This document shows, piece after piece, positions 1 to 64,000 of a stretch of 64,000 nucleotides of DNA (the first letter of the stretch is position 1; each line of letters starts with the position of its first letter). The notes beneath the pieces are model-generated. The model was not told the DNA's origin. It was given only the letters and a program-made list of their open reading frames with translations, and did not search any database. The stretch comes from Bacteroidales bacterium. GTDB lineage: Bacteria > Bacteroidota > Bacteroidia > Bacteroidales > WCHB1-69. The DNA is taken from positions 1-64,000 of the forward strand of contig JAKSMC010000017.1 of NCBI GenBank assembly GCA_024400835.1, in the 5' to 3' direction. The position numbers and the translations under genes are program-made.

Positions 1-54
1 GCTTGTAATACTTGTTGTTCTTCTGAACAATATCCGAATTGCTCAAACACATAT

Positions 55-90
55 AGTTTTGCGTCCTATTATTTTCTTTATGTTAAAAAC
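55..90. repeat. dispersed ~34-bp motif, copy 1
   Basis: Reads GTTTTGCGTC, then CTATTATTTTCTTTATG, then TTAAAAAC. It matches copies at 1669, 3202, 4292, 4575 and, more weakly, 31104. It lies outside coding sequence, about 210 bp beyond the stop of the small secreted protein. Positions 91-297 hold nothing I can call with confidence. A short open stretch there on the minus strand is probably noncoding or a decayed gene end. Positions 238-255 share a CCCGTCACGRTATGGG stretch with 4607-4624. Confidence 0.6.
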
Positions 91-297
91 GTAACGTACT
101 CAAGACAGCACTTCCCCTTCGGAATGTTGCTGCTTGACAGAGTACTTCACCTCTTTGCCATTGATATAGATGGTTACCGTGCGGGGGCTGGCTGGTCTTT
201 GCCATAAACTGATATTTTGGCAATAGATGGCCTAAACGCCCGTCACGGTATGGGACGGTTACGGGAAAACGCTGTCGCTGGTTTAGCGATGAAGATT

Positions 298-756
298 TCA
301 TTCGGAGTTTTTTTTCTTTTTTCTATTAGCAATGTCTCTTTTAATGATGTCATTGATGACTCGTTGTAATTCTTCATCAAACAATACACATCGTCCGTTT
401 TTTTCCATAGCACCCCTTCCGTCAGAAAATATCATGTCATATTCTTCGCTATGAGGCTTTAAAACTACTATTCTTTGACTAACATTAGGAAATTTGCATT
501 TGTCCGATGCATTTGCATAAACAAGAGAATCAATGTGTGATGAAATGAATGAATACGTTAATGTGTCTCCAATATAAATCCATAGAGACTCTCTATTACA
601 AAAATTCCAGCCATGATAGTCATACGGTGTCAATATGATTTCTTCTGGATCATAATAATGAATATAAATATGCTGTGCTTTTAAAGCATTCAGTGTCATC
701 ATGTTAATTATGACAAAGAATAATAACTTTGCCATATTATTGTATCTTTTCATCAT
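298..756 (-). CDS. small secreted protein, unknown function
   Basis: A 152-residue protein with an N-terminal signal peptide: Lys/Arg near the start, a hydrophobic stretch around residues 8-26, and ALKAQ as a plausible signal peptidase I site. The mature part is rich in aromatic and acidic residues and ends in a lysine-rich tail (RKKKKNSE). I do not recognise a family. The chosen start is the first of two adjacent ATG codons at 756; an internal ATG at 735 would shorten the n-region. The gene overlaps the stop of an upstream truncated reading frame (737-902), an overlap typical of operon neighbours. It was probably co-transcribed with a gene now lost to recombination, which may leave it without its original promoter. 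Confidence 0.6.
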   Translation of the reverse strand: MMKRYNNMAKLLFFVIINMMTLNALKAQHIYIHYYDPEEIILTPYDYHGWNFCNRESLWIYIGDTLTYSFISSHIDSLVYANASDKCKFPNVSQRIVVLKPHSEEYDMIFSDGRGAMEKNGRCVLFDEELQRVINDIIKRDIANRKKKKNSE

Positions 757-902
757 TTTGATTGACAATTTTTTTGTTAGAAGTTGAATTCTCAGTTGTT
801 ACGGGTGTGCCGTTGTGTTTTTTTCGAGTCACTTGACCTTCAGATATTTCGCCTAATGCTTTTGCAGTCTTTTGTTCAGTGCGAGTGATTACCCATTTTT
901 GT
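737..902 (-). pseudogene. 3' remnant of an unknown gene
   Basis: An open frame of about 55 codons (starting QKWVITRTEQKT, ending NQNDEKIQ) has no start codon. It begins exactly where the 955-bp repeat ends at 903, and its stop overlaps the next gene's start by about 20 bp. It is out of frame with the antirepressor copy. I infer it is the C-terminal end of a gene whose 5' part was replaced when the antirepressor segment was inserted or recombined here. The product is not recognisable. Confidence 0.45.
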
Positions 903-1578
903 TGCTTTCTGATATTTCCTTAGTGGAAAGTTCTGCCAGCATATTCAAAACCAATTCCTTGTTGGTCATGTTGTCGCGCAAATTTTCCTTGGTCAACCCT
1001 TTAAAGCGTTTGTACTCGCGTGCCGACATGTCCGACCACGCCTTGTAAATGATGTCAGTGAGGGCGGCAAATTGCTGCCCTTCTTCCAGTCCGTGCTTCT
1101 TCCATTCGTCCGTCAATTCTTTGCGGATTTCAATGGATTTGAGCCGCTGATTGATCCAATTGTCAGAATATCCTAATCGTTTATAGTCGGCCATAGCCTG
1201 GTTGATGGAAAGTTCAGGGTCAAGCATCTGGTCAATGCGTTGGGATGCCACTTGTGCCATCCATTGTTTAAAAGGCTCGGCTTTCGGCGAAGGAATGGAC
1301 TGAATGATACGGAAAATCTGTTCTGTGTCAGCCACATCCGTCATTCTCATTTTACCATCTACAGCTCGCATTTTGAAACCGTTACAATTTGTAACGGTTT
1401 GATTTCCCTCGTCTATTAGACGTTTCTTTAAAACGCGCCAATACGTTTGCGGGTTCTTGCTTTCGCTCAACACGGCGCAAACATCTACCACAGAAAAATA
1501 CCATTTTCCCTGTTCGTCGTCCCAAACGGTTCTTACCTGTTTGGACTCAAATAGTTGGATTTGTTCTTTTTTCGTCAT
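889..1578 (-). CDS. 3'-truncated Bro-N/antirepressor-like protein, copy 1
   Basis: A 229-residue protein whose first 225 or so residues are identical to the 290-residue copy at 3329-4201. It ends in a foreign four-residue tail (NKNG) because the repeat stops at 903. The N-terminal part (VRTVWDDEQGKWYFSVVDVC) is the Bro-N/antirepressor fold common in phage and Bacteroidetes mobile-element regulators. The C-terminal segment of the full copy (about 65 residues) is lost. The start is ATG at 1578; an upstream in-frame TTG at 1617 is possible. The promoter and palindromic operator are at 1827-1853, which gives a leader of about 250 nt. The truncated protein may still be expressed and could act as a dominant-negative or altered-specificity variant; this is inference. 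Confidence 0.7.
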   Translation of the reverse strand: MTKKEQIQLFESKQVRTVWDDEQGKWYFSVVDVCAVLSESKNPQTYWRVLKKRLIDEGNQTVTNCNGFKMRAVDGKMRMTDVADTEQIFRIIQSIPSPKAEPFKQWMAQVASQRIDQMLDPELSINQAMADYKRLGYSDNWINQRLKSIEIRKELTDEWKKHGLEEGQQFAALTDIIYKAWSDMSAREYKRFKGLTKENLRDNMTNKELVLNMLAELSTKEISESNKNG

Positions 1579-1668
1579 CAGTGGTTTATTATTAGAATGA
1601 GTTAATTCTTTTTGCAAACGATATTTTCAGTTTTTTTCGGATTGTTATAAAAGTTCTGGAACATTTAT

Positions 1669-1702
1669 GTTTTGCGTCTTATAATTTTCTTTTGTTAAAA
1701 AC
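1669..1702. repeat. dispersed ~34-bp motif, copy 2
   Basis: GTTTTGCGTC-TTATAATTTTCTTTTG-TTAAAAAC, inside the untranslated leader of antirepressor copy 1. It is the same as the motif at 4292 because both lie in the 955-bp repeat. Confidence 0.65.
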
Positions 1703-1826
1703 AATGATTTGGGACAAGATGTTCTTATTTGAGAGGATTGCAGCTGCCACGACCACTGCTTACCCCGTCTTTCAGTATAAGCCACGTGATTACTGCTACA
1801 ATTATTAGTTCTAACATCTCTGTGAA

Positions 1827-1853
1827 TTTTTGTATGCCGCAAACATACAAAAA
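1827..1853 (-). promoter_or_regulatory. antirepressor copy 1 promoter with palindromic operator
   Basis: A perfect 10-bp inverted repeat, TTTTTGTATG and CATACAAAAA, is separated by 7 bp. The minus-strand -7 box TATGTTTG (1840-1847) overlaps the palindrome, so a bound repressor would block the promoter. The same palindrome stands before panA at 2920-2946. Confidence 0.65.
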
Positions 1854-1883
1854 AATCAATACGGTGGGATGAATATGCGAAAA

Positions 1884-2342
1884 TTATTTCTCGTTAATTC
1901 CAAACATTTTCAGCTTGGCTTTATCCTCATAGTCGCTTTCCGACAATGTACCCGTTATCAGGTCAACATCTTCATCAGACACCTTGCCTTTATACTGCCA
2001 CTCGTTGTATTTTTCCGGTTTTGCCGTTTTCAGACTTGAGCAGTCAACATACGAGTCGTGCTCCAGGAATGCGTATTTGGAGCACTTTATGGGCATCATC
2101 AACCGTTGGCGGCCTGCCGGTATATTCTGATTGATTATGGAATTGATAATCACACCTCCAAAAACGGAGCCGTCTTTGAGTTTGCCAAGCACAATGAAGT
2201 ATTTGTTTCGGCTGGAGTCACCGGGCTTTGGAATGATTCCGTTATCAGCATTCATTTGCATAAGGAACGTGTCTCCTTTTGATACGTTCTCGTTAGCCAA
2301 TTTAGCAACATCGCCTTTTTTGAGAAAGTCTCCGAGTTCCAT
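1884..2342 (-). CDS. toxin-like partner of Panacea antitoxin (panT candidate)
   Basis: A 152-residue protein translated from an ATG whose first base is the last base of the panA stop (TAATG), so the two are translationally coupled. The N-terminus (ELGDFLKKGDVAKLANENVS) is followed by a beta-rich segment: KGDTFLMQM, then NKYFIVLGKLKDGSVFGGVI, then LMMPIKCSKYAFLEHD. This strand pattern, with a G-D-x-F opening, recalls SH3-like barrels of the PemK/MazF type, but I cannot show homology. Panacea-domain antitoxins are known to pair with many unrelated toxins encoded next door, so position is the main argument. A non-toxin accessory role remains possible. Confidence 0.5.
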   Translation of the reverse strand: MELGDFLKKGDVAKLANENVSKGDTFLMQMNADNGIIPKPGDSSRNKYFIVLGKLKDGSVFGGVIINSIINQNIPAGRQRLMMPIKCSKYAFLEHDSYVDCSSLKTAKPEKYNEWQYKGKVSDEDVDLITGTLSESDYEDKAKLKMFGINEK

Positions 2343-2884
2343 TAGGACAGGCAGTCTATTTCTACCATTTCTCTGACATATTCCAAGAACTCCCTGCTGC
2401 ATCCTCCAGCCTCGGCCATATCAACCGGAGAAAGGATGTTCGGATTGGCATTTTTCGCGTTCTCCCACGCCTTGTCATGAGATTTGACAATCAATTCCTG
2501 GAAAGTCAGGTTCTTGTTTTCCTCAATGGATTCATCCAGAAAACGGATTGCAACAGGTGCGATATAGTCCATATTCGGGTCACGTTTGGCCAACAGTATG
2601 TTGTTGGCATCATCGCCAGCCACTTCTATTGCAGAATTGAAAATCTGAATCAATTCTGGGTCTCCATATCCATTATGCCGCATAGCGCCATAAAGTTTGT
2701 CGGGGACAGGGCCATACTGAAGCGCTTTGAAATCATCCTCCACAATTCTTAGACCTTCAGCGGCCAAAGAACTTCTGTCAGCAAAATATAGTATTTTGAA
2801 CAGATGGTATTTGTCAACGCCGCCTGTTTTACGCAGCACATACAGCACTGTTTCAATAAGTTTCTGTTTCAGATATGATTCCAT
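2342..2884 (-). CDS. Panacea-domain (DUF4065/SocA-like) antitoxin
   Basis: A 180-residue protein with the Panacea/DUF4065 signature: KYHLFKILYFADR near residues 24-36, then FKALQYGPVPDKLYGAM around 52-68, and a C-terminal TFQELIVKSHDKAW segment. The family includes SocA and many antitoxins that neutralise chemically diverse toxins and often bind their own promoters. Length fits a stand-alone Panacea domain. It is the first gene of a two-gene operon; the downstream ATG overlaps its stop by one base. Just upstream are a -7 box, a palindrome shared with the antirepressor promoters and a row of 11-bp repeats, which fits autoregulation. I am fairly sure of the family, less sure that the pair is a working toxin-antitoxin system. 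Confidence 0.75.
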   Translation of the reverse strand: MESYLKQKLIETVLYVLRKTGGVDKYHLFKILYFADRSSLAAEGLRIVEDDFKALQYGPVPDKLYGAMRHNGYGDPELIQIFNSAIEVAGDDANNILLAKRDPNMDYIAPVAIRFLDESIEENKNLTFQELIVKSHDKAWENAKNANPNILSPVDMAEAGGCSREFLEYVREMVEIDCLS

Positions 2885-2907
2885 AGTTCGTGTTTTTTAT
2901 CGGGCTG

Positions 2908-2946
2908 CAAAGATACACTTTTTTGTATGTTTGCGCCATACAAAAA
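2908..2946 (-). promoter_or_regulatory. panAT promoter and palindromic operator
   Basis: The -7 box TATCTTTG (minus strand, 2908-2915) lies 24 bp from the panA ATG. Directly upstream is the inverted repeat TTTTTGTATG (2920-2929) and CATACAAAAA (2937-2946) with a 7-bp spacer, the same arms and spacing as at 1827-1853. The spacer also creates a + strand TATGTTTG box (2926-2933), so a divergent promoter is possible. Confidence 0.6.
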
Positions 2947-2992
2947 CAATACAAAAACAATACATAAACAATACAAAAACAAACAAACGGAA
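2938..2992. repeat. 11-bp tandem repeats upstream of panA
   Basis: Four units of ATACAAAAACA (one with T for A) follow each other with 11-bp period, then decay into CAAACAAACGG. Each unit extends the CATACAAAAA arm of the operator, so the tract looks like iterated half-sites on one face of the helix. Confidence 0.6.
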
Positions 2993-3002
2993 ATGCAACG
3001 AT

Positions 3003-3200
3003 CTATACTCCACCATGCACGGCGTCATTCGCGCCAAGTTTGCTGAAGTTGACGAGATACTTGTCGCCGTAATAATCAGCCACCAGGTCCGCAAAAGCGT
3101 CGATATTGCGCTCAAGCGGCGCGTGAAACCAGTCCGACATCGAACGCCTTATCCGCACATTGCCCGAAGCCCTCTTCCCCGACTTCGTGGCCACCCCGTT
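3003..3200 (-). pseudogene. 3' remnant of an unknown gene
   Basis: About 65 open codons ending in VHGGV and a stop at 3003. The segment includes SMSDWFHAPLERNID and FADLVADYYGDKY, which look like real coding sequence (mixed helix, sensible composition). No start or promoter is visible: upstream the frame runs straight into the 34-bp motif at 3202-3236. I read it as the tail of a gene cut at the motif. I do not recognise the family. Confidence 0.4.
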
Positions 3201-3201
3201 T

Positions 3202-3236
3202 GTTTTGTGACTTATAATTTTCTTTATGTTAAAAAC
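3202..3236. repeat. dispersed ~34-bp motif, copy 3
   Basis: GTTTTGTGAC-TTATAATTTTCTTTATG-TTAAAAAC. It is followed by a short hairpin CTCCC-N9-GGGAG (3235-3253). It separates the gene remnant at 3003-3200 from the full antirepressor gene. Confidence 0.6.
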
Positions 3237-3328
3237 TCCCTGTACCATTGGGAGCAACCAAGATGCTTGGCTTATTAGGAAACATCTCAAATTGGATGGT
3301 TAGGTCTTTCAATTTCACTCAATTTCAC

Positions 3329-4201
3329 TCAATCCCTCGACGACGATTCATTAGCTTCATCAAAGGTTAATTCTTTATCCTTCCGTTCTTTCAAAAGATG
3401 TTTTGCATTTTGCGGTGTAATAACAGCTTTCCCTGTTTGTTCTTCCAATTCCAATCTGGCATTTCGGGCGATGTTGCCACCATCCGCCGCTGCCTGCGCG
3501 TGTTCTGTGAAAGTGGATGGATTTCTGCTTTCTGATATTTCCTTAGTGGAAAGTTCTGCCAGCATATTCAAAACCAATTCCTTGTTGGTCATGTTGTCGC
3601 GCAAATTTTCCTTGGTCAACCCTTTAAAGCGTTTGTACTCGCGTGCCGACATGTCCGACCACGCCTTGTAAATGATGTCAGTGAGGGCGGCAAATTGCTG
3701 CCCTTCTTCCAGTCCGTGCTTCTTCCATTCGTCCGTCAATTCTTTGCGGATTTCAATGGATTTGAGCCGCTGATTGATCCAATTGTCAGAATATCCTAAT
3801 CGTTTATAGTCGGCCATAGCCTGGTTGATGGAAAGTTCAGGGTCAAGCATCTGGTCAATGCGTTGGGATGCCACTTGTGCCATCCATTGTTTAAAAGGCT
3901 CGGCTTTCGGCGAAGGAATGGACTGAATGATACGGAAAATCTGTTCTGTGTCAGCCACATCCGTCATTCTCATTTTACCATCTACAGCTCGCATTTTGAA
4001 ACCGTTACAATTTGTAACGGTTTGATTTCCCTCGTCTATTAGACGTTTCTTTAAAACGCGCCAATACGTTTGCGGGTTCTTGCTTTCGCTCAACACGGCG
4101 CAAACATCTACCACAGAAAAATACCATTTTCCCTGTTCGTCGTCCCAAACGGTTCTTACCTGTTTGGACTCAAATAGTTGGATTTGTTCTTTTTTCGTCA
4201 T
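3329..4201 (-). CDS. Bro-N/antirepressor-like protein, full-length copy 2
   Basis: A 290-residue protein. Residues 1-110 carry the Bro-N-like region (QIQLFESKQVRTVWDDEQGK, then WYFSVVDVCAVL). The middle is helical with DYKRLGYSDNWINQRLKSIE and EWKKHGLEEG, and the C-terminal 65 residues (from RNPSTFTEHAQ through LLKERKDKELTFD) are missing from copy 1. Proteins of this type are usually annotated as prophage antirepressors; in phages they relieve repression or bind DNA. No phage structural genes are near. The start is ATG at 4201; an in-frame TTG at 4240 is an alternative. The promoter is at 4463-4470 inside a degenerate copy of the shared palindrome. Confidence 0.75.
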   Translation of the reverse strand: MTKKEQIQLFESKQVRTVWDDEQGKWYFSVVDVCAVLSESKNPQTYWRVLKKRLIDEGNQTVTNCNGFKMRAVDGKMRMTDVADTEQIFRIIQSIPSPKAEPFKQWMAQVASQRIDQMLDPELSINQAMADYKRLGYSDNWINQRLKSIEIRKELTDEWKKHGLEEGQQFAALTDIIYKAWSDMSAREYKRFKGLTKENLRDNMTNKELVLNMLAELSTKEISESRNPSTFTEHAQAAADGGNIARNARLELEEQTGKAVITPQNAKHLLKERKDKELTFDEANESSSRD

Positions 4202-4291
4202 CAGTGGTTTATTATTAGAATGAGTTAATTCTTTTTGCAAACGATATTTTCAGTTTTTTTCGGATTGTTATAAAAGTTCTGGAACATTTAT

Positions 4292-4325
4292 GTTTTGCGT
4301 CTTATAATTTTCTTTTGTTAAAAAC
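4292..4325. repeat. dispersed ~34-bp motif, copy 4
   Basis: Identical to copy 2 (it lies in the 955-bp repeat), in the leader of the full-length antirepressor-like gene. Confidence 0.65.
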
Positions 4326-4449
4326 AATGATTTGGGACAAGATGTTCTTATTTGAGAGGATTGCAGCTGCCACGACCACTGCTTACCCCGTCTTTCAGTA
4401 TAAGCCACGTGATTACTGCTACAATTATTAGTTCTAACATCTCTGTGAA

Positions 4450-4476
4450 TTTTTGTGTGCCGCAAACATACAAAAA
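4450..4476 (-). promoter_or_regulatory. antirepressor copy 2 promoter, operator with one mutated base
   Basis: TTTTTGTGTG-N7-CATACAAAAA: the left arm has G at 4457 where the other two operators have A. The -7 box TATGTTTG (minus, 4463-4470) is intact, so promoter strength should be kept while operator symmetry is reduced. Confidence 0.55.
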
Positions 4477-4495
4477 AATCGGAATTATCCCTCCC

Positions 4496-4575
4496 GTATT
4501 GTAGAGAGATTCCTACGCGGTCGCGTGACGTGGCAAACGTTGGAGATTCCGCTTCGCTCCCTGCGGTCGCAGCGG
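4496..4575. repeat. extragenic repeat with internal GGAGATTCC/GCGGTCGC duplications
   Basis: Two partly matching units, AGAGATTCCTACGCGGTCGC and GGAGATTCCGCTTCGCTCCC followed by TGCGGTCGC, sit next to each other in a GC-rich patch unlike the surrounding AT-rich DNA. This looks like the extragenic elements scattered in many bacterial genomes. It does not appear coding. Confidence 0.45.
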
Positions 4576-4605
4576 TTTTGCGTCTAATAATTTTCTTTAT
4601 GTTAA
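4575..4605. repeat. dispersed ~34-bp motif, copy 5
   Basis: GTTTTGCGTC-TAATAATTTTCTTTATG-TTAA, followed directly by the hairpin CCCC-N10-GGGG (4607-4623). It lies just past the lipoprotein stop. Confidence 0.55.
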
Positions 4606-4646
4606 TCCCCGTCACGATATGGGGTGAAAATAATTTAGTAGGATTT

Positions 4647-5279
4647 TTACTGAACTTGCGGCACAAGATATTCATATACATCTTTCCACTTTATTGTTTT
4701 TTCAAATTCTTTTGTAGATATGGGAGATAGAGAGTCTGTTTCTATAATCGTATTTATCAGTTTAAATGTAGTGCTTTCCGCATCAAAAAAATGATCGAAG
4801 AATTCTGTGTCGTGCCAGAACCTGTCAGGATACTCAATACTATTAACTGTCAAATTATCAAATAAATAAAAGTTATTGATATTATTTGACAAACTCATTA
4901 TATGGACACTTCTATGACTATTAACATCTATAATAAAATATTGGCGAAAGTTTGAAGCCCACCCCGAGGGTCCCACAAGCATACAATTTACAATCAGAAA
5001 TTTTCCTAAAAGATAATATTTTCCTTCTTCCAAATTGAAAAAATGAAAGTCGTCTTCTTGCGGAACGAACTTGTTCCGTAACATCGTTACTATATGAGTT
5101 TTTTGGATAGAATCTGTGATAAGGATAGGATAAACGGTGTCTGTTGGGGAATAGTTTACTTCGCCAAGAAACAATACCCCATCATTATCAGGAGGAGTAC
5201 TATTATTCGATGGCTTTGAATCCTTGCAACAACAGACAAATCCCAACACAATCATTAGTGTTATAATTTGATGTTTCAT
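4647..5279 (-). CDS. lipoprotein of unknown function
   Basis: A 210-residue protein with a type II signal peptide: MKHQ, a hydrophobic run, and a lipobox-like LGFVCCC with the lipidated Cys at 16-18, followed by a low-complexity linker (SKPSNNSTPPDNDG). The remainder has no motif I know. It is likely anchored in the outer or inner membrane facing the periplasm. The start is ATG at 5279; the in-frame TTG further up would spoil the n-region. A -7 box TATCTTTG (minus, 5351-5358) lies 72 bp upstream. The single-gene unit ends near the 34-bp motif at 4575 and belongs by position to the accessory island. Confidence 0.65.
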   Translation of the reverse strand: MKHQIITLMIVLGFVCCCKDSKPSNNSTPPDNDGVLFLGEVNYSPTDTVYPILITDSIQKTHIVTMLRNKFVPQEDDFHFFNLEEGKYYLLGKFLIVNCMLVGPSGWASNFRQYFIIDVNSHRSVHIMSLSNNINNFYLFDNLTVNSIEYPDRFWHDTEFFDHFFDAESTTFKLINTIIETDSLSPISTKEFEKTIKWKDVYEYLVPQVQ

Positions 5280-5464
5280 AGTTTTAACGGCCTCCAAACA
5301 AGTTTTCTATATGAATGATATTGGAAAATCCAAGAATAAAATAGCGATCGCAAAGATAGTAAAAAAGAAACTGTGTGTGGAGTTTTTTTTCGTTTTGTAC
5401 CTGTAGGATAAAGATGGTTCAGGTTCTCAAAGCATTAGTCGAAGATGATTGTATGTTGAAAAAT

Positions 5465-5496
5465 AAGAGCCCGTCAGCAAATGCCGACGGGCTCTT
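5465..5496. terminator. bidirectional hairpin terminator
   Basis: AAGAGCCCGTC and GACGGGCTCTT form a perfect 11-bp stem around a GCAAATGCC-containing loop. It lies 48 bp past the stop of the T9SS protein. The bases 5280-5464 otherwise hold only the lipoprotein promoter. Confidence 0.85.
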
Positions 5497-5543
5497 ATAT
5501 CTTTAGAACAAAAACTCCAAGGCCGACGGTCAAGAGCCTACGT

Positions 5544-7124
5544 CTATCTTACCACGTTGAACTTGCGCGTCACCACGCCGTTCTCGGTGTTGATTTTCAT
5601 CAGATACAGGCCGTTGGAGAGGTCTGTGACGTTGATATCAGTTTGTTCTCCGTTTGCATCGATTGTTTGGAGCAACTGTCCGGAGATGGAGTAGATGCTG
5701 ATGCTGCTCATAGGGGAAGACGCATATACGTGCATCTGCGTGCTTGCGGGGTTCGGATAGATGTTGGTGTGTGTGTCGTGTTCTTCAATGCCCACTACAT
5801 TGTTTCTGAGTGTGAAGTGGTTGACACCGAAGACGAAGGCGTTGACATCGGAAACCACTCTGATGGCAACCTGCAGGGTTTGTCCGGCGAATGCGGAAAG
5901 GTCAACTGTTTGGGTGAGCCATTCTGTGTTGTCGATTTCCTGAACAGGAATCACGAGGGTCGCATTTTCGTAGGTCTGGCCGTCAGGAATGATGTAAACC
6001 TCGTATTTTTCAGGAGCCACGTAACCGGTCATGTTTGCCGTTGCGGAATAGCCGAAAGTGGCAGCCGCGCCGCTGCCTAATGTGAAGGACGGAGAGATCA
6101 ACCAGTCATCGGCATCATTTTCTGAAGAGAAGCCATACACTGCAAAACCGGCCTCCGTGCTGATTTCTATTTCGCCATAGCCGCCTGCGGCAGCATCGTG
6201 GTTGACATCGACAGTGCTCCAGCATTTTGCCTTTTCATTGTTGTTGAAATCGAAAACGTATGGCAGGGGAGTGTTGTGGCACTCTTTGGCAGTGGCACTG
6301 ACATTGACGGTGGTATTGCCAACACCCGGACTTGACAAAGTGACGGTGCCATTGGTTTGGCCGGCAGCAGTAGGGTTGTAGCGGATGTAGATTTTGCCAC
6401 CTGCAGAGGTCAGCGTGGCGGAAGTCCCGTAGTTGGTGCCGTCTGAGGAAATGGAGAACGGGGCTGCCGTAGTGGCAGTGATGTCTCCGGTCAGCAAATA
6501 ACCATTGACAGTCATCTCGGAGTGATGACATCCTGGGAAGGATACTTCTCCGAAATCAACGCTTTGAGGAAGTGCCTCGATAGTGGGACTGGTGGTTTCA
6601 GCGAGAACAACGACTTCATCCAGTCTCAAACAGTATTGGTCAGTGCAGTTGTGATGGCGGAAAGCAATATAAACAGTCTGACCGGTATAAGCGGAGAGAT
6701 CCACGGATTGCTGCACGAAGTTGTTGGTGGTGACACCCGTGGTCAGCAGGGTGGTGAAATCGGAGATGCTGTTGCCCGTCGTGGAAATATAGACGGAGTA
6801 GTTTTCTTGGTAATATTCGGGATCGGAACCGGCAACGTAGAATGTCAGCACGGCGTTGGAAGTCAGATTTACAGGCGAAGTGATGAGCCAGTTGTCCGGT
6901 GTGAGCGCTCCACCATTGTAAGATGCAGATATGATGCAGGAGCCACCGTTGTAGCCGGTGAATGCGTTCATCGGATCCCAGTTGTAGAGGTCGCCGTCAT
7001 TGTCAATCCGAATCCATCCGGCAGGGATTTCAAAAGATTCGAAACTTTCAGACAAAAGTGTCTGTGCCTGTGTGGCTATCATCATTGCGATGCAAGCCAA
7101 GAAAAGTGTAAATGTCTTTTTCAT
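5544..7124 (-). CDS. secreted cleaved-adhesin-like protein, T9SS type A sorting domain
   Basis: 526 residues. A signal peptide (MKKTFTLFLACIAMMIATQA-Q) is followed by a jelly-roll of the cleaved-adhesin/choice-of-anchor J type (SESFESFEIPAGWIRIDNDG; NWLITSPVNL; VYIAFRHHN). A middle beta-sandwich (VDFGEVSFPG, with TVTLSSPGVGNTTVNVS) and a second anchor-J-like unit (DADDWLISPSFTLG; TLQVAIRVVSD) come next. The last ~75 residues (IYPNPASTQMHVY; GQLLQTI; LSNGLYLMKI; KFNV) are the type A C-terminal sorting domain that directs export across the outer membrane by T9SS and surface attachment. Single gene; its role is probably adhesion or carbohydrate binding. The start is ATG at 7124; longer frames upstream lack a signal peptide. 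Confidence 0.85.
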   Translation of the reverse strand: MKKTFTLFLACIAMMIATQAQTLLSESFESFEIPAGWIRIDNDGDLYNWDPMNAFTGYNGGSCIISASYNGGALTPDNWLITSPVNLTSNAVLTFYVAGSDPEYYQENYSVYISTTGNSISDFTTLLTTGVTTNNFVQQSVDLSAYTGQTVYIAFRHHNCTDQYCLRLDEVVVLAETTSPTIEALPQSVDFGEVSFPGCHHSEMTVNGYLLTGDITATTAAPFSISSDGTNYGTSATLTSAGGKIYIRYNPTAAGQTNGTVTLSSPGVGNTTVNVSATAKECHNTPLPYVFDFNNNEKAKCWSTVDVNHDAAAGGYGEIEISTEAGFAVYGFSSENDADDWLISPSFTLGSGAAATFGYSATANMTGYVAPEKYEVYIIPDGQTYENATLVIPVQEIDNTEWLTQTVDLSAFAGQTLQVAIRVVSDVNAFVFGVNHFTLRNNVVGIEEHDTHTNIYPNPASTQMHVYASSPMSSISIYSISGQLLQTIDANGEQTDINVTDLSNGLYLMKINTENGVVTRKFNVVR

Positions 7125-7225
7125 ACTATAAAATTTTAATGTTCTTATCTTTTTTAACGTTATTATGATTTTCGTAGAAGGAACATGAAAGATGCATTTA
7201 TTCAATTGCAAAACCAGAGTTGCAA

Positions 7226-8929
7226 CTACGTGGTAAGTTTTATCTGCGTGTGGGCTTCCACCACATTGATGGCGTAGTCTCCCAACTTCTCACTATCACC
7301 GATGATATCCATATAATTTACGCCGGTTTGGTAGCCATATTTCTGTTCATTCACGTCTATCACATTCTGCTCTTTGAGCTGTGTGCGGTAGTTGTTGATT
7401 TCATTCTCGATATTCAGCGACTGGCGCGGGTCTGCCGAGTGACCGGCAGCACTGAGGATTAGTTCCATGTGGCTGAGCGATTGGTCGCAAAGCTCCCACA
7501 TATGCGTGATGTTGGAAATCTGTTCTTCCGTGAACTGTTCGCGCGCTTTGTGTTTGCGATTGATGACGCGGGCCATGTTATAGCAGCTGTCACAAATGCT
7601 CTCGATTTCGGAAATCTCTCGCAACATGCAGCGAAGCTTCTTTTTGCTGTCCGGACTCAGTTTGCCTTCAGACACCTTGTTGAGATAGTTGGCAATCTCA
7701 ACTTCCATATTGTCACTGATGCCTTCGTATTTTTCTATCCGCGTGTATAATTTGACAAATTCATCGTTGTCTTCGAGTTTCAGCAGTTCGGGGATGAATC
7801 CGAACATACGGTGGGCCCGTTGGGCGAAATGGTTGATTTCCTTGCGTGCTTCCAAGAGAGAAAGCTCAGCTGTGGAGAGCAGGCCGCCGCTGATATAGCG
7901 CAATCGCATTTCTTCGTCATCCTCTTTACCTTTGATGATATGGCATACCACTTTCTCAAATGTCGGAATGAACCAAATCAGAATCAACACATTGCAGGTG
8001 TTGAAGGCTGTGTGGAATGCACAAAGGGCGTAGTTGATGCGCGTGGCCGCATTCGGGTCGGAGGCAAGGTCCGCTGCCAGGTCAAAGGACACTAATCCGC
8101 AAACTCCCTTGATGAAGATGCGGAAGACAAGCAGTACCCAGCATACGCCGAATAGGTTGAAGATCAAGTGGGACAAGGCTGCCCGACGTGCCGAAGTGTT
8201 GGCATTGAGCGCCACAATGTTAGAGGTGATGGTGGTGCCGATATTCTCACCTAACACTAAGGCAATGCCTTGGTAGATGTCGGCCACACCGGTTGAGCAC
8301 AGAATCATCGTAATGGCCATGATGGCGACGGAAGACTGGACGCACATAGTGAGGATGCCGCCTAACAACAGGAAGATGACGTAGGAGAGGAATCCAAGAT
8401 TGCGGCAGCTGGTGAAGAATCCCATCACGGTTTCGTTGTGGGGAAGGTCCATCGCAATTGCGTTTTCACGCAGGGTGGCGATGCCTAAAAAGAGGAACGA
8501 GAAACCAAAGATGAACTCGCCAAAGGATTTGCAGCTCGGGCTCTTGAAGTAGGAGAGGGCTATGCCAATGGCAAACAGCGGGAAAACAATGGCGCTCATC
8601 TGGAAGTTGAAGCCGAAAAGCGCGATTATCCAGGCGGTGACTGTGGTCCCGATGTTGGCACCCATAATGACAGAAATAGCTTGTCTCAAAGAAAGCAATT
8701 CCGCATTGACGAAACTAACTGCCAGCACAGTGGTGGCAGTTGAAGATTGCACGGCAGTAGTCACGAGCGCCCCCGAGAAAACACCGGTGAAGCGGTTGGT
8801 AGTCATTGTGCCAAGCACTTTTCGCAAACCTCCACCAGTCAACTTTTGAAGAGCCTCGCTCATAGTCTTCATACCAAACATCAAGAGGGCAAGGCAGCCC
8901 AAAAGTTTCAAAAAAGTAAAAACGGTCAT
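7226..8929 (-). CDS. Na+/phosphate cotransporter family protein with PhoU-like tail
   Basis: 567 residues. The N-terminal ~330 residues carry the NptA/Na-Pi cotransporter II repeats, seen as QSSTATTVLAVSFVNAELLS with NIGTTVT and again as QSSVAIMAITMILC with ENIGTTIT, embedded in about eight membrane helices. The C-terminal ~220 residues are soluble, helical and PhoU-like (ARKEINHFAQRAHRMFG; LREISEIESICDSC). It probably imports phosphate with sodium at the inner membrane; bacterial members have few tested substrates. Monocistronic, with a TATTTTCG -7-like box near 8970. The final ~60 residues include GYQTGVNYMDIIGDSEKLGD, normal for the family. Confidence 0.85.
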   Translation of the reverse strand: MTVFTFLKLLGCLALLMFGMKTMSEALQKLTGGGLRKVLGTMTTNRFTGVFSGALVTTAVQSSTATTVLAVSFVNAELLSLRQAISVIMGANIGTTVTAWIIALFGFNFQMSAIVFPLFAIGIALSYFKSPSCKSFGEFIFGFSFLFLGIATLRENAIAMDLPHNETVMGFFTSCRNLGFLSYVIFLLLGGILTMCVQSSVAIMAITMILCSTGVADIYQGIALVLGENIGTTITSNIVALNANTSARRAALSHLIFNLFGVCWVLLVFRIFIKGVCGLVSFDLAADLASDPNAATRINYALCAFHTAFNTCNVLILIWFIPTFEKVVCHIIKGKEDDEEMRLRYISGGLLSTAELSLLEARKEINHFAQRAHRMFGFIPELLKLEDNDEFVKLYTRIEKYEGISDNMEVEIANYLNKVSEGKLSPDSKKKLRCMLREISEIESICDSCYNMARVINRKHKAREQFTEEQISNITHMWELCDQSLSHMELILSAAGHSADPRQSLNIENEINNYRTQLKEQNVIDVNEQKYGYQTGVNYMDIIGDSEKLGDYAINVVEAHTQIKLTT

Positions 8930-9105
8930 TAACTTAAGATTAGAATGTGATCACTTCAAATTTTCAGGCTGCGAAAATACAAAATTGAAACACATCTTTC
9001 CTAATAAAGATGTAGAAAAATAAAAGGCGTTGTTTGACATTGATGAGGGCTATTGACTTTTGGATTTTGCTGTTAGTTGTTGGAATCTGAAACCAAATAT
9101 TTCTG

Positions 9106-9113
9106 TATCTTTG
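9106..9113 (+). promoter_or_regulatory. -7 box for dtd
   Basis: TATCTTTG, 24 bp before the dtd ATG. Between the two divergent genes (8930-9137) I see only promoter elements. Confidence 0.6.
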
Positions 9114-9137
9114 CCGCCTTTAAATTTAGTTCTATAT

Positions 9138-9590
9138 ATGCGACTTGTAATACAAAGAGTAACTCATGCTTCTGTGACTATTGACGGGAAGAAGATTTCC
9201 GAAATCGGCCCCGGACTGCTGATTCTGGTAGGTGTAGAGCAAAATGACACCATTGCTGATGCAGAATGGATAGCGGCCAAAACTGCCAATATGCGTATCT
9301 TCAATGACGAGAACGGGGTGATGAACCGTTCCGTAAAAGATGTCTCTGGCGAGTTGTTGGCCGTATCGCAGTTTACGCTGACAGCCTCCACCAAGAAGGG
9401 GAACCGCCCGTCATACATCCGTGCCGCCGGCCATGACCTGGCCGTTCCTATGTACGAGAAATACTGCGAGTTGCTCGCTGCCGAAACCGGGGCACCTGTC
9501 CAAAAGGGCGTCTTCGGAGCCGACATGAAAGTGGATCTCCTCAATGACGGCCCGGTCACCATCATCATCGATTCCAAATTGAAAGAGTAG
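9138..9590 (+). CDS. dtd: D-aminoacyl-tRNA deacylase
   Basis: 150 residues, the usual DTD length. It hydrolyses D-aminoacyl-tRNA (and glycyl-tRNA-Ala), keeping D-amino acids out of protein. The two signature motifs are present: SQFTL (residues 79-83 or so, catalytic region) and a C-terminal NDGPVTI standing for the GP-motif (usually NxGPVT). The start is ATG at 9138 (MRLVIQRVTHASV), which matches the family N-terminus; an earlier frame start would add an unrelated 26-residue extension. The fucosidase gene follows 38 bp downstream on the same strand, so read-through is possible. Confidence 0.95.
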   Translation: MRLVIQRVTHASVTIDGKKISEIGPGLLILVGVEQNDTIADAEWIAAKTANMRIFNDENGVMNRSVKDVSGELLAVSQFTLTASTKKGNRPSYIRAAGHDLAVPMYEKYCELLAAETGAPVQKGVFGADMKVDLLNDGPVTIIIDSKLKE

Positions 9591-9628
9591 GGGATTCCCC
9601 CATTTTTTAACATATTAACTATTATGCT

Positions 9629-11035
9629 ATGACAAAACATCTGACAACAATTGCCTTCCTGTTTTTGCTGATACCGTCCTTGTTGGCGCAAAATGCAGAA
9701 GAGGCGAACCCCGATTTGCAACTTGACGCTGAGTATATCTGGCCAACGGACAAAGCCGTATTGGACAAATTGGAACAGTGGCAGGACCTCAAATTCGGGA
9801 TGCTCATCCACTGGGGACTCTATTCCAAGGCCGGCATCGTGGAGTCGTGGTCTATCTGTTCGGAGGACGAAGACTGGATTCCGCGCGACAGCAACATCCG
9901 CTACGATGATTACAAACGTTGGTATTGGAATCTGAACAAGGAGTTTGTCCCAACCGACTTTGAACCAGCCCAGTGGGCACAATCTGCCAAAGCCGCCGGT
10001 ATGAAATATGCCATTTTCACCACCAAGCATCACGATGGTTTTGCCATGTATGACACCAAATTCAGCGATTACTCCATTGCTCAAGGTCCTGCCAAGGCAG
10101 AACTTGACAGACAGGGCCGCACCGATGTCGCCCAATACGTCTTCGATGCTTTCCGCAACGAGAAGATGATGGTTGGAGCCTATTTTTCAAAACCCGACTG
10201 GCATTCCCAGAATTACTGGTGGGATCGTTACGCGACACCCGACAGACATGTCAACTATAAGATAGAAAACCACCCGCAACGATGGAACGATTTCAAAAAC
10301 TTTGTTTACAATCAGATAGACGAGATTACCTCACGTTATGGTGCAATAGACATCCTGTGGTTGGACGGCGGTTGGGTGCGTCCGCCGAAGGAAGATGTCG
10401 ATATGGACCGCATAGCAGCCCGCGTGCGTCAGAACCAGCCCGGCATCCTCATCATCGATCGTACCGTGACGGGCAAATATGAGAACTATCGCACCCCCGA
10501 GAGGATGATACCCGACAAACAGCTGCCCTATCCTTGGGAAACCTGCATGCCGCTGAGCAAGGACTGGGGTTATGTGCCCGGGGCCTCCTTCAAGACTGCG
10601 AGCCAAGTGTTGAACACGTTGGTGGAAGTGGTGGCCAAAGGCGGCAGCCTGCTGCTCGGCATTGGCCCAACCCCGGAAGGCATTATAGAGCCTGCCGTTG
10701 TGGACCGCCTGAACGAAATCGGCAAATGGCTCGAGTGCAACGGCGAAGCCATCTACAACACACGCCCGGTGAAAAAGTACAATGATGGAAATGTCTGGTT
10801 TACCGGCAGCAAAGACGGTGGAAATCTCTATGCCATTATCACTGCCAGTGAACAAAGTCCTATGCCTAAAACCATTTCTTGGAAAGACGACCGTTTCTGC
10901 AATGGTCAGAAACTCGTGTTCTTGGCGAATGGCAAAACATTGAAGTGCGCTGTTCAAAAAGATGGAACGGTAAGCGTCACCTTGCCTAAAGAGTATGTTG
11001 GAAGCACGCTGCCTATCGCATTCAAGATTAAATAA
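9629..11035 (+). CDS. alpha-L-fucosidase, GH29
   Basis: 468 residues with a signal peptide (MTKHLTTIAFLFLLIPSLLA-Q). The GH29 barrel is recognisable: FGMLIHWGLYS, then KYAIFTTKHHDGFAMYD with the paired His of the active site, FRNEKMMVGAYFSKPDWH, and DILWLDGGWV carrying the catalytic nucleophile Asp. A C-terminal beta domain covers roughly residues 370-468. It removes terminal fucose from host or dietary glycans, acting in the periplasm. It is followed by a GH3 glycosidase in the same direction, but the two are separated by a 300-bp repeat element. No SusC/SusD pair is present nearby, so this is not an obvious polysaccharide utilisation locus. Confidence 0.9.
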   Translation: MTKHLTTIAFLFLLIPSLLAQNAEEANPDLQLDAEYIWPTDKAVLDKLEQWQDLKFGMLIHWGLYSKAGIVESWSICSEDEDWIPRDSNIRYDDYKRWYWNLNKEFVPTDFEPAQWAQSAKAAGMKYAIFTTKHHDGFAMYDTKFSDYSIAQGPAKAELDRQGRTDVAQYVFDAFRNEKMMVGAYFSKPDWHSQNYWWDRYATPDRHVNYKIENHPQRWNDFKNFVYNQIDEITSRYGAIDILWLDGGWVRPPKEDVDMDRIAARVRQNQPGILIIDRTVTGKYENYRTPERMIPDKQLPYPWETCMPLSKDWGYVPGASFKTASQVLNTLVEVVAKGGSLLLGIGPTPEGIIEPAVVDRLNEIGKWLECNGEAIYNTRPVKKYNDGNVWFTGSKDGGNLYAIITASEQSPMPKTISWKDDRFCNGQKLVFLANGKTLKCAVQKDGTVSVTLPKEYVGSTLPIAFKIK

Positions 11036-11039
11036 AGTT

Positions 11040-11325
11040 CCGGACAGGGTCGGAGGCCAGATGGAAATGAAGTTTGCGGGAGTTACTCATCGTGGCGCGG
11101 GAGGGAGTTGGATGCGGCGGAGATGCGTGCTCGCCACGAAACGCCGATGCTTGCCGCGGGGATTGCGGCAGGGATTGGAAGCCATTTATGAGCGCGGCGA
11201 AGTGAGGGGACAAAATGCGCAACTGCTTTACGGAGCGCGAAATTAGGCTGGAAAGCCCGACGGCATTGCGTCGGATTGTGGGAAGGAGATGCCGGGCCGC
11301 CCAAATCGTAAAAAAACAAGAAGAA
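11040..11325 (+). repeat. GC-rich dispersed repeat, copy 1
   Basis: Two blocks match the reverse complement of 42676-42880: GCGGCAGGGATTGGAAGCC (11165 on) and a longer one from about 11251 that ends GCCGGGCCGCCCAAATCGTA (11290 on) followed by an A-rich run. The segment fills most of the gap between the two glycosidase genes and is strongly GC-biased. Short open frames run through it on both strands, but they are interrupted and I do not call them genes. Confidence 0.7.
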
Positions 11326-11342
11326 ACAACTATTAGGAATAT

Positions 11343-13673
11343 ATGAATCAATATCGATTTTTTGTGATTTCGTTGGTGCTTTTAAGCGCGCAACCACTGC
11401 TCGCGCAACGAGATTACAACGACCTTAACAAAAACGGCCGCATGGACCCATACGAAAATCCTTCCGCGTCTATTGAGGAACGGGTGGACAACCTGATTTC
11501 GCTCATGACCTTGGAAGAGAAGGTAGGCCAGTTGCAGATGACGATGGGGTGGGAGTACTACGATCGCCAAGGACAGGAGGTCAGCATCTCCGACAAGTTC
11601 AAGCAGGACATTCGCAACCGGCACTCGGGGAGCACCTGGGCCCTGATGCGCGCGGACCCGTGGACGCAGAAGGACTTTTCCAACGGTTTGGATTTTGAGA
11701 AGGCCGGGCAGCTGACACAGGAAATGCAACAATGGGTGCGCGACAGCACTCGTCTCGGAATCCCGATTTTCTTTGCCGAAGAGTGCCCGCACGGGCTGAT
11801 GGCGCTAAACACGATGGTATTCCCGACGGCCATTGGGCGCGCCTCTTCGTTCAATGTTGAATTAGAGCGCATTATGGGTATGGCTGTGGCTGTTGAATCT
11901 TCTCTGCATGGTGTGAACATCGCCTTCGGCCCGGTGGCAGACATAGCGCGTGACCCCCGCTGGTCGCGAATGGAAGAAGGCTATGGCGAAGACCCGGTGC
12001 TGACGGCCGTGATGGCCTCTCAATACGTGTGGGGACTGCAGTCTGCGGGGCTGATTGCCACGATGAAGCACTTCTCGGCGTATGGCGTTTCGGAAGGCGG
12101 ACACAACGGTGCCTCCGCCCACGTGGGCAACCGCGAACTGCTTTCAGTGCTGTCGTATCCTTTTATGAAATCTGTACAAAATGGTCTTAAATCATTGATG
12201 ACCAGTTATAACGATGTGGATGGAATTCCTTGTTCAGGCAACGAGTGGCTGATGAAGGAGGTGCTTCGTGACAGTTGGAAGTTCAACGGATTGGTGATTT
12301 CCGACCTCTATGCCATCAACGGTCTGGTGAGTGCGCGAGTGGCTGCCGACTACAGTGAGGCCGCTGCAATGGCTGTTCGCGCAGGCGTCAACATCGACCT
12401 CGGCGCTTCCTGCTATGGCGAACCCCTCATCGAAGCCGTACGCAAAGGGTTGGTTACAGAAGCGCAAATTGACGAGGTGTTGCGTCCTGTGCTAACCGCC
12501 AAGTACGAGCAAGGACTTTTTGACGACACCCGGATGGGATGGAATTATTTGAAATCAGATTACTCAATAGAATTGCTGGCAGCGGAACAGTCTGCCGTGC
12601 TACTGAAAAACGAGAACAAACTGCTTCCGCTGTCCAAGACCACGAAGCGTATTGCGGTTATTGGCCCGAATGCCGACAATATGTACAATATGTTGGGCGA
12701 CTACACTGCACCGCAGCAGCCAGAGGCTGTTATTACCCTGTTGGAAGGCGTTCGTCAAGTTGCACCCAAAGCCAAGATCGACTATGTGAAAGGCTGTGGC
12801 ATACGTGATACGAGTTGGCAGGAGATAAACCGGGCCGTGGAGGCTGCGCAGAAGGCGGATGTGGTCATCATCGCTTTGGGCGGCTCGAGCGCCCGCGATT
12901 TCGAGACGACCTTCCAAAAGACGGGGGCCGCAGAAGTGGCCGGCCCAACTGTCAGCGATATGGAATGTGGCGAAGGCTTCGACCGTGCCACGCTCGACTT
13001 GATGGGCTATCAACAGGAGCTATTAGAGGCTGTTTGCGCGACAGGAAAGCCCGTCGTGTTGGTGTTGATTCAAGGGCGCCCGCTGAATATCACCTGGGCT
13101 GACGAACACGTGACCGCGATTCTCAACGCGTGGTATCCTGGGGCCAAAGGCGGACTGGCCATCGCCAACATCCTCTTTGGCGAAACCTGCCCGTCTGGGC
13201 ACTTGCCCGTCACGTATCCGCGCTCAGCAGGCCAGCTGCCAGTCTATTACAACACCATCTCGGTGCGTCGCGACTATACGGATGCCTCGGCCCAACCTTT
13301 GTATCCTTTCGGTTATGGCCTGAGCTATACGACTTTTGAGTATGGGAAGCCCGTCGTGTCGCAAACAAAAGACTCGGTGAAAATCTCCTTCACGATTGCC
13401 AACACGGGGGATTATGACGGTATGGAAGTGGTGCAACTCTACGTTACCGACAAGATCAGTTCGGTAATGCTGCCCGAACGACAACTGAAGCAATTCCAGA
13501 AAGTGGGATTGAAGAAAGGGGAAAGTAAAGAGGTAGAGTTCATCTTGACAGATGAAGATTTCGCATTGCTGAACGGCAAATTGGAATGGGTAGTGGAACC
13601 GGGCGGTTTCGACATTCACATCGGTCCGTCATCCGTGGATTCCAAAATCGAGTTGACGATAGAGCGCCCCTAA
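11343..13673 (+). CDS. bglX: periplasmic beta-glucosidase-like GH3
   Basis: 776 residues: signal peptide (ending PLLA-Q), GH3 N-terminal barrel, GH3 C-terminal domain and a fibronectin-III-like tail (VKISFTIANTGDYDGMEVVQ). Visible motifs are ISLMTLEEKVGQLQM, GPVADIARDPRWSRMEEGYG, MKHFSAYG and VISDLYAI, where the Asp after VIS is the nucleophile. After the signal peptide comes an EF-like DLNKNGRMDPYENPS. GH3 members split beta-linked glucose, xylose or other sugars; exact specificity cannot be read here. It may work with the upstream fucosidase on glycans such as xyloglucan or host oligosaccharides. That is inference from adjacency alone. Confidence 0.88.
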   Translation: MNQYRFFVISLVLLSAQPLLAQRDYNDLNKNGRMDPYENPSASIEERVDNLISLMTLEEKVGQLQMTMGWEYYDRQGQEVSISDKFKQDIRNRHSGSTWALMRADPWTQKDFSNGLDFEKAGQLTQEMQQWVRDSTRLGIPIFFAEECPHGLMALNTMVFPTAIGRASSFNVELERIMGMAVAVESSLHGVNIAFGPVADIARDPRWSRMEEGYGEDPVLTAVMASQYVWGLQSAGLIATMKHFSAYGVSEGGHNGASAHVGNRELLSVLSYPFMKSVQNGLKSLMTSYNDVDGIPCSGNEWLMKEVLRDSWKFNGLVISDLYAINGLVSARVAADYSEAAAMAVRAGVNIDLGASCYGEPLIEAVRKGLVTEAQIDEVLRPVLTAKYEQGLFDDTRMGWNYLKSDYSIELLAAEQSAVLLKNENKLLPLSKTTKRIAVIGPNADNMYNMLGDYTAPQQPEAVITLLEGVRQVAPKAKIDYVKGCGIRDTSWQEINRAVEAAQKADVVIIALGGSSARDFETTFQKTGAAEVAGPTVSDMECGEGFDRATLDLMGYQQELLEAVCATGKPVVLVLIQGRPLNITWADEHVTAILNAWYPGAKGGLAIANILFGETCPSGHLPVTYPRSAGQLPVYYNTISVRRDYTDASAQPLYPFGYGLSYTTFEYGKPVVSQTKDSVKISFTIANTGDYDGMEVVQLYVTDKISSVMLPERQLKQFQKVGLKKGESKEVEFILTDEDFALLNGKLEWVVEPGGFDIHIGPSSVDSKIELTIERP

Positions 13674-13694
13674 TTAGGAATGGTGAATCGTAAG

Positions 13695-14729
13695 TTACTC
13701 TTTGGTGAGTTCACCGCGTAAAGACTGTCCCATCAACGTCTTAATTTCCGGAACTGTCAAGTTCTGGCCAAGGAGGTACATCAGTTTTGTGACAGCGGCT
13801 TCCGTCGTCATATCATAGCCACTGATGACGCCGACGTCGGCCAGGTGCTTGCCGGTCAGGTAGCGGCCCATTTCCACGCTGCCGCCGTTTTTACATTGCG
13901 TGATATTGACAATGATAATGCCCTTTTCGACAGCCTTGCGAAGGATTTGTGTGAATTCCTCACTGGTAGGAGCGTTGCCCACACCGAAAGTCTCCATCAC
14001 AACGGCACGCAGGCCAGGGGCGTCGAACACGGATTCCAACAAGGAGCAGCGAATGCCGGGGAAAATCTTGAGGACAGCAACGTTGTCATCCATAGAATCG
14101 TGGGCAATCAAAGACTTGTTACCCAAAGCACGATGCAAGCAGCTCTTGTGATATTCGACATAGGTGTTCACTTCAGCCAGTTTGGGATAGTTTGGAGAGC
14201 CGAAGGCATTGAATTTGGAGGCGTCATCCTTATACGAGCGATTGCCACGGTACAGATTGTTCTGGAAATAGATGCAGACCTCCTGCACCATCGGGGCATT
14301 GTCGTTATAGTCTGCTGCAATGGCAATAGCATTCAAGATGTTGCGACGGCCGTCGGTGCGAATCACGCCCAGGGGCAGCTGTGCACCAGTCAGGATAACC
14401 GGCTTGGCAAGGTTCTCCAAAAGGAAACTCAGGGCGGATGCCGTGTAGGCCATCGTGTCCGTGCCGTGCAGGATGACGAAGCCGTCGTATTGGTCGTAGC
14501 CGTCCTTTATCATCTTGGCCAAACGAATCCAGAAGTCGGGATTGGTATCGGAAGAGTCAATCAGCGGCAGCATATCCTGGAAGGTGATTTCCGCATCAAT
14601 AAGGTGCAGCATCGGAAGTTGCTGATGAATGTTCTTGAACTCGAAAGGAACTAAGGCCTTGCTTTCGGGATCCATCATCATGCCGATGGTTCCTCCTGTG
14701 TAAATGACTAAGATTTTGCGTTTGTCCAT
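13695..14729 (-). CDS. ansA: type I L-asparaginase
   Basis: 344 residues, cytoplasmic (no signal peptide), matching AnsA. The first active-site threonine is in LVIYTGGTIGMMM near the N-terminus and the second in FVILHGTDTMAYTASALSF. VILTGAQLPLGVIRTDGR follows. It hydrolyses asparagine to aspartate and ammonia. A -7 box TATTTTTG (minus, 14780-14787) lies about 50 bp upstream, right after the nth stop, so the gene has its own promoter though it also follows nth on the same strand. It converges on bglX with only 21 bp between stops. Confidence 0.93.
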   Translation of the reverse strand: MDKRKILVIYTGGTIGMMMDPESKALVPFEFKNIHQQLPMLHLIDAEITFQDMLPLIDSSDTNPDFWIRLAKMIKDGYDQYDGFVILHGTDTMAYTASALSFLLENLAKPVILTGAQLPLGVIRTDGRRNILNAIAIAADYNDNAPMVQEVCIYFQNNLYRGNRSYKDDASKFNAFGSPNYPKLAEVNTYVEYHKSCLHRALGNKSLIAHDSMDDNVAVLKIFPGIRCSLLESVFDAPGLRAVVMETFGVGNAPTSEEFTQILRKAVEKGIIIVNITQCKNGGSVEMGRYLTGKHLADVGVISGYDMTTEAAVTKLMYLLGQNLTVPEIKTLMGQSLRGELTKE

Positions 14730-14779
14730 TATCGTGAATGCTTAAAAGTCGATTGGTTTTGAAGTGAAAAAAGAAGTTG

Positions 14780-14787
14780 CAAAAATA
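14780..14787 (-). promoter_or_regulatory. -7 box for ansA
   Basis: TATTTTTG on the minus strand (CAAAAATA as printed), 51 bp before the ansA ATG. Confidence 0.55.
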
Positions 14788-14792
14788 CAAAA

Positions 14793-15428
14793 TTAACAGG
14801 CTGGTTCGCTGCAAATTTTCTTCAGCGGGCAGCCATCGCATTTGGGCTTGCGTGCCGTGCACACGTAACGCCCGTGTAGAAGCAGCCAATGATGGGCTTT
14901 GGAAATGTATGTTTTCGGGAATAGGGCGACCAATTGCTTCTCCACGGCATCGGGCGTCGGTGCGTCCTTCACCAGGCCTAAGCGGTGCGCCACCCGGAAC
15001 ACGTGCGTATCTACAGGCATGGCAGCTTGCCCGAAGGCAAAGGCTAAAACCACATTGGCAGTCTTGCGTCCGACACCGGGCAGTCTTGTCAGCTCCTCCA
15101 TCGTCTGAGGCACCTCGCCGCCGAAGTCCTGCACAAGCATTTTGCTCATTGCCGACAAGTGCGCGGTCTTGCTGTTTGGATAGGAGACGGATTTCACCAA
15201 GGCGAGAATCTCTTCTTCAGTGGCTTTCGACAATTCCAAAGGGGTAGGGTAAGCCTCAAACAATGCGGGCGTTACCATATTCACCCGTTTGTCTGTACAT
15301 TGTGCCGCCAACATCGTGGCCACCAACAATTGGTAGGCGTTTTCGTAGTGCAGTTCCGACTGCACATCGGGCATGGCCTGTTCAAAATAGTCTATGATGA
15401 ATTTTGATTTTTCTGTTAACTTGCTCAT
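14793..15428 (-). CDS. nth: endonuclease III
   Basis: 211 residues. Base-excision repair glycosylase/AP lyase for oxidised pyrimidines. The helix-hairpin-helix LPGVGRKTANVVLAFAFG contains the catalytic Lys, and the catalytic Asp is in PVDTHVFRVAHRLGL. The 4Fe-4S cluster has the exact C-x6-C-x2-C-x5-C pattern at residues 190, 197, 200 and 206. Its ATG overlaps the stop of the LytTR gene by 4 bp (ATGA), so translation is coupled to the regulator. Confidence 0.95.
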   Translation of the reverse strand: MSKLTEKSKFIIDYFEQAMPDVQSELHYENAYQLLVATMLAAQCTDKRVNMVTPALFEAYPTPLELSKATEEEILALVKSVSYPNSKTAHLSAMSKMLVQDFGGEVPQTMEELTRLPGVGRKTANVVLAFAFGQAAMPVDTHVFRVAHRLGLVKDAPTPDAVEKQLVALFPKTYISKAHHWLLLHGRYVCTARKPKCDGCPLKKICSEPAC

Positions 15429-16315
15429 TTTGGGAATGTAAAATGTTTGACGACCTCTTCGAAATAGGTTTTGGAAACTGGGATTTCTTTAATGGAATTT
15501 TCACCCAAATCCAAATAGGGGCCATATTTGTCCTTTCGTAACAAAGCCACTTTTGAAAAGTTGACGAGGTAGGAACGGTGGCAACGGACAAATCCGCGTG
15601 GCGATAAAAGTTCCTCCTGCTTCTTCATACTACTTCTCAAAATAAATTGTGTGATTTCTTCTTTGTTGCGATAAAAAATATTAATGTAGTTGTCGGATGC
15701 TTCCAAATAGTATATGTTCTCGGATTTCACTGACAACTTCAGGTCTCCTTTCTCATCCGTGAAATTGACGATGTCAGAAGCCGCATCTGTTGGCGTCGGC
15801 GTTACGTCAGCAGGCGCGGGAATGTTGTCTGTAGTAACCACGGCGTCTTTCAATTGCGCTATGATGCGGTCGCGCTCCCTATTGCCGAGATATAGCACGG
15901 TGATGATTGTCGGGATGAGCAATATCGTGGGTATATACATCAGCGCACGGCCGAAAACAAGCGAGAAGCTGCGTGTGTCGTGCAGCCCGTACCTGCAGCC
16001 GACAGCATATAGCATCGCAATCAGGATGAGTTCCATGACACACCAGAAAATGAGATGCAGGTAGGTCATCCGGTTCCTTTTGTGCACAATGCACATCAGC
16101 GTTCTGCTGACAGCCAATATAAGGCTTCCTCCCATAACGATGAAAAGCGTGTACATGAAGAGCTGGTAACGGGTGACATTTCCAGAATTGTACCAGGCAC
16201 CCTGAAACGGCGTGAAGACATTCACGAAAAGTATTGAAAAGAAGAAAACAAATATCAGATAGAAGATAATGTTGTTCTTATCAATCAGATAATCAGCTAT
16301 ATGTTTGTTGATCAT
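15425..16315 (-). CDS. membrane-anchored LytTR transcriptional regulator
   Basis: 296 residues. Four predicted membrane helices occupy the first ~145 residues (FYLIFVFFFSILFVNVF; LFIVMGGSLILAV; LIFWCVMELILIAML; ILLIPTIITVLYL). A linker rich in Thr/Pro/Asp leads to a LytTR DNA-binding domain from about residue 195 (YYLEASDNYINIFYRNKEE; RGFVRCHRSYLVNFSKVALL). There is no receiver domain, so it is not a classical response regulator. It may sense something in the membrane directly. The start is ATG at 16315; the TTG two codons upstream is less likely. A -7 box TATTTTTG (minus, 16335-16342) is 20 bp upstream. It is co-transcribed with nth, an odd pairing. Confidence 0.85.
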   Translation of the reverse strand: MINKHIADYLIDKNNIIFYLIFVFFFSILFVNVFTPFQGAWYNSGNVTRYQLFMYTLFIVMGGSLILAVSRTLMCIVHKRNRMTYLHLIFWCVMELILIAMLYAVGCRYGLHDTRSFSLVFGRALMYIPTILLIPTIITVLYLGNRERDRIIAQLKDAVVTTDNIPAPADVTPTPTDAASDIVNFTDEKGDLKLSVKSENIYYLEASDNYINIFYRNKEEITQFILRSSMKKQEELLSPRGFVRCHRSYLVNFSKVALLRKDKYGPYLDLGENSIKEIPVSKTYFEEVVKHFTFPK

Positions 16316-16334
16316 ATGCAATTTTTAAGGATTG

Positions 16335-16342
16335 CAAAAATA
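16335..16342 (-). promoter_or_regulatory. -7 box for lytTR-nth
   Basis: TATTTTTG on the minus strand. The rest of the divergent gap to the acyl-CoA synthetase ATG (16343-16549) shows no other feature I can support. Confidence 0.55.
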
Positions 16343-16549
16343 TAAAAAGTAGTAAGATTTCGGCATATAGTTTTTCGATAGAATTATTTGTGGGTGAAAT
16401 CATCCTGTTATTTTCACCCCACATAGTCGTTTTCTGCCCCTGCATGACATTTTATTTCACATTTGTCGGATGGTTGGTCACTTTTCCCCTGCGATATGAT
16501 ACGAAACTCGTTTTTTTGCGGCCGAAACGAATCAAAAATCTTTACTGAA

Positions 16550-18328
16550 ATGACAAAAACAACTCGAATTTTTGACATCATGCTTCAATATGAGGCACGT
16601 CATCCTGAACAGAAAAAGGCTTTGTCCTGCAAACACGACGGTCAATGGATCTTCTATTCTCCTGCAGAATATCGCGAACTTGCCAACCTGTTGAGTTTCG
16701 CATTGCTCCAAAAGGGAGTTGAAAAAGGAGACAAGGTGGGCATCATATCCACAAATCGGCCGGAATGGACCATCACACAGATGGCTGTCACGCAAATCGG
16801 TGCGGTGTTGGTACCCATTTATCCCACAATCTCTGCTGAAGACTACAACTACATTCTCCAACACAGTGGCGTGAAAATGCTCATTATGGAGGGCGCCGAG
16901 GTTATGGAGAAGATCAAGCAGGTGAAAGACAATGCTGTGGAACTGACCGATCTGTACACATTTATCGACCGTCAGGAATTTCCGTACTGGGACCAGCTGA
17001 TTGCGTTGGGTCGACAGCATCAGAACCAGGCACTGCTGGACGAACGCCGAGCGCAAGTGGATGAGAAGGATTGCGCTATGATCATCTATACATCAGGCAC
17101 TACAGGCGAGCCAAAGGGAGTGATGCTCTCACATTTTAATTTAATGCAACAGTTGGAAAACCTGAAAGGCACACCCGCTCCGTGGTCTAAGAAGGCGCTT
17201 AGTTTCCTTCCGCTCTGTCACGCTTACGAAAACATGTTGGTCCTCCTTTACCAATATTTGGGGATGACCGTTTATTTCGTGCCTTATCTTACGGCTATCC
17301 AAAGTGCTATCAAGGAGGTACATCCGACAATGATGTCGGCAGTGCCCAGAGTCTTCGAGAAGTTCTACGATGGCATTGTCAAAGGCGGAAGGAATCAGAA
17401 AGGACTGGCCAAGAAACTGTTTTTCTGGGCAGTGGATGTGGCTAAGGAATATAAAATAGAGGAAGAGGACCGCTCGGGGTGGTACAATTTCAAGCATTGG
17501 ATTGCGGACAAACTGATTTACAGCAAAATCCGTGAAAGTCTGGGCATTGAGCGTTTTGACATCTTCGTTTCAGGCGCTGCATCGCTACAGCCCGAGTTGT
17601 ACTCTTTTTTCTCTGCTATCGGCATGCCGGTTTTCGAGGGATATGGGATGACGGAAACATCTCCGGTGATTGCGGTTTCCTGTCGGGAGAAAAACGGTCG
17701 GGAGGCCCGCACCGTAGGTTTCCCGTTGGGTGGGGTGGAAGTGGCCATCACGCCGGAGGGCGAAGTGGTCTGCCGCGGCCACAACGTGATGATGGGCTAT
17801 TATAAAAATGAAGAGGCCACACGCGAGATTATCGATGCCGATGGTTGGCTGCACACGGGTGACCTCGGGCATTTCACCGCCAAAGGACAGTTGGTGCTCA
17901 CCGGACGGAAGAAGAATCTCTTCAAGACCTCCACGGGCAAGTACGTCAATCCGCAAGTTATTGAAGACAAGCTGATTTTGTCTCCCTTTATTGAAAATGT
18001 CGTTGTGGTTGGTGAAAATCAAAGATATGCGGCCGCATTGATAGTCCCTAATTTCGCCTTTTTGAGAATTTGGTGTGACAAGCACAAAATACCCTTTTCC
18101 AGCAATAGGGAGGTAGTTGAGAACCTGTCTGTCATAAAAATGTTCAAGCGAGTGATTGACACCTGCAACCGCACGTTGGGCAAGGCGGAGCATATTATGA
18201 AGTTCCAACTGCTTGCCGACGAATGGTCGCAGGCCACAGGCTATTTAACCCCGACTTTGAAGATTAAGCGCAACAGAGTGCTGGAAAACTACCGGCAGGT
18301 TATTGGGCGCTTGTACAACGGAGATTGA
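16550..18328 (+). CDS. long-chain acyl-CoA synthetase, paralogue 1
   Basis: 592 residues of the AMP-forming ANL superfamily. The phosphate-binding loop is YTSGTTGEPKGVML near residue 182; later come FEGYGMTETSPVIA near 363 and GWLHTGDLGHF near 432, then TGRKKNLFKTSTGKYV near the hinge. It activates fatty acids to acyl-CoA on the cytoplasmic side. Two paralogues lie in this window (26167-27930 and 36073-37860). The start is ATG at 16550 (MTKTTRIFDIMLQYEA), whose N-terminus aligns with both paralogues (TRLFDML/TRLFDIL). Its stop abuts the stop of the convergent GT2 gene with no spacer, and I see no terminator between. Confidence 0.9.
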   Translation: MTKTTRIFDIMLQYEARHPEQKKALSCKHDGQWIFYSPAEYRELANLLSFALLQKGVEKGDKVGIISTNRPEWTITQMAVTQIGAVLVPIYPTISAEDYNYILQHSGVKMLIMEGAEVMEKIKQVKDNAVELTDLYTFIDRQEFPYWDQLIALGRQHQNQALLDERRAQVDEKDCAMIIYTSGTTGEPKGVMLSHFNLMQQLENLKGTPAPWSKKALSFLPLCHAYENMLVLLYQYLGMTVYFVPYLTAIQSAIKEVHPTMMSAVPRVFEKFYDGIVKGGRNQKGLAKKLFFWAVDVAKEYKIEEEDRSGWYNFKHWIADKLIYSKIRESLGIERFDIFVSGAASLQPELYSFFSAIGMPVFEGYGMTETSPVIAVSCREKNGREARTVGFPLGGVEVAITPEGEVVCRGHNVMMGYYKNEEATREIIDADGWLHTGDLGHFTAKGQLVLTGRKKNLFKTSTGKYVNPQVIEDKLILSPFIENVVVVGENQRYAAALIVPNFAFLRIWCDKHKIPFSSNREVVENLSVIKMFKRVIDTCNRTLGKAEHIMKFQLLADEWSQATGYLTPTLKIKRNRVLENYRQVIGRLYNGD

Positions 18329-19063
18329 TTACTTAAGGTATCTCTTTGAAAAGCAGTTATATTTCAAGATGCAATAGAGCGTGCGGACACCATCCTTCCA
18401 GCCGATTTTCTTGCCTTCGGCGAAAGTACGTCCGTAATAGGAAATGGGCACTTCGTAGATGCGGACATTCTGTTTCTTCGCCATACGGGCCAGTTTGGCG
18501 GTCACTTCGGGTTCGAAGCCAAACCTTTTTTCTTCCAGATACAGGGCTTTGAAAATGTCCGCACGCGCCATCTTATAGCAGGTTTCCATATCTGTGAGAT
18601 TCAGGTTGGAGAACCAGTTTGACACGCGCGTCAGGAACTGATTGCCCTTGGTATGCCAGTAGAAAAGTATGCGGTGGGCCGTGCCGCCTAAATAGCGAGA
18701 GCCATACACCACATCGGCAAAGCCCATAAGCACGGGTTTCAGCAATAGGTTGTACTCCTCCGGATCGTATTCCAAATCAGCATCTTGGATGATGATATAG
18801 TCACCGGTGCTTTCAGCAATTCCGCGGTGCAAAGCAGCGCCTTTGCCCATGTTGCAGGGTTGGTCGTAATAGCGGATGCCGGCCTCCGGATGCTCCTCGC
18901 AGTAGGCGGCAATAACCTCCTTGGAACGGTCTGACGAGCCGTCGTTGACCATGACAATCTCTTTTTCAAAACCGCCTGCAAGCTGTACGGCGTTCACCTT
19001 GTCCAAAATGGCCGTGATAGTATTGGCTTCGTTATAAACTGGGATGATGATGGATAATTTCAT
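18329..19063 (-). CDS. GT2 family glycosyltransferase (polyprenyl-phosphate type)
   Basis: 244 residues, GT-A fold. N-terminal [14 protein letters not shown], then [14 protein letters not shown] and the metal-binding [25 protein letters not shown] is typical of the dolichyl/polyprenyl-phosphate sugar transferase group. No C-terminal membrane helices are apparent. It is the last gene of a three-gene overlapping operon with the GT4 gene (ATGA overlap) and a flippase, so it likely builds a lipid-linked or surface glycan. Confidence 0.85.
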
Positions 19064-20190
19064 TTTATGCTAACTAATTTATATACTGAGTAAAATAGCT
19101 TTCCAACCGCCTCGGCCGAATAGCTTCTCTGAGCCTCTTCGCTGATGGCGGCGGGTTCAAATTCCTGATAATGGTCTAACATATAGTCGAGCCGTTCCAC
19201 CAACATTTCCTCATTGCGAGGTTCCACAAAGGTGGCATTTTGCTCGTTGGCAATCTCGGGAATGCCGCCCACCGGAGTGGTCAGCACGGGCTTGCCACAG
19301 CAGAATGACTCTAACAGCACGCATGGCTGGTTCTCGTAGTTGGAAAATTGCAGTAGGAAGTCGCAATCCTGAATGGCTGTGGCCACCTCGATTTCGCTCT
19401 TTCGACCTAACAAACGTACCGTTTCTTCTAAGTGCTCTTGGCGGATATATTCCTCTACATCTACATTAGGCAAATCATGTATTATGTTTAAAACAAAATC
19501 ATTACGATGTTTCAACAAACAATTGATACTTCTAAGAACACCCATAATGTTCTTGGCCGCATTGTCCAAAGTAGATATATGCAGAATCTGTTTTTTCTCA
19601 TTTGCGATATCCGAGTTTGAAGCACGGACTTTGAATTTCTCGATATCAACGACATTGCTCACCTTCATGAATTTCAAGTTCTTCGTCGCAGGAACAGTCT
19701 CCACAATTGCCTGATGCAGGTTGTCGGAAACGGTGGTCAGGCAGCGTGCCTGTCGAAAGGTGAACAGCAGTTGCAGACGTTGGAATGTCGAGAGCTGGTG
19801 TCTGTTCTGCGGTTGGTACACCGACCAATGTTCGGAAATCACCAAGGGCACATTGTATTTACGGCTCAGCAAGGCTGCCACAGGACCGAGGGGCAATGTC
19901 ACATGCGCATGAATGGCATCGGGCTTCCCATATTGCTCGACAATCTGCTGAAAGGCCGTCACATACTTCTTGGCCATCTGCATCTTGGATTCCTTTCCCG
20001 CTGTCTTGATTGGAAAGAAGACGATGCCTTCTTTGGCCATGTCTGCCGGCATCGCGAATCCTTCTTCCACATGATGCAGCACTATAGCCTTGGCAAACGG
20101 TGTTGTCGTGGCTATCTGCCGGAAGATGAAATTGCCATCCAACGGCTTGCCCGTGTGCGGAAACCAAGAAGGGATGTGAACTACTAACAT
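19060..20190 (-). CDS. GT4 family glycosyltransferase
   Basis: 376 residues, GT-B fold. The N-terminus [20 protein letters not shown] and the C-terminal half ([48 protein letters not shown]) are typical of GT4 retaining transferases; the E of [10 protein letters not shown] lies in the donor-sugar site. It overlaps the flippase gene by 7 bp and the GT2 gene by 4 bp. Donor and acceptor are not predictable. Confidence 0.88.
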
Positions 20191-21503
20191 GATTTTTTAT
20201 GTTTCAATGATGAAATCTTTTCGTTGCAAATATTCTTAAACAGGGCTATATCTTCTCTGCTGACGAGAAAATCGCGCCAGGAGACGTGCGTGCGACGGAT
20301 GAAGACCGCCAAGGTGAAGATCAGTGATGCCAAATATGCGGCGGAGGATATCCATCCGGCAGTTTGAAGGGCAAAGAGGGTGCCGACTTCTTTGGCCGCA
20401 GGAATCAGCGTGAACCCTAATCCGGCAGTCACCGTGAGACCGATGATAGAACCGACGGCATTAATCCAGTATTTGCCGTAGCCGGAAAAATGATGCGACA
20501 GTATCGACATACAGGCCAAAAACAGAATCCCCGGCAGCAAACTGTTGATGACGGGCTTGGCCTGTATGAATTCCGGGCCGAACACCCAGGCGATGAACTT
20601 GGCCGGCAACGCCAACAGCACCAAGACGGCCAGAAGCGCAAAGACAAAGACGATTTTCAACAAACCGAGGGTCAGACGTTTGGCGTATTCGTCCTCGTGA
20701 TTGTTGGAAATGCGTGCATATTGTACCAAGCAGATGCTTTTGGGGAAAATCCAGACGGCTTCGGATATACGTGTTCCCAGTTCATAAATGCCCAAGGACT
20801 TGCGTCCCAAAAAACCTTCTACGATATAATAACTGATTCTATAGGTGAGAATCTGCGCCAAATTGGCCAATTGCGTCCAAAAGCCGAGTCGAACCATCTC
20901 CTTCAGCAATGCGCCGACATTTGCGAGGTTTGTTTTGGAGACCTTTTTTGCGATATAGAAGCAGGTTCCGATAGCGGGCAGCAGATAAGATACGATAAAA
21001 GCGTAGATATACAGGTCGATGGACGGGGTGAGTCCTTTGACTTTGCAAATGCCTATCAAGGTCACCAGCAGCAAAATCAGCAGAACTGCCTGAGAGAGTT
21101 GGAACACGTTGAACAGGCGGATGTCCTCATGGCCCTGCATAATGCGGGTGTGGATATTGTAAACGCTGTAAATAAAGGTCAATATCAGCAAATGGATGAT
21201 ATATTCGGCAGGCACGAGGTGCAGTATGAAAAGCAGCAATATGCCGACAGTGTTGCTGACCAGTGCCCAGGCATACGACAGGATGAGCAGTTTGTAATTG
21301 TCCTTCTGCGGTGTAAGATAGACCAGGGTGGAGCCTCCCACGAATTCGGAAAGCACCTGCAGCAATGTGAGGCCGAGGATGACCAAGGCTATGGTTCCTG
21401 TGCCTTCAGCGCCAAAGGTGTTGGTGTTGATAATCACCACCACGAACATAATGAGTGTGGCGAAAACACGGGTGAAGAAGGTACTGAGAATCTTATCTGT
21501 CAT
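20184..21503 (-). CDS. oligosaccharide flippase family protein (Wzx/MATE-like)
   Basis: 439 residues, almost entirely hydrophobic with about 12-14 membrane helices. It resembles polysaccharide flippases that move undecaprenyl-linked glycans across the inner membrane: an N-terminal TRVFATLIMFVVVIINTNTF and GAEGTGTIALVILGLTLLQV, and a central GIYELGTRISEAVWIFPKS typical of the MurJ/Wzx fold. The start is ATG at 21503 (MTDKILSTFFT); a longer frame upstream would add 70 poorly supported residues. A -7 box TACATTTG (minus, 21520-21527) is 17 bp upstream. First gene of the flippase-GT4-GT2 operon. Confidence 0.85.
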   Translation of the reverse strand: MTDKILSTFFTRVFATLIMFVVVIINTNTFGAEGTGTIALVILGLTLLQVLSEFVGGSTLVYLTPQKDNYKLLILSYAWALVSNTVGILLLFILHLVPAEYIIHLLILTFIYSVYNIHTRIMQGHEDIRLFNVFQLSQAVLLILLLVTLIGICKVKGLTPSIDLYIYAFIVSYLLPAIGTCFYIAKKVSKTNLANVGALLKEMVRLGFWTQLANLAQILTYRISYYIVEGFLGRKSLGIYELGTRISEAVWIFPKSICLVQYARISNNHEDEYAKRLTLGLLKIVFVFALLAVLVLLALPAKFIAWVFGPEFIQAKPVINSLLPGILFLACMSILSHHFSGYGKYWINAVGSIIGLTVTAGLGFTLIPAAKEVGTLFALQTAGWISSAAYLASLIFTLAVFIRRTHVSWRDFLVSREDIALFKNICNEKISSLKHKKSC

Positions 21504-21519
21504 TGTATCAAAAAGGGCG

Positions 21520-21527
21520 CAAATGTA
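21520..21527 (-). promoter_or_regulatory. -7 box for flippase operon
   Basis: TACATTTG on the minus strand, 17 bp upstream of the flippase ATG, which supports that start. Confidence 0.5.
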
Positions 21528-21661
21528 CATAAAAAAACAATGGCACTGCCAACTGTCCAAAACTTTGACGGACAACAACTGCGCCCGGCAGTCACGCCAA
21601 GACTTCAAAACATCGTCAAAGATGCAGTCAATCAATATGATGAAAAAAATATCACAAACTA

Positions 21662-21692
21662 TTTGGAGGGAATGAAAAAAAGTGTATTTTTG
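21662..21692 (+). promoter_or_regulatory. tRNA-His promoter, perfect Bacteroidetes consensus
   Basis: TTTG at 21662-21665, exactly 19 bp, then TATTTTTG at 21685-21692, about 25 bp before the tRNA 5' end. This is the best match to the TTTG-N19-TAnnTTTG consensus in the window. Confidence 0.85.
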
Positions 21693-21716
21693 CGCCGTCT
21701 TTTGAGACACCAAAAT

Positions 21717-21791
21717 GGCGGTTGTAGCTCAGTTGGTTAGAGTACCGGATTGTGGTTCCGTGGGTCGTCGGTTCGAATCCGACCTGCCGCC
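21717..21791 (+). tRNA. tRNA-His (GUG)
   Basis: Cloverleaf with D arm GTAGCTCAGTTGGTTAGAG, anticodon loop TTGTGGT (anticodon GTG), and T arm CGGTTCGAATCCG. The extra 5' G (G-1) can pair with the discriminator C, the hallmark of tRNA-His. CCA is not encoded. One acceptor-stem position (T6) and one anticodon-stem end pair look mismatched in my hand folding. Confidence 0.92.
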
Positions 21792-21936
21792 CGAAATGAA
21801 AGCAGCATCAATTTCTGATGTTGCTTTTTTTGTTTTCAGAGTGCGCTGGAAGCACTCCCTTTCCCCTCGTTTTATTTGCAATATAAAAAAGCACCTGCTG
21901 TCGCCGCTTTTCGGGGAAGCAAATGATACTTTGTTG

Positions 21937-21944
21937 TATCTTTG
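21937..21944 (+). promoter_or_regulatory. -7 box for pepD
   Basis: TATCTTTG, 30 bp before the pepD ATG. Confidence 0.6.
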
Positions 21945-21974
21945 CGGCTTTGTTAGAATAATAAACACACAGAT

Positions 21975-23444
21975 ATGCAAACACCTACTTTTTACGACAT
22001 TTTCAAACAGTTAAACGACACGCCGCGCCCGTCACATCACGAAGAACGCGTGGCTGACTTCCTCTGCAATTTTGCAAAAGAACACGGACTTCGCTATCGT
22101 CGCGACGCGCAAAACTGCGTGGTCATTGAAAAGGACGCCACGCCCGGCCACGAGAATGCCGAACCGGTAGTCATTCTCAACCACATGGATATGGTATGTG
22201 TGGCCAAGGACGGCTATCTGCGCGACGGCCGGCCGTTCGATGCGCTGAACGACGAAATCCGCGCCTACGTGGATGTGGTTAAAAATCCCGACGGCAGCGA
22301 GACCCGCTGGATGAAGGCCGAAGGCACCTCCTTGGGCGCTGACAACGGCATGGGCCTTTCCATGGCACTTGCCATCTTGGCTGACGACAGCTTGGTGCAC
22401 GGTCCGTTGGAAGTGCTCACCACCACCAACGAAGAGGACGGCATGAGCGGCGCGGAGGCACTTGCCACCGATTTCATTCGCGGCCGCAAGGTTATCAACC
22501 TGGACTCCGAGGCATACGATGAAATCACGATGGGGGCTGCCGGCGCCTACCTGCAGATTGCCCATTTCAAAGCCGACTGGGCCAGCGTTCCCGACGGCTA
22601 CGTTTTCCGCCGCATCGTCATTGACGGCGGCTTGGGCGGCCATTCCGGAGTCGACATCAACAAGGGACGTTGCCATGCCAACCAGGAGATTTGCCGCTTC
22701 ATACAGAACTTCGGCACAGACAAATTGGTGGTTTGCGCCCTCAACGGCGGCACGGCCAATGCCTCCATATCTTCCGTTGCGGAAGCCGTCGTGGCCATTT
22801 TGCCCGAAAACGAAAAAGGTTTGACGGAAGCAGTTAACACGTATAATGATCAATTAAGACAGCAGTTTGCGGCCACGGATGCGGGCATCAGTTTGCGCTG
22901 CGAGGATGCTGCACCGTGCAAGCAGTATCTGCGCAATGCCGCTGACATCGTGAGCGCCTTCAACGAACTGCCCATCGGCATGTTGAAGATGCGCGACGAC
23001 ATGCCGGGCACGGTGATGACGAGCAACAACGCCGGCCGTATCTGCACCACAGCCGACGAGGTCACGATTTCGTGCCACTCGCGCAGTTTCGGCAATGAGG
23101 AGATGCGTGCGCTGGGGCAGGGCATTACCGCCACCTTCAAGAAATACGGCGCAGTGAATGTAGAGCTGTTGATGGACACGCCCGCGTGGGTGGAGCGTGC
23201 AGACTCTCCGTTAGTGGCGCTCACGTGCCAGACGTTCCAAGACGTCCTCGGCTTCGAGCCTAAGAAAGTGGCGATGCACTTCGTCTTAGAGGCTGCCTAC
23301 TACGTGCAAAAATACCCCGGTGTGGAGATTGCCTCCATCGGGCCGCTCATCATCGAGCCGCACTCCACTTCCGAGCGCGTCAACCTCGACACCGCCGACA
23401 ACATCTGGAAGGTCACCGTGGAATTGCTGAAGAGGTTGGCGTAA
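21975..23444 (+). CDS. pepD: aminoacyl-histidine dipeptidase (M20)
   Basis: 489 residues, full length for PepD. Metal-site motifs are VVILNHMDMVCVAKDG (zinc His, Asp) and SLGADNGMGLSMALAI; the catalytic Glu pair is in TTNEEDGMSGAEAL. The insert domain begins around GGLGGHSGVDINKGR. The C-terminal IGPLIIEPHSTSERV holds the last metal-binding His. It cleaves Xaa-His dipeptides such as carnosine in the cytoplasm. Its codon use is GC-rich. It is a single-gene unit with its own -7 box. Confidence 0.93.
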   Translation: MQTPTFYDIFKQLNDTPRPSHHEERVADFLCNFAKEHGLRYRRDAQNCVVIEKDATPGHENAEPVVILNHMDMVCVAKDGYLRDGRPFDALNDEIRAYVDVVKNPDGSETRWMKAEGTSLGADNGMGLSMALAILADDSLVHGPLEVLTTTNEEDGMSGAEALATDFIRGRKVINLDSEAYDEITMGAAGAYLQIAHFKADWASVPDGYVFRRIVIDGGLGGHSGVDINKGRCHANQEICRFIQNFGTDKLVVCALNGGTANASISSVAEAVVAILPENEKGLTEAVNTYNDQLRQQFAATDAGISLRCEDAAPCKQYLRNAADIVSAFNELPIGMLKMRDDMPGTVMTSNNAGRICTTADEVTISCHSRSFGNEEMRALGQGITATFKKYGAVNVELLMDTPAWVERADSPLVALTCQTFQDVLGFEPKKVAMHFVLEAAYYVQKYPGVEIASIGPLIIEPHSTSERVNLDTADNIWKVTVELLKRLA

Positions 23445-23466
23445 GAGATTATCACCACGGCACCCC

Positions 23467-23537
23467 GTAGGGACGCGATTCATCGCGTCCGAAAACCAAT
23501 GGACCCAAATGGCGGACGCAATAAATTGCCTCCCTAC
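23467..23537. repeat. imperfect palindromic extragenic element
   Basis: Left arm GTAGGGACGCGATTCATCGC continuing GTCC (23467-23490); right arm GGACGCAATAAATTGCCTCC continuing CTAC (23514-23537). The arms are near-complementary over 24 bp, and the left arm has its own hairpin GGACGCGA-N4-TCGCGTCC. It resembles mobile REP/MITE-like units. A further GGACGCGATTATTCGTCC fragment lies at about 23604-23621. Confidence 0.65.
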
Positions 23538-23550
23538 AAGACGGCCACCT

Positions 23551-23592
23551 AAACGAAACGAGGATGACCAAACGGCCATCCTCGTTTCGTTT
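23551..23592. terminator. hairpin terminator, pepD / hypothetical convergent pair
   Basis: AAACGAAACGAGGATG and CATCCTCGTTTCGTTT pair over 16 bp with a T run on the + strand side. Confidence 0.8.
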
Positions 23593-23614
23593 TCAAACAA
23601 TAGGTCGGACGCGA

Positions 23615-24148
23615 TTATTCGTCCCGCGTGAATTTGTAAACCGGCATGGCTGCGGCCTCGGTCAACAGCACTGCATCGGTGGTCGGCTCGAATGCATCTG
23701 ATGTCAGATCGTGACATTGAATGGCACAGCAGTCGCCGTTATCAGTCACCAAGATGTACAGCATGCAGCATGAGGAGATCTCTTTCTTAACGGTGGCAAT
23801 CTGCTGGAAATCTCGAGTCTGGAACATATTGCTGATTTTGCCGCGTTCCGATGTGGACACGTAGATTTTGTGTTTCTTAAGACGTTGTCCTGTTTTGTTG
23901 TAGAAGAAATGTACAGAGCTCAAGTCCATACACATCTTTACGATACCGTAGATGAATGCACCTAAGCCGAAAACGATCATTGTCATATTCAAGGCGTCGG
24001 ATTCTACCAGTTTACGTGTGCCAAGGACGAACAAAGCAATGCCCGCCAAAATCAAAATGAGAGCGCACACGATGTTGTTTTTTTTGAAGGAAATCTCTGA
24101 AGAAGACATTTCCTTTAATTGTTCTTCTATGTTTAAATGTTTTTCCAT
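23615..24148 (-). CDS. hypothetical protein with two membrane helices
   Basis: 177 residues. A charged cytoplasmic start (MEKHLNIEEQLKEMSSSEIS) is followed by two hydrophobic segments around residues 26-44 and 55-72 (IVCALILILAGIALFVLG; MTMIVFGLGAFIYGIV). A soluble C-terminal domain of ~100 residues contains alternating strands (VHFFYNKTG; KIYVSTSERG; CCMLYILVTDNGDCCAIQC), a pattern like PH-type membrane-associated domains. I cannot name the family. It is convergent with pepD across a terminator. Confidence 0.65.
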   Translation of the reverse strand: MEKHLNIEEQLKEMSSSEISFKKNNIVCALILILAGIALFVLGTRKLVESDALNMTMIVFGLGAFIYGIVKMCMDLSSVHFFYNKTGQRLKKHKIYVSTSERGKISNMFQTRDFQQIATVKKEISSCCMLYILVTDNGDCCAIQCHDLTSDAFEPTTDAVLLTEAAAMPVYKFTRDE

Positions 24149-24240
24149 TCTATTATTTCTAAATATTTGATAAATAAATATATACTCAAAGCAGAGGTCT
24201 TACATCGTAAGCCTCTTGATGAATAGCGGACAATTGGGAA

Positions 24241-24624
24241 TCAACAGATTATCCGGCTCAAATAATAGATGAAATAGTTTTTGGAAAAGGGTAGTCTCTT
24301 GAAAAAGACAGTGGCACGCTGAGCAAATGTCTTTATATGATTGATGACGTGCTGGCGCGCCGTATTGAGCATAAAACGTTGAGATACGTTCTGCTGTAAG
24401 GTTCTGGTGGGTATTCGGGATATCGAACTGCTATTGCTCTGCGCGGAAACTTCACATTCACTGTTAATGAACATGTAGTCGCGGATGACCGTTCGCTGTT
24501 CGTCCGGGGTGTTACGCAACTCGGACTCGTCAGTCGGGATGAAGCATCGCTCATCGGATTGCCCCACATGGCTGTAGAGTAATCCGATGAAGAGAATGCC
24601 CAATATGACGAGAATTCGTCGCAT
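24241..24624 (-). CDS. small hypothetical membrane-anchored or secreted protein
   Basis: 127 residues. Starts MRRILVILGILFIGLLYSHV, an uncleaved signal anchor or signal peptide, then a Ser/Thr/Arg-rich hydrophilic stretch with two Cys (positions about 27 and 57). Not recognised. It begins 18 bp after the cysS stop on the same strand, so it is probably the last gene of the acyl-CoA synthetase-cysS operon. The 24149-24240 gap shows nothing else. Confidence 0.6.
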   Translation of the reverse strand: MRRILVILGILFIGLLYSHVGQSDERCFIPTDESELRNTPDEQRTVIRDYMFINSECEVSAQSNSSSISRIPTRTLQQNVSQRFMLNTARQHVINHIKTFAQRATVFFKRLPFSKNYFIYYLSRIIC

Positions 24625-24642
24625 ATTCTATATTTTAAAGCA

Positions 24643-26154
24643 TTAAGACAATGACCATTCAGCGCCGTCTTTGGTGTCCTTGACGGAGATGCCGGCATCT
24701 TTGAGGTCGTCACGGATTTTGTCGGAAATAGCCCAGTTCTTGTTGGCCTTGGCATCTTGGCGGATGGCCAGTACCAACTGCATAACTTTGTCCAATGTGT
24801 CTGTGCCATCTTGGCCACCGACAACAACAGTTTCTCGCTTCATGCCCAGAATGTCGAAGAAGAACGTACGGAAGTTGTCCTGCAGGAGTTTGATGTCTTC
24901 GGCTGTCAGCGTTGCGTGGCCGTCTTTCACAGCGTTGATGATGCGGGATGCTTCGAAAAGCTCTGCAATAACCTTCGGGCTGTTGAAGTCGTCGTTCATA
25001 GCCTCGTAACATCTAACAATCCAAGCTTCGATGTCCTCCGTGGACTTGTCGGAAGCTTTGAGTTTGTCCAAACTTCTTTCAGCGGCATAGAGTTTTTCCA
25101 TACCCTTTTCGGCAGACTGGAGAGCCTCGTTGCTGAAATCGACGGTGCCGCGATAATGTGCCTGCAATACGAAGAAGCGGATAGTCATAGGGGAGTAGGC
25201 CTGCTCAAGCATTTCCTTGCCATTGCTGTCGATGTGACTTCCTTGGAAGAACTCATTAAGTGTGATGAAGTTGCCCAGAGATTTGCCCATCTTTTGACCG
25301 TTGATGGTAATCATATTGTTGTGCATCCAATAGCGAACAGAGGAGTTGCCGTTGGCCACGGTGCTTTGGCAGATTTCAGATTCATGGTGCGGGAATAAGA
25401 GGTCCATGCCGCCGCCATGGATGTCGAATTGTTCGCCCAAGTATTTGGTGCTCATAGCCGTACATTCGATATGCCAGCCCGGGAAGCCAACGCTCCACGG
25501 AGAATTCCAGCGCATGATGTGCTCCGGTGCAGCCTTCTTCCACAGCGCAAAGTCTGCGGGGTTGCGTTTCTCGCTTTGGCCGTCCAACTCACGGGTGTTA
25601 GAGATCAATTCGTCAAGCACGCGGCCGGAAAGTTTGCCGTAGCCGAAGTCCTTGTCAAATTTAGCGACATCGAAATACACAGAGCCCTCAGACACGTAGG
25701 CATAGCCTTTGTCAAGGATTTTCTGGACCATCTCGATTTGTTCGATGATATGGCCGGAAGCGCGCGGCTCAATGGACGGGCCCTTGACGTTGAGGGCATC
25801 CATAGCGCGATGGTAGCTGTCCATGTAGTATTGGGCGACTTCCATCGGTTCCAACTGCTCCAATCTTGCTTTCTTTGCAATCTTGTCTTCGCCTTCGTCA
25901 GCATCATGTTCCAGATGGCCCACGTCCGTAATGTTGCGAACATAGCGAACTTTGTATCCGATATGGGTTAAATATCTGAAAACGAGGTCGAAAGTCACTG
26001 CTGGGCGAGCATGGCCGAGGTGCGGTTCTCCGTACACAGTCGGACCGCAGACATAGAGGCCGATGTGGTCTTCGACGATTGGTTTGAGTAGTTCTTTCTG
26101 CTTGGAAAGGGTGTTGAAAATGAGCACTTTGCCTTTGTTGTCTGATATTGTCAT
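24643..26154 (-). CDS. cysS: cysteinyl-tRNA synthetase
   Basis: 503 residues, class Ia synthetase that charges tRNA-Cys. Zinc ligand Cys36 opens [16 protein letters not shown], which also holds the HIGH motif (HLGH). Further zinc ligands are in [11 protein letters not shown] and LLFPHHESE. The KMSKS loop is seen as [17 protein letters not shown]-like helical domain and a C-terminal anticodon-binding region complete the normal length. Twelve bp separate it from the upstream acyl-CoA synthetase gene, so they form an operon. Confidence 0.97.
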
Positions 26155-26166
26155 AGTTGTATGTTA

Positions 26167-27930
26167 TTAACTGAAAAGTTGTTCGATTTGTTCTTGATAT
26201 TTGTTGAGCAGCATATTGCGTTTCAATTTGAGGGTAGGGGTTAGTTCGCCGGTGGCGACGGACCATTCGTAGCCAATTAGTATGAAGCGTTTGACTTTCT
26301 CGGTATCGCCGAAGAAGCCATTGTATTCGTCCACAATCTTCTTGAATTTCTTCAACACTTCGGGATGCTTGATCATCTCCTCATTGGTAGTGTATGCGAT
26401 ATCTTTGGAATGGCACCAGGCGCGCAAGTCGTGGAAATTGGGAATGATGAGTGCGGCGGCATACTGCTTGTTTTCGCCAACTACCATAATATTGTCAATG
26501 AGCAGATCTTCAGCGAATTTGTTCTCAATAATGGTAGGGACGACATATTTGCCGAAGGCGGTTTTGAACATTTCCTTTTTGCGGCCGGTGATTTTAAGGC
26601 GGCCTTCAGGAGTGAGTTTGCCGAGGTCTCCGGTATGGAACCAACCGTCTTGGTCGATAGCCTCTTTGGTCAAGTCGTCGGCTTTATAGTAGCCTTTCAT
26701 GACGTGCCCGCCTTTGGCAAGGATTTCGCCATCCTCAGCGATTTTCACGGATGTGCCTGGCAGCACAGGACCGGCTGTGCCAAATTCCACACCACCTTTG
26801 AAGAAGTTGCTTACAGCAATGACGGGAGACGTCTCTGACGTGCCATAGCCCTCCAACACGGGAATGCCCATTGCCCAGAAAATCCGGGAGATACGCGGCT
26901 GGATAGCGGCGCCGCCCGTCACAATGACGCGCAGGTTTTCACCGAACACAGCCTTCCACTGGTTGAGCACCAGTTTGCGCATGATCTTGAGCTTTCTATA
27001 ATAGGACTTCTTCTTATTGAAATCATATTCCAGCGCCAAATCGTTGGCCTTGAAGAACAATTTCCGCTTGATGCCCTTCAGCTTCCGACCTTTTTGCAGA
27101 ATCCTATCATAGATTTTTTCAAGAAGTCGGGGCACCGTGGTGAAAATCGTAGGATTGACCTCCTGCATGTTGTCCGTGATTTTGGCCAGGTTTTCAGCAT
27201 AATAGACTGGAAGTCCGAGATACTGCCACGAGTAGTTCATCATGCGTTCGTACACATGGCAGAGCGGCAGATAGCTGAGCACGCGGTTCAAATCGTTGGG
27301 GGTTGGAATAATGGGCAAAATGCCCTTGACATTGGTCAGGAAGTTGTTGTGCGTCAGCATCACACCTTTCGGATTGCCTGTTGTGCCGGACGTATAAACG
27401 ATAGATACGACGTCGTCAGGCGTAATGCTGTCCTTGATCTCCTGAAGATACTGGGGAGCAGGATTGACACGGCCGAGTTCGATGACTTCGTTAAGATGTC
27501 GATAGCCTCGAAGATTTCGGAAAGTGTACACTTTATCCGTCAGTCCTGGAATGTTTGAGATGACATTGGTGATTTTACGCAACAGTTCCCAGCCAGAGAC
27601 GAATATCAGCTTGATATCGGCGTGGTGGAGGATATAGTTGTAGTCGCTCTCACTGATTGTCGGATAGATGGCCACGTGGATGGCTCCGATTTGCATGATG
27701 GCCATGTCCAAAAAGTTCCATTCCGGACGATTGGGTGTGATAGTCGCAATACAGTCGCCTTTTTTAATGCCGAGCTGCAGGAGACCATACGAAATATTGT
27801 TGACTTTGGTGAGATAATCCTGAGAACTATGCTTCACCCAAATGCCATTTTCCTTGCCACAGATGGCGTCATCGTGGGGAAACTCGCGCACATTGCGCTC
27901 CAGCATGTCAAATAGTCGGGTAACTTCCAT
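26167..27930 (-). CDS. long-chain acyl-CoA synthetase, paralogue 2
   Basis: 587 residues. AMP-binding loop YTSGTTGNPKGVML, adenine-pocket motif LEGYGTSETSPVIAV, and GWFHTGDLGKL, then ITGRKKEMFKTAFGKYV. Soluble and probably membrane-associated in the cytoplasm. It is co-transcribed with cysS (12 bp apart), which suggests steady housekeeping expression rather than fatty-acid induction. The start is ATG at 27930 with a TATATTTG -7 box 23 bp upstream. Confidence 0.9.
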   Translation of the reverse strand: MEVTRLFDMLERNVREFPHDDAICGKENGIWVKHSSQDYLTKVNNISYGLLQLGIKKGDCIATITPNRPEWNFLDMAIMQIGAIHVAIYPTISESDYNYILHHADIKLIFVSGWELLRKITNVISNIPGLTDKVYTFRNLRGYRHLNEVIELGRVNPAPQYLQEIKDSITPDDVVSIVYTSGTTGNPKGVMLTHNNFLTNVKGILPIIPTPNDLNRVLSYLPLCHVYERMMNYSWQYLGLPVYYAENLAKITDNMQEVNPTIFTTVPRLLEKIYDRILQKGRKLKGIKRKLFFKANDLALEYDFNKKKSYYRKLKIMRKLVLNQWKAVFGENLRVIVTGGAAIQPRISRIFWAMGIPVLEGYGTSETSPVIAVSNFFKGGVEFGTAGPVLPGTSVKIAEDGEILAKGGHVMKGYYKADDLTKEAIDQDGWFHTGDLGKLTPEGRLKITGRKKEMFKTAFGKYVVPTIIENKFAEDLLIDNIMVVGENKQYAAALIIPNFHDLRAWCHSKDIAYTTNEEMIKHPEVLKKFKKIVDEYNGFFGDTEKVKRFILIGYEWSVATGELTPTLKLKRNMLLNKYQEQIEQLFS

Positions 27931-27952
27931 TTTACTGAAACTTTAAGGGCGG

Positions 27953-27960
27953 CAAATATA
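27953..27960 (-). promoter_or_regulatory. -7 box for acyl-CoA synthetase 2-cysS operon
   Basis: TATATTTG on the minus strand, preceded by a GTATATTT-type T-rich stretch. Confidence 0.6.
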
Positions 27961-27999
27961 CAAAAAAAGTTGCGGATACTCGTAGCGGCAAAGTCAGTA

Positions 28000-28608
28000 T
28001 CAGATAGAATGTTTGATGTTCACCATAATTTCGGAGAGCATGTTTTTCGCACGAAGAAGTTGGATTTTTACATTCGACAGACTGATGTCCAAAGTTTGTG
28101 CTATTTCCTCGTAAGAAAGCTCGTCATAGTAGCGTAGCTCAATGACTTTGCGATATTTGTCCGGCAGTTGCGTAACGGCCAGCCGTAGCATTTGAATACG
28201 CTGTTTGTCAATGACCTCTTGCTCTGGCGTTGGGGTGCTGTTCGATTCAGAACGATCAATGAGCAGCTCCGTATCCATTTCGTAAAGGTCATTGTCAACG
28301 CACTGCGGGGAGTTGTTCTTATGTCGGATGTAATCAATGCTGTTGTTCAGTGCAATACGGAACAACCATGTGGAGAACGCATATTTAGGCGTGTATTTGT
28401 CGAGATAGCGGAAAGCCTTGCCAAAGGTCTCCAAAGTCAGGTCTTCAGCATCGTCACTGTTCTTGACGATTTTTATCAGCATGTAATAGATGCTGTCTCG
28501 GTAGAGTCGCATCAGTTCCGCATACGCACTTTGATCATTTTCCTCAAGCGCACGACGCAGCAAGACGTAGTCTCGTTTGGCTTTATCTGTTGTACAGGGA
28601 TTTTCCAT
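28000..28608 (-). CDS. ECF-type sigma-70 family RNA polymerase sigma factor
   Basis: 202 residues. Region 2 is visible as DDAEDLTLETFGKAFRYLD and YAFSTWLFRIALNNSIDYIR; region 4 as LPDKYRKVIELRYYDELSYE then IAQTLDISLSNVKIQLLRAK, a helix-turn-helix. A ~35-residue acidic linker (with DRSESNSTPTPEQEV) joins them. No anti-sigma factor is encoded next to it, so control may be elsewhere or transcriptional. It starts 9 bp after the upstream GT2 stop, in the same operon. Confidence 0.92.
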   Translation of the reverse strand: MENPCTTDKAKRDYVLLRRALEENDQSAYAELMRLYRDSIYYMLIKIVKNSDDAEDLTLETFGKAFRYLDKYTPKYAFSTWLFRIALNNSIDYIRHKNNSPQCVDNDLYEMDTELLIDRSESNSTPTPEQEVIDKQRIQMLRLAVTQLPDKYRKVIELRYYDELSYEEIAQTLDISLSNVKIQLLRAKNMLSEIMVNIKHSI

Positions 28609-28617
28609 GATTGAAGT

Positions 28618-29760
28618 CTATCGTGTTGAACTTGAAAATCTTTCGTGATGTAATTGGGCAGCCAGATAGTAAATCGGATTTAAGAAGGCAAAAATCAGAT
28701 CGTAAAGGAGTAGGGCAGGGATGACCTGCTTTTCCTGGAGTTTCTTGGCTGCAAAACCGAAGACGAAGTACTGGCTGATGAGACGAAGAGCAATAATGCC
28801 CAACGTCACAGAAAGCAGGACGATATCAGAATAAGTGAAGATGACGGCCAGAGCCAAAGTGACGTAAAACAGGAAATTGACAACGCCGAAGCCGTTGAGC
28901 AGCAGCCTGTTTTTCAACGTGTTGTATTTGCGGGTGAAATAAAGGCCTTCCTTATGGTCGCGCCAATAACGGTGGTTGGTACCACGTTGGAGAACAGTGG
29001 TGGCTTCGGGAGCGAACTCTATGGCCGTATTGTTCTTGTTTGCCGCACGAGAGATGAAGATGTCCTCATCACCATAGCTGATGTGGTTGTGGGCAGCAAA
29101 GCCTCTTTGTGCGTCAAACAGAGAAGACACGAACGCAAGGTTCTTGTTGTCACCACGGTAGGTGGAGTGAATGCGGGCCAAGGAGAAGTACTCCATAGCA
29201 TTGAAGAGCGTATCGAAATGGAGCAGCCTGTTGAACGGGTTGTTACGTTTTTCATAAGTGCTGTAGCCAAGAACTATTTTCTTTTGGCCGACGAAGTTCT
29301 GAGCCATACGCTCAATCCAGTGCGTGGAAGTAGGGGAGCATTCCGGATCGGTAATGATGATATGCTCGTGGGACGCGCAACGGATGCCCATGGACAGGGC
29401 GAATTTCTTGCCCCGAATCGTAGTGACTGCAGTCTCCAGGTCGACAATCTTGATGTTTTTGTACTGCTGCTGATATTCGAGGATCAGCAACTTTGTCTCA
29501 TCTTGGGAATTGTCGTTGACCATGACGATTTCGAAGTCATCATACTGCTGGTTGAGCAGACGCGGAAGGGTCTTAAGTAGGACGCTGGCCGCATCTTTGA
29601 CGACCATTACAACAGACACTGGGACCTGCTGGATGGCTACGGCTTTCTTCTTTTTCATAAAAGAAAATCTGGCGAAAACAACATAGTAATATACTAATTC
29701 TATGAAAGTTATAGCGCCGAAAAGCACAAGAAAAAATATCGGAAGATACTCTTCGAACAT
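28618..29760 (-). CDS. membrane-bound GT2 family glycosyltransferase
   Basis: 380 residues. One N-terminal helix (FFLVLFGAITFIELVYYYVV) precedes a GT-A domain (VPVSVVMVVKDAASVLLKTL; FEIVMVNDNSQD; HIIITDPECSPTS in place of the usual DxD). There are about three C-terminal helices (VVNFLFYVTLALAVIFTYSD; IVLLSVTLGIIALRLI). The layout resembles processive or lipid glycosyltransferases. The operon partner is an ECF sigma factor. A -7 box TACTTTTG (minus, 29792-29799) lies 31 bp upstream and is divergent with tgt. Confidence 0.85.
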   Translation of the reverse strand: MFEEYLPIFFLVLFGAITFIELVYYYVVFARFSFMKKKKAVAIQQVPVSVVMVVKDAASVLLKTLPRLLNQQYDDFEIVMVNDNSQDETKLLILEYQQQYKNIKIVDLETAVTTIRGKKFALSMGIRCASHEHIIITDPECSPTSTHWIERMAQNFVGQKKIVLGYSTYEKRNNPFNRLLHFDTLFNAMEYFSLARIHSTYRGDNKNLAFVSSLFDAQRGFAAHNHISYGDEDIFISRAANKNNTAIEFAPEATTVLQRGTNHRYWRDHKEGLYFTRKYNTLKNRLLLNGFGVVNFLFYVTLALAVIFTYSDIVLLSVTLGIIALRLISQYFVFGFAAKKLQEKQVIPALLLYDLIFAFLNPIYYLAAQLHHERFSSSTR

Positions 29761-29791
29761 AGGTTAATAGGTTGGTTTGGTTTAGGTTTTG

Positions 29792-29830
29792 CAAAAGTAT
29801 TTTTTTGCTTTGAATAAAATGTTATTTTTG
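29792..29830. promoter_or_regulatory. divergent promoters, GT2-sigma operon and tgt
   Basis: Minus-strand TACTTTTG at 29792-29799 serves the glycosyltransferase; plus-strand TATTTTTG at 29823-29830 serves tgt, 19 bp before its ATG. The boxes are only 23 bp apart. Confidence 0.6.
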
Positions 29831-29849
29831 CGCGCAATTTACTAACAAG

Positions 29850-30983
29850 ATGAAGTTTATAATAAACAGCAAAGACGAGAAGAGCCATGCCCGCGCTGGC
29901 GTGATTACTACTGCACACGGAGAGATTGAAACCCCGATATTCATGCCGGTAGGCACACTCGGGGCCGTGAAGGCTCTCCACATGAAGAACCTGAAGGATG
30001 ATGTAAAAGCCCAAATCATCCTCGGCAATACATATCATTTATATATGCGTCCTGGAACTGACGTGCTGGAACAAGCCGGAGGTCTGCACAAATTCAACGG
30101 GTGGGACAAGCCCATCCTTACCGACAGCGGCGGATTCCAGGTGTTCTCCCTGAGCCACAGACGCAAAATCGACCCCGAAGAAGGTGTCTGGTTCCAATCC
30201 CATATCGACGGATCACGCCACCTCTTCAGCCCGGAGAAGGTTATGGATATCGAACGCTCCATCGGCGCCGACATCATCATGCAGTTTGACGAATGCATCC
30301 CTTATCCGTGCGAATACAATTATGCTAATAAATCCATGGAGACGACGTTCAAATGGCTGAAACGATGCATCAAACGCCTGGACGAAGTAGAACCGCTCTA
30401 TGGCTACGAGCAGACCCTTTTCCCCATCGTACAGGGCGGCACATATCACGATTTGCGTATCAAATCTGCTGAGTATGTGGCATCTATGAACTGCGACGGC
30501 AATGCCATCGGTGGGGTAGCGGTAGGGGAGCCCACCGACAAAATGTACGAAATTGCCGAGTTGTGCTGCAGCGTGCTGCCTGAGGACAAACCACGTTATC
30601 TTATGGGCGTCGGCACTCCGGCCAACATCATCGAAAGCATCGCCTTAGGTGTGGATATGTTCGACTGCGTGATGCCTACACGTAACGGCCGCAACGGCAT
30701 GATTTTCACCTGGGACGGCATTATGAATATGCGCAACGAAAAATGGAAATATGATTTCACTCCGATTGATGCCAACAGCGATTTGTTTGCCGACCGTGAG
30801 TATTCGCGCGCTTACTTGCGTCACATGTACGTGTCTGACGAAATTCTCGGACCGATGATCGGCAGCATCCACAATTTGCATTTTTATCTGGATCTTGTAA
30901 AAACTGCCAGAAAGAAAATTCTCGAAGGAACGTTCGCATCCTGGAAAAACGAAATTGTCCCGAAGATATCCGCGAGATTGTAA
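29850..30983 (+). CDS. tgt: queuine/preQ1 tRNA-ribosyltransferase
   Basis: 377 residues. It exchanges the wobble guanine of GUN anticodons for preQ1. The active-site Asp is in TDSGGFQVFS (residues 91-100) and the nucleophile Asp in MFDCVMPTRNGRNG (about 272); GGVAVGEP is present. The usual structural zinc site (C-x-C-x2-C plus His) is absent: the corresponding stretch reads ANSDLFADREYS, with no Cys, before RAYLRHM. From memory other Bacteroidetes TGTs also lack these cysteines, so this may be a clade feature and not inactivation. The unit ends at a strong hairpin. Confidence 0.95.
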   Translation: MKFIINSKDEKSHARAGVITTAHGEIETPIFMPVGTLGAVKALHMKNLKDDVKAQIILGNTYHLYMRPGTDVLEQAGGLHKFNGWDKPILTDSGGFQVFSLSHRRKIDPEEGVWFQSHIDGSRHLFSPEKVMDIERSIGADIIMQFDECIPYPCEYNYANKSMETTFKWLKRCIKRLDEVEPLYGYEQTLFPIVQGGTYHDLRIKSAEYVASMNCDGNAIGGVAVGEPTDKMYEIAELCCSVLPEDKPRYLMGVGTPANIIESIALGVDMFDCVMPTRNGRNGMIFTWDGIMNMRNEKWKYDFTPIDANSDLFADREYSRAYLRHMYVSDEILGPMIGSIHNLHFYLDLVKTARKKILEGTFASWKNEIVPKISARL

Positions 30984-31010
30984 AAATCAAATTTCTCGCT
31001 CAACTATACA

Positions 31011-31051
31011 CATCGCGTTGAAAATCCAATTCTCAGCGCGATGTTTTTTTT
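31011..31051 (+). terminator. tgt terminator
   Basis: CATCGCGTTGA and TCAGCGCGATG form the stem, followed by nine T. Confidence 0.85.
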
Positions 31052-31103
31052 ACAACAAAACCCATCCATAGCATCTATTTTATCCATTCCCCAAAAAAGT
31101 CAT

Positions 31104-31133
31104 ATTTGTCCTATAATTTATATTATGTTAAAT
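31104..31133. repeat. divergent copy of the dispersed motif
   Basis: ATTTGTCCTATAATTTATAT then TATGTTAAAT resembles the 34-bp motif (TTTGCGTCCTATTATTTTCT then TTATGTTAAA). It lies between the tgt and GT2 terminators. The match is weaker than the others. Confidence 0.35.
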
Positions 31134-31154
31134 AGGATTTTTAGAGAACAAAAA

Positions 31155-31177
31155 AGGGGCGTTTCATATACGCCCCT
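31155..31177 (-). terminator. terminator of endonuclease-GT2 operon
   Basis: AGGGGCGT-N7-ACGCCCCT, followed on the minus strand by a T run. Confidence 0.8.
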
Positions 31178-31197
31178 ATACATATATATTAATAAAG

Positions 31198-31941
31198 CTA
31201 TTTTGCGCGGATTTCCTTCTTCCACTTGCTCGTCCAGCTTCTGAATTTCAAACCGATGACGCCGAAGATTGCTTCGCGGAAAATACCACCGCTCATCTTT
31301 GACGTACCCATCGTACGGTCGCGGAAAATAATTGGAACTTCAACGAGTTTGAAACCTAACTTATATGCAGTGAACTTCATTTCAATTTGGAAACCGTAGC
31401 CGATATGTTTGATGGCGTCAAAATTTATAGCTTTCAATACATTTGCGCGGTAGCATTTGAAGCCTGCCGTGGTGTCGTGTACAGGAATGCCCAACATCGT
31501 TCTCACGTACATTGAGCCGAAATACGACATCATCAGACGGCCGAGCGGCCAATTCACGACACTGATGCCATTGCAATAACGGGAACCAATGGCCACGTCG
31601 GCATTCTGTTCCACGCATGCATTGTAAAGGCGTTCCAAGTCGTGAGGATCGTGACTGAAGTCGGCATCCATTTCAAACATGAAGTCGTAATTGCGAGCGA
31701 GGCCCCACTTGAAACCGTGGATGTATGCGGTGCCCAGGCCCAATTTGCCACTGCGTTCTTCAATAAACAGCCTACCCTCGAATTCAGGAATAAGGCCTTT
31801 CACAATGTCTGCGGTGCCATCAGGGCTACCGTCGTCAATAATGAGAATATGGACATCAATCAAACCGAAAACTGTTCGGATGATATTTTCGATATTTTCT
31901 TTCTCTTTGTAAGTTGGGATGATTACAAGTCTTTTATCCAT
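31198..31941 (-). CDS. polyprenol monophosphomannose synthase-like GT2
   Basis: 247 residues, close in pattern to DPM1-type enzymes: LVIIPTYKEKENIENII, ILIIDDGSPDGTADIV, MFEMDADFSHDPHDLERL, VAIGSRYCNG, and the characteristic VPIIFRDRTMGTSKMSGGIF. It transfers a hexose (mannose in known members) from a nucleotide sugar to a polyprenyl phosphate at the inner membrane; no membrane helices are needed in this subgroup. It begins 12 bp after the stop of the exonuclease/phosphatase gene, forming a two-gene operon. Confidence 0.9.
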   Translation of the reverse strand: MDKRLVIIPTYKEKENIENIIRTVFGLIDVHILIIDDGSPDGTADIVKGLIPEFEGRLFIEERSGKLGLGTAYIHGFKWGLARNYDFMFEMDADFSHDPHDLERLYNACVEQNADVAIGSRYCNGISVVNWPLGRLMMSYFGSMYVRTMLGIPVHDTTAGFKCYRANVLKAINFDAIKHIGYGFQIEMKFTAYKLGFKLVEVPIIFRDRTMGTSKMSGGIFREAIFGVIGLKFRSWTSKWKKEIRAK

Positions 31942-31953
31942 GATGAATTAATT

Positions 31954-32970
31954 TTATTTCGTAAGGACGATGTAAACCGGAAGGTGGTCGCTGAAGCCGC
32001 CTTGGTAGTTGCCGCCTGCGTATGTTCTGTAGGGATAACCGCGATAGGAACCAGTTTTGGTAAACATGAAATCCTTTCTGAACACGTATGCGGAGTTATA
32101 CTTATACCCTTTCGTTGCGTTAACGAGGCCTGCGGACACAACAATGTTGTCAAGCATTTCCCAAGTGTCACGATAAGCGTAAGAACCAATGCCGTCATGA
32201 TACAGTTTCCACATAGGGTTGAAGAGATCGTTGGCAGCAAGGTCTTTTGCTTTCGGTTTAGCGCCGAGGTTCTCCATAATGGCCTTCGCATTGGGATTGT
32301 CGTTCAAGTCTCCCATAAGAATGAACTTGGCGCCTGGGTGCTTTTGCATTACTTCGTCAGCAATTTGTCTGGACAGGTCGCCTGCGGCGATACGTCCGGG
32401 CAGGCTGCGTTTTTCGCCACCGGATTTGGATGGCCAGTGGTTGACAAGAATATATAATGTATCTGTATTGTCCAAAATTCCGGTCATCAGCCATTGGTCA
32501 CGGGAGATGAATTGGGGTTGGTTAGGCACGACAAGCGGATAAGCGGCGGTATCAAGGAATCTGAAGCGAGACGGATTGTAGAAGAAAGCCACATCCACCC
32601 CTCGCCTATCCGGAGACTCGTGATGGCAGACTTGCAAGTTGTACGGTTTCAGTTTTTCCGTTGCAGCGAGATCTTTCATCACCTGAGCGTTTTCAATTTC
32701 GGAAACACCAAGGACAGCCAAACCGCCGTCAAGTTTCGCAATTTCGGAAATAACGGTTGACAAAGCCTCCAACTTCGCGTTGTATCTTTCAGTATTCCAC
32801 CTGTAATCACCTTCTGGCAAGAACTGCTCGTCGTTTTTGTTCGGATCATTAATTGTATCAAAAAGATTTTCCAAATTATAAAATCCAATGATAGCCTTAT
32901 TGTTTTGTGCGAAGGTAGTAAGAGTAGAAATGATTAGTACCGCAATTACAAGGATGCTCGATTTTTTCAT
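31954..32970 (-). CDS. secreted endonuclease/exonuclease/phosphatase family protein
   Basis: 338 residues with a signal peptide (MKKSSILVIAVLIISTLTTF-A). EEP-fold motifs: IIGFYNLENLFD, then GLAVLGVSEIEN with the metal-binding Glu, ILVNHWPSKSGGE, FILMGDLNDNP with the catalytic Asp/Asn, and the terminal GGFSDHLPVYIVL with the Asp-His pair. Substrate may be DNA, RNA or a phosphoester such as a phospholipid; export suggests an extracytoplasmic target. The start is ATG at 32970, with a TATGTTTG -7 box 20 bp upstream. Confidence 0.88.
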   Translation of the reverse strand: MKKSSILVIAVLIISTLTTFAQNNKAIIGFYNLENLFDTINDPNKNDEQFLPEGDYRWNTERYNAKLEALSTVISEIAKLDGGLAVLGVSEIENAQVMKDLAATEKLKPYNLQVCHHESPDRRGVDVAFFYNPSRFRFLDTAAYPLVVPNQPQFISRDQWLMTGILDNTDTLYILVNHWPSKSGGEKRSLPGRIAAGDLSRQIADEVMQKHPGAKFILMGDLNDNPNAKAIMENLGAKPKAKDLAANDLFNPMWKLYHDGIGSYAYRDTWEMLDNIVVSAGLVNATKGYKYNSAYVFRKDFMFTKTGSYRGYPYRTYAGGNYQGGFSDHLPVYIVLTK

Positions 32971-32989
32971 GCTTAAAAATTTTAGAGCG

Positions 32990-32997
32990 CAAACATA
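32990..32997 (-). promoter_or_regulatory. -7 box for endonuclease-GT2 operon
   Basis: TATGTTTG on the minus strand inside TTTTTTTGTATGTTTGCG, the same core as in the antirepressor promoters but without the second palindrome arm. Confidence 0.6.
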
Positions 32998-33000
32998 CAA

Positions 33001-33038
33001 AAAAAAGTTGTAAGGCCCAATGACCTTACAACTTTTTT
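33001..33038 (-). terminator. terminator after HMA-repeat gene
   Basis: AAAAAAGTTGTAAGG and CCTTACAACTTTTTT pair perfectly over 15 bp. Confidence 0.88.
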
Positions 33039-33069
33039 CTATGACAATATTAGGATTACCTAACAAATC

Positions 33070-33696
33070 TTAGTGTTGGCATTTGTGTTCGCCATTCTGG
33101 CCTTGGCATTGGTGGCTGCATTTGTGGTCGCCGCTTTGGCCTTGGCATTTGTGTTCGCCATTCTGACCTTGGCATTGGTGGCTGCACTTGTTGTCGCCGC
33201 TTTGGCCTTGGCATTTGTGTTCAGCGCTTTGACCCTGGCATTTGTGTTCGCCATTCTGGCCTTGGCATTGGTGGCTGCACTTGTGGTCGCCGCTTTGACC
33301 CTGGCATTTGTGTTCGCCTTCGCCATGTTGGCATTTGTGCTCAGCAGATTTGGCATCACTGCAGGAACCACCGCCTTTGCAACATGCGGGGAGGTTTTCA
33401 CGAGCCTTAGGATCAGCTGCTACGTTGTCTGCATTGTATCCTAACTTGCTGATATCCTTGCGCAATTGGTCAGGATTGGTTTTGTTGGCATCGTATTTGA
33501 TGGTCAAAACAGCCGTCTTTGCATCATAAGTGTACGTTTTAACGCCTTTGAAGAAAGGAACATTCTCGCTGAAACGATCAGCACATTTTTGACAGTTCAA
33601 AGCCGCATTTGTCTTGATTACGACTGATTGTTCTTTTTGAGCATAAGTGCCCATTGTCAGAATGGCCATTAAAGCCAATAAGATGAATTTTTTCAT
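33070..33696 (-). CDS. secreted HMA-domain protein with Cys/His-rich tandem-repeat tail
   Basis: 208 residues. Signal peptide MKKFILLALMAILTMGTYA-Q, then a heavy-metal-associated domain of about 65 residues with the metal-binding pair Cys35-x2-Cys38 (NAALNCQKCADRF) and the usual YDAKTAVLTIKYDANKT strand. From residue ~105 a tail of nine [HN]KC units follows, alternating GEHKCQGQ and GDHKCSHQCQGQ. I count 12 Cys and 13 His in the repeats, besides ACCKGGGSC before them. Such a tail should chelate soft metals (Cu, Zn, Cd, Ni). It follows a TonB receptor gene by 96 bp and ends in a strong terminator, so it is probably a periplasmic or exported metal-sequestering partner of the receptor; metal and direction are unknown. 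Confidence 0.82.
   Translation of the reverse strand: MKKFILLALMAILTMGTYAQKEQSVVIKTNAALNCQKCADRFSENVPFFKGVKTYTYDAKTAVLTIKYDANKTNPDQLRKDISKLGYNADNVAADPKARENLPACCKGGGSCSDAKSAEHKCQHGEGEHKCQGQSGDHKCSHQCQGQNGEHKCQGQSAEHKCQGQSGDNKCSHQCQGQNGEHKCQGQSGDHKCSHQCQGQNGEHKCQH
33073..33345 (-). repeat. in-frame coding tandem repeats of the metal-binding tail
   Basis: DNA units of about 24-36 bp (GAACACAAATGCCAGGG-like) repeat imperfectly. Whole blocks of about 90 bp also recur, pointing to recent expansion. Copy number could vary between strains. Confidence 0.8.
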
Positions 33697-33792
33697 TGTG
33701 TTTTGTTGTTTATAATTATGATAAATTTATGATTTTTCGATAAAGAATTTGCGCTGACTATATTGTTTTATAAAAGTTTAAAATGTTGAAAA

Positions 33793-36057
33793 TTATTTTA
33801 GCATATAACGTACTCCGAGGTATCCCATAATGCCGGAAATAGGAGCGTAAACTATTGAGGCATCGAAATGTTCGCTGAAAGGATTGTCTGCGGAAATAAT
33901 GGGGTTCTCCTGTTTGTAATTCAGCATATTCTCGGCTCCTGCATAGATCTCCCATCTTCTGAATTTCTTGGTAACCTGTGCATTCATGATGCAGAACGTC
34001 TTGGAATATTCGGGGCGCTGGTACTCTACAGGATTGAGGTGAGTGTCTGGCAGTCTCTGCGGTCCGTTTATTTGGAAGGTCAGATTGAATTTCCAACGGT
34101 CGTAGCGTGTGCTGTAGTTCAGGTTTATCAAACCTTTGTGCGGGCTCATCAGCACTTTCTCGCGCATCACGCCGTGCGTCATATAGCGTACGTCGTTGTA
34201 TCTGTAGGCCAAGGTGAGTTCGAAGCGTTCGAAAGGCTTTAAGATAAGTTCCACTTGGGCTGAATGCGAACGGGAAATATTGCCGTGGCCATTGTAGTCG
34301 CCATTCAGGTTGTAAACATTGATTGAGTGGACGTCTTGATCCAGGTCAACGATGCTCTGATTTACAAAGTGGGTGTAGAAATAATCTACGGACAGGGAAG
34401 ACTTTCCGCCAGGCATTTTGAAACTTTGCACAAAGCTTATGCCTGCGTTGTACGCCTCTTCCGCCTTCAGCATTTCGAGGACGTCATATCTTCTACTTGA
34501 CGTAAGCAGGCCGATGTTTTCGGCCAATATATGAGCGGATCGGTAGCCCTTGCCTACAGATGCCCTAAAGGAGGTGTTTTCTGATATCTGCCATTTCAAA
34601 TGCAAGCGCGGGGTCCAGAACAGTTGGTTGAAATGGCTGTTGTAATCCAAACGCATACCCGCCATCACCACTAATTTCGGATCAATGATGTAACAATATT
34701 CTCCGAAAATGCCGGGAACGGTCTCTATGGTCGGTACGTGAAAATAAGATCCGGGATCGAATTGGAAATGTCTTTCGAAAACATCTACATAATAGTCATA
34801 TTGGAAACTTCCGCCTGCGGTCAGCTTGTGTCTTTTGTTACTACCAAATTTATTGGAGTACAGTACGTTGACATACACACTATGCTGTATGGCATAGAAA
34901 TCATTCAGATCAAATACGGCATTGGTGAGATGTCCCGTATAGGAAACTATGGTTCCGATGCTTTCGTCTTCGCCCTTCAACAGGAACCCGTTTTTGGTGA
35001 TAAAGTCCCATCTTTTATTGTCGATGTGCAAGCCGTAGATTTCATTTGAGTAGGAATGTTCGCGCCAGTCATAATCTTTCTGGCCCCCTACCCTGTTGTC
35101 CCAGACGAAGTCAATCATAGTGCGGCTCCTCCAGATGTTTTTGCAGTTGGAGTCCCAGCGGTTCATCACATTGATTTGCTGGCTGCGGGGCACATCTAAA
35201 AAGCCGTCCTTGTTCATGTCCATTTTGGCAAATTGGTCGCCGGCGAAAAGCAGCAACTCCGTGCTGACTTTGTCTTTTTTGCCGACTTTGAGTTTGCTGT
35301 TGAAACTGAGTTCGCCCTTGCCCATGGAGTTTCCGTAAAGATTGAGGAATACACGTTCGTAGTTCGTCTCTGGTTTTTTGTAATCCACATTGATTTGTCC
35401 GGTTATGGCCTCGTAGCCATTGGTCACAGAAGCCACACCTTTTGAAACACTGATGGATTCCATCCAGGTCCCGGGCACGAAACCCAGTCCGAATTGATGG
35501 GAAAGAATGCGGATGAACGGGACGTTCTCAAGAAGGATTTGGCTGTAGATGCCGGCGAGGCCGAGCATCGAAATCTGCTTGGCTCCGGTTATGGCATCGG
35601 AGTATTCCATATCTACTGCAATGGTGCTTTCAAAGCTTTCAGCGAGGTTGCAGCAGGCCGCGCGACGCAGTCCCTGCTGGGTGATTACCGTGGTGAGTAT
35701 GGGTTGCGTGGAAATGAACGAGCCATCACGTCCCACGATGCTCACTTCATCCAATGAGTGGGCGTGTGACAGGATGATGACAATGTCGTTCTGTGCAGCA
35801 GAAACCGTCATTGTATCAGGCTGATACGTCGGGAATGAGACAACCAGGGAGTCCGTCTTGGAACGTTGCAGTTCGAAGTATCCGTTCGAATCGCTGTGCG
35901 TGCCTACGGAGGTGTGCAGCCACTGGAGTGCGGCTGAAGGCACAGCTGTTGTGTCGCCGATATCTGAAACCTCCACCACCCTGCCCTTCAGGGTCTGGGA
36001 CAATGCGCTAAAGGATAGCGAACAAAATATAAGAATGCTCAGCCAGTATTTTCTCAT
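33793..36057 (-). CDS. TonB-dependent outer-membrane receptor
   Basis: 754 residues. Signal peptide (MRKYWLSILIFCSLSFSALS-Q), a carboxypeptidase-regulatory-like domain (residues ~22-95, LKGRVVEVSDIGDTTAVPSA), a plug (AESFESTIAVDMEYSDAITG, then AKQISMLGLAG) and a beta-barrel ending in YLGVRYMLK. The plug holds an unusual adjacent Cys pair (RRAACCNLAES). No SusD partner is present, so it is not a glycan importer of the SusCD type. The following gene is an HMA protein with a metal-binding tail, which suggests metal or metallophore uptake (inference). Fifteen bp separate it from the upstream acyl-CoA synthetase gene. Confidence 0.88.
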   Translation of the reverse strand: MRKYWLSILIFCSLSFSALSQTLKGRVVEVSDIGDTTAVPSAALQWLHTSVGTHSDSNGYFELQRSKTDSLVVSFPTYQPDTMTVSAAQNDIVIILSHAHSLDEVSIVGRDGSFISTQPILTTVITQQGLRRAACCNLAESFESTIAVDMEYSDAITGAKQISMLGLAGIYSQILLENVPFIRILSHQFGLGFVPGTWMESISVSKGVASVTNGYEAITGQINVDYKKPETNYERVFLNLYGNSMGKGELSFNSKLKVGKKDKVSTELLLFAGDQFAKMDMNKDGFLDVPRSQQINVMNRWDSNCKNIWRSRTMIDFVWDNRVGGQKDYDWREHSYSNEIYGLHIDNKRWDFITKNGFLLKGEDESIGTIVSYTGHLTNAVFDLNDFYAIQHSVYVNVLYSNKFGSNKRHKLTAGGSFQYDYYVDVFERHFQFDPGSYFHVPTIETVPGIFGEYCYIIDPKLVVMAGMRLDYNSHFNQLFWTPRLHLKWQISENTSFRASVGKGYRSAHILAENIGLLTSSRRYDVLEMLKAEEAYNAGISFVQSFKMPGGKSSLSVDYFYTHFVNQSIVDLDQDVHSINVYNLNGDYNGHGNISRSHSAQVELILKPFERFELTLAYRYNDVRYMTHGVMREKVLMSPHKGLINLNYSTRYDRWKFNLTFQINGPQRLPDTHLNPVEYQRPEYSKTFCIMNAQVTKKFRRWEIYAGAENMLNYKQENPIISADNPFSEHFDASIVYAPISGIMGYLGVRYMLK

Positions 36058-36072
36058 TCAGAAAAGTAATTG

Positions 36073-37860
36073 TTAATTGTCCTTTTTATCATAATTGTAA
36101 ATCTCACGGCAGATATTCTCGTATTTTTGGAGGATGACCTTGCGCTTGAGCTTCATTGTCTGGGAAAGTTCCTGTCCAACAGTCCAGGTGTCAGTGACAA
36201 CGCGGAAGCGTTTGATTTGTTCGTGGTCAGCCAAAGTTCTATTGACTTCGCCTACTTCTTTGTTCATCAACGTCAGAAAGCGAGCGTCTTTAATGAACTC
36301 TTCGCGAGAGGCTGGAACAGGGATTCTTTGGCGTTTGAAATACTCTTCGAACTTATCGAATGCCGGGCAAATCAAAGCGGAAGCAAATTTTTCATTTTCA
36401 CCTATCACCATCGCATTTTCAATGTACGGCGACTCATGTAGTTTGCTTTCAACAACTTGCGGGGCGACATACTTACCCAGAGACAATTTGAAGATTTCCT
36501 TCTTGCGGTCTGTGATTTTCAAATATCTGCCTTCTACCAAGGTGCCGATATCTCCGGTATGGAACCAGCCGTCTTCGTCGATAACTTCTTTGGTGTAAGC
36601 CTCATCCTTGTAATAGCCCTTCATCAAGCAGGGGCCTTTGGTAAGGATCTCGCCGTCATCTGCCAGCTTGAATTCCACCCCTTTGAGGATTTCGCCCACG
36701 CAGCCGATCTTCAAGATTTTCTTCTTAGGGTTGCCGACCGCGATTACGGGAGACGTTTCCGTCAAGCCATAGCCTTCGTACACACGGATTTTGGCTGCAG
36801 TGAAAAGTCGGATTACCTTTTCTGGGATGGAAGAGCCGCCTGACACCACAGTCATTTCGTGGCCGCCAAGATTCTCTCTCCATTTGCTGTAAACCAACTT
36901 GTCTGCCAGATTGTAGCGCATCAGGTAGAAAGGATTCTCATTGTAATAATCGAACTTCGTGCCAAAGTGGAAAGCCCAATAATAGATATGTTTCTTGAGT
37001 CCCTTAAGATTCTTACCGGCGCTTTGGAGCTTGTCATACATCATCTCGAAGACACGAGGAACGGCGCAGAAGCCATCGGCATGCATATCATGCATATCTT
37101 TAGCTATCGTAGCCATACTGCCTGCGTAATAATGACTTAACCCCATATATTGGTAGTGGTAGTTCACAGTTCTCTCATACACATGGCAGAGCGGCAGAAA
37201 GCTCAGCATTTTGGAATGGTAGTCCAGCAGTTGGTGGTCTTCTACAATAGGCATGAAGTTATTGCAGATGTTACCGTGCGAGAGCATTACGCCCTTGGAT
37301 TTTCCGGTAGTGCCGGAGGTATAGATGATGGTTGCAATATCATCTGTGGAAATCGTGCGCTTGTTTTCTTCTATGACAGGTTCCCATTTCTCACGGTTCG
37401 CGCGGCCCAATTGGAGGAGTTCTTCTGCAGACGGCACACCTGATATTTTATCGATGGCATAGACCATAGGATGCTGCTCGATAAATGGCAGAACCGGTTC
37501 AACACGCCTGTAGATCACCTCTGCGCCGAATGCTATCAACTTGCAGTCGCAATGATTCAGGATGTACTTGTATTCTTCTGGGTTCAGTGTGGGATATACC
37601 GGCACATGAATCATGCCGGCAAGCATGATGCCCATGTCGAAGAAATTCCAAGCGGGACGGTTACGCATAATCGTAACAATCTTATCGCCTTTTTGGAACC
37701 CCAATTCCAGCAAAGCACAGGCAATCGTATGGGAATAATCTATATAATCTTGGATACTATAGGTTTTCCAACCATTTCCATCTCGTTTAGCAAAGAAGTC
37801 CGGCTTGTCATATTTCGCAGAGACTTCATCTAATATATCAAATAGTCTGGTGGGATACAT
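36073..37860 (-). CDS. long-chain acyl-CoA synthetase, paralogue 3
   Basis: 595 residues. Motifs are YTSGTTGKSKGVMLSHGN, YEGYGLTETSPVIAVG and GWFHTGDIGTL, then ITDRKKEIFKLSLGKYV. All key ANL residues appear present, including the hinge Asp-Arg-Lys-Lys. It has the same N-terminal layout as the other two paralogues. It sits inside a run of minus-strand genes (GT2 26 bp upstream, TonB receptor 15 bp downstream). Confidence 0.9.
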   Translation of the reverse strand: MYPTRLFDILDEVSAKYDKPDFFAKRDGNGWKTYSIQDYIDYSHTIACALLELGFQKGDKIVTIMRNRPAWNFFDMGIMLAGMIHVPVYPTLNPEEYKYILNHCDCKLIAFGAEVIYRRVEPVLPFIEQHPMVYAIDKISGVPSAEELLQLGRANREKWEPVIEENKRTISTDDIATIIYTSGTTGKSKGVMLSHGNICNNFMPIVEDHQLLDYHSKMLSFLPLCHVYERTVNYHYQYMGLSHYYAGSMATIAKDMHDMHADGFCAVPRVFEMMYDKLQSAGKNLKGLKKHIYYWAFHFGTKFDYYNENPFYLMRYNLADKLVYSKWRENLGGHEMTVVSGGSSIPEKVIRLFTAAKIRVYEGYGLTETSPVIAVGNPKKKILKIGCVGEILKGVEFKLADDGEILTKGPCLMKGYYKDEAYTKEVIDEDGWFHTGDIGTLVEGRYLKITDRKKEIFKLSLGKYVAPQVVESKLHESPYIENAMVIGENEKFASALICPAFDKFEEYFKRQRIPVPASREEFIKDARFLTLMNKEVGEVNRTLADHEQIKRFRVVTDTWTVGQELSQTMKLKRKVILQKYENICREIYNYDKKDN

Positions 37861-37886
37861 AGTTTGAGAAAATATATTAGTATGTC

Positions 37887-38840
37887 TTATTGAATTCTAT
37901 CAGATATAAGGTATTTGTTTCTATCGGAGCTGCTACGGGCAATCATTTCGCCTAAGAAGCCGGCCAAGAAGAGCATGAAACCTAAAATCATAGCCAAGCA
38001 TGCGATGGCGAACAAAGGTTGGTCAGTCACTTGACGGAAAGGTGCACCATTAGACTGATGTACCAATTTGGCGATAATCAGCCAAACAGCGCAAACAAAA
38101 CCTATGAGGAAGGAGACGCTGCCCCACAAGCCGAAAGCGTGCATCGGTTTTTTGCCGAAACGGGTCATGAAGGAGATCGTCAGCAAATCGAGATAGCCGT
38201 TTACAAAACGATTCCAACCGAATTTGGAGACGCCGAATTTGCGTTTCTGGTGTTTCACCACCTTCTCCCCTATCTTGGTAAAGCCGGCCCATTTGGCGAT
38301 GACCGGAATGTAACGGTGCATTTCGCTGTACACTTCGATGGACTTCACGACATCTATTTTATAAGCCTTCAAACCGCAGTTGAAATCGTGCAGCATTATG
38401 CCTGACATCTTGCGTGTTGTCCAATTGAAGAATTTGGACGGGATGTTCTTAGCCAATTTGGAATCATAACGGACTTTCTTCCATCCGGACACCAAGTCGT
38501 AGCCATCTTCTGTTATCATGCGGTAGAGCTCAGGAATCTCGTCGGGGCTGTCCTGCAAATCGGCATCCATTGTGATGACGACATTGCCTTGGCAAGTCTC
38601 GAATGCTGTGTTCAGGGCTGCGGACTTGCCATAGTTACGGCGGAATTTGATACCTTTGATGCACTCGTTCTGTGCGTGGAGGTCTTGAATGATTTTCCAA
38701 GATTCATCGGTGGATCCGTCATCTACCATGAGCACCTCATACGAGAAGTTGTGCTCATCCATGACGCGCTTGATCCATGCGGACAATTCCGGCAGGGATT
38801 CAGCTTCATTCAAAAGGGGTACAATTACTGATATATCCAT
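37887..38840 (-). CDS. GT2 bactoprenol glycosyltransferase-like protein
   Basis: 317 residues. GT-A domain DISVIVPLLNEAESLPELSA, VLMVDDGSTDESW and VVITMDADLQDSPDEIPELY, with KFFNWTTRKMSGIMLHDFNC typical of the ArnC/GtrB group. Two C-terminal membrane helices (SFLIGFVCAVWLIIAKL; LFAIACLAMILGFMLFLAG) and a cytoplasmic end (GEMIARSSSDRNKYLI) follow. It likely loads a sugar on undecaprenyl phosphate for glycan modification. It follows the DUF4199 gene by 2 bp, a pairing I remember from other Bacteroidetes. Confidence 0.88.
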   Translation of the reverse strand: MDISVIVPLLNEAESLPELSAWIKRVMDEHNFSYEVLMVDDGSTDESWKIIQDLHAQNECIKGIKFRRNYGKSAALNTAFETCQGNVVITMDADLQDSPDEIPELYRMITEDGYDLVSGWKKVRYDSKLAKNIPSKFFNWTTRKMSGIMLHDFNCGLKAYKIDVVKSIEVYSEMHRYIPVIAKWAGFTKIGEKVVKHQKRKFGVSKFGWNRFVNGYLDLLTISFMTRFGKKPMHAFGLWGSVSFLIGFVCAVWLIIAKLVHQSNGAPFRQVTDQPLFAIACLAMILGFMLFLAGFLGEMIARSSSDRNKYLISDRIQ

Positions 38841-38842
38841 AA

Positions 38843-39814
38843 TTATTCATTTTTAATTTCTTCATCAATAGATTCGGAAGGTTCGGCAGCGACTTCCTCG
38901 TCGGAAATCGGTTCGCCATCCGCAGGAATTTCGCCGGCAGCCTCCGCAGCAGTGCGCTTGGAGGTGTAATGATACATGGCAATGAACAGTCCGAAAAACA
39001 TGCCGTACAGCAAGTCCATCATGGCGGCAAGCGCGGCATAACGGCCGGGCTTGTCATAATGGGGCACGTGCGACTTGTTCTGCTCGAAACGAATCATGGC
39101 AGGATCCACGCTTTCCAACTTCACGTTGGCGGTCTGCACAATCTGTTGCACGGCCGCAGTAGATACCTTCTGCTCGTTTTGGGCAATGTATGACTGCAGA
39201 GTTTCGATCAGAACCCTGCGGGAGTATGCCTGGAAGTTACTCATGACATAATTGTCAGCCGTATCCAAGGCCCTTCTCTCCAAAATTTTGTTTTTATGGA
39301 ATTCTGTGATTTTTTCCAGACCTACATGGGCTTCTATCAGCGTGACATCATCCACGGTGTCAGGCCAAGGATAAGCCGTTTCGGCAGTTTTCATAATATT
39401 GCTGACAGTGTCCATATAGGAGAGCATTTCATCTCCGCTAATGGTATCACGGTCAATGACTTTTTTGAAATTATCTAAGGCAATTTCATATTTTGTGCTT
39501 AGTCCGTCGGGTTCGACAACGGAATAGTGCACCATGGCATAGGCAAAAAAGACAATGGAGCCGATCAATGAGATGAGGCAGCATCCGAAGAATGCCTTGG
39601 CAAAAGTCAGACGTTCGGTGTAATGTTCTTTAAACTCCTTGATGCCGGCATACAATATCAGAATGAATCCAATAATCAATGCAATATCAAGCAGTTGTGT
39701 ACTGCCGTATTCGACTTTTCGGGCGAACATCTTCACCAACTCGAAGGCCGAAAGGCAGGCTCCGAGCACTAAACCCCATTTAAGGGTTGACTGGTATGAT
39801 TTTTTCTGTTTCAT
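38843..39814 (-). CDS. DUF4199 membrane protein
   Basis: 323 residues. Helices near residues 11-27, 38-57, 70-95 and 260-280 (LKWGLVLGACLSAFELVKM; DIALIIGFILILYAGI; FFGCCLISLIGSIVFFAYA; LLYGMFFGLFIAMYHY), a long soluble loop between the third and fourth, and an acidic C-terminal tail. This matches DUF4199, a Bacteroidetes family of unknown function usually upstream of a GT2 gene, as here. The start is ATG at 39814 (MKQKKSYQS). It is the first gene of the five-gene run. Confidence 0.82.
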   Translation of the reverse strand: MKQKKSYQSTLKWGLVLGACLSAFELVKMFARKVEYGSTQLLDIALIIGFILILYAGIKEFKEHYTERLTFAKAFFGCCLISLIGSIVFFAYAMVHYSVVEPDGLSTKYEIALDNFKKVIDRDTISGDEMLSYMDTVSNIMKTAETAYPWPDTVDDVTLIEAHVGLEKITEFHKNKILERRALDTADNYVMSNFQAYSRRVLIETLQSYIAQNEQKVSTAAVQQIVQTANVKLESVDPAMIRFEQNKSHVPHYDKPGRYAALAAMMDLLYGMFFGLFIAMYHYTSKRTAAEAAGEIPADGEPISDEEVAAEPSESIDEEIKNE

Positions 39815-39830
39815 TGAAAGGCAAACAAGA

Positions 39831-39859
39831 ATGAGAAACGAGCTTGGCTCGTTTCTCAT
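39831..39859. terminator. terminator between mce and DUF4199 operon
   Basis: ATGAGAAACGAGC and GCTCGTTTCTCAT, perfect 13-bp stem with TTG loop, right after the mce stop. Confidence 0.8.
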
Positions 39860-39871
39860 CCGTATATGATA

Positions 39872-40285
39872 TTATTCTTGAGTTTTAGGAGCGCAGAATT
39901 CGGTGAGAACGCTGCAAGTAGCCTTCGGGTGTGCGAAGCCAATCATGAGGCCTTCAGCACCTCCGCGAGGTTCTTTGTCAATCAAGCGGATTTCCTTTTC
40001 AGCCAATTCGTTCAATGCGGCTGCAGTGTCAGGAACTGCGAATGCAACGTGATGGAGGCCTTCGCCTTTGTTCTCGATGAACTTAGCGATGGTGCTTTCC
40101 GGGCAAGTCGGCTCGAGCAATTCGATTTTGGTTTGGCCGACTTTGAAGAATGCGGTCTTGACCTTCTGGTCAGCGACTTCTTCGATGTTGTAGCATTTCA
40201 GACCTAACACATTCTCATAATAAGGAATGGCTGTCTCAAGACTTTTCACTGCGATAGCAATGTGTTCGATGTGTGTGATGTTCAT
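39872..40285 (-). CDS. mce: methylmalonyl-CoA epimerase
   Basis: 137 residues, VOC fold. It interconverts (2R)- and (2S)-methylmalonyl-CoA in the succinate-propionate pathway. Probable metal ligands are His8 (THIEHIAIAV), Gln51 (KVGQTKIELLEP), His78 or 79 (GEGLHHVAFAV) and Glu129 (VLTEFCAP). It is usually next to the carboxyltransferase genes, which are not in this window. It supports propionate formation by the host. Confidence 0.95.
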   Translation of the reverse strand: MNITHIEHIAIAVKSLETAIPYYENVLGLKCYNIEEVADQKVKTAFFKVGQTKIELLEPTCPESTIAKFIENKGEGLHHVAFAVPDTAAALNELAEKEIRLIDKEPRGGAEGLMIGFAHPKATCSVLTEFCAPKTQE

Positions 40286-40323
40286 TTTTATAGATTTTTT
40301 TGGGTTAATATCGGAAATAAAGG

Positions 40324-41118
40324 TTAGTCGCGGGTGGCGTCTGCGCTGAGCAGTTTGGTGTGATGTTTGATGGTGCGGATGACAAGCATCAGAATGAGGC
40401 AGACGACAAGGATGTACAAAGACGGTCGCAGCCAGGCATTTATCGACAAAATTCCGTAATCAATCCAGCGCACGCAGGTCAGATAGAACAGGATGTAGTC
40501 AACAATGGCGAACGAAAACACCGTTGAGAAGACGGTGACGTATTCGCGACGGATGCAGGTTTTGAGCGAGAAGCTCATATCGCCTTTCTCATAGAGTGAC
40601 CAATTTGGAATAAAAGCGGGGACTGAGGCAGCCCATTCTTCGAATTCCTGGCCGAACTTGTTGCGGAGGAAGGCCTCTTCGGCAAACATAATGCGTTCGT
40701 AATAGATCCAATAAACCAGGGAAACTATGATGAATGCCCAGATGTTCATTGAAAAAATAAGGATGCCGGCCCACAACAAGTAGTTGGCCAAATAGAGCGG
40801 ATGGCGAACTACGGAGTAGATGCCTTTCGTGTTGAGGGAATTGGCCACCTGTTTGGCAGTATTTCTTCCGGATGTGCCCTTTGGCGTAGTGCTGACCGTA
40901 TAAGCACGCAAGACCAGTCCGGCAAGGGAAGTCAGAATGCCCAACACGATGCAAACAATACGGAAAAAATGTCGCTGTCCGACAAAAATCTGCATATAAA
41001 GGTCTGAATTGCTGAAAAATAGAATAGGTATTGCCAGCAGGAATATGAGTGCGGGAATCTGTCCACGATACTTGAACAGGACATTCCCAGACTTTTCGAA
41101 AGATTGTAATAATGCCAC
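40324..41118 (-). CDS. isoprenylcysteine carboxyl methyltransferase-like membrane protein
   Basis: 264 residues with about five to six membrane helices. The ICMT/PEMT-type motif is clear: YSVVRHPLYLANYLLWAG, then YYERIMFAEEAFLRNKFG and EWAASVPAFIPNW, which bind S-adenosylmethionine and substrate at the membrane. The bacterial substrate is unknown; lipids or quinone-like small molecules are possible. The start is GTG at 41118; no upstream ATG is available and the next internal Met is far downstream. A TATTTTCG -7-like box lies at about 41145-41152. Confidence 0.75.
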   Translation of the reverse strand: MALLQSFEKSGNVLFKYRGQIPALIFLLAIPILFFSNSDLYMQIFVGQRHFFRIVCIVLGILTSLAGLVLRAYTVSTTPKGTSGRNTAKQVANSLNTKGIYSVVRHPLYLANYLLWAGILIFSMNIWAFIIVSLVYWIYYERIMFAEEAFLRNKFGQEFEEWAASVPAFIPNWSLYEKGDMSFSLKTCIRREYVTVFSTVFSFAIVDYILFYLTCVRWIDYGILSINAWLRPSLYILVVCLILMLVIRTIKHHTKLLSADATRD

Positions 41119-41162
41119 GATAATACTATATTTAAAAAGAGGGTGCGAAAATACAAAAAAAA

Positions 41163-41191
41163 GCGGTTACTTCGATAATCGAAATAACCGC
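41163..41191. terminator. rplS terminator
   Basis: GCGGTTA-TTCGAT and ATCGAA-TAACCGC form a long stem just past the L19 stop. Confidence 0.8.
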
Positions 41192-41213
41192 CTCATTTCT
41201 TGTATGATAATTA

Positions 41214-41567
41214 TTAACCTCTGCGTTCTTTGATACGAGCCTTCTTACCGGTGAGGTTACGAAGGTAGAAAATACGAGCGCGGCGAACAACACCACGTTT
41301 GGTAACTTTGATGTCAGCAATCATCGGAGTGGTGAACGGGAAAATTCTTTCAACGCCGATACCGCCGGAGATTTTTCTAACGGTGAAAGTCTTTGTTGCG
41401 CCTGTGCCGTTGATTTGAAGCACAACGCCTTGGAACTGTTGGATACGTTCCTTGGAACCTTCAACGATTCTATAAGATACGGTGATTGTATCACCTGCTT
41501 TAAATTTCGGGAATTCTTGTTTCGTAATGAAATTGTCCTCTACGTACTGAATCAATTCTTGTTTCAT
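41214..41567 (-). CDS. rplS: 50S ribosomal protein L19
   Basis: 117 residues, full length. Conserved segments: FKAGDTITVSYRIVEGSKER, QFQGVVLQINGTG, TVRKISGGIGVERIFPFTTP and RRARIFYLRNLTGKKARIKE. Located at the subunit interface of the ribosome. It stands alone, not next to rpsP-rimM-trmD as in many bacteria. A -7 box TATTTTTG (minus, 41611-41618) gives a 43-nt leader. Confidence 0.97.
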   Translation of the reverse strand: MKQELIQYVEDNFITKQEFPKFKAGDTITVSYRIVEGSKERIQQFQGVVLQINGTGATKTFTVRKISGGIGVERIFPFTTPMIADIKVTKRGVVRRARIFYLRNLTGKKARIKERRG

Positions 41568-41610
41568 CTCTATATCTTTTTTATTATTTTTTCGCTTTTA
41601 TTTTGGGCTG

Positions 41611-41618
41611 CAAAAATA
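41611..41618 (-). promoter_or_regulatory. -7 box for rplS
   Basis: TATTTTTG on the minus strand. The 41619-41864 interval beyond it is very AT-rich and shows nothing else except the promoter at 41865. Confidence 0.55.
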
Positions 41619-41864
41619 CATTTTTTTTGATAATGAGCAACTTATACCCGCAAGTTTTTTCTTTTTGCCTGCCACTGTATTTTTAAACATTATATAATTT
41701 ATTGTATTATAACGTTTTATAATGCTTTTTCAACAACACGAATAGGATATTTTTATTCAGTTGGAGCTGAAATAACGGCTGTTTTTCTCCGATGGAGGAT
41801 GCTGAAAATGTAATTCTTTTTCAGAAAAATCCGCTGGTGCTCCGCACATACCGGATTAAATTTT

Positions 41865-41872
41865 TATTTTTG
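41865..41872 (+). promoter_or_regulatory. -7 box for secreted hypothetical gene
   Basis: TATTTTTG, 17 bp before the ATG at 41890. Confidence 0.6.
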
Positions 41873-41889
41873 CCGCATAAATAATAAAT

Positions 41890-42462
41890 ATGTATAAGAG
41901 AACAAATATCCTGCCCCTCCCCTCCCTGCTCTGCCTGCTGCTGGCAATGTTCGGTGCCACCGCCGCTGTCGGACAAATCCCTGTCGGACAGAAAGGAGAC
42001 TCTCTCCAACAGCAAGTTCCCGGTCATTATCTGTATCGCCACAGCTGGTCGTACGCCGTGGGCGCTGACAGCATCTACTGTTTTGAGGAAGGCACGATGG
42101 ATTTCTTCGCAAAGGGCACGGCCTTGGATCACGCCCTACAGCACTATCTGCTGGTGCGCCAAGACGGCAGTCGCGTGGCGTGGGATTTCGACTACTACAG
42201 CCCGAGTTACTGGCGCCTCGACGGCGATGACTTCTTTTTCAGCGGAGATTCCGCGACTTTCAAGATGGAGTGCCTTTCCAAGCCGGAAAAAGAAGATGAT
42301 GCCTCCTGGTATTACAACTACGCCCAGGAGACTGCCGCCAATGTCCATCGCTACATCAACCACGAAACCAAGTTTCACCTCTCCGAACTCACTGAGCACC
42401 GCCTTGTCTGGTCCTACACCTACCCCGACGGCCACACAGACACCTGGCTGTTTGAACGTTGA
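41890..42462 (+). CDS. secreted hypothetical protein
   Basis: 190 residues. Signal peptide (MYKRTNILPLPSLLCLLLAM then FGATAAVGQ), then a single compact domain rich in aromatic residues (HYLYRHSWSYAVGADSIYCF; GSRVAWDFDYYSPSYWRLDG; TEHRLVWSYTYPDGHTDTW). The alternating strands recall the small lipocalin-like proteins common in Bacteroidetes, but I cannot assign a family. Downstream lie heptad-like repeats and then the dispersed GC-rich element, so it seems to be a single-gene unit. Confidence 0.65.
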   Translation: MYKRTNILPLPSLLCLLLAMFGATAAVGQIPVGQKGDSLQQQVPGHYLYRHSWSYAVGADSIYCFEEGTMDFFAKGTALDHALQHYLLVRQDGSRVAWDFDYYSPSYWRLDGDDFFFSGDSATFKMECLSKPEKEDDASWYYNYAQETAANVHRYINHETKFHLSELTEHRLVWSYTYPDGHTDTWLFER

Positions 42463-42530
42463 CTTTGACTTTGACTTTTTCGTCTCTTAGCTCTTGACTA
42501 TTAGCTTTCTCACTTCCATCCTGAAACTGT
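42463..42530 (+). repeat. degenerate TTGACTT/TTAGCTT intergenic tract
   Basis: TTGACTTTGACTTTGACTTT begins at the stop codon and continues with TTAGCTCTTGACTATTAGCT. It is of the same kind as tracts at 48390, 48925, 53836 and 55340. Confidence 0.6.
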
Positions 42531-42675
42531 ACACCCTTGTCCAATATTTTTACACCTCCTACGATCTTTCGTTTTAGTAACATTTTGCCAGACAGCACAT
42601 TGAACCGTTTGGCACGCTACTGGCGTAGTAGGTCTCCGTTTTATTAATGCAACTATACACTTGTTGACCGATATA

Positions 42676-43050
42676 TTTTGTTTTTATTACGATTTGGGCG
42701 GCCCGGCACCACCGACCCGCAATCCAACGCGGTGCCGTCGCGCTTTTTGCCCTAACTTGCTGCCCACCCACATGCGCCGTCAGGCGCAAATTCGTTTCAG
42801 ATTTGCAAAGATTTGCTTCCATATAAAACACCCCGTCCTCCCACCCGCACGCAAGTAAATGGGCTCCAATCGCTGCCGCGGTCCCCTATCGCATAGCCCG
42901 TAGGCCTTATTTGCTTCCGATTTGCATTTAGTTGCTTCCCCTACAGGCGGCGACAGCAGGTATTTCCTTCGGCGCACGCCATCCCGCGCCGCCTCCTCCG
43001 CACTTCGCCATTCCTCCCCAAATTGCGCCCTTCATTACATTCCGGGCTTA
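42676..43050 (-). repeat. GC-rich dispersed repeat, copy 2 (inverted)
   Basis: Reverse complement matches copy 1 at 11040-11325: one end block at 42680-42765 (TACGATTTGGGCGGCCCGGC as printed) and an inner block at 42856-42879 (GGGCTCCAATCGCTGCCGC). The part beyond 42880 is GC-rich and noncoding with only weak similarity to copy 1. It occupies most of the dnaE upstream region. Confidence 0.65.
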
Positions 43051-43130
43051 TCTCGGGTTACAAAAATTCAACCCCTTTGGGGTTGCCATTGATGGCAATT
43101 CCACACCTTAGCTCAAAACCAAACTTTTCG

Positions 43131-43138
43131 TATATTTG
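43131..43138 (+). promoter_or_regulatory. -7 box for dnaE
   Basis: TATATTTG, 45 bp before the ATG. Confidence 0.6.
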
Positions 43139-43183
43139 CCCGCTTAGTTTCAAAAACGACCATTTACCAACATAATATTGATT

Positions 43184-46100
43184 ATGAGCAACTTTACACA
43201 CCTTCACGTACACACGCAATACTCCATTCTCGACGGTATGTCCACAATCTCCGGATTAGTTGACAAATGCCAGCGTACCGGTATGAACGCCTTGGCCATA
43301 ACAGACCACGGAAACATGTTTGGCATCAAGGAGTTTTTCGACTATACCGACAAAATCAACGGTTCCATCAAGAACGACATTAAGAAAATTGAGAAGGAGT
43401 TGGAGACATTGGAACCTGGCGGAGTGGACATGTTGGAGTGCCAGCGTCGTTTGGAAGAGGCAAAGCAGAAAATCTTCAAGCCCATATTCGGTTGCGAGGT
43501 ATATGTGGCCAAACAGACCCCCAGCAACCCGGAGGGCAGCCGACTTATCCGCGAGAAGAAGGAAAACGGCAGCGGCTACCACTTGATTCTATTGGCTAAA
43601 AACGAGACGGGGTATCACAATTTGTGCAAGATGGTCTCCGCTGCTTGGGTTGACGGCTACTACTACCGTCCGCGAATCGACCGCGGCCTGCTCGAACAAT
43701 ACCACGAGGGCGTCATAGCCTCGTCTGCCTGCCTGGCCGGAGAAATACCCAGGGCCCTGGCCAACAACGATTACGAGAAAGCCAAGCAAGCCGTTCTCTG
43801 GTTTAAGAGCCTCTTCGGCGAGGACTTTTATCTTGAACTGCAACGTCATCAAACCGACAAGCCTGGCGGCGACCGCACGGTTTTCGAGCAGCAGCAGTTC
43901 GTAAACAGAGGAATCATCGAATTGGCCAAGGACACCAATACGAAACTCATTGCCACCAATGACGTGCATTTCGTCGAAGAAGAGCATGCGGAAGCGCATG
44001 ACCGACTCATCTGCCTCAGCACCGGCAAAAAAGTGGACGAAGTAGACCGAATGCACTATACCAAGCAGGAATGGCTGAAGACTCCCGAGGAGATGGCCGA
44101 GATATTTTCCGATGTGCCCGAAGCCTTGACCAATACTCAGGAAATTGTTGACAAGGTCGAATTCTACAAATTGAAACACGGTCCCATTATGCCGGTGTTC
44201 GACATTCCCGAGGAGTTCGGCACGGTGGAATCTTACAAGGAGCGTTTTTCAGAAGAAGACCTGCGCCAGGAATTCGAATCCGACGAAGAGGGCCAGGGTC
44301 GTATCGAGAAACTCGGCGGTATGGAACGCGTTTACCGTATCAAACTGGAAGCCGACTATCTGCGCAAACTCACCATGGACGGCGCACACAGACGCTACGG
44401 CGATCCCGTGCCCAATGACATCCAGGACCGCATCGACTTCGAGTTGAGTGTCATGCGCAACATGGGTTTCCCGGGATACTTCCTTATTGTGCAGGACTTC
44501 ATCACCGCCGCCCGCAAGATGGGCATCTCCGTGGGCCCGGGCCGTGGCTCCGCCGCAGGCTCCGTAGTCGCCTACTGCCTGACCATCACGGACGTGGACC
44601 CGCTGAAATACGACTTGCTGTTCGAACGTTTCCTCAACCCCGACCGTATCTCACTCCCCGATATCGACGTCGACTTCGACGATGAAGGACGTTATAAGAT
44701 TCTGGAATGGATTACTAACAAATACGGCAAGGAGAGAGTCGCACATATCATCACATACGGCACCATGGCCGCCAAGTCCAGCATCAAGGACGTCGCGCGC
44801 GTGCAGGATCTCGACCTTCAGGAATCCAACCGCCTGGCTAAGATGGTACCGGCAAAATTTCCCGAAGACCCCAAGACCGGCAAGGCCCCGAAAGTGACGC
44901 TTAAGAACTGCCTCAAGATGGTGCCCGAAATGAAAGACGCCTACGACAACGGTCCTCAAATTGTTCACGATGTATTGCATTATGCTACACAGCTCGAAGG
45001 TACCGTGCGGCAAATCGGCATTCACGCCTGCGGTGTCATCATCGGCGCCGACGACCTTACCAAGTTCGCTCCCCTGTCCATCGTGGAAGACAAGGAATCC
45101 AAACAGGGCATCCTCGTCACGCAGTATGAAGGCTCTGTAATCGAAGATGTAGGCCTTATCAAGATGGACTTCCTGGGTCTGCGCACCCTTTCCATCATCA
45201 AAGAAGCTCTGTCCAACATCAAGAAATCCAGAGGCATCGACGTTGACATCAACAACATTCCGCTGGACGACCCCGCCACCTATGAACTTTTCTGCAACGG
45301 TGACACCGTGGCCACGTTCCAGTTTGAATCCGCCGGCATGCAGAAATATCTGAAAGAACTCAAGCCCAGTAAATTCGAAGACCTTATCGCAATGAACGCC
45401 CTCTACCGCCCGGGCCCGATGGACTACATTCCGCAGTTCATCCGCCGTAAACAGGGCCAAGAGGAAATCAAATACGACATCCCCGTCATGGAGCAGTATT
45501 TGAAAGACACATACGGCATCACTGTCTATCAGGAACAGGTGATGCTCCTGTCGCGTCTGTTGGCCAACTTCACGCGAGGCGAGTCCGACACCCTGCGTAA
45601 GGCTATGGGTAAGAAACAACGCGACAAGCTGGACAAGATGAAGCCTAAGTTCATTGAACAAGGCAAGTCAAACGGGCACGATCCTGAAGTGCTGGAGAAA
45701 ATCTGGGGCGATTGGGAGAAGTTCGCATCGTACGCTTTCAACAAGTCGCATGCAACTTGCTATTCCTGGGTCGCATATCAGACCGCTTATCTGAAGGCCA
45801 ACTACCGTGCGGAGTTCATGGCTGCCAACTTGACGAACAACATCAGTGACATTGAGACCATCAGTGTATATATTGAAGATGCGCTCAAACGCAACATCCG
45901 CGTGTTAGGTCCCGATATCAACGAGTCGGACCAGACTTTCACCGTCAACAAAGCCGGCAACATCCGTTTCGGGCTGGCCGCCCTCAAGGGTGTGGGCAAC
46001 AGTGCCGCCAACAGCATTGTGGAGGAACGAATCGCCAACGGCCCGTATAAGGACATTTTCGACTTCGTAACACGCGTGGATCTGCGCAGCTGCAACAAGA

Positions 46101-47005
46101 AATGTATTGAAACACTGGCATACGGCGGTGCTTTCGATTGTTTCCCGGACATGCACCGGGCCCAGTTCTTCTATTCAGAAAAAGAAGGACAAACCTTTAT
46201 CGACAAATTGATCAGTTATGCCAACAAGAGCCAGAACAGCAACGCCTCCCAGTTTTCCATTTTCGACATGGCCGAAGCCGTGGAAGAAGATGTCACGCTG
46301 CCGATTCCCGTCTGCGAGCCTTGGGGCAATTACGAGCAGATCAAGAATGAAAAAGAGGTCGCCGGATTCTATATTTCCGGTCATCCTTTGGACGAATACA
46401 AGCCCATCATTCAAAACTTCGCGTCCGTAGATCTCACGCAAATCAGTGATATGGAGTATATGAAGAAGAACCACATCTCTGGCAAGCCCTTCACCTTTGT
46501 GGCCATTGTCACCGACTGCGTCAGCAAACTGTCCCGAAAGAACACGGAGTACGGCACCATCACCTTCGAAGATTACGAAGGCTCCTGGCAGTGGACGTTG
46601 TTCAGCGAGGAATACACCAAATACAAGCATCTTTTCGAAAAAGGCAAACGATTATATATTCGCGCTTTCTTAAAAAGACAGCAGTGGCGCGACAAGGTCA
46701 CCGGCGAAGATGTGGAACGTCTCGACATCAAGCCTATGGAAATTCATTATCTGGAAGATGCTTACGAGAAACTTTGCCAACAAGTCACTTTAGTGCTCGG
46801 CATAGACGACGTGACAGCCGAAGTGGCCAACAAACTGAAAGAGCAATTGCAGAAATTCAAAGGGAAAACACCGTTCTATGTCCGCATCGTAGAACACGGA
46901 GGCGTTTTCTATTCCGACTTCTTCAATTTCTCCACCAAGGTTAATCCTGAAGAGTTTGTCAACAAATTGGAGTTACCTGTCAATTTCAAAGTCGAGTTAA
47001 AATAA
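43184..47005 (+). CDS. dnaE: DNA polymerase III alpha subunit
   Basis: 1273 residues. Replicative polymerase: PHP domain at the N-terminus (THLHVHTQYSILDG; ALAITDHGNMFGIKEFFDY), palm with GRGSAAGSVVAYCL and the catalytic acidic cluster PDIDVDFDDEGR (near residue 491), thumb/fingers (ALYRPGPMDYIPQFIRRKQG; YQEQVMLLSRLLANFTRGES; FNKSHATCYSWVAYQTAYLK), then helix-hairpin-helix and OB-fold regions (FVAIVTDCVSKLSRKNTEYG). PHP metal residues look largely kept. The start is ATG at 43184; a TTG two codons upstream is less likely. It is followed 17 bp later by the NfeD gene. Confidence 0.96.
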   Translation: MSNFTHLHVHTQYSILDGMSTISGLVDKCQRTGMNALAITDHGNMFGIKEFFDYTDKINGSIKNDIKKIEKELETLEPGGVDMLECQRRLEEAKQKIFKPIFGCEVYVAKQTPSNPEGSRLIREKKENGSGYHLILLAKNETGYHNLCKMVSAAWVDGYYYRPRIDRGLLEQYHEGVIASSACLAGEIPRALANNDYEKAKQAVLWFKSLFGEDFYLELQRHQTDKPGGDRTVFEQQQFVNRGIIELAKDTNTKLIATNDVHFVEEEHAEAHDRLICLSTGKKVDEVDRMHYTKQEWLKTPEEMAEIFSDVPEALTNTQEIVDKVEFYKLKHGPIMPVFDIPEEFGTVESYKERFSEEDLRQEFESDEEGQGRIEKLGGMERVYRIKLEADYLRKLTMDGAHRRYGDPVPNDIQDRIDFELSVMRNMGFPGYFLIVQDFITAARKMGISVGPGRGSAAGSVVAYCLTITDVDPLKYDLLFERFLNPDRISLPDIDVDFDDEGRYKILEWITNKYGKERVAHIITYGTMAAKSSIKDVARVQDLDLQESNRLAKMVPAKFPEDPKTGKAPKVTLKNCLKMVPEMKDAYDNGPQIVHDVLHYATQLEGTVRQIGIHACGVIIGADDLTKFAPLSIVEDKESKQGILVTQYEGSVIEDVGLIKMDFLGLRTLSIIKEALSNIKKSRGIDVDINNIPLDDPATYELFCNGDTVATFQFESAGMQKYLKELKPSKFEDLIAMNALYRPGPMDYIPQFIRRKQGQEEIKYDIPVMEQYLKDTYGITVYQEQVMLLSRLLANFTRGESDTLRKAMGKKQRDKLDKMKPKFIEQGKSNGHDPEVLEKIWGDWEKFASYAFNKSHATCYSWVAYQTAYLKANYRAEFMAANLTNNISDIETISVYIEDALKRNIRVLGPDINESDQTFTVNKAGNIRFGLAALKGVGNSAANSIVEERIANGPYKDIFDFVTRVDLRSCNKKCIETLAYGGAFDCFPDMHRAQFFYSEKEGQTFIDKLISYANKSQNSNASQFSIFDMAEAVEEDVTLPIPVCEPWGNYEQIKNEKEVAGFYISGHPLDEYKPIIQNFASVDLTQISDMEYMKKNHISGKPFTFVAIVTDCVSKLSRKNTEYGTITFEDYEGSWQWTLFSEEYTKYKHLFEKGKRLYIRAFLKRQQWRDKVTGEDVERLDIKPMEIHYLEDAYEKLCQQVTLVLGIDDVTAEVANKLKEQLQKFKGKTPFYVRIVEHGGVFYSDFFNFSTKVNPEEFVNKLELPVNFKVELK

Positions 47006-47022
47006 ACGTAGATTATACCAAT

Positions 47023-48384
47023 ATGTTAAAAAGATATCTGACGATGTTGCTGTTTGTGTTGGTGGCCTGGACAATCCAAGCGCAGCACACGACAAAAGTT
47101 TACTATTATAATATAGATGACAACATAGCCAAGCCCGCATTGCGCAAAACAGAAAAGGCAGTGGCTGATGCAAAGGCCCAGAAGGCCGACTATTTGCTGC
47201 TGGAGCTCAACACCTTCGGTGGCGAATTGGATGCAGCCGACAAAATCCGCACGTTGCTGTTGAACGCGCCAATGCCGACAATGGTGTTCATCAACAACAA
47301 CGCGGCATCTGCCGGCGCGTTGATTTCCATCGCCTGCGACAGTATCTACATGGCCTCCGGTTCCTCCTTCGGAGCCGCTTCCGTGGTGAACCAGCAGGGG
47401 GAAATCATGCCCGACAAGTATCAATCCTACATGCGGTCATTGATGCGTTCCACGGCTGAGAAAAACGGCCGGAATCCAGATATCGCGCAAGCCATGGTGG
47501 ACCCAGACGTCGTAGTGCCCGGCATTAGTGACAGCGGCAAGGTGCTGACTTTCACCACGGAAGAAGCTGTCCAAAACGGCTACTGCGAATCTATGGCCGA
47601 CAGCCGGACCGCCGTGTTGAAAGCTGCCAACATCGAACATTACGAAATCGTTGAACAACATCTTTCCGGCATCGACAAATTCATCAATTTCTTAGTGAAT
47701 CCTGTGGTGAGCGGCATACTCATCATGTGCATTATCGGCGGACTATACTTCGAATTCCAGTCACCCGGACTGGGTCTGCCCATCATCATTGCCCTATGCG
47801 CTGCCCTACTCTACTTCGCCCCACATTATTTGGAGGGCCTCGCCGCGCATTGGGAAATTCTCGTATTCCTTGCCGGCGTCATCCTATTGATGCTGGAACT
47901 CTTCGTGATTCCGGGATTCGGTGTGGCGGGCATCTCCGGCATCATCCTCATCTTGGCGTCCCTGATTCTGACGATGGTGTTCAATGTCGGATTCCATTTC
48001 CATTTCGACCCCGACATTGATGCGGCCGCCCAAATCGGGAAAAGCACGCTGATTGTCGTATTCAGCGTGGTGGCCGGATTCTTCCTCTCCTTGTGGTTAG
48101 GCAAGAAACTGATAACCGCCGACACGCGATTCGGCTCTATGGCACTGAAAACGAAACTCGACACGGATAAGGGATACTCCGCCCAGGATATGCGCATGCA
48201 GCAGTATGTTGGAATGACCGGCACTGCGGCAACCTTTATGCGCCCCGCCGGCAAAATAAACATTGACGGACAAATTCTCGAGGCCACCTCCGAACGCGGA
48301 CTGATTGACAAAGACGAACCCGTCGTCGTCACCAAATTCGAAAACGCACAACTCGTAGTACGGAAGAAAGACGCAGGAGTTTGA
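47023..48384 (+). CDS. NfeD-family ClpP-class membrane serine protease
   Basis: 453 residues, long (NfeD1b) form. Signal peptide (ending WTIQA-Q), a ClpP/SppA-like domain with the nucleophile Ser in FINNNAASAGALISIACDS and the general-base Lys region in MPDKYQSYMRSLM. Four or more membrane helices follow (ILIMCIIGGLYFEF; IIIALCAALLYFA; EILVFLAGVILLMLELFVIP; ISGIILILASLILTMVFNV), and the C-terminal OB-like NfeD domain (YVGMTGTAATFMRPAGKINI). Family members process membrane proteins such as stomatins. No slipin gene follows here. The start is 17 bp after dnaE. Confidence 0.88.
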   Translation: MLKRYLTMLLFVLVAWTIQAQHTTKVYYYNIDDNIAKPALRKTEKAVADAKAQKADYLLLELNTFGGELDAADKIRTLLLNAPMPTMVFINNNAASAGALISIACDSIYMASGSSFGAASVVNQQGEIMPDKYQSYMRSLMRSTAEKNGRNPDIAQAMVDPDVVVPGISDSGKVLTFTTEEAVQNGYCESMADSRTAVLKAANIEHYEIVEQHLSGIDKFINFLVNPVVSGILIMCIIGGLYFEFQSPGLGLPIIIALCAALLYFAPHYLEGLAAHWEILVFLAGVILLMLELFVIPGFGVAGISGIILILASLILTMVFNVGFHFHFDPDIDAAAQIGKSTLIVVFSVVAGFFLSLWLGKKLITADTRFGSMALKTKLDTDKGYSAQDMRMQQYVGMTGTAATFMRPAGKINIDGQILEATSERGLIDKDEPVVVTKFENAQLVVRKKDAGV

Positions 48385-48389
48385 CGTTG

Positions 48390-48505
48390 ACTTTATCAGC
48401 TTTTGACTGTTTGCCTTTAGCCATTGGTTCTTTAAACTTTGAACTTTAAACTTTGACATTGACTTTTGTAAGTCTCCTCACTTGAAACTTGAAACCTGAA
48501 ACCTC
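48390..48505 (+). repeat. degenerate heptad intergenic tract before umuD
   Basis: Runs such as TTTAAACTTTGAACTTTAAA and CTTGAAACTTGAAACCTGAA, period about 7-8 bp, fill the gap. A similar tract (GCCATTAGCCATTTTAAACT; TGAAACTTGAAACTTGAAAC) lies at 48925-49000 before umuC. Confidence 0.65.
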
Positions 48506-48508
48506 CGT

Positions 48509-48919
48509 ATGGACATCTTCACCCCTCACTCACATAAAGACCGCGTGCCCTTAGTAGAAGGCATTCACGCTGGATTTCCAAGTCCTGCAGAGGACTTTGC
48601 CGAGCCGACCTTGGATTTGAATCGCTATGTCATCAAGAACCCGGCGTCAACTTTCTATGCCCGTATCAAAGGCGACAGTATGGAGGGCGCTGACATCCAT
48701 GATGGTGACATCGTCGTCATCGACAAATCGTTAGAACCTTCTGACGGCTCTATAGCCGTGTGCTTCATTGATGGAGAATTCACGCTCAAGCGAATTCGCA
48801 TCGAACAGAACCGCGTATGGCTGCAACCTGCCAATCCTAATTTCCCAGCCATTGAAGTCACCGAAGAGAACCACTTCGTCGTCTGGGGTATCGTCACCTA
48901 TATTATTAAAAAGGCGTGA
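48509..48919 (+). CDS. umuD: UmuD-like S24 family SOS protease
   Basis: 136 residues. Self-cleaving subunit of DNA polymerase V. The cleavage site is Ala21-Gly22 (EGIHAGFPSPAED), the nucleophile Ser57 (IKGDSMEGADI) and the general-base Lys94 (GEFTLKRIRI). There is no N-terminal helix-turn-helix, which excludes LexA. umuC follows 82 bp downstream. I see no clear LexA box in the repeat-filled upstream region. Confidence 0.92.
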   Translation: MDIFTPHSHKDRVPLVEGIHAGFPSPAEDFAEPTLDLNRYVIKNPASTFYARIKGDSMEGADIHDGDIVVIDKSLEPSDGSIAVCFIDGEFTLKRIRIEQNRVWLQPANPNFPAIEVTEENHFVVWGIVTYIIKKA

Positions 48920-49001
48920 TTTGTTGGCTGTTAGCCATTAGCCATTTTAAACTTTAAACATTACCCTGCCCCCTGAAACTTGAAACTTGAAACATGAAAC
49001 C

Positions 49002-50264
49002 ATGTACGGTTTAGCTGATTGCAATAACTTCTTCGTTTCCTGTGAGCGCGTGTTCAATCCCGCATTGAACGGCCGGCCTGTCGTCATCTTGTCCAACAAT
49101 GACGGCTGTGTGATTTCACGGTCCAACGAAGCCAAACGCATCGGCATCAAGATGGGACAGCCTTTCTATCAGTTAGGGGAAATGGTTCGGCGATATGATG
49201 TAGCGGTGTTCTCGAGCAATTATGTGCTGTATGGCGATATGTCGCAACGCGTACAGCAGACCTTGCGCTCGTTAGTACCGGCGACAGAAGTGTATTCAAT
49301 TGATGAGTCTTTCTTAGACTTGCGAGGCGTGGAAGATAGTAAGTTGGACGAGTTGGGCCACAGAATTTCATACGTCGTGCAACGGAACACGGGCATCCCC
49401 ATCAGTGTGGGCATCTCCCCTACCAAGACGTTAGCCAAGATAGCGTCGAAGTTGTGCAAGCAATATCCCAAATTGCGCGGCAGTTGCTACATGCACCGGC
49501 CGCAGGATATCGAGACGGTGTTGCGTAAATTCCCTATTGAAGATGTCTGGGGCATCGGGCGACGTTTTTCCGCGATGCTTCAAAGCCAAGGCGTGCGCAC
49601 CGCATGGGATTTTGCGCAATGGCCTGTCGATAGAGTGCAGCGCTTGATGCACGTAGGAGGCGTGAAGACCTGGCGCGAACTCCACGGCGAGCCCTGCGTC
49701 GAGTTTGAAGAGGTTGGCAAGGACAAACAGCAAATCACCGTTTCCAGAAGCTTCAGCAAGGAATTGACCGAAGTGCAGGACATCCAGCAGCAGATCGCCC
49801 TGTTCACCTCCATGGCTGCCGAAAAGCTGCGCAAACAGCAGAGCGTCTGCGGCGCCATCATGGTCTTCCTGATGACAAACCGTCATCGTGAGGACAAGCC
49901 CCAGCAGTTTGCCAATCGCCTCATCACGCTGCCGGTGGGCACTGACAGTACCATAGAATTGGTGAACGTGGCCACGAAGGTTGCTGGTGCTCTTTTCCAA
50001 AAACCTTTCCAATATAAGAAAGCAGGCGTCATTCTATCCGACATCTCTTCGAAAAATGCTGTGCAGACTGTCTTGTTTGATGAGGTGGACCATGACAAGC
50101 ATGATCGTCTGATGAGTGCCTTGGATGCTATCAATAAGAAACAGGGCGCACGTTCCGTGGTCGTTGCTTCCGCCGGTTTTGACGGCATCAAGATGAACCG
50201 ACAGCATCTTTCCCACAACTACACTTCCGAGTGGGACGACATCTTATCCATCAACTGCCAATAA
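49002..50264 (+). CDS. umuC: UmuC, DNA polymerase V catalytic subunit
   Basis: 420 residues, Y-family translesion polymerase. Palm motifs: YGLADCNNFFVSCERVF (first Asp), VVILSNNDGCVISRSNEAK and the catalytic YSIDESFLDL. Then ISVGISPTKTLAKIASKLCK, the helix-hairpin-helix region DVWGIGRRFSAMLQSQGV, and the little-finger/UmuC C-terminal domain with VSRSFSKELTEVQDIQQQI. Ends before a long noncoding gap. The start is ATG at 49002; a TTG 15 bp earlier is unlikely. Confidence 0.95.
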   Translation: MYGLADCNNFFVSCERVFNPALNGRPVVILSNNDGCVISRSNEAKRIGIKMGQPFYQLGEMVRRYDVAVFSSNYVLYGDMSQRVQQTLRSLVPATEVYSIDESFLDLRGVEDSKLDELGHRISYVVQRNTGIPISVGISPTKTLAKIASKLCKQYPKLRGSCYMHRPQDIETVLRKFPIEDVWGIGRRFSAMLQSQGVRTAWDFAQWPVDRVQRLMHVGGVKTWRELHGEPCVEFEEVGKDKQQITVSRSFSKELTEVQDIQQQIALFTSMAAEKLRKQQSVCGAIMVFLMTNRHREDKPQQFANRLITLPVGTDSTIELVNVATKVAGALFQKPFQYKKAGVILSDISSKNAVQTVLFDEVDHDKHDRLMSALDAINKKQGARSVVVASAGFDGIKMNRQHLSHNYTSEWDDILSINCQ

Positions 50265-50434
50265 CAACCATAAAAAAAGGTAACTATATACATGTTGACC
50301 TAAGTGGCAAGATATGATTTGAATGGTAAATATCATGCTGGCAAAAATTGGCACGTATTCAAAAGTTATGATCTCTTCAGAATCCTTATCAAGACGTTCA
50401 TCTCACCGTCGGGCCTGCCCGAACGGAGGCACTC

Positions 50435-50592
50435 ATTCCCCTTCTATTAGAAGGGGTGGCTGAAAGCCGGGGTAGTGACATAAACATCACGGCGCAGCCG
50501 TACCTTGTTTAAAATCAACATATAAGGATGCTCCGCAAACTTTCGATACCACTACCCCGCCCTACGGGCACCCCTTCTGCGAGAAGGGGAAT
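50435..50592. repeat. 158-bp element with 43-bp inverted terminal arms
   Basis: The arms 50435-50477 and 50550-50592 are reverse complements except in two short loops. Each begins ATTCCCCTTCT-N3-AGAAGGGGTG and ends in GGGGTAGTG, and each can fold into two hairpins. The ~70-bp centre has no open frame. It looks like a MITE or paired REP element. The flanks (50265-50434 and 50593-50738) show nothing else. Confidence 0.75.
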
Positions 50593-50738
50593 TTATGGTG
50601 GCGCAAAATTTGCTTTTGCGCTATATGTGTGTGGGGAATGACAAGGTGATTATGTTAGATCTGTTTTACTGCCAACACGTATCTATCTTCCTTTTTATTT
50701 CAAGAGCTCGGGACAACAGGTATATAGTTCCCTAAAAA

Positions 50739-50769
50739 AAAAGCGCCTGCTAAACTGCAAGCGCTTTTT
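50739..50769 (-). terminator. terminator of T9SS type B gene
   Basis: AAGCGC-TGC and GCA-GCGCTT stem with T runs on both sides, 24 bp after the stop. Confidence 0.8.
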
Positions 50770-50792
50770 CCAATTATAAATAAGGATTATCT

Positions 50793-52925
50793 TTAGTAAA
50801 GAACTGTAACGGTACCGTTCTTTTCATATACCTGGCCGTCAATGTCTTTATAAGTAGTAAAATAGGTAAACATTGAACCTTTTTCTACTAATTTGCCATT
50901 CACCGTACCGTCCCAGCCGATATTCAGATCTTGGGTTTTGAATACGAGGCTGCCCCAGCGGTCGTAAATGATCATTGAATAGGAATCATCCTTTACCTCC
51001 ATTTGGACTGGGATGAAGATGTCGTTGATGCCATCGCCGTCCGGGGTGAAGCTATTGGGCAGATAGAAGCGCATCTTCTCGTGAACTTCGATGAGTTTCT
51101 CAGTTCTGTCCGTACAGCCAGCTTCATCTGTAACCTCCAAAGAGATAGTGTATGCACCAATTTCATTGTATGTATAGGAAACTCCGTAGGTGTCGAATGT
51201 GGTGTTGTCGCCCATATTCCAATGGTTGTAGTCTTGATATTGTGAGCAGTTGTTGAAGACAATGTTCTCACCAACCAAATAAGAAGGAGATTCTGGTGTG
51301 AGGCTGAAACATGCCACGGGGTTAGGAAGGGCAACAACTTCAAATGTGTGGGAATCGCGACAGCCGAAGCTATCTACAACATCAAGTTGGTAAGTGCCGC
51401 CATGGATGTTAAGCAAGGAGTCTCTTTGAAGAGGAGCAACGTCCGGAGACCAGGTGTACTGCAGTGGTTCAGTGCCCTGGGTCACGGAAACGATAAGATT
51501 ACCGTCTTGACGACCGCAGTGTTCAACATCGTTTTGGATCTCTTCAATGAGAGGATTGGATGTGACGTGCAACAAAACCTGTGCGGTACTGTCGCATCCT
51601 GCTGTGTTCGTATAGGTTGCCGTAAGCAAAGTGTCCAAAGGTGCATTTTGAACCGGCAAAGTGAAGCCGTGGTTGTTATAATTGCTGCCCACACAGATTT
51701 GTTCTTCTATCAGTCCCGAACTGGTACGGGCGCAGATGAAACAAACAGTGTCTTGGGCGTAACAGAAGTTGTCACCGGAACTCACTCGGACACTGACATT
51801 GAAACAGGTGTCATTGTGAATGTCAAATGGCGGAACGGAGAACGTGGATATTGGTGCACCGTTGTTGTAACCGTTAGGGCCTGAGATAGAGAACCAACCG
51901 TACGGGTGGTTGGCAAAGCCGACATTCAAATTCACAGGTTCACCTTCGCAGAAGGTAGTTCCATCCGAAATGGAAAACGTTATTTGCGGTGTAGGAGTAA
52001 CCACCAAAGAATCGGAATAAACGGTGTCTTTAACACTGCCGCTGGTCATAATCAGACGATAACGGCCTGAATTGGCGGACGTGGCATTGGGAATTTCGAG
52101 TGTCGGACCTGTGGTGGTCTGATTGAAGCCACCGGGGCCTGACCATTGGTACGTGATGTTGGAACTTCCTAATGGGATTGTCGGGTTGTTGATGATGAGA
52201 ACCTGGCCTTCACAAATCGGGCTGTTGCTTTCCAACGGCATCAACACCTGGCAGTCTGTAGTTGCGGTAGAACTGTTGGCCACGCGGTTGAAATTGATGG
52301 TGGCAGGTTGGTTACTGTAGTTAGTTAACAGCAACAGATAAAAATCACCATACTGGGCATTCGGAATATAGCACCATTCAGTAGGGTCAGCGTAATAACT
52401 ACAGTCAATAATCGGAATGGTGTTACCTGTTGCATTAGCCGGTACAGGATAGCCACCTAAATCATTGTTATGATTGCCACCGCTTGGTCTGTGGCTACTG
52501 CCGCCGCTGGTGGTCAGATTATATTGTTGACAACAAAGTTGGTCTTTGAAGTCTGCCACGCTGGAAGCTTGAAACGGTCCCCAGCATACAAAGTCCACAT
52601 CTCGGCCCGTGGTCCCACTATATTGTTCGATGTAAATCAGCAGGTTGCCAGGCTGGTCAATTCTCATAAAGTACCATGCCGGGTTGGGTGTGGAGGAACA
52701 GCATCCGACAGAACTCGAACCGGTAAATGCACTTGCATTCGGGCTGTTGGTAGAAGATGGGTATGAGATACCCAAGGGGTTTTCATCCGTACAAAAAGCA
52801 TTCAATGCACCGAATGCGCATGGAGATCCTCCTGCCGTGCTGGCCGGGTTGCATTGGGACCATACTGTGTTTCCTAAAGCCAACAGCAGGCAAAGCAATG
52901 GGATACAAAATAAATTCTTATTCAT
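50793..52925 (-). CDS. large surface protein with PKD and T9SS type B sorting domain
   Basis: 710 residues. Signal peptide (MNKNLFCIPLLCLLLALGNT then VWSQC). N-terminal Cys-rich region (GSPCAFGALNAFCTDENPLG; WYFMRIDQPGNLLIYIEQYS), Ig-like repeats in the centre (QITFSISDGTTFCEGEPVNL; SGRYRLIMTS), a PKD domain near residues 560-620 (ACFSLTPESPSYLVGENIVF; YNEIGAYTISLEVTDEAGCT), and a C-terminal CHU_C/gliding-motility type sorting domain (FYLPNSFTPDGDGINDIFIP; YDRWGSLVFKTQD; GWDGTVNGK; GTVTVLY). It is probably exported by T9SS to the cell surface for adhesion or motility. The ATG at 52925 gives a proper signal peptide; an upstream in-frame extension does not. Monocistronic. Confidence 0.87.
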   Translation of the reverse strand: MNKNLFCIPLLCLLLALGNTVWSQCNPASTAGGSPCAFGALNAFCTDENPLGISYPSSTNSPNASAFTGSSSVGCCSSTPNPAWYFMRIDQPGNLLIYIEQYSGTTGRDVDFVCWGPFQASSVADFKDQLCCQQYNLTTSGGSSHRPSGGNHNNDLGGYPVPANATGNTIPIIDCSYYADPTEWCYIPNAQYGDFYLLLLTNYSNQPATINFNRVANSSTATTDCQVLMPLESNSPICEGQVLIINNPTIPLGSSNITYQWSGPGGFNQTTTGPTLEIPNATSANSGRYRLIMTSGSVKDTVYSDSLVVTPTPQITFSISDGTTFCEGEPVNLNVGFANHPYGWFSISGPNGYNNGAPISTFSVPPFDIHNDTCFNVSVRVSSGDNFCYAQDTVCFICARTSSGLIEEQICVGSNYNNHGFTLPVQNAPLDTLLTATYTNTAGCDSTAQVLLHVTSNPLIEEIQNDVEHCGRQDGNLIVSVTQGTEPLQYTWSPDVAPLQRDSLLNIHGGTYQLDVVDSFGCRDSHTFEVVALPNPVACFSLTPESPSYLVGENIVFNNCSQYQDYNHWNMGDNTTFDTYGVSYTYNEIGAYTISLEVTDEAGCTDRTEKLIEVHEKMRFYLPNSFTPDGDGINDIFIPVQMEVKDDSYSMIIYDRWGSLVFKTQDLNIGWDGTVNGKLVEKGSMFTYFTTYKDIDGQVYEKNGTVTVLY

Positions 52926-53008
52926 AATTGCAAGTTTTTTTGGGGTTTCAAATACCAGACGATTTTTTTCAAAAATTGTTGCACTTGAAACATGAAAAAA
53001 TTTAAAAA

Positions 53009-53764
53009 TTATTTTTCGCGATTGATAACGCCGTTGAATTGGGCGGTCGGAGTGAGGATCACCTCGTTCAAACAAACGTGTGCCGGACGAGAAAGGACGA
53101 ACTCAACGACATCTGCAATATCCTGTGCGACAATAGGATCGTATCCTTCATAGACCTTTGCGGCGCGTTCCTTATCACCGTGGAAACGAACCACTGAGAA
53201 ATTGGTTTCGCAAGCGCCCGGGGAAATCATCGTCACTTTGATGCCGTACTTGAGAAAATCGGTGCGCATACCTTTGGTGAGGGCGTTCACAGCGTGTTTG
53301 GTGGCACAATAGACGTTGCCGCCGTAATATATCTCGTGCGATGCGGTGGAACCGAGATTGATGATGTGGCCGCATTTTTTCTCCACCATTTTGGGAGAAA
53401 TCAGGCGGGTGACGTAGAGCAGTCCCTTGATATTGGTGTTGATCATACGCTCCCAATCGTCGATGTCAGCTTCATGCACAGGCTGCAATTCCTGTGACAG
53501 ACCGGCATTGTTGATGAGCACGTCAACATCTTGGAATTCCGCAGGCATAGACTCGATGGCAGCCTTGCAGGCATTGTAATCCTGGATGTCGAAAACCAAT
53601 GGCAGGACCTTGGTCTGCGTAGTTTCCTCAATCTCTTTGGCCACTTGGAAAAGTTTGTCTTTTGTACGGCCAGTGATAACCATTTTGACATTCTGCTTGG
53701 CGAGTGTGCGTGCGATAGCTTCGCCGAATCCGCTGGTCGCACCTGTGATAAAAACTGTGTTCAT
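53009..53764 (-). CDS. short-chain dehydrogenase/reductase (YdfG-like)
   Basis: 251 residues, Rossmann fold. Cofactor motif TGATSGFGEAIARTLAK; NNAGLSQEL; catalytic Ser in NLGSTASHEIYYGG, and Tyr-x3-Lys in GNVYCATKHAVNALTKGMR. An Arg in ITGRTKDKL suggests preference for NADPH. The C-terminal ADVVEFVLSRPAHVCLNEVI is typical of the YdfG/3-hydroxy acid dehydrogenase group. Substrate is not determinable. Monocistronic with a TATATTTG -7 box at 53801-53808. Confidence 0.9.
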   Translation of the reverse strand: MNTVFITGATSGFGEAIARTLAKQNVKMVITGRTKDKLFQVAKEIEETTQTKVLPLVFDIQDYNACKAAIESMPAEFQDVDVLINNAGLSQELQPVHEADIDDWERMINTNIKGLLYVTRLISPKMVEKKCGHIINLGSTASHEIYYGGNVYCATKHAVNALTKGMRTDFLKYGIKVTMISPGACETNFSVVRFHGDKERAAKVYEGYDPIVAQDIADVVEFVLSRPAHVCLNEVILTPTAQFNGVINREK

Positions 53765-53800
53765 ATTTATAGTAATTTTACATTAATTCAAAAACGGCGG

Positions 53801-53808
53801 CAAATATA
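53801..53808 (-). promoter_or_regulatory. -7 box for SDR gene
   Basis: TATATTTG on the minus strand, 37 bp from the ATG. Confidence 0.55.
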
Positions 53809-53835
53809 CGATAAATTTTGTGTCGCGGGTTGACA

Positions 53836-53937
53836 AAATAAACATTGAACTTTGACTGTTGACTTTTTAGTTGTTAGTCATTGGCTTAAAGCATCCTCTA
53901 TACTATAAACTTTGAACTTTAAATTTTTGTATCTTTG
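53836..53937 (+). promoter_or_regulatory. heptad tract and -7 box for pyrC
   Basis: An AACTTTGACTGTTGACTTTT-like tract with TTAGTTGTTAGTCATTGGCT leads into TATCTTTG at 53930-53937, 44 bp before the pyrC ATG. Confidence 0.55.
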
Positions 53938-53981
53938 CGCTCGTTTCATTTCTGAATTAAGAAGCAATCTGTCAAAAGCTT

Positions 53982-55337
53982 ATGAATTACTACATTAAAA
54001 ATGCCACGGTCGTCAACGATGGAGAAATCCGCAAAGCCAACGTCTTTGTAGTTGACGGATACATACAACAAATCAGTCTGGATGAGAACTTCGACCCAGG
54101 TTCCGCCACCGTCATTGATGCCACCGGAAAATATCTGATACCGGGAATTATTGACGAACACGTCCACTTCCGGGAACCGGGCCTGACGCAGAAGGCAGAC
54201 ATCTACACGGAAAGCCGCGCTGCCGTTGCCGGCGGCGTAACCTCCTTTATGGATATGCCCAACACCGTGCCGCAAACCACCACGCAGGCGCTGCTGCAAG
54301 AGAAGTTCGACTTGGCCGCTGAAAAATCTTTGGCCAATTACTCTTTTTATTTGGGCGCCACCAATGACAACATGGCCGAGGTGCTCAAGACTGACGTCCG
54401 GAACGTGTGCGGCATCAAACTGTTTATGGGCTCGAGCACGGGCAATATGCTGGTGGATAACGAGGGCACGTTGGAAACGCTCTTCCGCGAAGCTCCCTGC
54501 CTGATAGCCGCACATTGCGAAGATGAGGAAATAATAAAGCGCAACACTCTGCATTACAAAGAGATGGTCGCCCGTAATGAAGTAATACCTAACGCTACGA
54601 TTCATCCGTACATCCGCACTGCTGAAGCCTGCTTCAAGTCTTCCGCCAAAGCCGTGGAATTAGCTGAGAAAACAGGCGCGCGTCTGCACGTGATGCATAT
54701 CTCCACCGCCTTAGAGCTGGATTTGTTTAGAAACGACATCCCACTGTCCGAAAAGAAGATAACCGCGGAAACCTGCCCCCATTATCTCTATTTCCAAGAC
54801 CATCACTACGAAGATTTCGGCTTCGCTATCAAATGCAATCCGGCCATCAAGAGCAGCTGTGACAATTCCGCATTGTTGAATGCATTAAGTTCTGGGAAAA
54901 TAGACACCATCGGCACAGACCACGCACCGCACTTGAAGACGGACAAATTCACGGACGACTACTTCACCAGCAAATCAGGTTTCCCGTCCATCCAACACAG
55001 TTTGGACATCATGGTCAACATAGCAGAACATGGGGCGATTTCCCTTCCTCAAATCGTACAGCTGATGTGCCACAACCCGGCCATTCTATACCAAGTGGAT
55101 AAAAGAGGATTCATCAGGGAGGGTTATCACGCAGACTTGGCGCTCGTTGATTTATGTGGTGGCAAAACCATCTGCAATGAAGGGGAATTTTCAAAATGCG
55201 GCTGGACGCCCTATAATGGGATAGACGTCAAAAGCCGCGTCACGCACACCTTTGTCAATGGGAACTTAGTGTTCGAAAACGGCGTCTTCCACGAAGAGCA
55301 CAAGGGAAAGGCTTTGAAATTCAACAACAGACAATGA
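53982..55337 (+). CDS. pyrC: dihydroorotase
   Basis: 451 residues, amidohydrolase of pyrimidine synthesis (class I-like). Zinc ligands are in IDEHVHFREPGLTQKADIY (His-x-His) and LIAAHCEDEEI, LHVMHISTALEL, and the catalytic Asp in DTIGTDHAPHLKTDKF. GVTSFMDMPNT is the family signature. The substrate-binding region GFPSIQHSLDIMV looks complete. The usual carbamylated Lys may be the one in CGIKLFMGSSTGNM. A degenerate heptad tract follows at 55340-55380. Confidence 0.93.
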   Translation: MNYYIKNATVVNDGEIRKANVFVVDGYIQQISLDENFDPGSATVIDATGKYLIPGIIDEHVHFREPGLTQKADIYTESRAAVAGGVTSFMDMPNTVPQTTTQALLQEKFDLAAEKSLANYSFYLGATNDNMAEVLKTDVRNVCGIKLFMGSSTGNMLVDNEGTLETLFREAPCLIAAHCEDEEIIKRNTLHYKEMVARNEVIPNATIHPYIRTAEACFKSSAKAVELAEKTGARLHVMHISTALELDLFRNDIPLSEKKITAETCPHYLYFQDHHYEDFGFAIKCNPAIKSSCDNSALLNALSSGKIDTIGTDHAPHLKTDKFTDDYFTSKSGFPSIQHSLDIMVNIAEHGAISLPQIVQLMCHNPAILYQVDKRGFIREGYHADLALVDLCGGKTICNEGEFSKCGWTPYNGIDVKSRVTHTFVNGNLVFENGVFHEEHKGKALKFNNRQ

Positions 55338-55445
55338 CGGCCTACATTTAACCTTAAAACTTAAACCTTAAACTTGAAACCAGGCTTTCGGGACCGTCGT
55401 ATAAACTTTCCGAATTTTTATTGCGCGGAGTAGAGACAATTTTTG

Positions 55446-55453
55446 TATATTTG
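55446..55453 (+). promoter_or_regulatory. -7 box for kor/vor operon
   Basis: TATATTTG, 69 bp before the ferredoxin ATG, giving an AT-rich leader. Confidence 0.55.
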
Positions 55454-55522
55454 CCACCCTTTTCAAAAGGTAGTATAGAAACAACAAACAACCAAATTAA
55501 TAACTAGTTAAATTAAAAAATT

Positions 55523-55747
55523 ATGGCATTTAAAGGAGCTTTAATCATTGACACTGAAAAGTGTAAAGGTTGCGGCGTCTGTCTTACAGGATGTCCAAAC
55601 CAATGTATCGCACTTTCCAAACACGTAAATGCAAAGGGTTACAATTACCTTGAGATGGTAAACGAAGACGCCTGCGTCGGTTGCGCAAGTTGCGCAGTCA
55701 TCTGCCCGGATGGCGTTATCGAAGTCTATCGCGCAAAGGTTGAATAA
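55523..55747 (+). CDS. ferredoxin-like subunit of 2-oxoacid:ferredoxin oxidoreductase
   Basis: 74 residues with two 4Fe-4S cluster motifs: CKGCGVCLTGCP (residues ~13-24) and CVGCASCAVICP (~52-63). It passes electrons from the catalytic subunits to ferredoxin. First gene of a four-gene operon in the order delta, alpha, beta, gamma. Strong codon bias in the operon (GCT, CGT, GGT, ACC) differs from the GCC-rich neighbours and fits high expression. Confidence 0.9.
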   Translation: MAFKGALIIDTEKCKGCGVCLTGCPNQCIALSKHVNAKGYNYLEMVNEDACVGCASCAVICPDGVIEVYRAKVE

Positions 55748-55809
55748 TCTTATGCTTTTTCAAATCAGAATTAAAAAACAACAATTAACAAACTAAACAA
55801 CTTAGTAAA

Positions 55810-56889
55810 ATGGCAAAAGAATTAAAATTGATGAAGGGTAATCAAGCCATTGCTGAGGCTGCTATCCGCTGTGGTTGCGACGGTTATTTCGGATATCCTA
55901 TCACCCCGCAGAGTGAAGTCCTCGAACATTTGATGGCTGAAAGACCATATTTGACAACCGGCATGGTTGTACTTCAAGCCGAAAGCGAGCTCGCATCCAT
56001 CAATATGGTATATGCTGGCGCAGCAGCTGGTAAACGCGTTATGACATCTTCTTCTTCTCCTGGTTTCTCCCTGATGCAAGAAGGTCTCTCCTACATCGCA
56101 GGCGCTGAACTTCCTGCATTGTGCGTCAACGTCGTTCGTGGCGGTCCTGGTCTTGGTACTATCCAACCTTCTCAGTCCGACTATTTCCAGACAACCAAGG
56201 GCGGCGGCCACGGTGACTACAGACTCATCACCCTCGCACCCGCTTCCGTACAGGAAATGTATGACTTCGTAGAACTCGGCTTCGACTTGGCTTTCAAATA
56301 CAGAAACCCAGTTGCCATCCTCTCTGATGGTGTCATCGGTCAGGTTATGGAAAAAGTCATGGTTGACGACTACAAACCTCGTTGGACCAACGAATATATC
56401 GAACAAAACTGTCCGTGGGCTGCAACGGGTCACCGTTCCACTGGCAAACACAGAATCGTTACTTCTCTTGAACTTGAAGCCCTCAAGCAAGAAGCAATCA
56501 ACGACAGAATCCAAGCTAAATACAGAAAATGCGAAGAAGAAGACGCTCGTTACGAAGCTATCAACTGCGACGACGCCGAATATCTGTTCGTAGCATACGG
56601 CTCCGCAGCACGTATCTGTATGAAGTCTATGGAACTCGCTCGCGCTGAAGGCATCAAGGTCGGTTTGATCCGCCCGATCACTCTGTGGCCGTTCCCGACA
56701 AAAGCTGTCAAAGAAATCGGTGGCCGCATGAAGAAGATCTTAAGCGTCGAAATGAACGCCGGTCAGATGATGGAAGACGTCAAACTCGCTGTCGACTGCA
56801 AGGTTCCTGTTGAGCACTTCGGCCGTTACGGTGGTGTCATCCCTACCCCGATCGAAATTCTCGATGCTTTGAAAAAAATGGTTAAATAA
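55810..56889 (+). CDS. 2-oxoacid:ferredoxin oxidoreductase alpha subunit (VorB/KorA)
   Basis: 359 residues. Pyrimidine-domain subunit binding thiamine diphosphate with the beta subunit: KLMKGNQAIAEAAIRCGCDG then YFGYPITPQSEVLEHL, VVLQAESELASINMVYAGAA with the essential Glu, and VMTSSSSPGFSLMQEGLSYI. The C-terminal transketolase-C-like part contains KVGLIRPITLWPFPTKAVKE. It decarboxylates 2-oxoacids (2-oxoisovalerate or 2-oxoglutarate are common; not resolved here) in the anaerobic cytoplasm. There is no fused gamma domain, matching a separate gamma gene. Confidence 0.92.
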   Translation: MAKELKLMKGNQAIAEAAIRCGCDGYFGYPITPQSEVLEHLMAERPYLTTGMVVLQAESELASINMVYAGAAAGKRVMTSSSSPGFSLMQEGLSYIAGAELPALCVNVVRGGPGLGTIQPSQSDYFQTTKGGGHGDYRLITLAPASVQEMYDFVELGFDLAFKYRNPVAILSDGVIGQVMEKVMVDDYKPRWTNEYIEQNCPWAATGHRSTGKHRIVTSLELEALKQEAINDRIQAKYRKCEEEDARYEAINCDDAEYLFVAYGSAARICMKSMELARAEGIKVGLIRPITLWPFPTKAVKEIGGRMKKILSVEMNAGQMMEDVKLAVDCKVPVEHFGRYGGVIPTPIEILDALKKMVK

Positions 56890-56906
56890 TTTAATGTTTT
56901 GAAATT

Positions 56907-57749
56907 ATGACAAGAGAAGATATAATTAAACCCGAAAACTTAGTGTACAGACGTACGCCGGTCCTCACCGACAACGTAATGCACTATTGCCCAGGTTGCG
57001 GTCACGGCGTCGTTCACAGAATCATCGCCGAAGTTATCGAAGAAATGGGCATCCAGGACAATGTCATCGGTATTTCCCCGGTAGGCTGTTCTGTATTGGC
57101 ATACAACTATTTTGACGTTGACTTCGTAGAAGCAGCTCACGGCCGTGCTCCTGCCTGCGCTTCCGCTATCAAACGTCTCCGCCCCGAAACCTTCGTTTTC
57201 TCCTATCAAGGTGATGGCGACTTGGCTTCCATCGGTGCTGCTGAAGTTCTTCACGCTTGCAACCGTGGCGAAAACATCACAATGATCTTCATCAACAACG
57301 GTATCTACGGTATGACCGGCGGCCAAATGGCTCCTACTACCCTCGAAGGTATGGAAACCGTCACCTGCCCTTACGGTCGTGATCCTGAAATCATGGGCCA
57401 CACCATGAGAATGACCGAAATGTTGGCTCAACTCCCTGGCACTTACTATGTAACCCGTCAGGCTGTCTATACCCCGGCTTTGGCTCGCAAATGTAAGAAA
57501 GCTATCCGCCAAGCATTCGAAAACCAGAAACTCAACAAGGGCGTTTCCTTCGTAGAAGTAACCTCTAACTGTAACTCTGGCTGGAAAATGACTCCGGTAC
57601 AAGCTAACAAGTGGATGGAAGAAAACACTTTGAAGTTCTTCCCGCTGGGCGACATGAAGGTTGACGGCAAGTTCGATCCTAAATTCATCGAACGCGTCGG
57701 CACTTTCGACCAACCTAACGAAACGGTATTCTCATTGAGAAAAAAATAG
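56907..57749 (+). CDS. 2-oxoacid:ferredoxin oxidoreductase beta subunit
   Basis: 280 residues. Thiamine diphosphate-binding subunit with GDGDLASIGAAEVLHACNRG then ENITMIFINNGIYGMTGGQM (metal/TPP motif GDGD...NN). Cysteine pair in MHYCPGCGHGVVHR. It completes the active site with the alpha subunit. Seventeen bp separate them. Confidence 0.93.
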   Translation: MTREDIIKPENLVYRRTPVLTDNVMHYCPGCGHGVVHRIIAEVIEEMGIQDNVIGISPVGCSVLAYNYFDVDFVEAAHGRAPACASAIKRLRPETFVFSYQGDGDLASIGAAEVLHACNRGENITMIFINNGIYGMTGGQMAPTTLEGMETVTCPYGRDPEIMGHTMRMTEMLAQLPGTYYVTRQAVYTPALARKCKKAIRQAFENQKLNKGVSFVEVTSNCNSGWKMTPVQANKWMEENTLKFFPLGDMKVDGKFDPKFIERVGTFDQPNETVFSLRKK

Positions 57750-57772
57750 TTAATATTAAAATTCACAAAGAA

Positions 57773-58324
57773 ATGACAGAAGAAATAATTATAGCAGGCT
57801 TCGGCGGTCAAGGTGTGCTCTCTATGGGTAAGATCCTGGCTTACGCCGGCATTATGCAAGATAAAGAAGTTAGCTGGTTGCCTTCCTACGGTCCTGAAAT
57901 GCGTGGTGGTACTTCTAACGTCACCGTTATCTTGAGCGACGAGCGCATCTGCTCTCCTTATCTTAACCAATTCGACACTGCCATCATTCTGAACCAACAG
58001 TCTATGGACAAGTTCGAAAATTCCGTAAAACCTGGCGGTCTATTGATTTATGACCCGAATGGTATTTCCAACCACCCGACTCGTAAAGACATCAACATCT
58101 ATCAAGTTGCTGCCGCTGACAAAGCTAACGAACTCGGTATCGCTAAATTGTTCAACATGATCGTGCTCGGCGGTTTCCTCGCTGTGAAACCTCTCGTAAC
58201 TCCTGAAATGTTGCACAAAGGTTTGGAAAAATCCCTTCCCGAACGTCACCACCACCTCATTCCGAAGAACGAGGAAGCTGTTGAAATCGGTAAAGGCATC
58301 CTCAAACCTTATCACACATTGTAA
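57773..58324 (+). CDS. 2-oxoacid:ferredoxin oxidoreductase gamma subunit
   Basis: 183 residues. Gamma/catalytic domain with IIIAGFGGQGVLSMGKILAY, SWLPSYGPEMRGGTSNVTVI and YLNQFDTAIILNQQSMDKF. It binds CoA in the acyl-transfer step. Last gene of the operon, ending at a strong terminator. Confidence 0.92.
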   Translation: MTEEIIIAGFGGQGVLSMGKILAYAGIMQDKEVSWLPSYGPEMRGGTSNVTVILSDERICSPYLNQFDTAIILNQQSMDKFENSVKPGGLLIYDPNGISNHPTRKDINIYQVAAADKANELGIAKLFNMIVLGGFLAVKPLVTPEMLHKGLEKSLPERHHHLIPKNEEAVEIGKGILKPYHTL

Positions 58325-58348
58325 TATTTTATAAATACAATATGTAAT

Positions 58349-58380
58349 AAAAAAGACCGCTCGATTGGGCGGTCTTTTTT
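58349..58380. terminator. kor operon terminator
   Basis: AAAAAAGACCGC and GCGGTCTTTTTT, bidirectional, also serving the convergent CDF gene. Confidence 0.9.
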
Positions 58381-58398
58381 ATTATTCGAAAATCCATT

Positions 58399-59550
58399 CT
58401 AGTCTGAAAAGTCCGTGTCAAAATTAATAGACACCTTGTGGTTAGGAAGCACCTTGTGAACATCTTCAACCAAGACGCTGCGCAGACTATCGTGGTCGCC
58501 AGCACTGAAATCAATGAGCACGTCAAAAGAAACATAGTGCTCTGATATCTCCTCACGCTCCGGATAATCACTGACAAACAGACCATGGAAGCCTATCACA
58601 CCTTGATGCGACAGCATCATCTCTTTCAGCGTTGTACGCAACCTACCCATCTCATCATCCGCTTCGTGCACTGCATATATCCCTACTGTAGCAAAAATAT
58701 TATACTTGTCAAACAAGGTCTTTTGAATCTCTTTAGACAAAACGTGTATTTCTCTCGCACTCAGCGTGTCTGGTATCTCAACATGAATAGATCCTATAGC
58801 GCTGTCTGGACCATAGTTGTGAAGTATGAGGTCGTATGCGCCCATCACCCCGGGAATCTCACGGACAGTCTGTTTGATAGATTTGGTGATTTCGCTGTCG
58901 GGGCGGGCACCTATCATTTGGCTCAACGGACCTGCCAACATCTCACCACCAGCCTTGATGATGAAAATGGCAATAAGCGCTCCTAACCAACCGTCAATGC
59001 TGACACCCCAAATCATTGTGATAATCGCACCAACCAACGTGGCCACGGAAATAACAGCATCGAACAAGGCATCCGCACCAGAGGCCACTAAGGCGTCACT
59101 GTTGTATTTTTCTCCCTGTTTTTTCACAAAACGGCCTAACAGCAGTTTCGTGACGATAGCCACACAGATGATGACAATGGCAGCTGCACTGTATTTCGGC
59201 AACGTCGGCTCGAAAATCTTCTTGATAGACTCCACCAACGAGGTTGCACCAGTGACTAATACAATGAGACTGATGACAATAGCACTGAAGTACTCTATTC
59301 GTCCATGGCCGAACGGATGTTTGGCATCCGGCTTTTTGCGGGCCAATTTAATACCGGCAATGGTGATGACGGAGGACAATGCGTCCGTGAGGTTGTTCAC
59401 AGCATCCAATATAATGGCCAAAGAGCCAGTGATTAATCCAACAGCCGCTTTGAATCCAGACAAAAAGACGTTGGTGATAATCCCTATCGTACTCGTACGG
59501 GTAATCTGTTTTGAGCGTTCAGCTTTGTCTTCTAAAGTAATGTTATTCAT
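58399..59550 (-). CDS. cation diffusion facilitator, probable manganese exporter type
   Basis: 383 residues, six membrane helices and a long C-terminal cytoplasmic domain. Metal-site residues are Asn52-x3-Asp56 (LDAVNNLTDALSS, helix 2) and Asp160-x3-Asp164 (ASGADALFDAVIS, helix 5). Zinc transporters usually have His-x3-Asp in helix 5, whereas Asn/Asp with Asp-x3-Asp is typical of Mn2+ members such as MntE; specificity is thus inferred from family rules. RKKPDAKHPFGHGRIEYFSA is the CDF signature. The C-terminal ~100 residues extend beyond the minimal cytoplasmic domain. Confidence 0.88.
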   Translation of the reverse strand: MNNITLEDKAERSKQITRTSTIGIITNVFLSGFKAAVGLITGSLAIILDAVNNLTDALSSVITIAGIKLARKKPDAKHPFGHGRIEYFSAIVISLIVLVTGATSLVESIKKIFEPTLPKYSAAAIVIICVAIVTKLLLGRFVKKQGEKYNSDALVASGADALFDAVISVATLVGAIITMIWGVSIDGWLGALIAIFIIKAGGEMLAGPLSQMIGARPDSEITKSIKQTVREIPGVMGAYDLILHNYGPDSAIGSIHVEIPDTLSAREIHVLSKEIQKTLFDKYNIFATVGIYAVHEADDEMGRLRTTLKEMMLSHQGVIGFHGLFVSDYPEREEISEHYVSFDVLIDFSAGDHDSLRSVLVEDVHKVLPNHKVSINFDTDFSD

Positions 59551-59576
59551 TGATATAAAATTTTAAAAACTCTATT

Positions 59577-60770
59577 CTATTGTTTCATAAAACTATGCAT
59601 GTCCACTTCCTGCCAATCATTTGCTCCTTCAATATGCATCCACAGATGCATCGTTTTGGGCTCATATACAAGTTGGTACACCGTGGCTGTATGCTTGGGG
59701 CCGTGTTCAGACATCGGGGTCTGCATGATTTGCTGCATTTGCGCGACATCAATATGGCCTTTGTATTTTTCCGCCATAGCCATCATATCCTTCCGGCGAG
59801 TGAATGACGCCCAGCTCTCCTCATCTGTAATGGCAGGGAAATTCCAACTGTCGCTCACATAGTGGTTGGTCATCACCATAAGTCCGTCAGGGGCGGCATT
59901 ATCCGCACGGGCCACACCCTGTGCGCACCACTCGTACGAGCGCGCCTCTTGCGCATCGGCAATTCCAATGATGTATGAAGCAAAGCCTCTGACTGTATGG
60001 AAAAAGGCATCGGCATATTCTAACGATTCGGCATCCATCAGCATAGTCAGGAGCTCCGTGGTGCTTGCCAAACGGTCAAACAGGATTTCCGTGCCCGCAG
60101 ACGGCATGCCGTTGTTGAGCTCCAAAAACAAGCCCTTTTCGTTCATGGCGTTTACCGCATAAATCTCTCCGGCATAACCAATTGTAGCCGTTGCCAACGC
60201 ACCGTCAGACGGATGATATACCACAATCACGATATCTTTGAAAAGTTCTTGGAAGCCAGGCGCATCATAATTTCTACCATAGACCAGATTGCCAGAGGCA
60301 TACGGTCCCCACGCGGCCATGGCGCTACAATTGAAAACAGCAGCCGAGTATTCCACTGCATTCACTAACTTCAGCTGCTGCAAAGTCAGTCCGGACGTTT
60401 CGGCCATGCCATCAATCAATTGCTTCAGGCGAGCCGGATATTTCGAATAAAGCATTTCCGATATACCATGCACATTGACAATGGTATCGGAACCGCTTTC
60501 AATTTTTGGCAAAAGGAAATTCTGGTAAATATCCTGAAGGCAGGATGCTACAAGATATCCGTATTGGCGGCCCATCTCTTTCCATGTTCCATGCAAATCC
60601 AAAACCTTTACCCCGTTTTTCTCAGTCACATTGCCACCTTCAAAAGTGCGACTATGATCTCCCTTTGTCAATGGATAGGAATCTGAAAACATATTGTTGC
60701 CAAACGACGTTCCAACAAACGACGCACATATTATTGCAAATGCCATATTCTTAATACGTAAGAGTTTCAC
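59577..60770 (-). CDS. secreted C45-family Ntn hydrolase-like protein
   Basis: 397 residues. It resembles acyl-CoA:6-aminopenicillanate acyltransferase/peptidase C45 proteins: DLHGTWKEMGRQYGYLVASC, then the probable autoprocessing Cys in FNCSAMAAWGPYASGNLVYG, followed by RNYDAPGF and YAGEIYAVNAMNEKGLFLEL. Such enzymes self-cleave before the Cys and then hydrolyse amide bonds; the substrate is unknown. The start is uncertain: GTG at 60770 gives a good signal peptide (KLLRIKNMAFAIICASFVGT-SFG) and fits a TATTTTTG -7 box at 60794-60801, which excludes the longest frame; ATG at 60746 is also possible. Confidence 0.75.
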   Translation of the reverse strand: MKLLRIKNMAFAIICASFVGTSFGNNMFSDSYPLTKGDHSRTFEGGNVTEKNGVKVLDLHGTWKEMGRQYGYLVASCLQDIYQNFLLPKIESGSDTIVNVHGISEMLYSKYPARLKQLIDGMAETSGLTLQQLKLVNAVEYSAAVFNCSAMAAWGPYASGNLVYGRNYDAPGFQELFKDIVIVVYHPSDGALATATIGYAGEIYAVNAMNEKGLFLELNNGMPSAGTEILFDRLASTTELLTMLMDAESLEYADAFFHTVRGFASYIIGIADAQEARSYEWCAQGVARADNAAPDGLMVMTNHYVSDSWNFPAITDEESWASFTRRKDMMAMAEKYKGHIDVAQMQQIMQTPMSEHGPKHTATVYQLVYEPKTMHLWMHIEGANDWQEVDMHSFMKQ

Positions 60771-60793
60771 AACATCAATTTGATAAGCAGCTG

Positions 60794-60801
60794 CAAAAAT
60801 A
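60794..60801 (-). promoter_or_regulatory. -7 box for C45-like gene
   Basis: TATTTTTG on the minus strand, lying inside the longest open frame and arguing for the shorter start. Confidence 0.5.
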
Positions 60802-60856
60802 ACAAATTTGAAAAATCTCATCACTTAATCCTATATCATCTAAATCTGATATTTTG

Positions 60857-60864
60857 TATTTTTG
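60857..60864 (+). promoter_or_regulatory. -7 box for double-GNAT locus
   Basis: TATTTTTG, 60 bp before the ATG at 60925. Confidence 0.55.
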
Positions 60865-60924
60865 CGGCATTATTAATTTTTTAATTATCCACGAAATAAT
60901 ACACCACTAATTTTCTACAAAATA

Positions 60925-61450
60925 ATGGCAACTGACAGAATACTTTTACGACATTGGCAAGAAGCTGACGCCGAGACGCTTTTCAAATACGCCTCCGACC
61001 CGGACGTGGGGCCGCAGGCGGGCTGGGCTCCGCATCAATCGGTGGAGGAGAGCCGACAGATTATCCGAGAGATTTTCGGCCAAGACTTTATGTGGTCCAT
61101 CATTTGGAAAGAGACCGGCGAGCCTATCGGCTGCGTGGGCTATCTGCCTTCCGGTATGGGAAATATTGAAATGGGTGACAACGATGGCGAAGTGGGATAT
61201 TGGATGGCTGCCCTACTGGAACCGAGGCATCTGCACCGAAGCCCTGCGTTTGGTCGTGGATTATTGCTTTACTGTTAAGGACTTCGACACGCTTTGGGGC
61301 GATTTCTTCGTGGATAATCCCGCCTCCGGTCGCGTGATGGAGAAATGCGACTTCCAGGACACAGGCAGAGAACTCTATTGCGAGCATCTGTATGGCGGCA
61401 GTGAACGCTTAGTGAGAGTCTTGAAACTGAACAACTATTGTAAAAATAAA
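60925..61450 (+). pseudogene. GNAT acetyltransferase domain 1, frameshifted
   Basis: The frame from ATG at 60925 encodes a GNAT N-terminus (DRILLRHWQEADAETLFKYA; TGEPIGCVGYLPSG; GDNDGEVGYWM). At about 61210 the similarity jumps by +1 to PYWNRGICTEALRLVVDYCF, the acetyl-CoA loop and following helix, then DTLWGDFFVDNPASGRVMEK and CDFQDTGR. Read straight, it ends after 117 residues with a nonsense tail. The +1 frame runs on without a stop into domain 2, so the intact locus would encode a double-GNAT protein of about 350 residues. Frameshift by mutation or by assembly error are both possible. Confidence 0.75.
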
Positions 61451-61981
61451 ATGGAGAAACAAATTGTCATTCGACCGGCTTGCGAACAAGATTATGAGTT
61501 TATTTTGAAAACGAACTTGGATAACGTCGAGGTTTTGTCACCGATGAATGCCGACAGATTGAAATTTTTGGCTACTATGACCGAGCAGTTCCTCGTGGCA
61601 GAAGTGGATGGCCAATCGGCCGCCTTCCTGATGGCTTTGCGCGAGGGCGCCGACCGCTATGATAGCGAGAACTACCGCTGGTTCTCAGCAAAGTACGACT
61701 CTTTCCTGTATGTGGATAGGATTGTCATTGCGGAACCTTACCGACACTTGGGCATTGGCACCCGTTTGTATCAGGCTGTGTTCGACCACGCCAAGGAACT
61801 CCACATTCCCTTCGTCACTTGCGAAGTGGATACTCTTCCCTACAACGAAATCAGCTTGAATTTCCATAAGAAGATGGGATTCCGGGAAGTCGGTACGCAA
61901 TATGTGCATCTCAACGGCGTGACAGTTTCCCTGCAGGAAGCGAGAGTCAATGAAGAATGTATAATGAATAATGAACAATGA
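61451..61981 (+). CDS. GNAT acetyltransferase domain 2 (or stand-alone GNAT)
   Basis: 176 residues from ATG at 61451. IVIRPACEQDYEFILKTNLD, then LYVDRIVIAEPYRHLGIGTR with the acetyl-CoA P-loop-like R-x2-G-x-G-x, and ISLNFHKKMGFREVGTQYV, a full GNAT core. The same frame is open upstream through the second half of domain 1, so it may be the C-terminal half of a fusion. Its last residues (VNEECIMNNEQ) derive from an ATAATGAATAATGAACAATG microsatellite-like run, suggesting the original stop was replaced. Confidence 0.8.
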   Translation: MEKQIVIRPACEQDYEFILKTNLDNVEVLSPMNADRLKFLATMTEQFLVAEVDGQSAAFLMALREGADRYDSENYRWFSAKYDSFLYVDRIVIAEPYRHLGIGTRLYQAVFDHAKELHIPFVTCEVDTLPYNEISLNFHKKMGFREVGTQYVHLNGVTVSLQEARVNEECIMNNEQ

Positions 61982-62006
61982 ATTTAGGATTCGCAAGTTG
62001 ATTTGA

Positions 62007-62059
62007 ATCGGCTCAAAAATAGTGTTATTTTAATAATTATCGGCTCGATTTGAGCTGAT
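62007..62059. promoter_or_regulatory. candidate operator with three half-sites before Fic gene
   Basis: ATCGGCTCAAA at 62007-62017, then the palindrome ATCGGCTC-GATTT-GAGCTGAT at 62039-62059. All share ATCRGCTC. The cluster ends 17 bp before the -7 box at 62077-62084. Confidence 0.6.
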
Positions 62060-62076
62060 AACCGAAGGAAAAGTTG

Positions 62077-62084
62077 TATTTTTG
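62077..62084 (+). promoter_or_regulatory. -7 box for Fic gene
   Basis: TATTTTTG, 24 bp before the ATG. Confidence 0.6.
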
Positions 62085-62108
62085 CACCGAATAATAATTA
62101 TCAATAAT

Positions 62109-63143
62109 ATGGATAAAGCAAGAGAAATACAGCAGTTTGTGCATTTCCATCCGAGTTCTTCACGCGAAGAAATCGCCCAAGGCATCCTTTTTGAAGGTAG
62201 CGATGCCACGCTCAAGCGCCTGATAGCCTCGTTGGTAGCTGAGGGGAGCCTGGTGGTGGAAGGCAAGGGCCGGGCCACACGCTACAGCCTGTCACCTCAG
62301 GCACATCTGCTGATGCCGCTCAATCTCGACACCTATTTTGCCCAAGATATCGATGAGCGCCAAATACAGACATCCTTCAACTTTGACCTCATCCGCCAAC
62401 AACTGCCTCAGATCAATCTATTCTCGAATGAGGAACAAAGGCTCCTTGATAACTTGCAGGTCGAATTTCGCGAACATATAGGGGCAATGACCGAAAACGA
62501 ATACCGCAAAGAGATGGAACGTCTGGGTATCGATCTGAGCTGGAAATCGTCGCAGATAGAGGGCAATACCTATTCACTGCTTGAGACCGAACGGCTGCTG
62601 CGTGAAAGCAGAACCGCCGACGGCAAGACCAAAGAGGAGGCCGTGATGCTGCTCAACCACAAGGACGCGCTCCGCTTTGTGTTAGACAATCCCGACTATC
62701 TGCAACAGCTGAGCATAGGCCATATTGAGGACATCCACCAGCTGCTGACAAAAGAACTGGCAGTAGATAAGGGCATCCGTCGCCGACGTGTAGGCGTTAC
62801 CGGCACCAACTATCGACCTTTAGACAACGAATTTCAGATACGCGAAGCACTATGCGACACCTGCGAACTGATCAACGGCAAAGCGAATGTATTCGAGAAG
62901 GCGCTGCTGGCGTTGGTACTAATTTCGTACATACAGGCCTTTGCCGACGGCAACAAGCGCACAGCGCGCATCACCAGCAATGCCCTGCTGATAGCCAACG
63001 GCTATTGCCCATTGAGTTTCAGGACAGTGGATTCCATCGACTACAAGAAAGCAATGCTGGTCTTTTATGAGCAGAACAATCTCTACGCTTTCAAGCAGAT
63101 ATTCATCCAGCAGTTCGAGTTCGCCGTGAAGGAATATTTCTAA
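62109..63143 (+). CDS. Fic family protein with N-terminal winged helix
   Basis: 344 residues. An N-terminal ~70-residue winged-helix-like region (AREIQQFVHFHPSSSREEIA; LKRLIASLVAEGSLVVEGKG) could bind the operator at 62007-62059. The Fic core follows. An inhibitory helix motif SSQIEGN (Ser-x3-Glu-Gly, residues ~147-153) precedes it. The catalytic loop reads IQAFADGNKRTAR (~275-287), where the canonical form is H-P-F-x-D-G-N-[GK]-R: the His is Gln. Fic enzymes usually AMPylate proteins, with this His as the base, so activity is doubtful, although I recall related Bacteroidetes proteins with Gln here. The start is ATG at 62109; a frame start upstream lies in the leader. Confidence 0.85.
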   Translation: MDKAREIQQFVHFHPSSSREEIAQGILFEGSDATLKRLIASLVAEGSLVVEGKGRATRYSLSPQAHLLMPLNLDTYFAQDIDERQIQTSFNFDLIRQQLPQINLFSNEEQRLLDNLQVEFREHIGAMTENEYRKEMERLGIDLSWKSSQIEGNTYSLLETERLLRESRTADGKTKEEAVMLLNHKDALRFVLDNPDYLQQLSIGHIEDIHQLLTKELAVDKGIRRRRVGVTGTNYRPLDNEFQIREALCDTCELINGKANVFEKALLALVLISYIQAFADGNKRTARITSNALLIANGYCPLSFRTVDSIDYKKAMLVFYEQNNLYAFKQIFIQQFEFAVKEYF

Positions 63144-63267
63144 TACAATTCTTCGTCCCTGTATCCTCAACACGTATAATAAATCTTCAATGATAGTACC
63201 AGATGAAACGGATACGGTTTTTAAGAACACATAATGACATAGACAAAACAATAGACAAAACAACAAT

Positions 63268-64000
63268 ATGCGTAAACATTGGATTGACAATCTCAGATGG
63301 ACGACGGTGGTCCTGGTGCTCATCTACCACGTCTTCTATTTTTACAACAACAAAGGCGTCTTTGGAGGCATTGGCGGTTTTGTGGATGACCCTATGAAAC
63401 AGCCACAAGACGTGGTGATGTACATTCTTTATCCCTGGTTTATGATGCTCCTCTTTTTGGTGGCTGGCATCAGCGCCAGATATTCACTCGAGAAGCATTC
63501 AGCCAAGGAATTTATCAAATCGAGGACCCTGAAATTGTTGGTGCCCTCTACCATTGGTTTATTTTTATTTCATTGGATGACAGGATATTTTAACACCCGT
63601 ATTGCCAATCCTTTTGCTGGTTTGCCATTCATTATCCGTTGGTTGCTGTACGCTGTCAGCGGGACAGGTCCACTGTGGTTCATCCAAGATCTGTGGCTGT
63701 TCTCGTTGCTGTTGGTGCTCGTAAAAAAGATTGATGGCCGTGACCGATTCTGCAACTGGTGCAGCAAAACGCCTTCTTGGATGATTATTTTATTGGGATT
63801 GCTGGTGTGGATCGGTTCGCAGGCGCTCATTATGCACCCGCGTGTGGAAAGCGCCGATGGCTTGTACAACCTCTACAAGCCGCTGACCTATTTCATTCCT
63901 TTCCTGCTGGGCTATTTCGTCTTTTCACACGATGCAGTTCAAGAAAAGGTGGAAAAAATGCACATTCCCATGCTGATCTTCGCTGTGATTGCCTGTGTGG
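63268..64000 (+). CDS. acyltransferase family 3-like membrane protein, 3' end beyond window
   Basis: At least 244 residues, cut by the window end. Starts MRKHWIDNLRWTTVVLVLIY, with the family Arg/His pattern (NLRWTTVVLVLIYHVFYFYN) and several membrane helices (WFMMLLFLVAGISARYSL; LLVPSTIGLFLFHWM; SGTGPLWFIQDLWLFSLLLV; WMIILLGLLVWIGSQALIM; YFIPFLLGYFVFSH). Typical of OafA/YrhL-type O-acyltransferases that acylate surface glycans or small molecules at the inner membrane. The start follows CAACAAT at ATG 63268. The gap 63144-63267 to the Fic gene shows nothing else. Confidence 0.8.
   Translation, partial: MRKHWIDNLRWTTVVLVLIYHVFYFYNNKGVFGGIGGFVDDPMKQPQDVVMYILYPWFMMLLFLVAGISARYSLEKHSAKEFIKSRTLKLLVPSTIGLFLFHWMTGYFNTRIANPFAGLPFIIRWLLYAVSGTGPLWFIQDLWLFSLLLVLVKKIDGRDRFCNWCSKTPSWMIILLGLLVWIGSQALIMHPRVESADGLYNLYKPLTYFIPFLLGYFVFSHDAVQEKVEKMHIPMLIFAVIACV

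Follow-up and report, generated by a model that had tools for sequence, protein, structure and literature searches.

A TonB-dependent receptor with a plug Cys-Cys and an exported HMA-domain protein form a conserved pair in Bacteroidota, probably for soft-metal transfer

Why should an exported HMA-domain protein with a long Cys/His repeat tail be encoded next to a TonB-dependent receptor, and do the two proteins act together? We addressed these questions for a locus of an uncultured gut Bacteroidales, in a window of 64,000 nucleotides (the whole stretch of DNA analysed) belonging to a genome of 3.0 Mb that is 98% complete. A preliminary description had read the locus as a possible metal capture or metallophore-like hand-off system at the cell surface, and had named as its refutation a lack of metal response together with a lack of conserved adjacency of the two genes in relatives. 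The features of the locus are collected in Table 1. The receptor gene starts only 15 bp after the end of an AMP-binding (acyl-CoA ligase-like) gene, so that its transcription may start at a promoter further upstream. No consensus promoter match was found in the gap between the receptor and HMA genes, and near both genes there was no Bacteroides-type promoter and sigma-70-type matches were not above chance. An open hydrophobic frame also runs antisense across the repeats (33073-33444, + strand), as a by-product of the repeat sequence.

Table 1. Features of the receptor-HMA locus, in window coordinates.
Feature	Position	Strand	Basis or remarks
Terminator-like stem-loop 3' of HMA gene	32998-33041	-	20 pairs counted, T-rich tail
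Exported HMA-domain protein with Cys/His repeat tail	33070-33696	-	208 aa; ORF call, Pfam
Repeat tail, 102 aa after LPACC	33073-33378	-	13 Cys, 13 His, nine [HN]KC; 9-codon and 13-codon modules
LPACC motif, end of HMA module	33379-33393	-	LP-x-CC common among relatives
HMA domain, residues 33-87	33436-33600	-	Pfam PF00403, 39.9 bits vs cut-off 24.8
CxxC metal-binding motif C35QKC38	33583-33594	-	Nearly invariant among 30 relatives; binding predicted
Sec signal peptide MKKFILLALMAILTMGTYA	33640-33696	-	Read from sequence by eye; without lipobox cysteine
Receptor-HMA intergenic gap, A+T-rich	33697-33792	-	96 bp; HMA gene downstream of receptor
TonB-dependent receptor	33793-36057	-	754 aa; ORF call, Pfam
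TonB-dependent beta-barrel	33928-35100	-	Pfam, 73.3 bits vs cut-off 27
Plug domain of receptor	35398-35706	-	Pfam, 29.4 bits vs cut-off 23.9
Plug Cys135-Cys136, motif AACCNLAESF	35650-35655	-	Receptor sequence and alignment
CarbopepD_reg_2 domain, receptor N-terminus	35743-35970	-	Pfam

The smaller protein belongs to PF00403, with a score above the cut-off and both C35 and C38 in place, and its HMA domain was the sole one detected when the whole genome was searched. In the AlphaFold model (m7ae08e2c3dfd) this domain is mostly above pLDDT 90 and the tail is disordered, at about 50; the solved structures that the predicted fold most resembles are Cu(I) chaperones and domains of copper ATPases (CopZ-like 2qif, CopA), with MerP also close. 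ORF call, Pfam and motif counts thus bear out the earlier view of an exported, one-CxxC HMA protein with a Cys/His repeat tail. The proposed location of this protein at the cell surface is not supported, since its Sec signal is of the ordinary kind, without a lipoprotein cysteine, and since, in natural fusions to the receptor, the HMA domain is N-terminal and periplasmic.

Plug and barrel scores above their cut-offs, together with fold matches to BtuB, Cir and OprC, identify the larger protein as a TonB-dependent receptor. As first described, it adjoins the HMA gene, no SusD gene flanks it, and it carries a Cys-Cys in its plug. These two cysteines were invariant in the aligned receptors (68/68), a set extending from 74% to about 31-34% identity with the window protein; two outlying homologues (L166 and L167) lack them. 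They align with residues that immediately precede the first plug helix of Cir (NLKDVL). Because the plug region of the receptor model has a pLDDT below 50, the geometry of the Cys-Cys was dropped and its position left unplaced in the model.

Conservation of the pair was assessed at two scales. Of 104 genomes of the same family, 82 contained the receptor, and about 49 of those 82 had the HMA gene adjacent on the same strand, as counted from coordinates. The receptor was also found in records named Bacteroidales, Flavobacteriales, Rufibacter and Chitinophagales, and where a retrieved locus has an HMA gene, this gene in most cases directly adjoins the receptor. Among 247 Bacteroidota genomes sampled across the phylum, 64 had a high-scoring receptor. 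Of these, 24 have the HMA gene downstream, 15 have it upstream, 5 have it fused to the receptor and 2 have it within about 1.3 kb; in the other 18 it is elsewhere, missing or not listed. Linkage was found in 19 families besides that of the window; these counts are of genomes, not of independent events, and one genus contributes many. In a sister clade the HMA gene lies away from the receptor. Parabacteroides distasonis has a tail-free version of the module, in the order Cys-rich exported protein, receptor with AACCNLAESF, and HMA; Bernardetia is a second named example of conserved gene order.

In the five fusions (L153-L157) the HMA domain is inserted in frame between the signal peptide and the plug, with two HMA copies in three of the five; Pfam placed HMA above the cut-off in three and just below it in a fourth. 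In one fusion the HMA module is followed immediately by a His-rich repeat, HEGHDHDDHEGHDH, which stands where the window protein has its tail. A His/Asp-rich repeat linker, HEGHDHDDHEGHDHASHEGHDH, occupies about residues 117-165 of the L154 fusion. A mature TonB receptor has its N-terminus on the periplasmic side, and the fused HMA domain sits at this end, which argues that the HMA partner works in the periplasm. Without a shared function, linkage in either gene order and across 19 other families would be hard to account for. The lack of conserved adjacency that was named as one half of a refutation was therefore not observed: the two genes adjoin in either order, with fusions besides. By linkage and fusion, as judged from gene order, the receptor and the HMA protein are a conserved functional unit. 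Since they adjoin and sometimes fuse across Bacteroidota, they very probably move a soft metal together.

Clustering of the neighbours at 57 loci yielded only one other broadly recurrent gene, which encodes a small exported Cys/His-rich protein (26/57 loci, three sequence clusters). Two tested examples of this protein scored above the cut-off of NCBIfam HYC_CC_PP and three others had no match; apparent matches in L016-L018 were discarded as spurious ORFs, and a search of the window genome for this family gave no match. At the same 57 loci no inner-membrane metal transporter recurred beside the pair, efflux genes were not recurrent neighbours, and there was no recurrent sigma/anti-sigma pair. 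In one Bacteroidales genome (L090, 5557-5910) the gene immediately upstream of the receptor encodes an ArsR-family regulator. Long tails, nearly all from one genus, occur at loci without the HYC_CC_PP-type helper, Xylanibacter excepted, and one hypothesis is that the tail replaces the HYC_CC_PP protein.

We consider it rather probable that this module serves TonB-dependent uptake of a soft metal with hand-off to a periplasmic HMA chaperone, the tail acting as a buffer; the identity of the metal, the direction of its flow, the thiol relay and the function of the tail are the parts of this account that we infer. The receptor would import a soft metal ion or chelate across the outer membrane with TonB energy, the metal most likely being Cu(I) and less likely Zn. 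At the beginning of the first plug helix, the invariant Cys-Cys would form an internal thiol site, and the periplasmic HMA domain would take the metal at its CxxC from the periplasmic side of the receptor. The flexible Cys/His tail, added in the window lineage, would be a high-capacity buffer holding several ions so that they do not reach free thiols or iron-sulphur enzymes. Judged by the thiol pairs and the HMA fold, Cu(I) is favoured, and Zn, Cd or Hg are possible. Linkage, fusions, the invariant Cys-Cys, the HMA fold, the recurrent tails, the Cys/His-rich neighbour and an HMA gene adjacent to CusC/CusA genes support uptake with hand-off; the lack of an evident need for copper, the lack of a recurrent inner-membrane transporter and the 18 of 64 genomes without a linked HMA gene count against it.

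The metal-related genes of the window genome bear on the metal and on its direction. This genome gave no match to the P-type ATPase, ZIP, COX1 or Cu-oxidase_3 families, and neither a haem-copper oxidase nor a multicopper oxidase was detected in it; with none of these oxidases and no P-type ATPase, a need for copper is not evident. It has one CusA/CzcA-family pump, in a CusB/A/C-like efflux set with a His-rich adaptor (L097, 5122-10977). At what we take to be the alignment positions of the three methionines of CusA this pump has T, C and H, so that copper handling is not implied. The missing oxidases, ATPase and ZIP, together with a CusA-like pump without the methionines, would be compatible with copper uptake for some other use, with zinc, or with protection.

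Protection is at the centre of an alternative that we consider unlikely, in which the HMA protein and its tail would trap excess Cu, Zn or Cd in the periplasm, much as a metallothionein does, and pass it to a CusCBA-type pump, while the receptor would admit the metal incidentally or retrieve a chelator. The window genome, with its pump and His-rich adaptor and no P-type ATPases, is in keeping with such detoxification, as are a nearby genus in which the HMA gene adjoins CusC/CusA-type efflux genes (L032/L104, the CusA/CzcA-type pump being in L104), a Haliscomenobacter plasmid with the receptor near a CusA/CzcA gene, and the expansion of tails in genomes without P-type ATPases, though tails also expand in some with one. 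Against it, the fusion of HMA to the TonB receptor and linkage in about 20 families point to inward transfer, and efflux genes do not recur beside the pair. We prefer uptake with hand-off to detoxification because it is the receptor, and not efflux genes, to which HMA is linked. P-type ATPases are present in 51 of the 104 family genomes. An anticorrelation within the genus between these ATPases and either the tail or an adjacent HMA gene, striking at first sight, was given little weight, since it follows subclades, several tailed species have the ATPase, and the ATPase itself has a neighbour of Fur type and an N-terminus rich in His. In sister species (L098, 2935-5381; L101, 1783-4312) this N-terminus is long and the neighbouring gene resembles a Fur-family regulator.

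The tail fits what had been claimed for it, namely nine [HN]KC units with about 12 Cys and 13 His in some 100 residues, as the 91 residues from A118 contain 12 Cys and 13 His. It is built of two module types, xEHKCQGQx and xDHKCSHQCQGQN, and its nine [HN]KC compare with 0.23 on average, and never more than 3, in 20,000 shuffles of the tail. The near-identical DNA repeats reported in blocks were recovered as a 66-bp unit with 91% matches, a 93-bp unit, and a 104-nt block that recurs at 90% and 89%. Expandability was likewise upheld: tailed relatives of the same genus have 8-16 tail Cys in units of EHKCQG or similar, and the repeats of the window protein are homogenised, being closer within species than between (0.62 vs 0.24 shared 11-mers). 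The long tail is absent from other members of the genus and family. In the sister clade the tail units are GHQDGKSCAG or GQGCGNHG and the HMA gene is relocated beside a SulP-like transporter gene (L105, L109, L111, L112 and L127; SulP-like by resemblance, unscanned). A second HMA paralogue carries GEHKCAGEAKA repeats (L121, 2226-2768; L123, 1049-1723) and adjoins a glycosyltransferase gene resembling the window ORF at 37887-38840, and in Xylanibacter rarus the tail repeats are rich in Cys and lack the HKC unit. One relative has an HMA tail that changes frame inside its repeats (EHKCANAQG then PTPKAASTN; L106, 2605-3399), either really or by assembly error.

Could the tail be functionless repeat growth on an ordinary HMA protein? 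The greater likeness of repeats within than between species, as slippage would give, and the frameshifted tail are what such growth would leave; we think it improbable, given that nearly all units retain their Cys and His although some synonymous codons differ, and that different Cys/His units recur in several clades. From these comparisons the tail is a lineage-specific, expandable addition that appears to have been gained more than once. Repeated gain and expandability suit a metal buffer, without proving it. The same receptor often occurs in relatives that lack a long tail, for which reason we regard the tail as accessory and find the suggested metallophore-like role unsupported. Of the surface hand-off system first proposed, what stands, on adjacency and fusions, is the conserved functional pair, without its surface and metallophore-like parts.

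Some TonB transporters carry signalling domains N-terminally, and the N-terminal HMA in the fusions resembles them in place, so that HMA might be a metal sensor or gate on the receptor (a periplasmic, plug-associated regulator) and not a carrier, the tail extending its metal reading; this is very improbable, as no sigma/anti-sigma pair recurs beside the pair and most HMA partners are separate exported proteins, some of them encoded away from the receptor.

How does the uptake pair compare with known systems? OprC and NosA are TonB receptors that take up copper via a Cys/Met/His site (PMC8610252), and the OprC metal motif is given as CxxxM-HxM (PMC11213822). OprC and the window receptor are both TonB receptors, and OprC was among the fold matches; the window receptor differs in having Cys-Cys instead of CxxxM, in an identity of about 11% in the fold alignment, and in its HMA partner. 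It was not assigned to the OprC type, its sequence being C135-C136-N-L-A-E with no Met four residues after either Cys and no OprC/NosA-type NCBIfam match. CrtA (PMC12914433) and TccA (PMC12617631) are likewise TonB receptors, through which copper reaches the periplasm. In CrtA no Cys or Met is conserved, and the genes found with it in operons are those for PepSY_TM, PCuAC or Sco, not HMA (PMC12914433). Both serve respiratory oxidases, whereas the window genome has no COX1. SusC/RagA receptors share the layout of CarbopepD_reg_2, plug and barrel; membership of this SusCD-type glycan uptake class was rejected, with 36.8 vs 368.25 bits for TIGR04056 and no SusD nearby.

The HMA protein is like MerP and CopZ in its single HMA fold with CxxC, and like MerP in being periplasmic; it differs from them in having an outer-membrane receptor as partner and a long Cys/His tail. 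It was assigned neither to MerP (TIGR02052, 21.1 vs 92.55 bits; no mer genes beside the HMA gene) nor to CopZ (29.7 vs 95 and 22.1 vs 91 bits; CopZ is cytoplasmic and the window protein has a signal peptide). Bacterial metallothioneins are Cys/His-rich metal binders, which is the function expected of the window tail; the tail has no match to any metallothionein family, and its unit, EHKCQGQ, lies in an exported protein. Each domain family is thus known, and the TonB copper importers OprC, CrtA and TccA have been described; we found no published description of the receptor-HMA pairing, nor of a Cys-Cys receptor class with an HMA partner or fusion, in the literature searched, which lay outside preprints and most subscription papers.

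Tentatively, the locus may represent an undescribed, Bacteroidota-wide mode of soft-metal acquisition, made of a Cys-Cys receptor, a dedicated HMA chaperone that is sometimes built in, and an HYC_CC_PP-type helper, in which the helper-less window lineage would have grown a Cys/His store instead. Parabacteroides distasonis, which carries the tail-free module, is a culturable species for testing. The uptake of copper and other metals across the outer membrane is poorly known in Bacteroidota, which are dominant in gut and rumen. If uptake with hand-off is true, the plug Cys-Cys with an adjacent or built-in HMA domain would give a sequence handle on metal uptake in this phylum, and the tail would be a natural case of a metal store that grows by repeat expansion.
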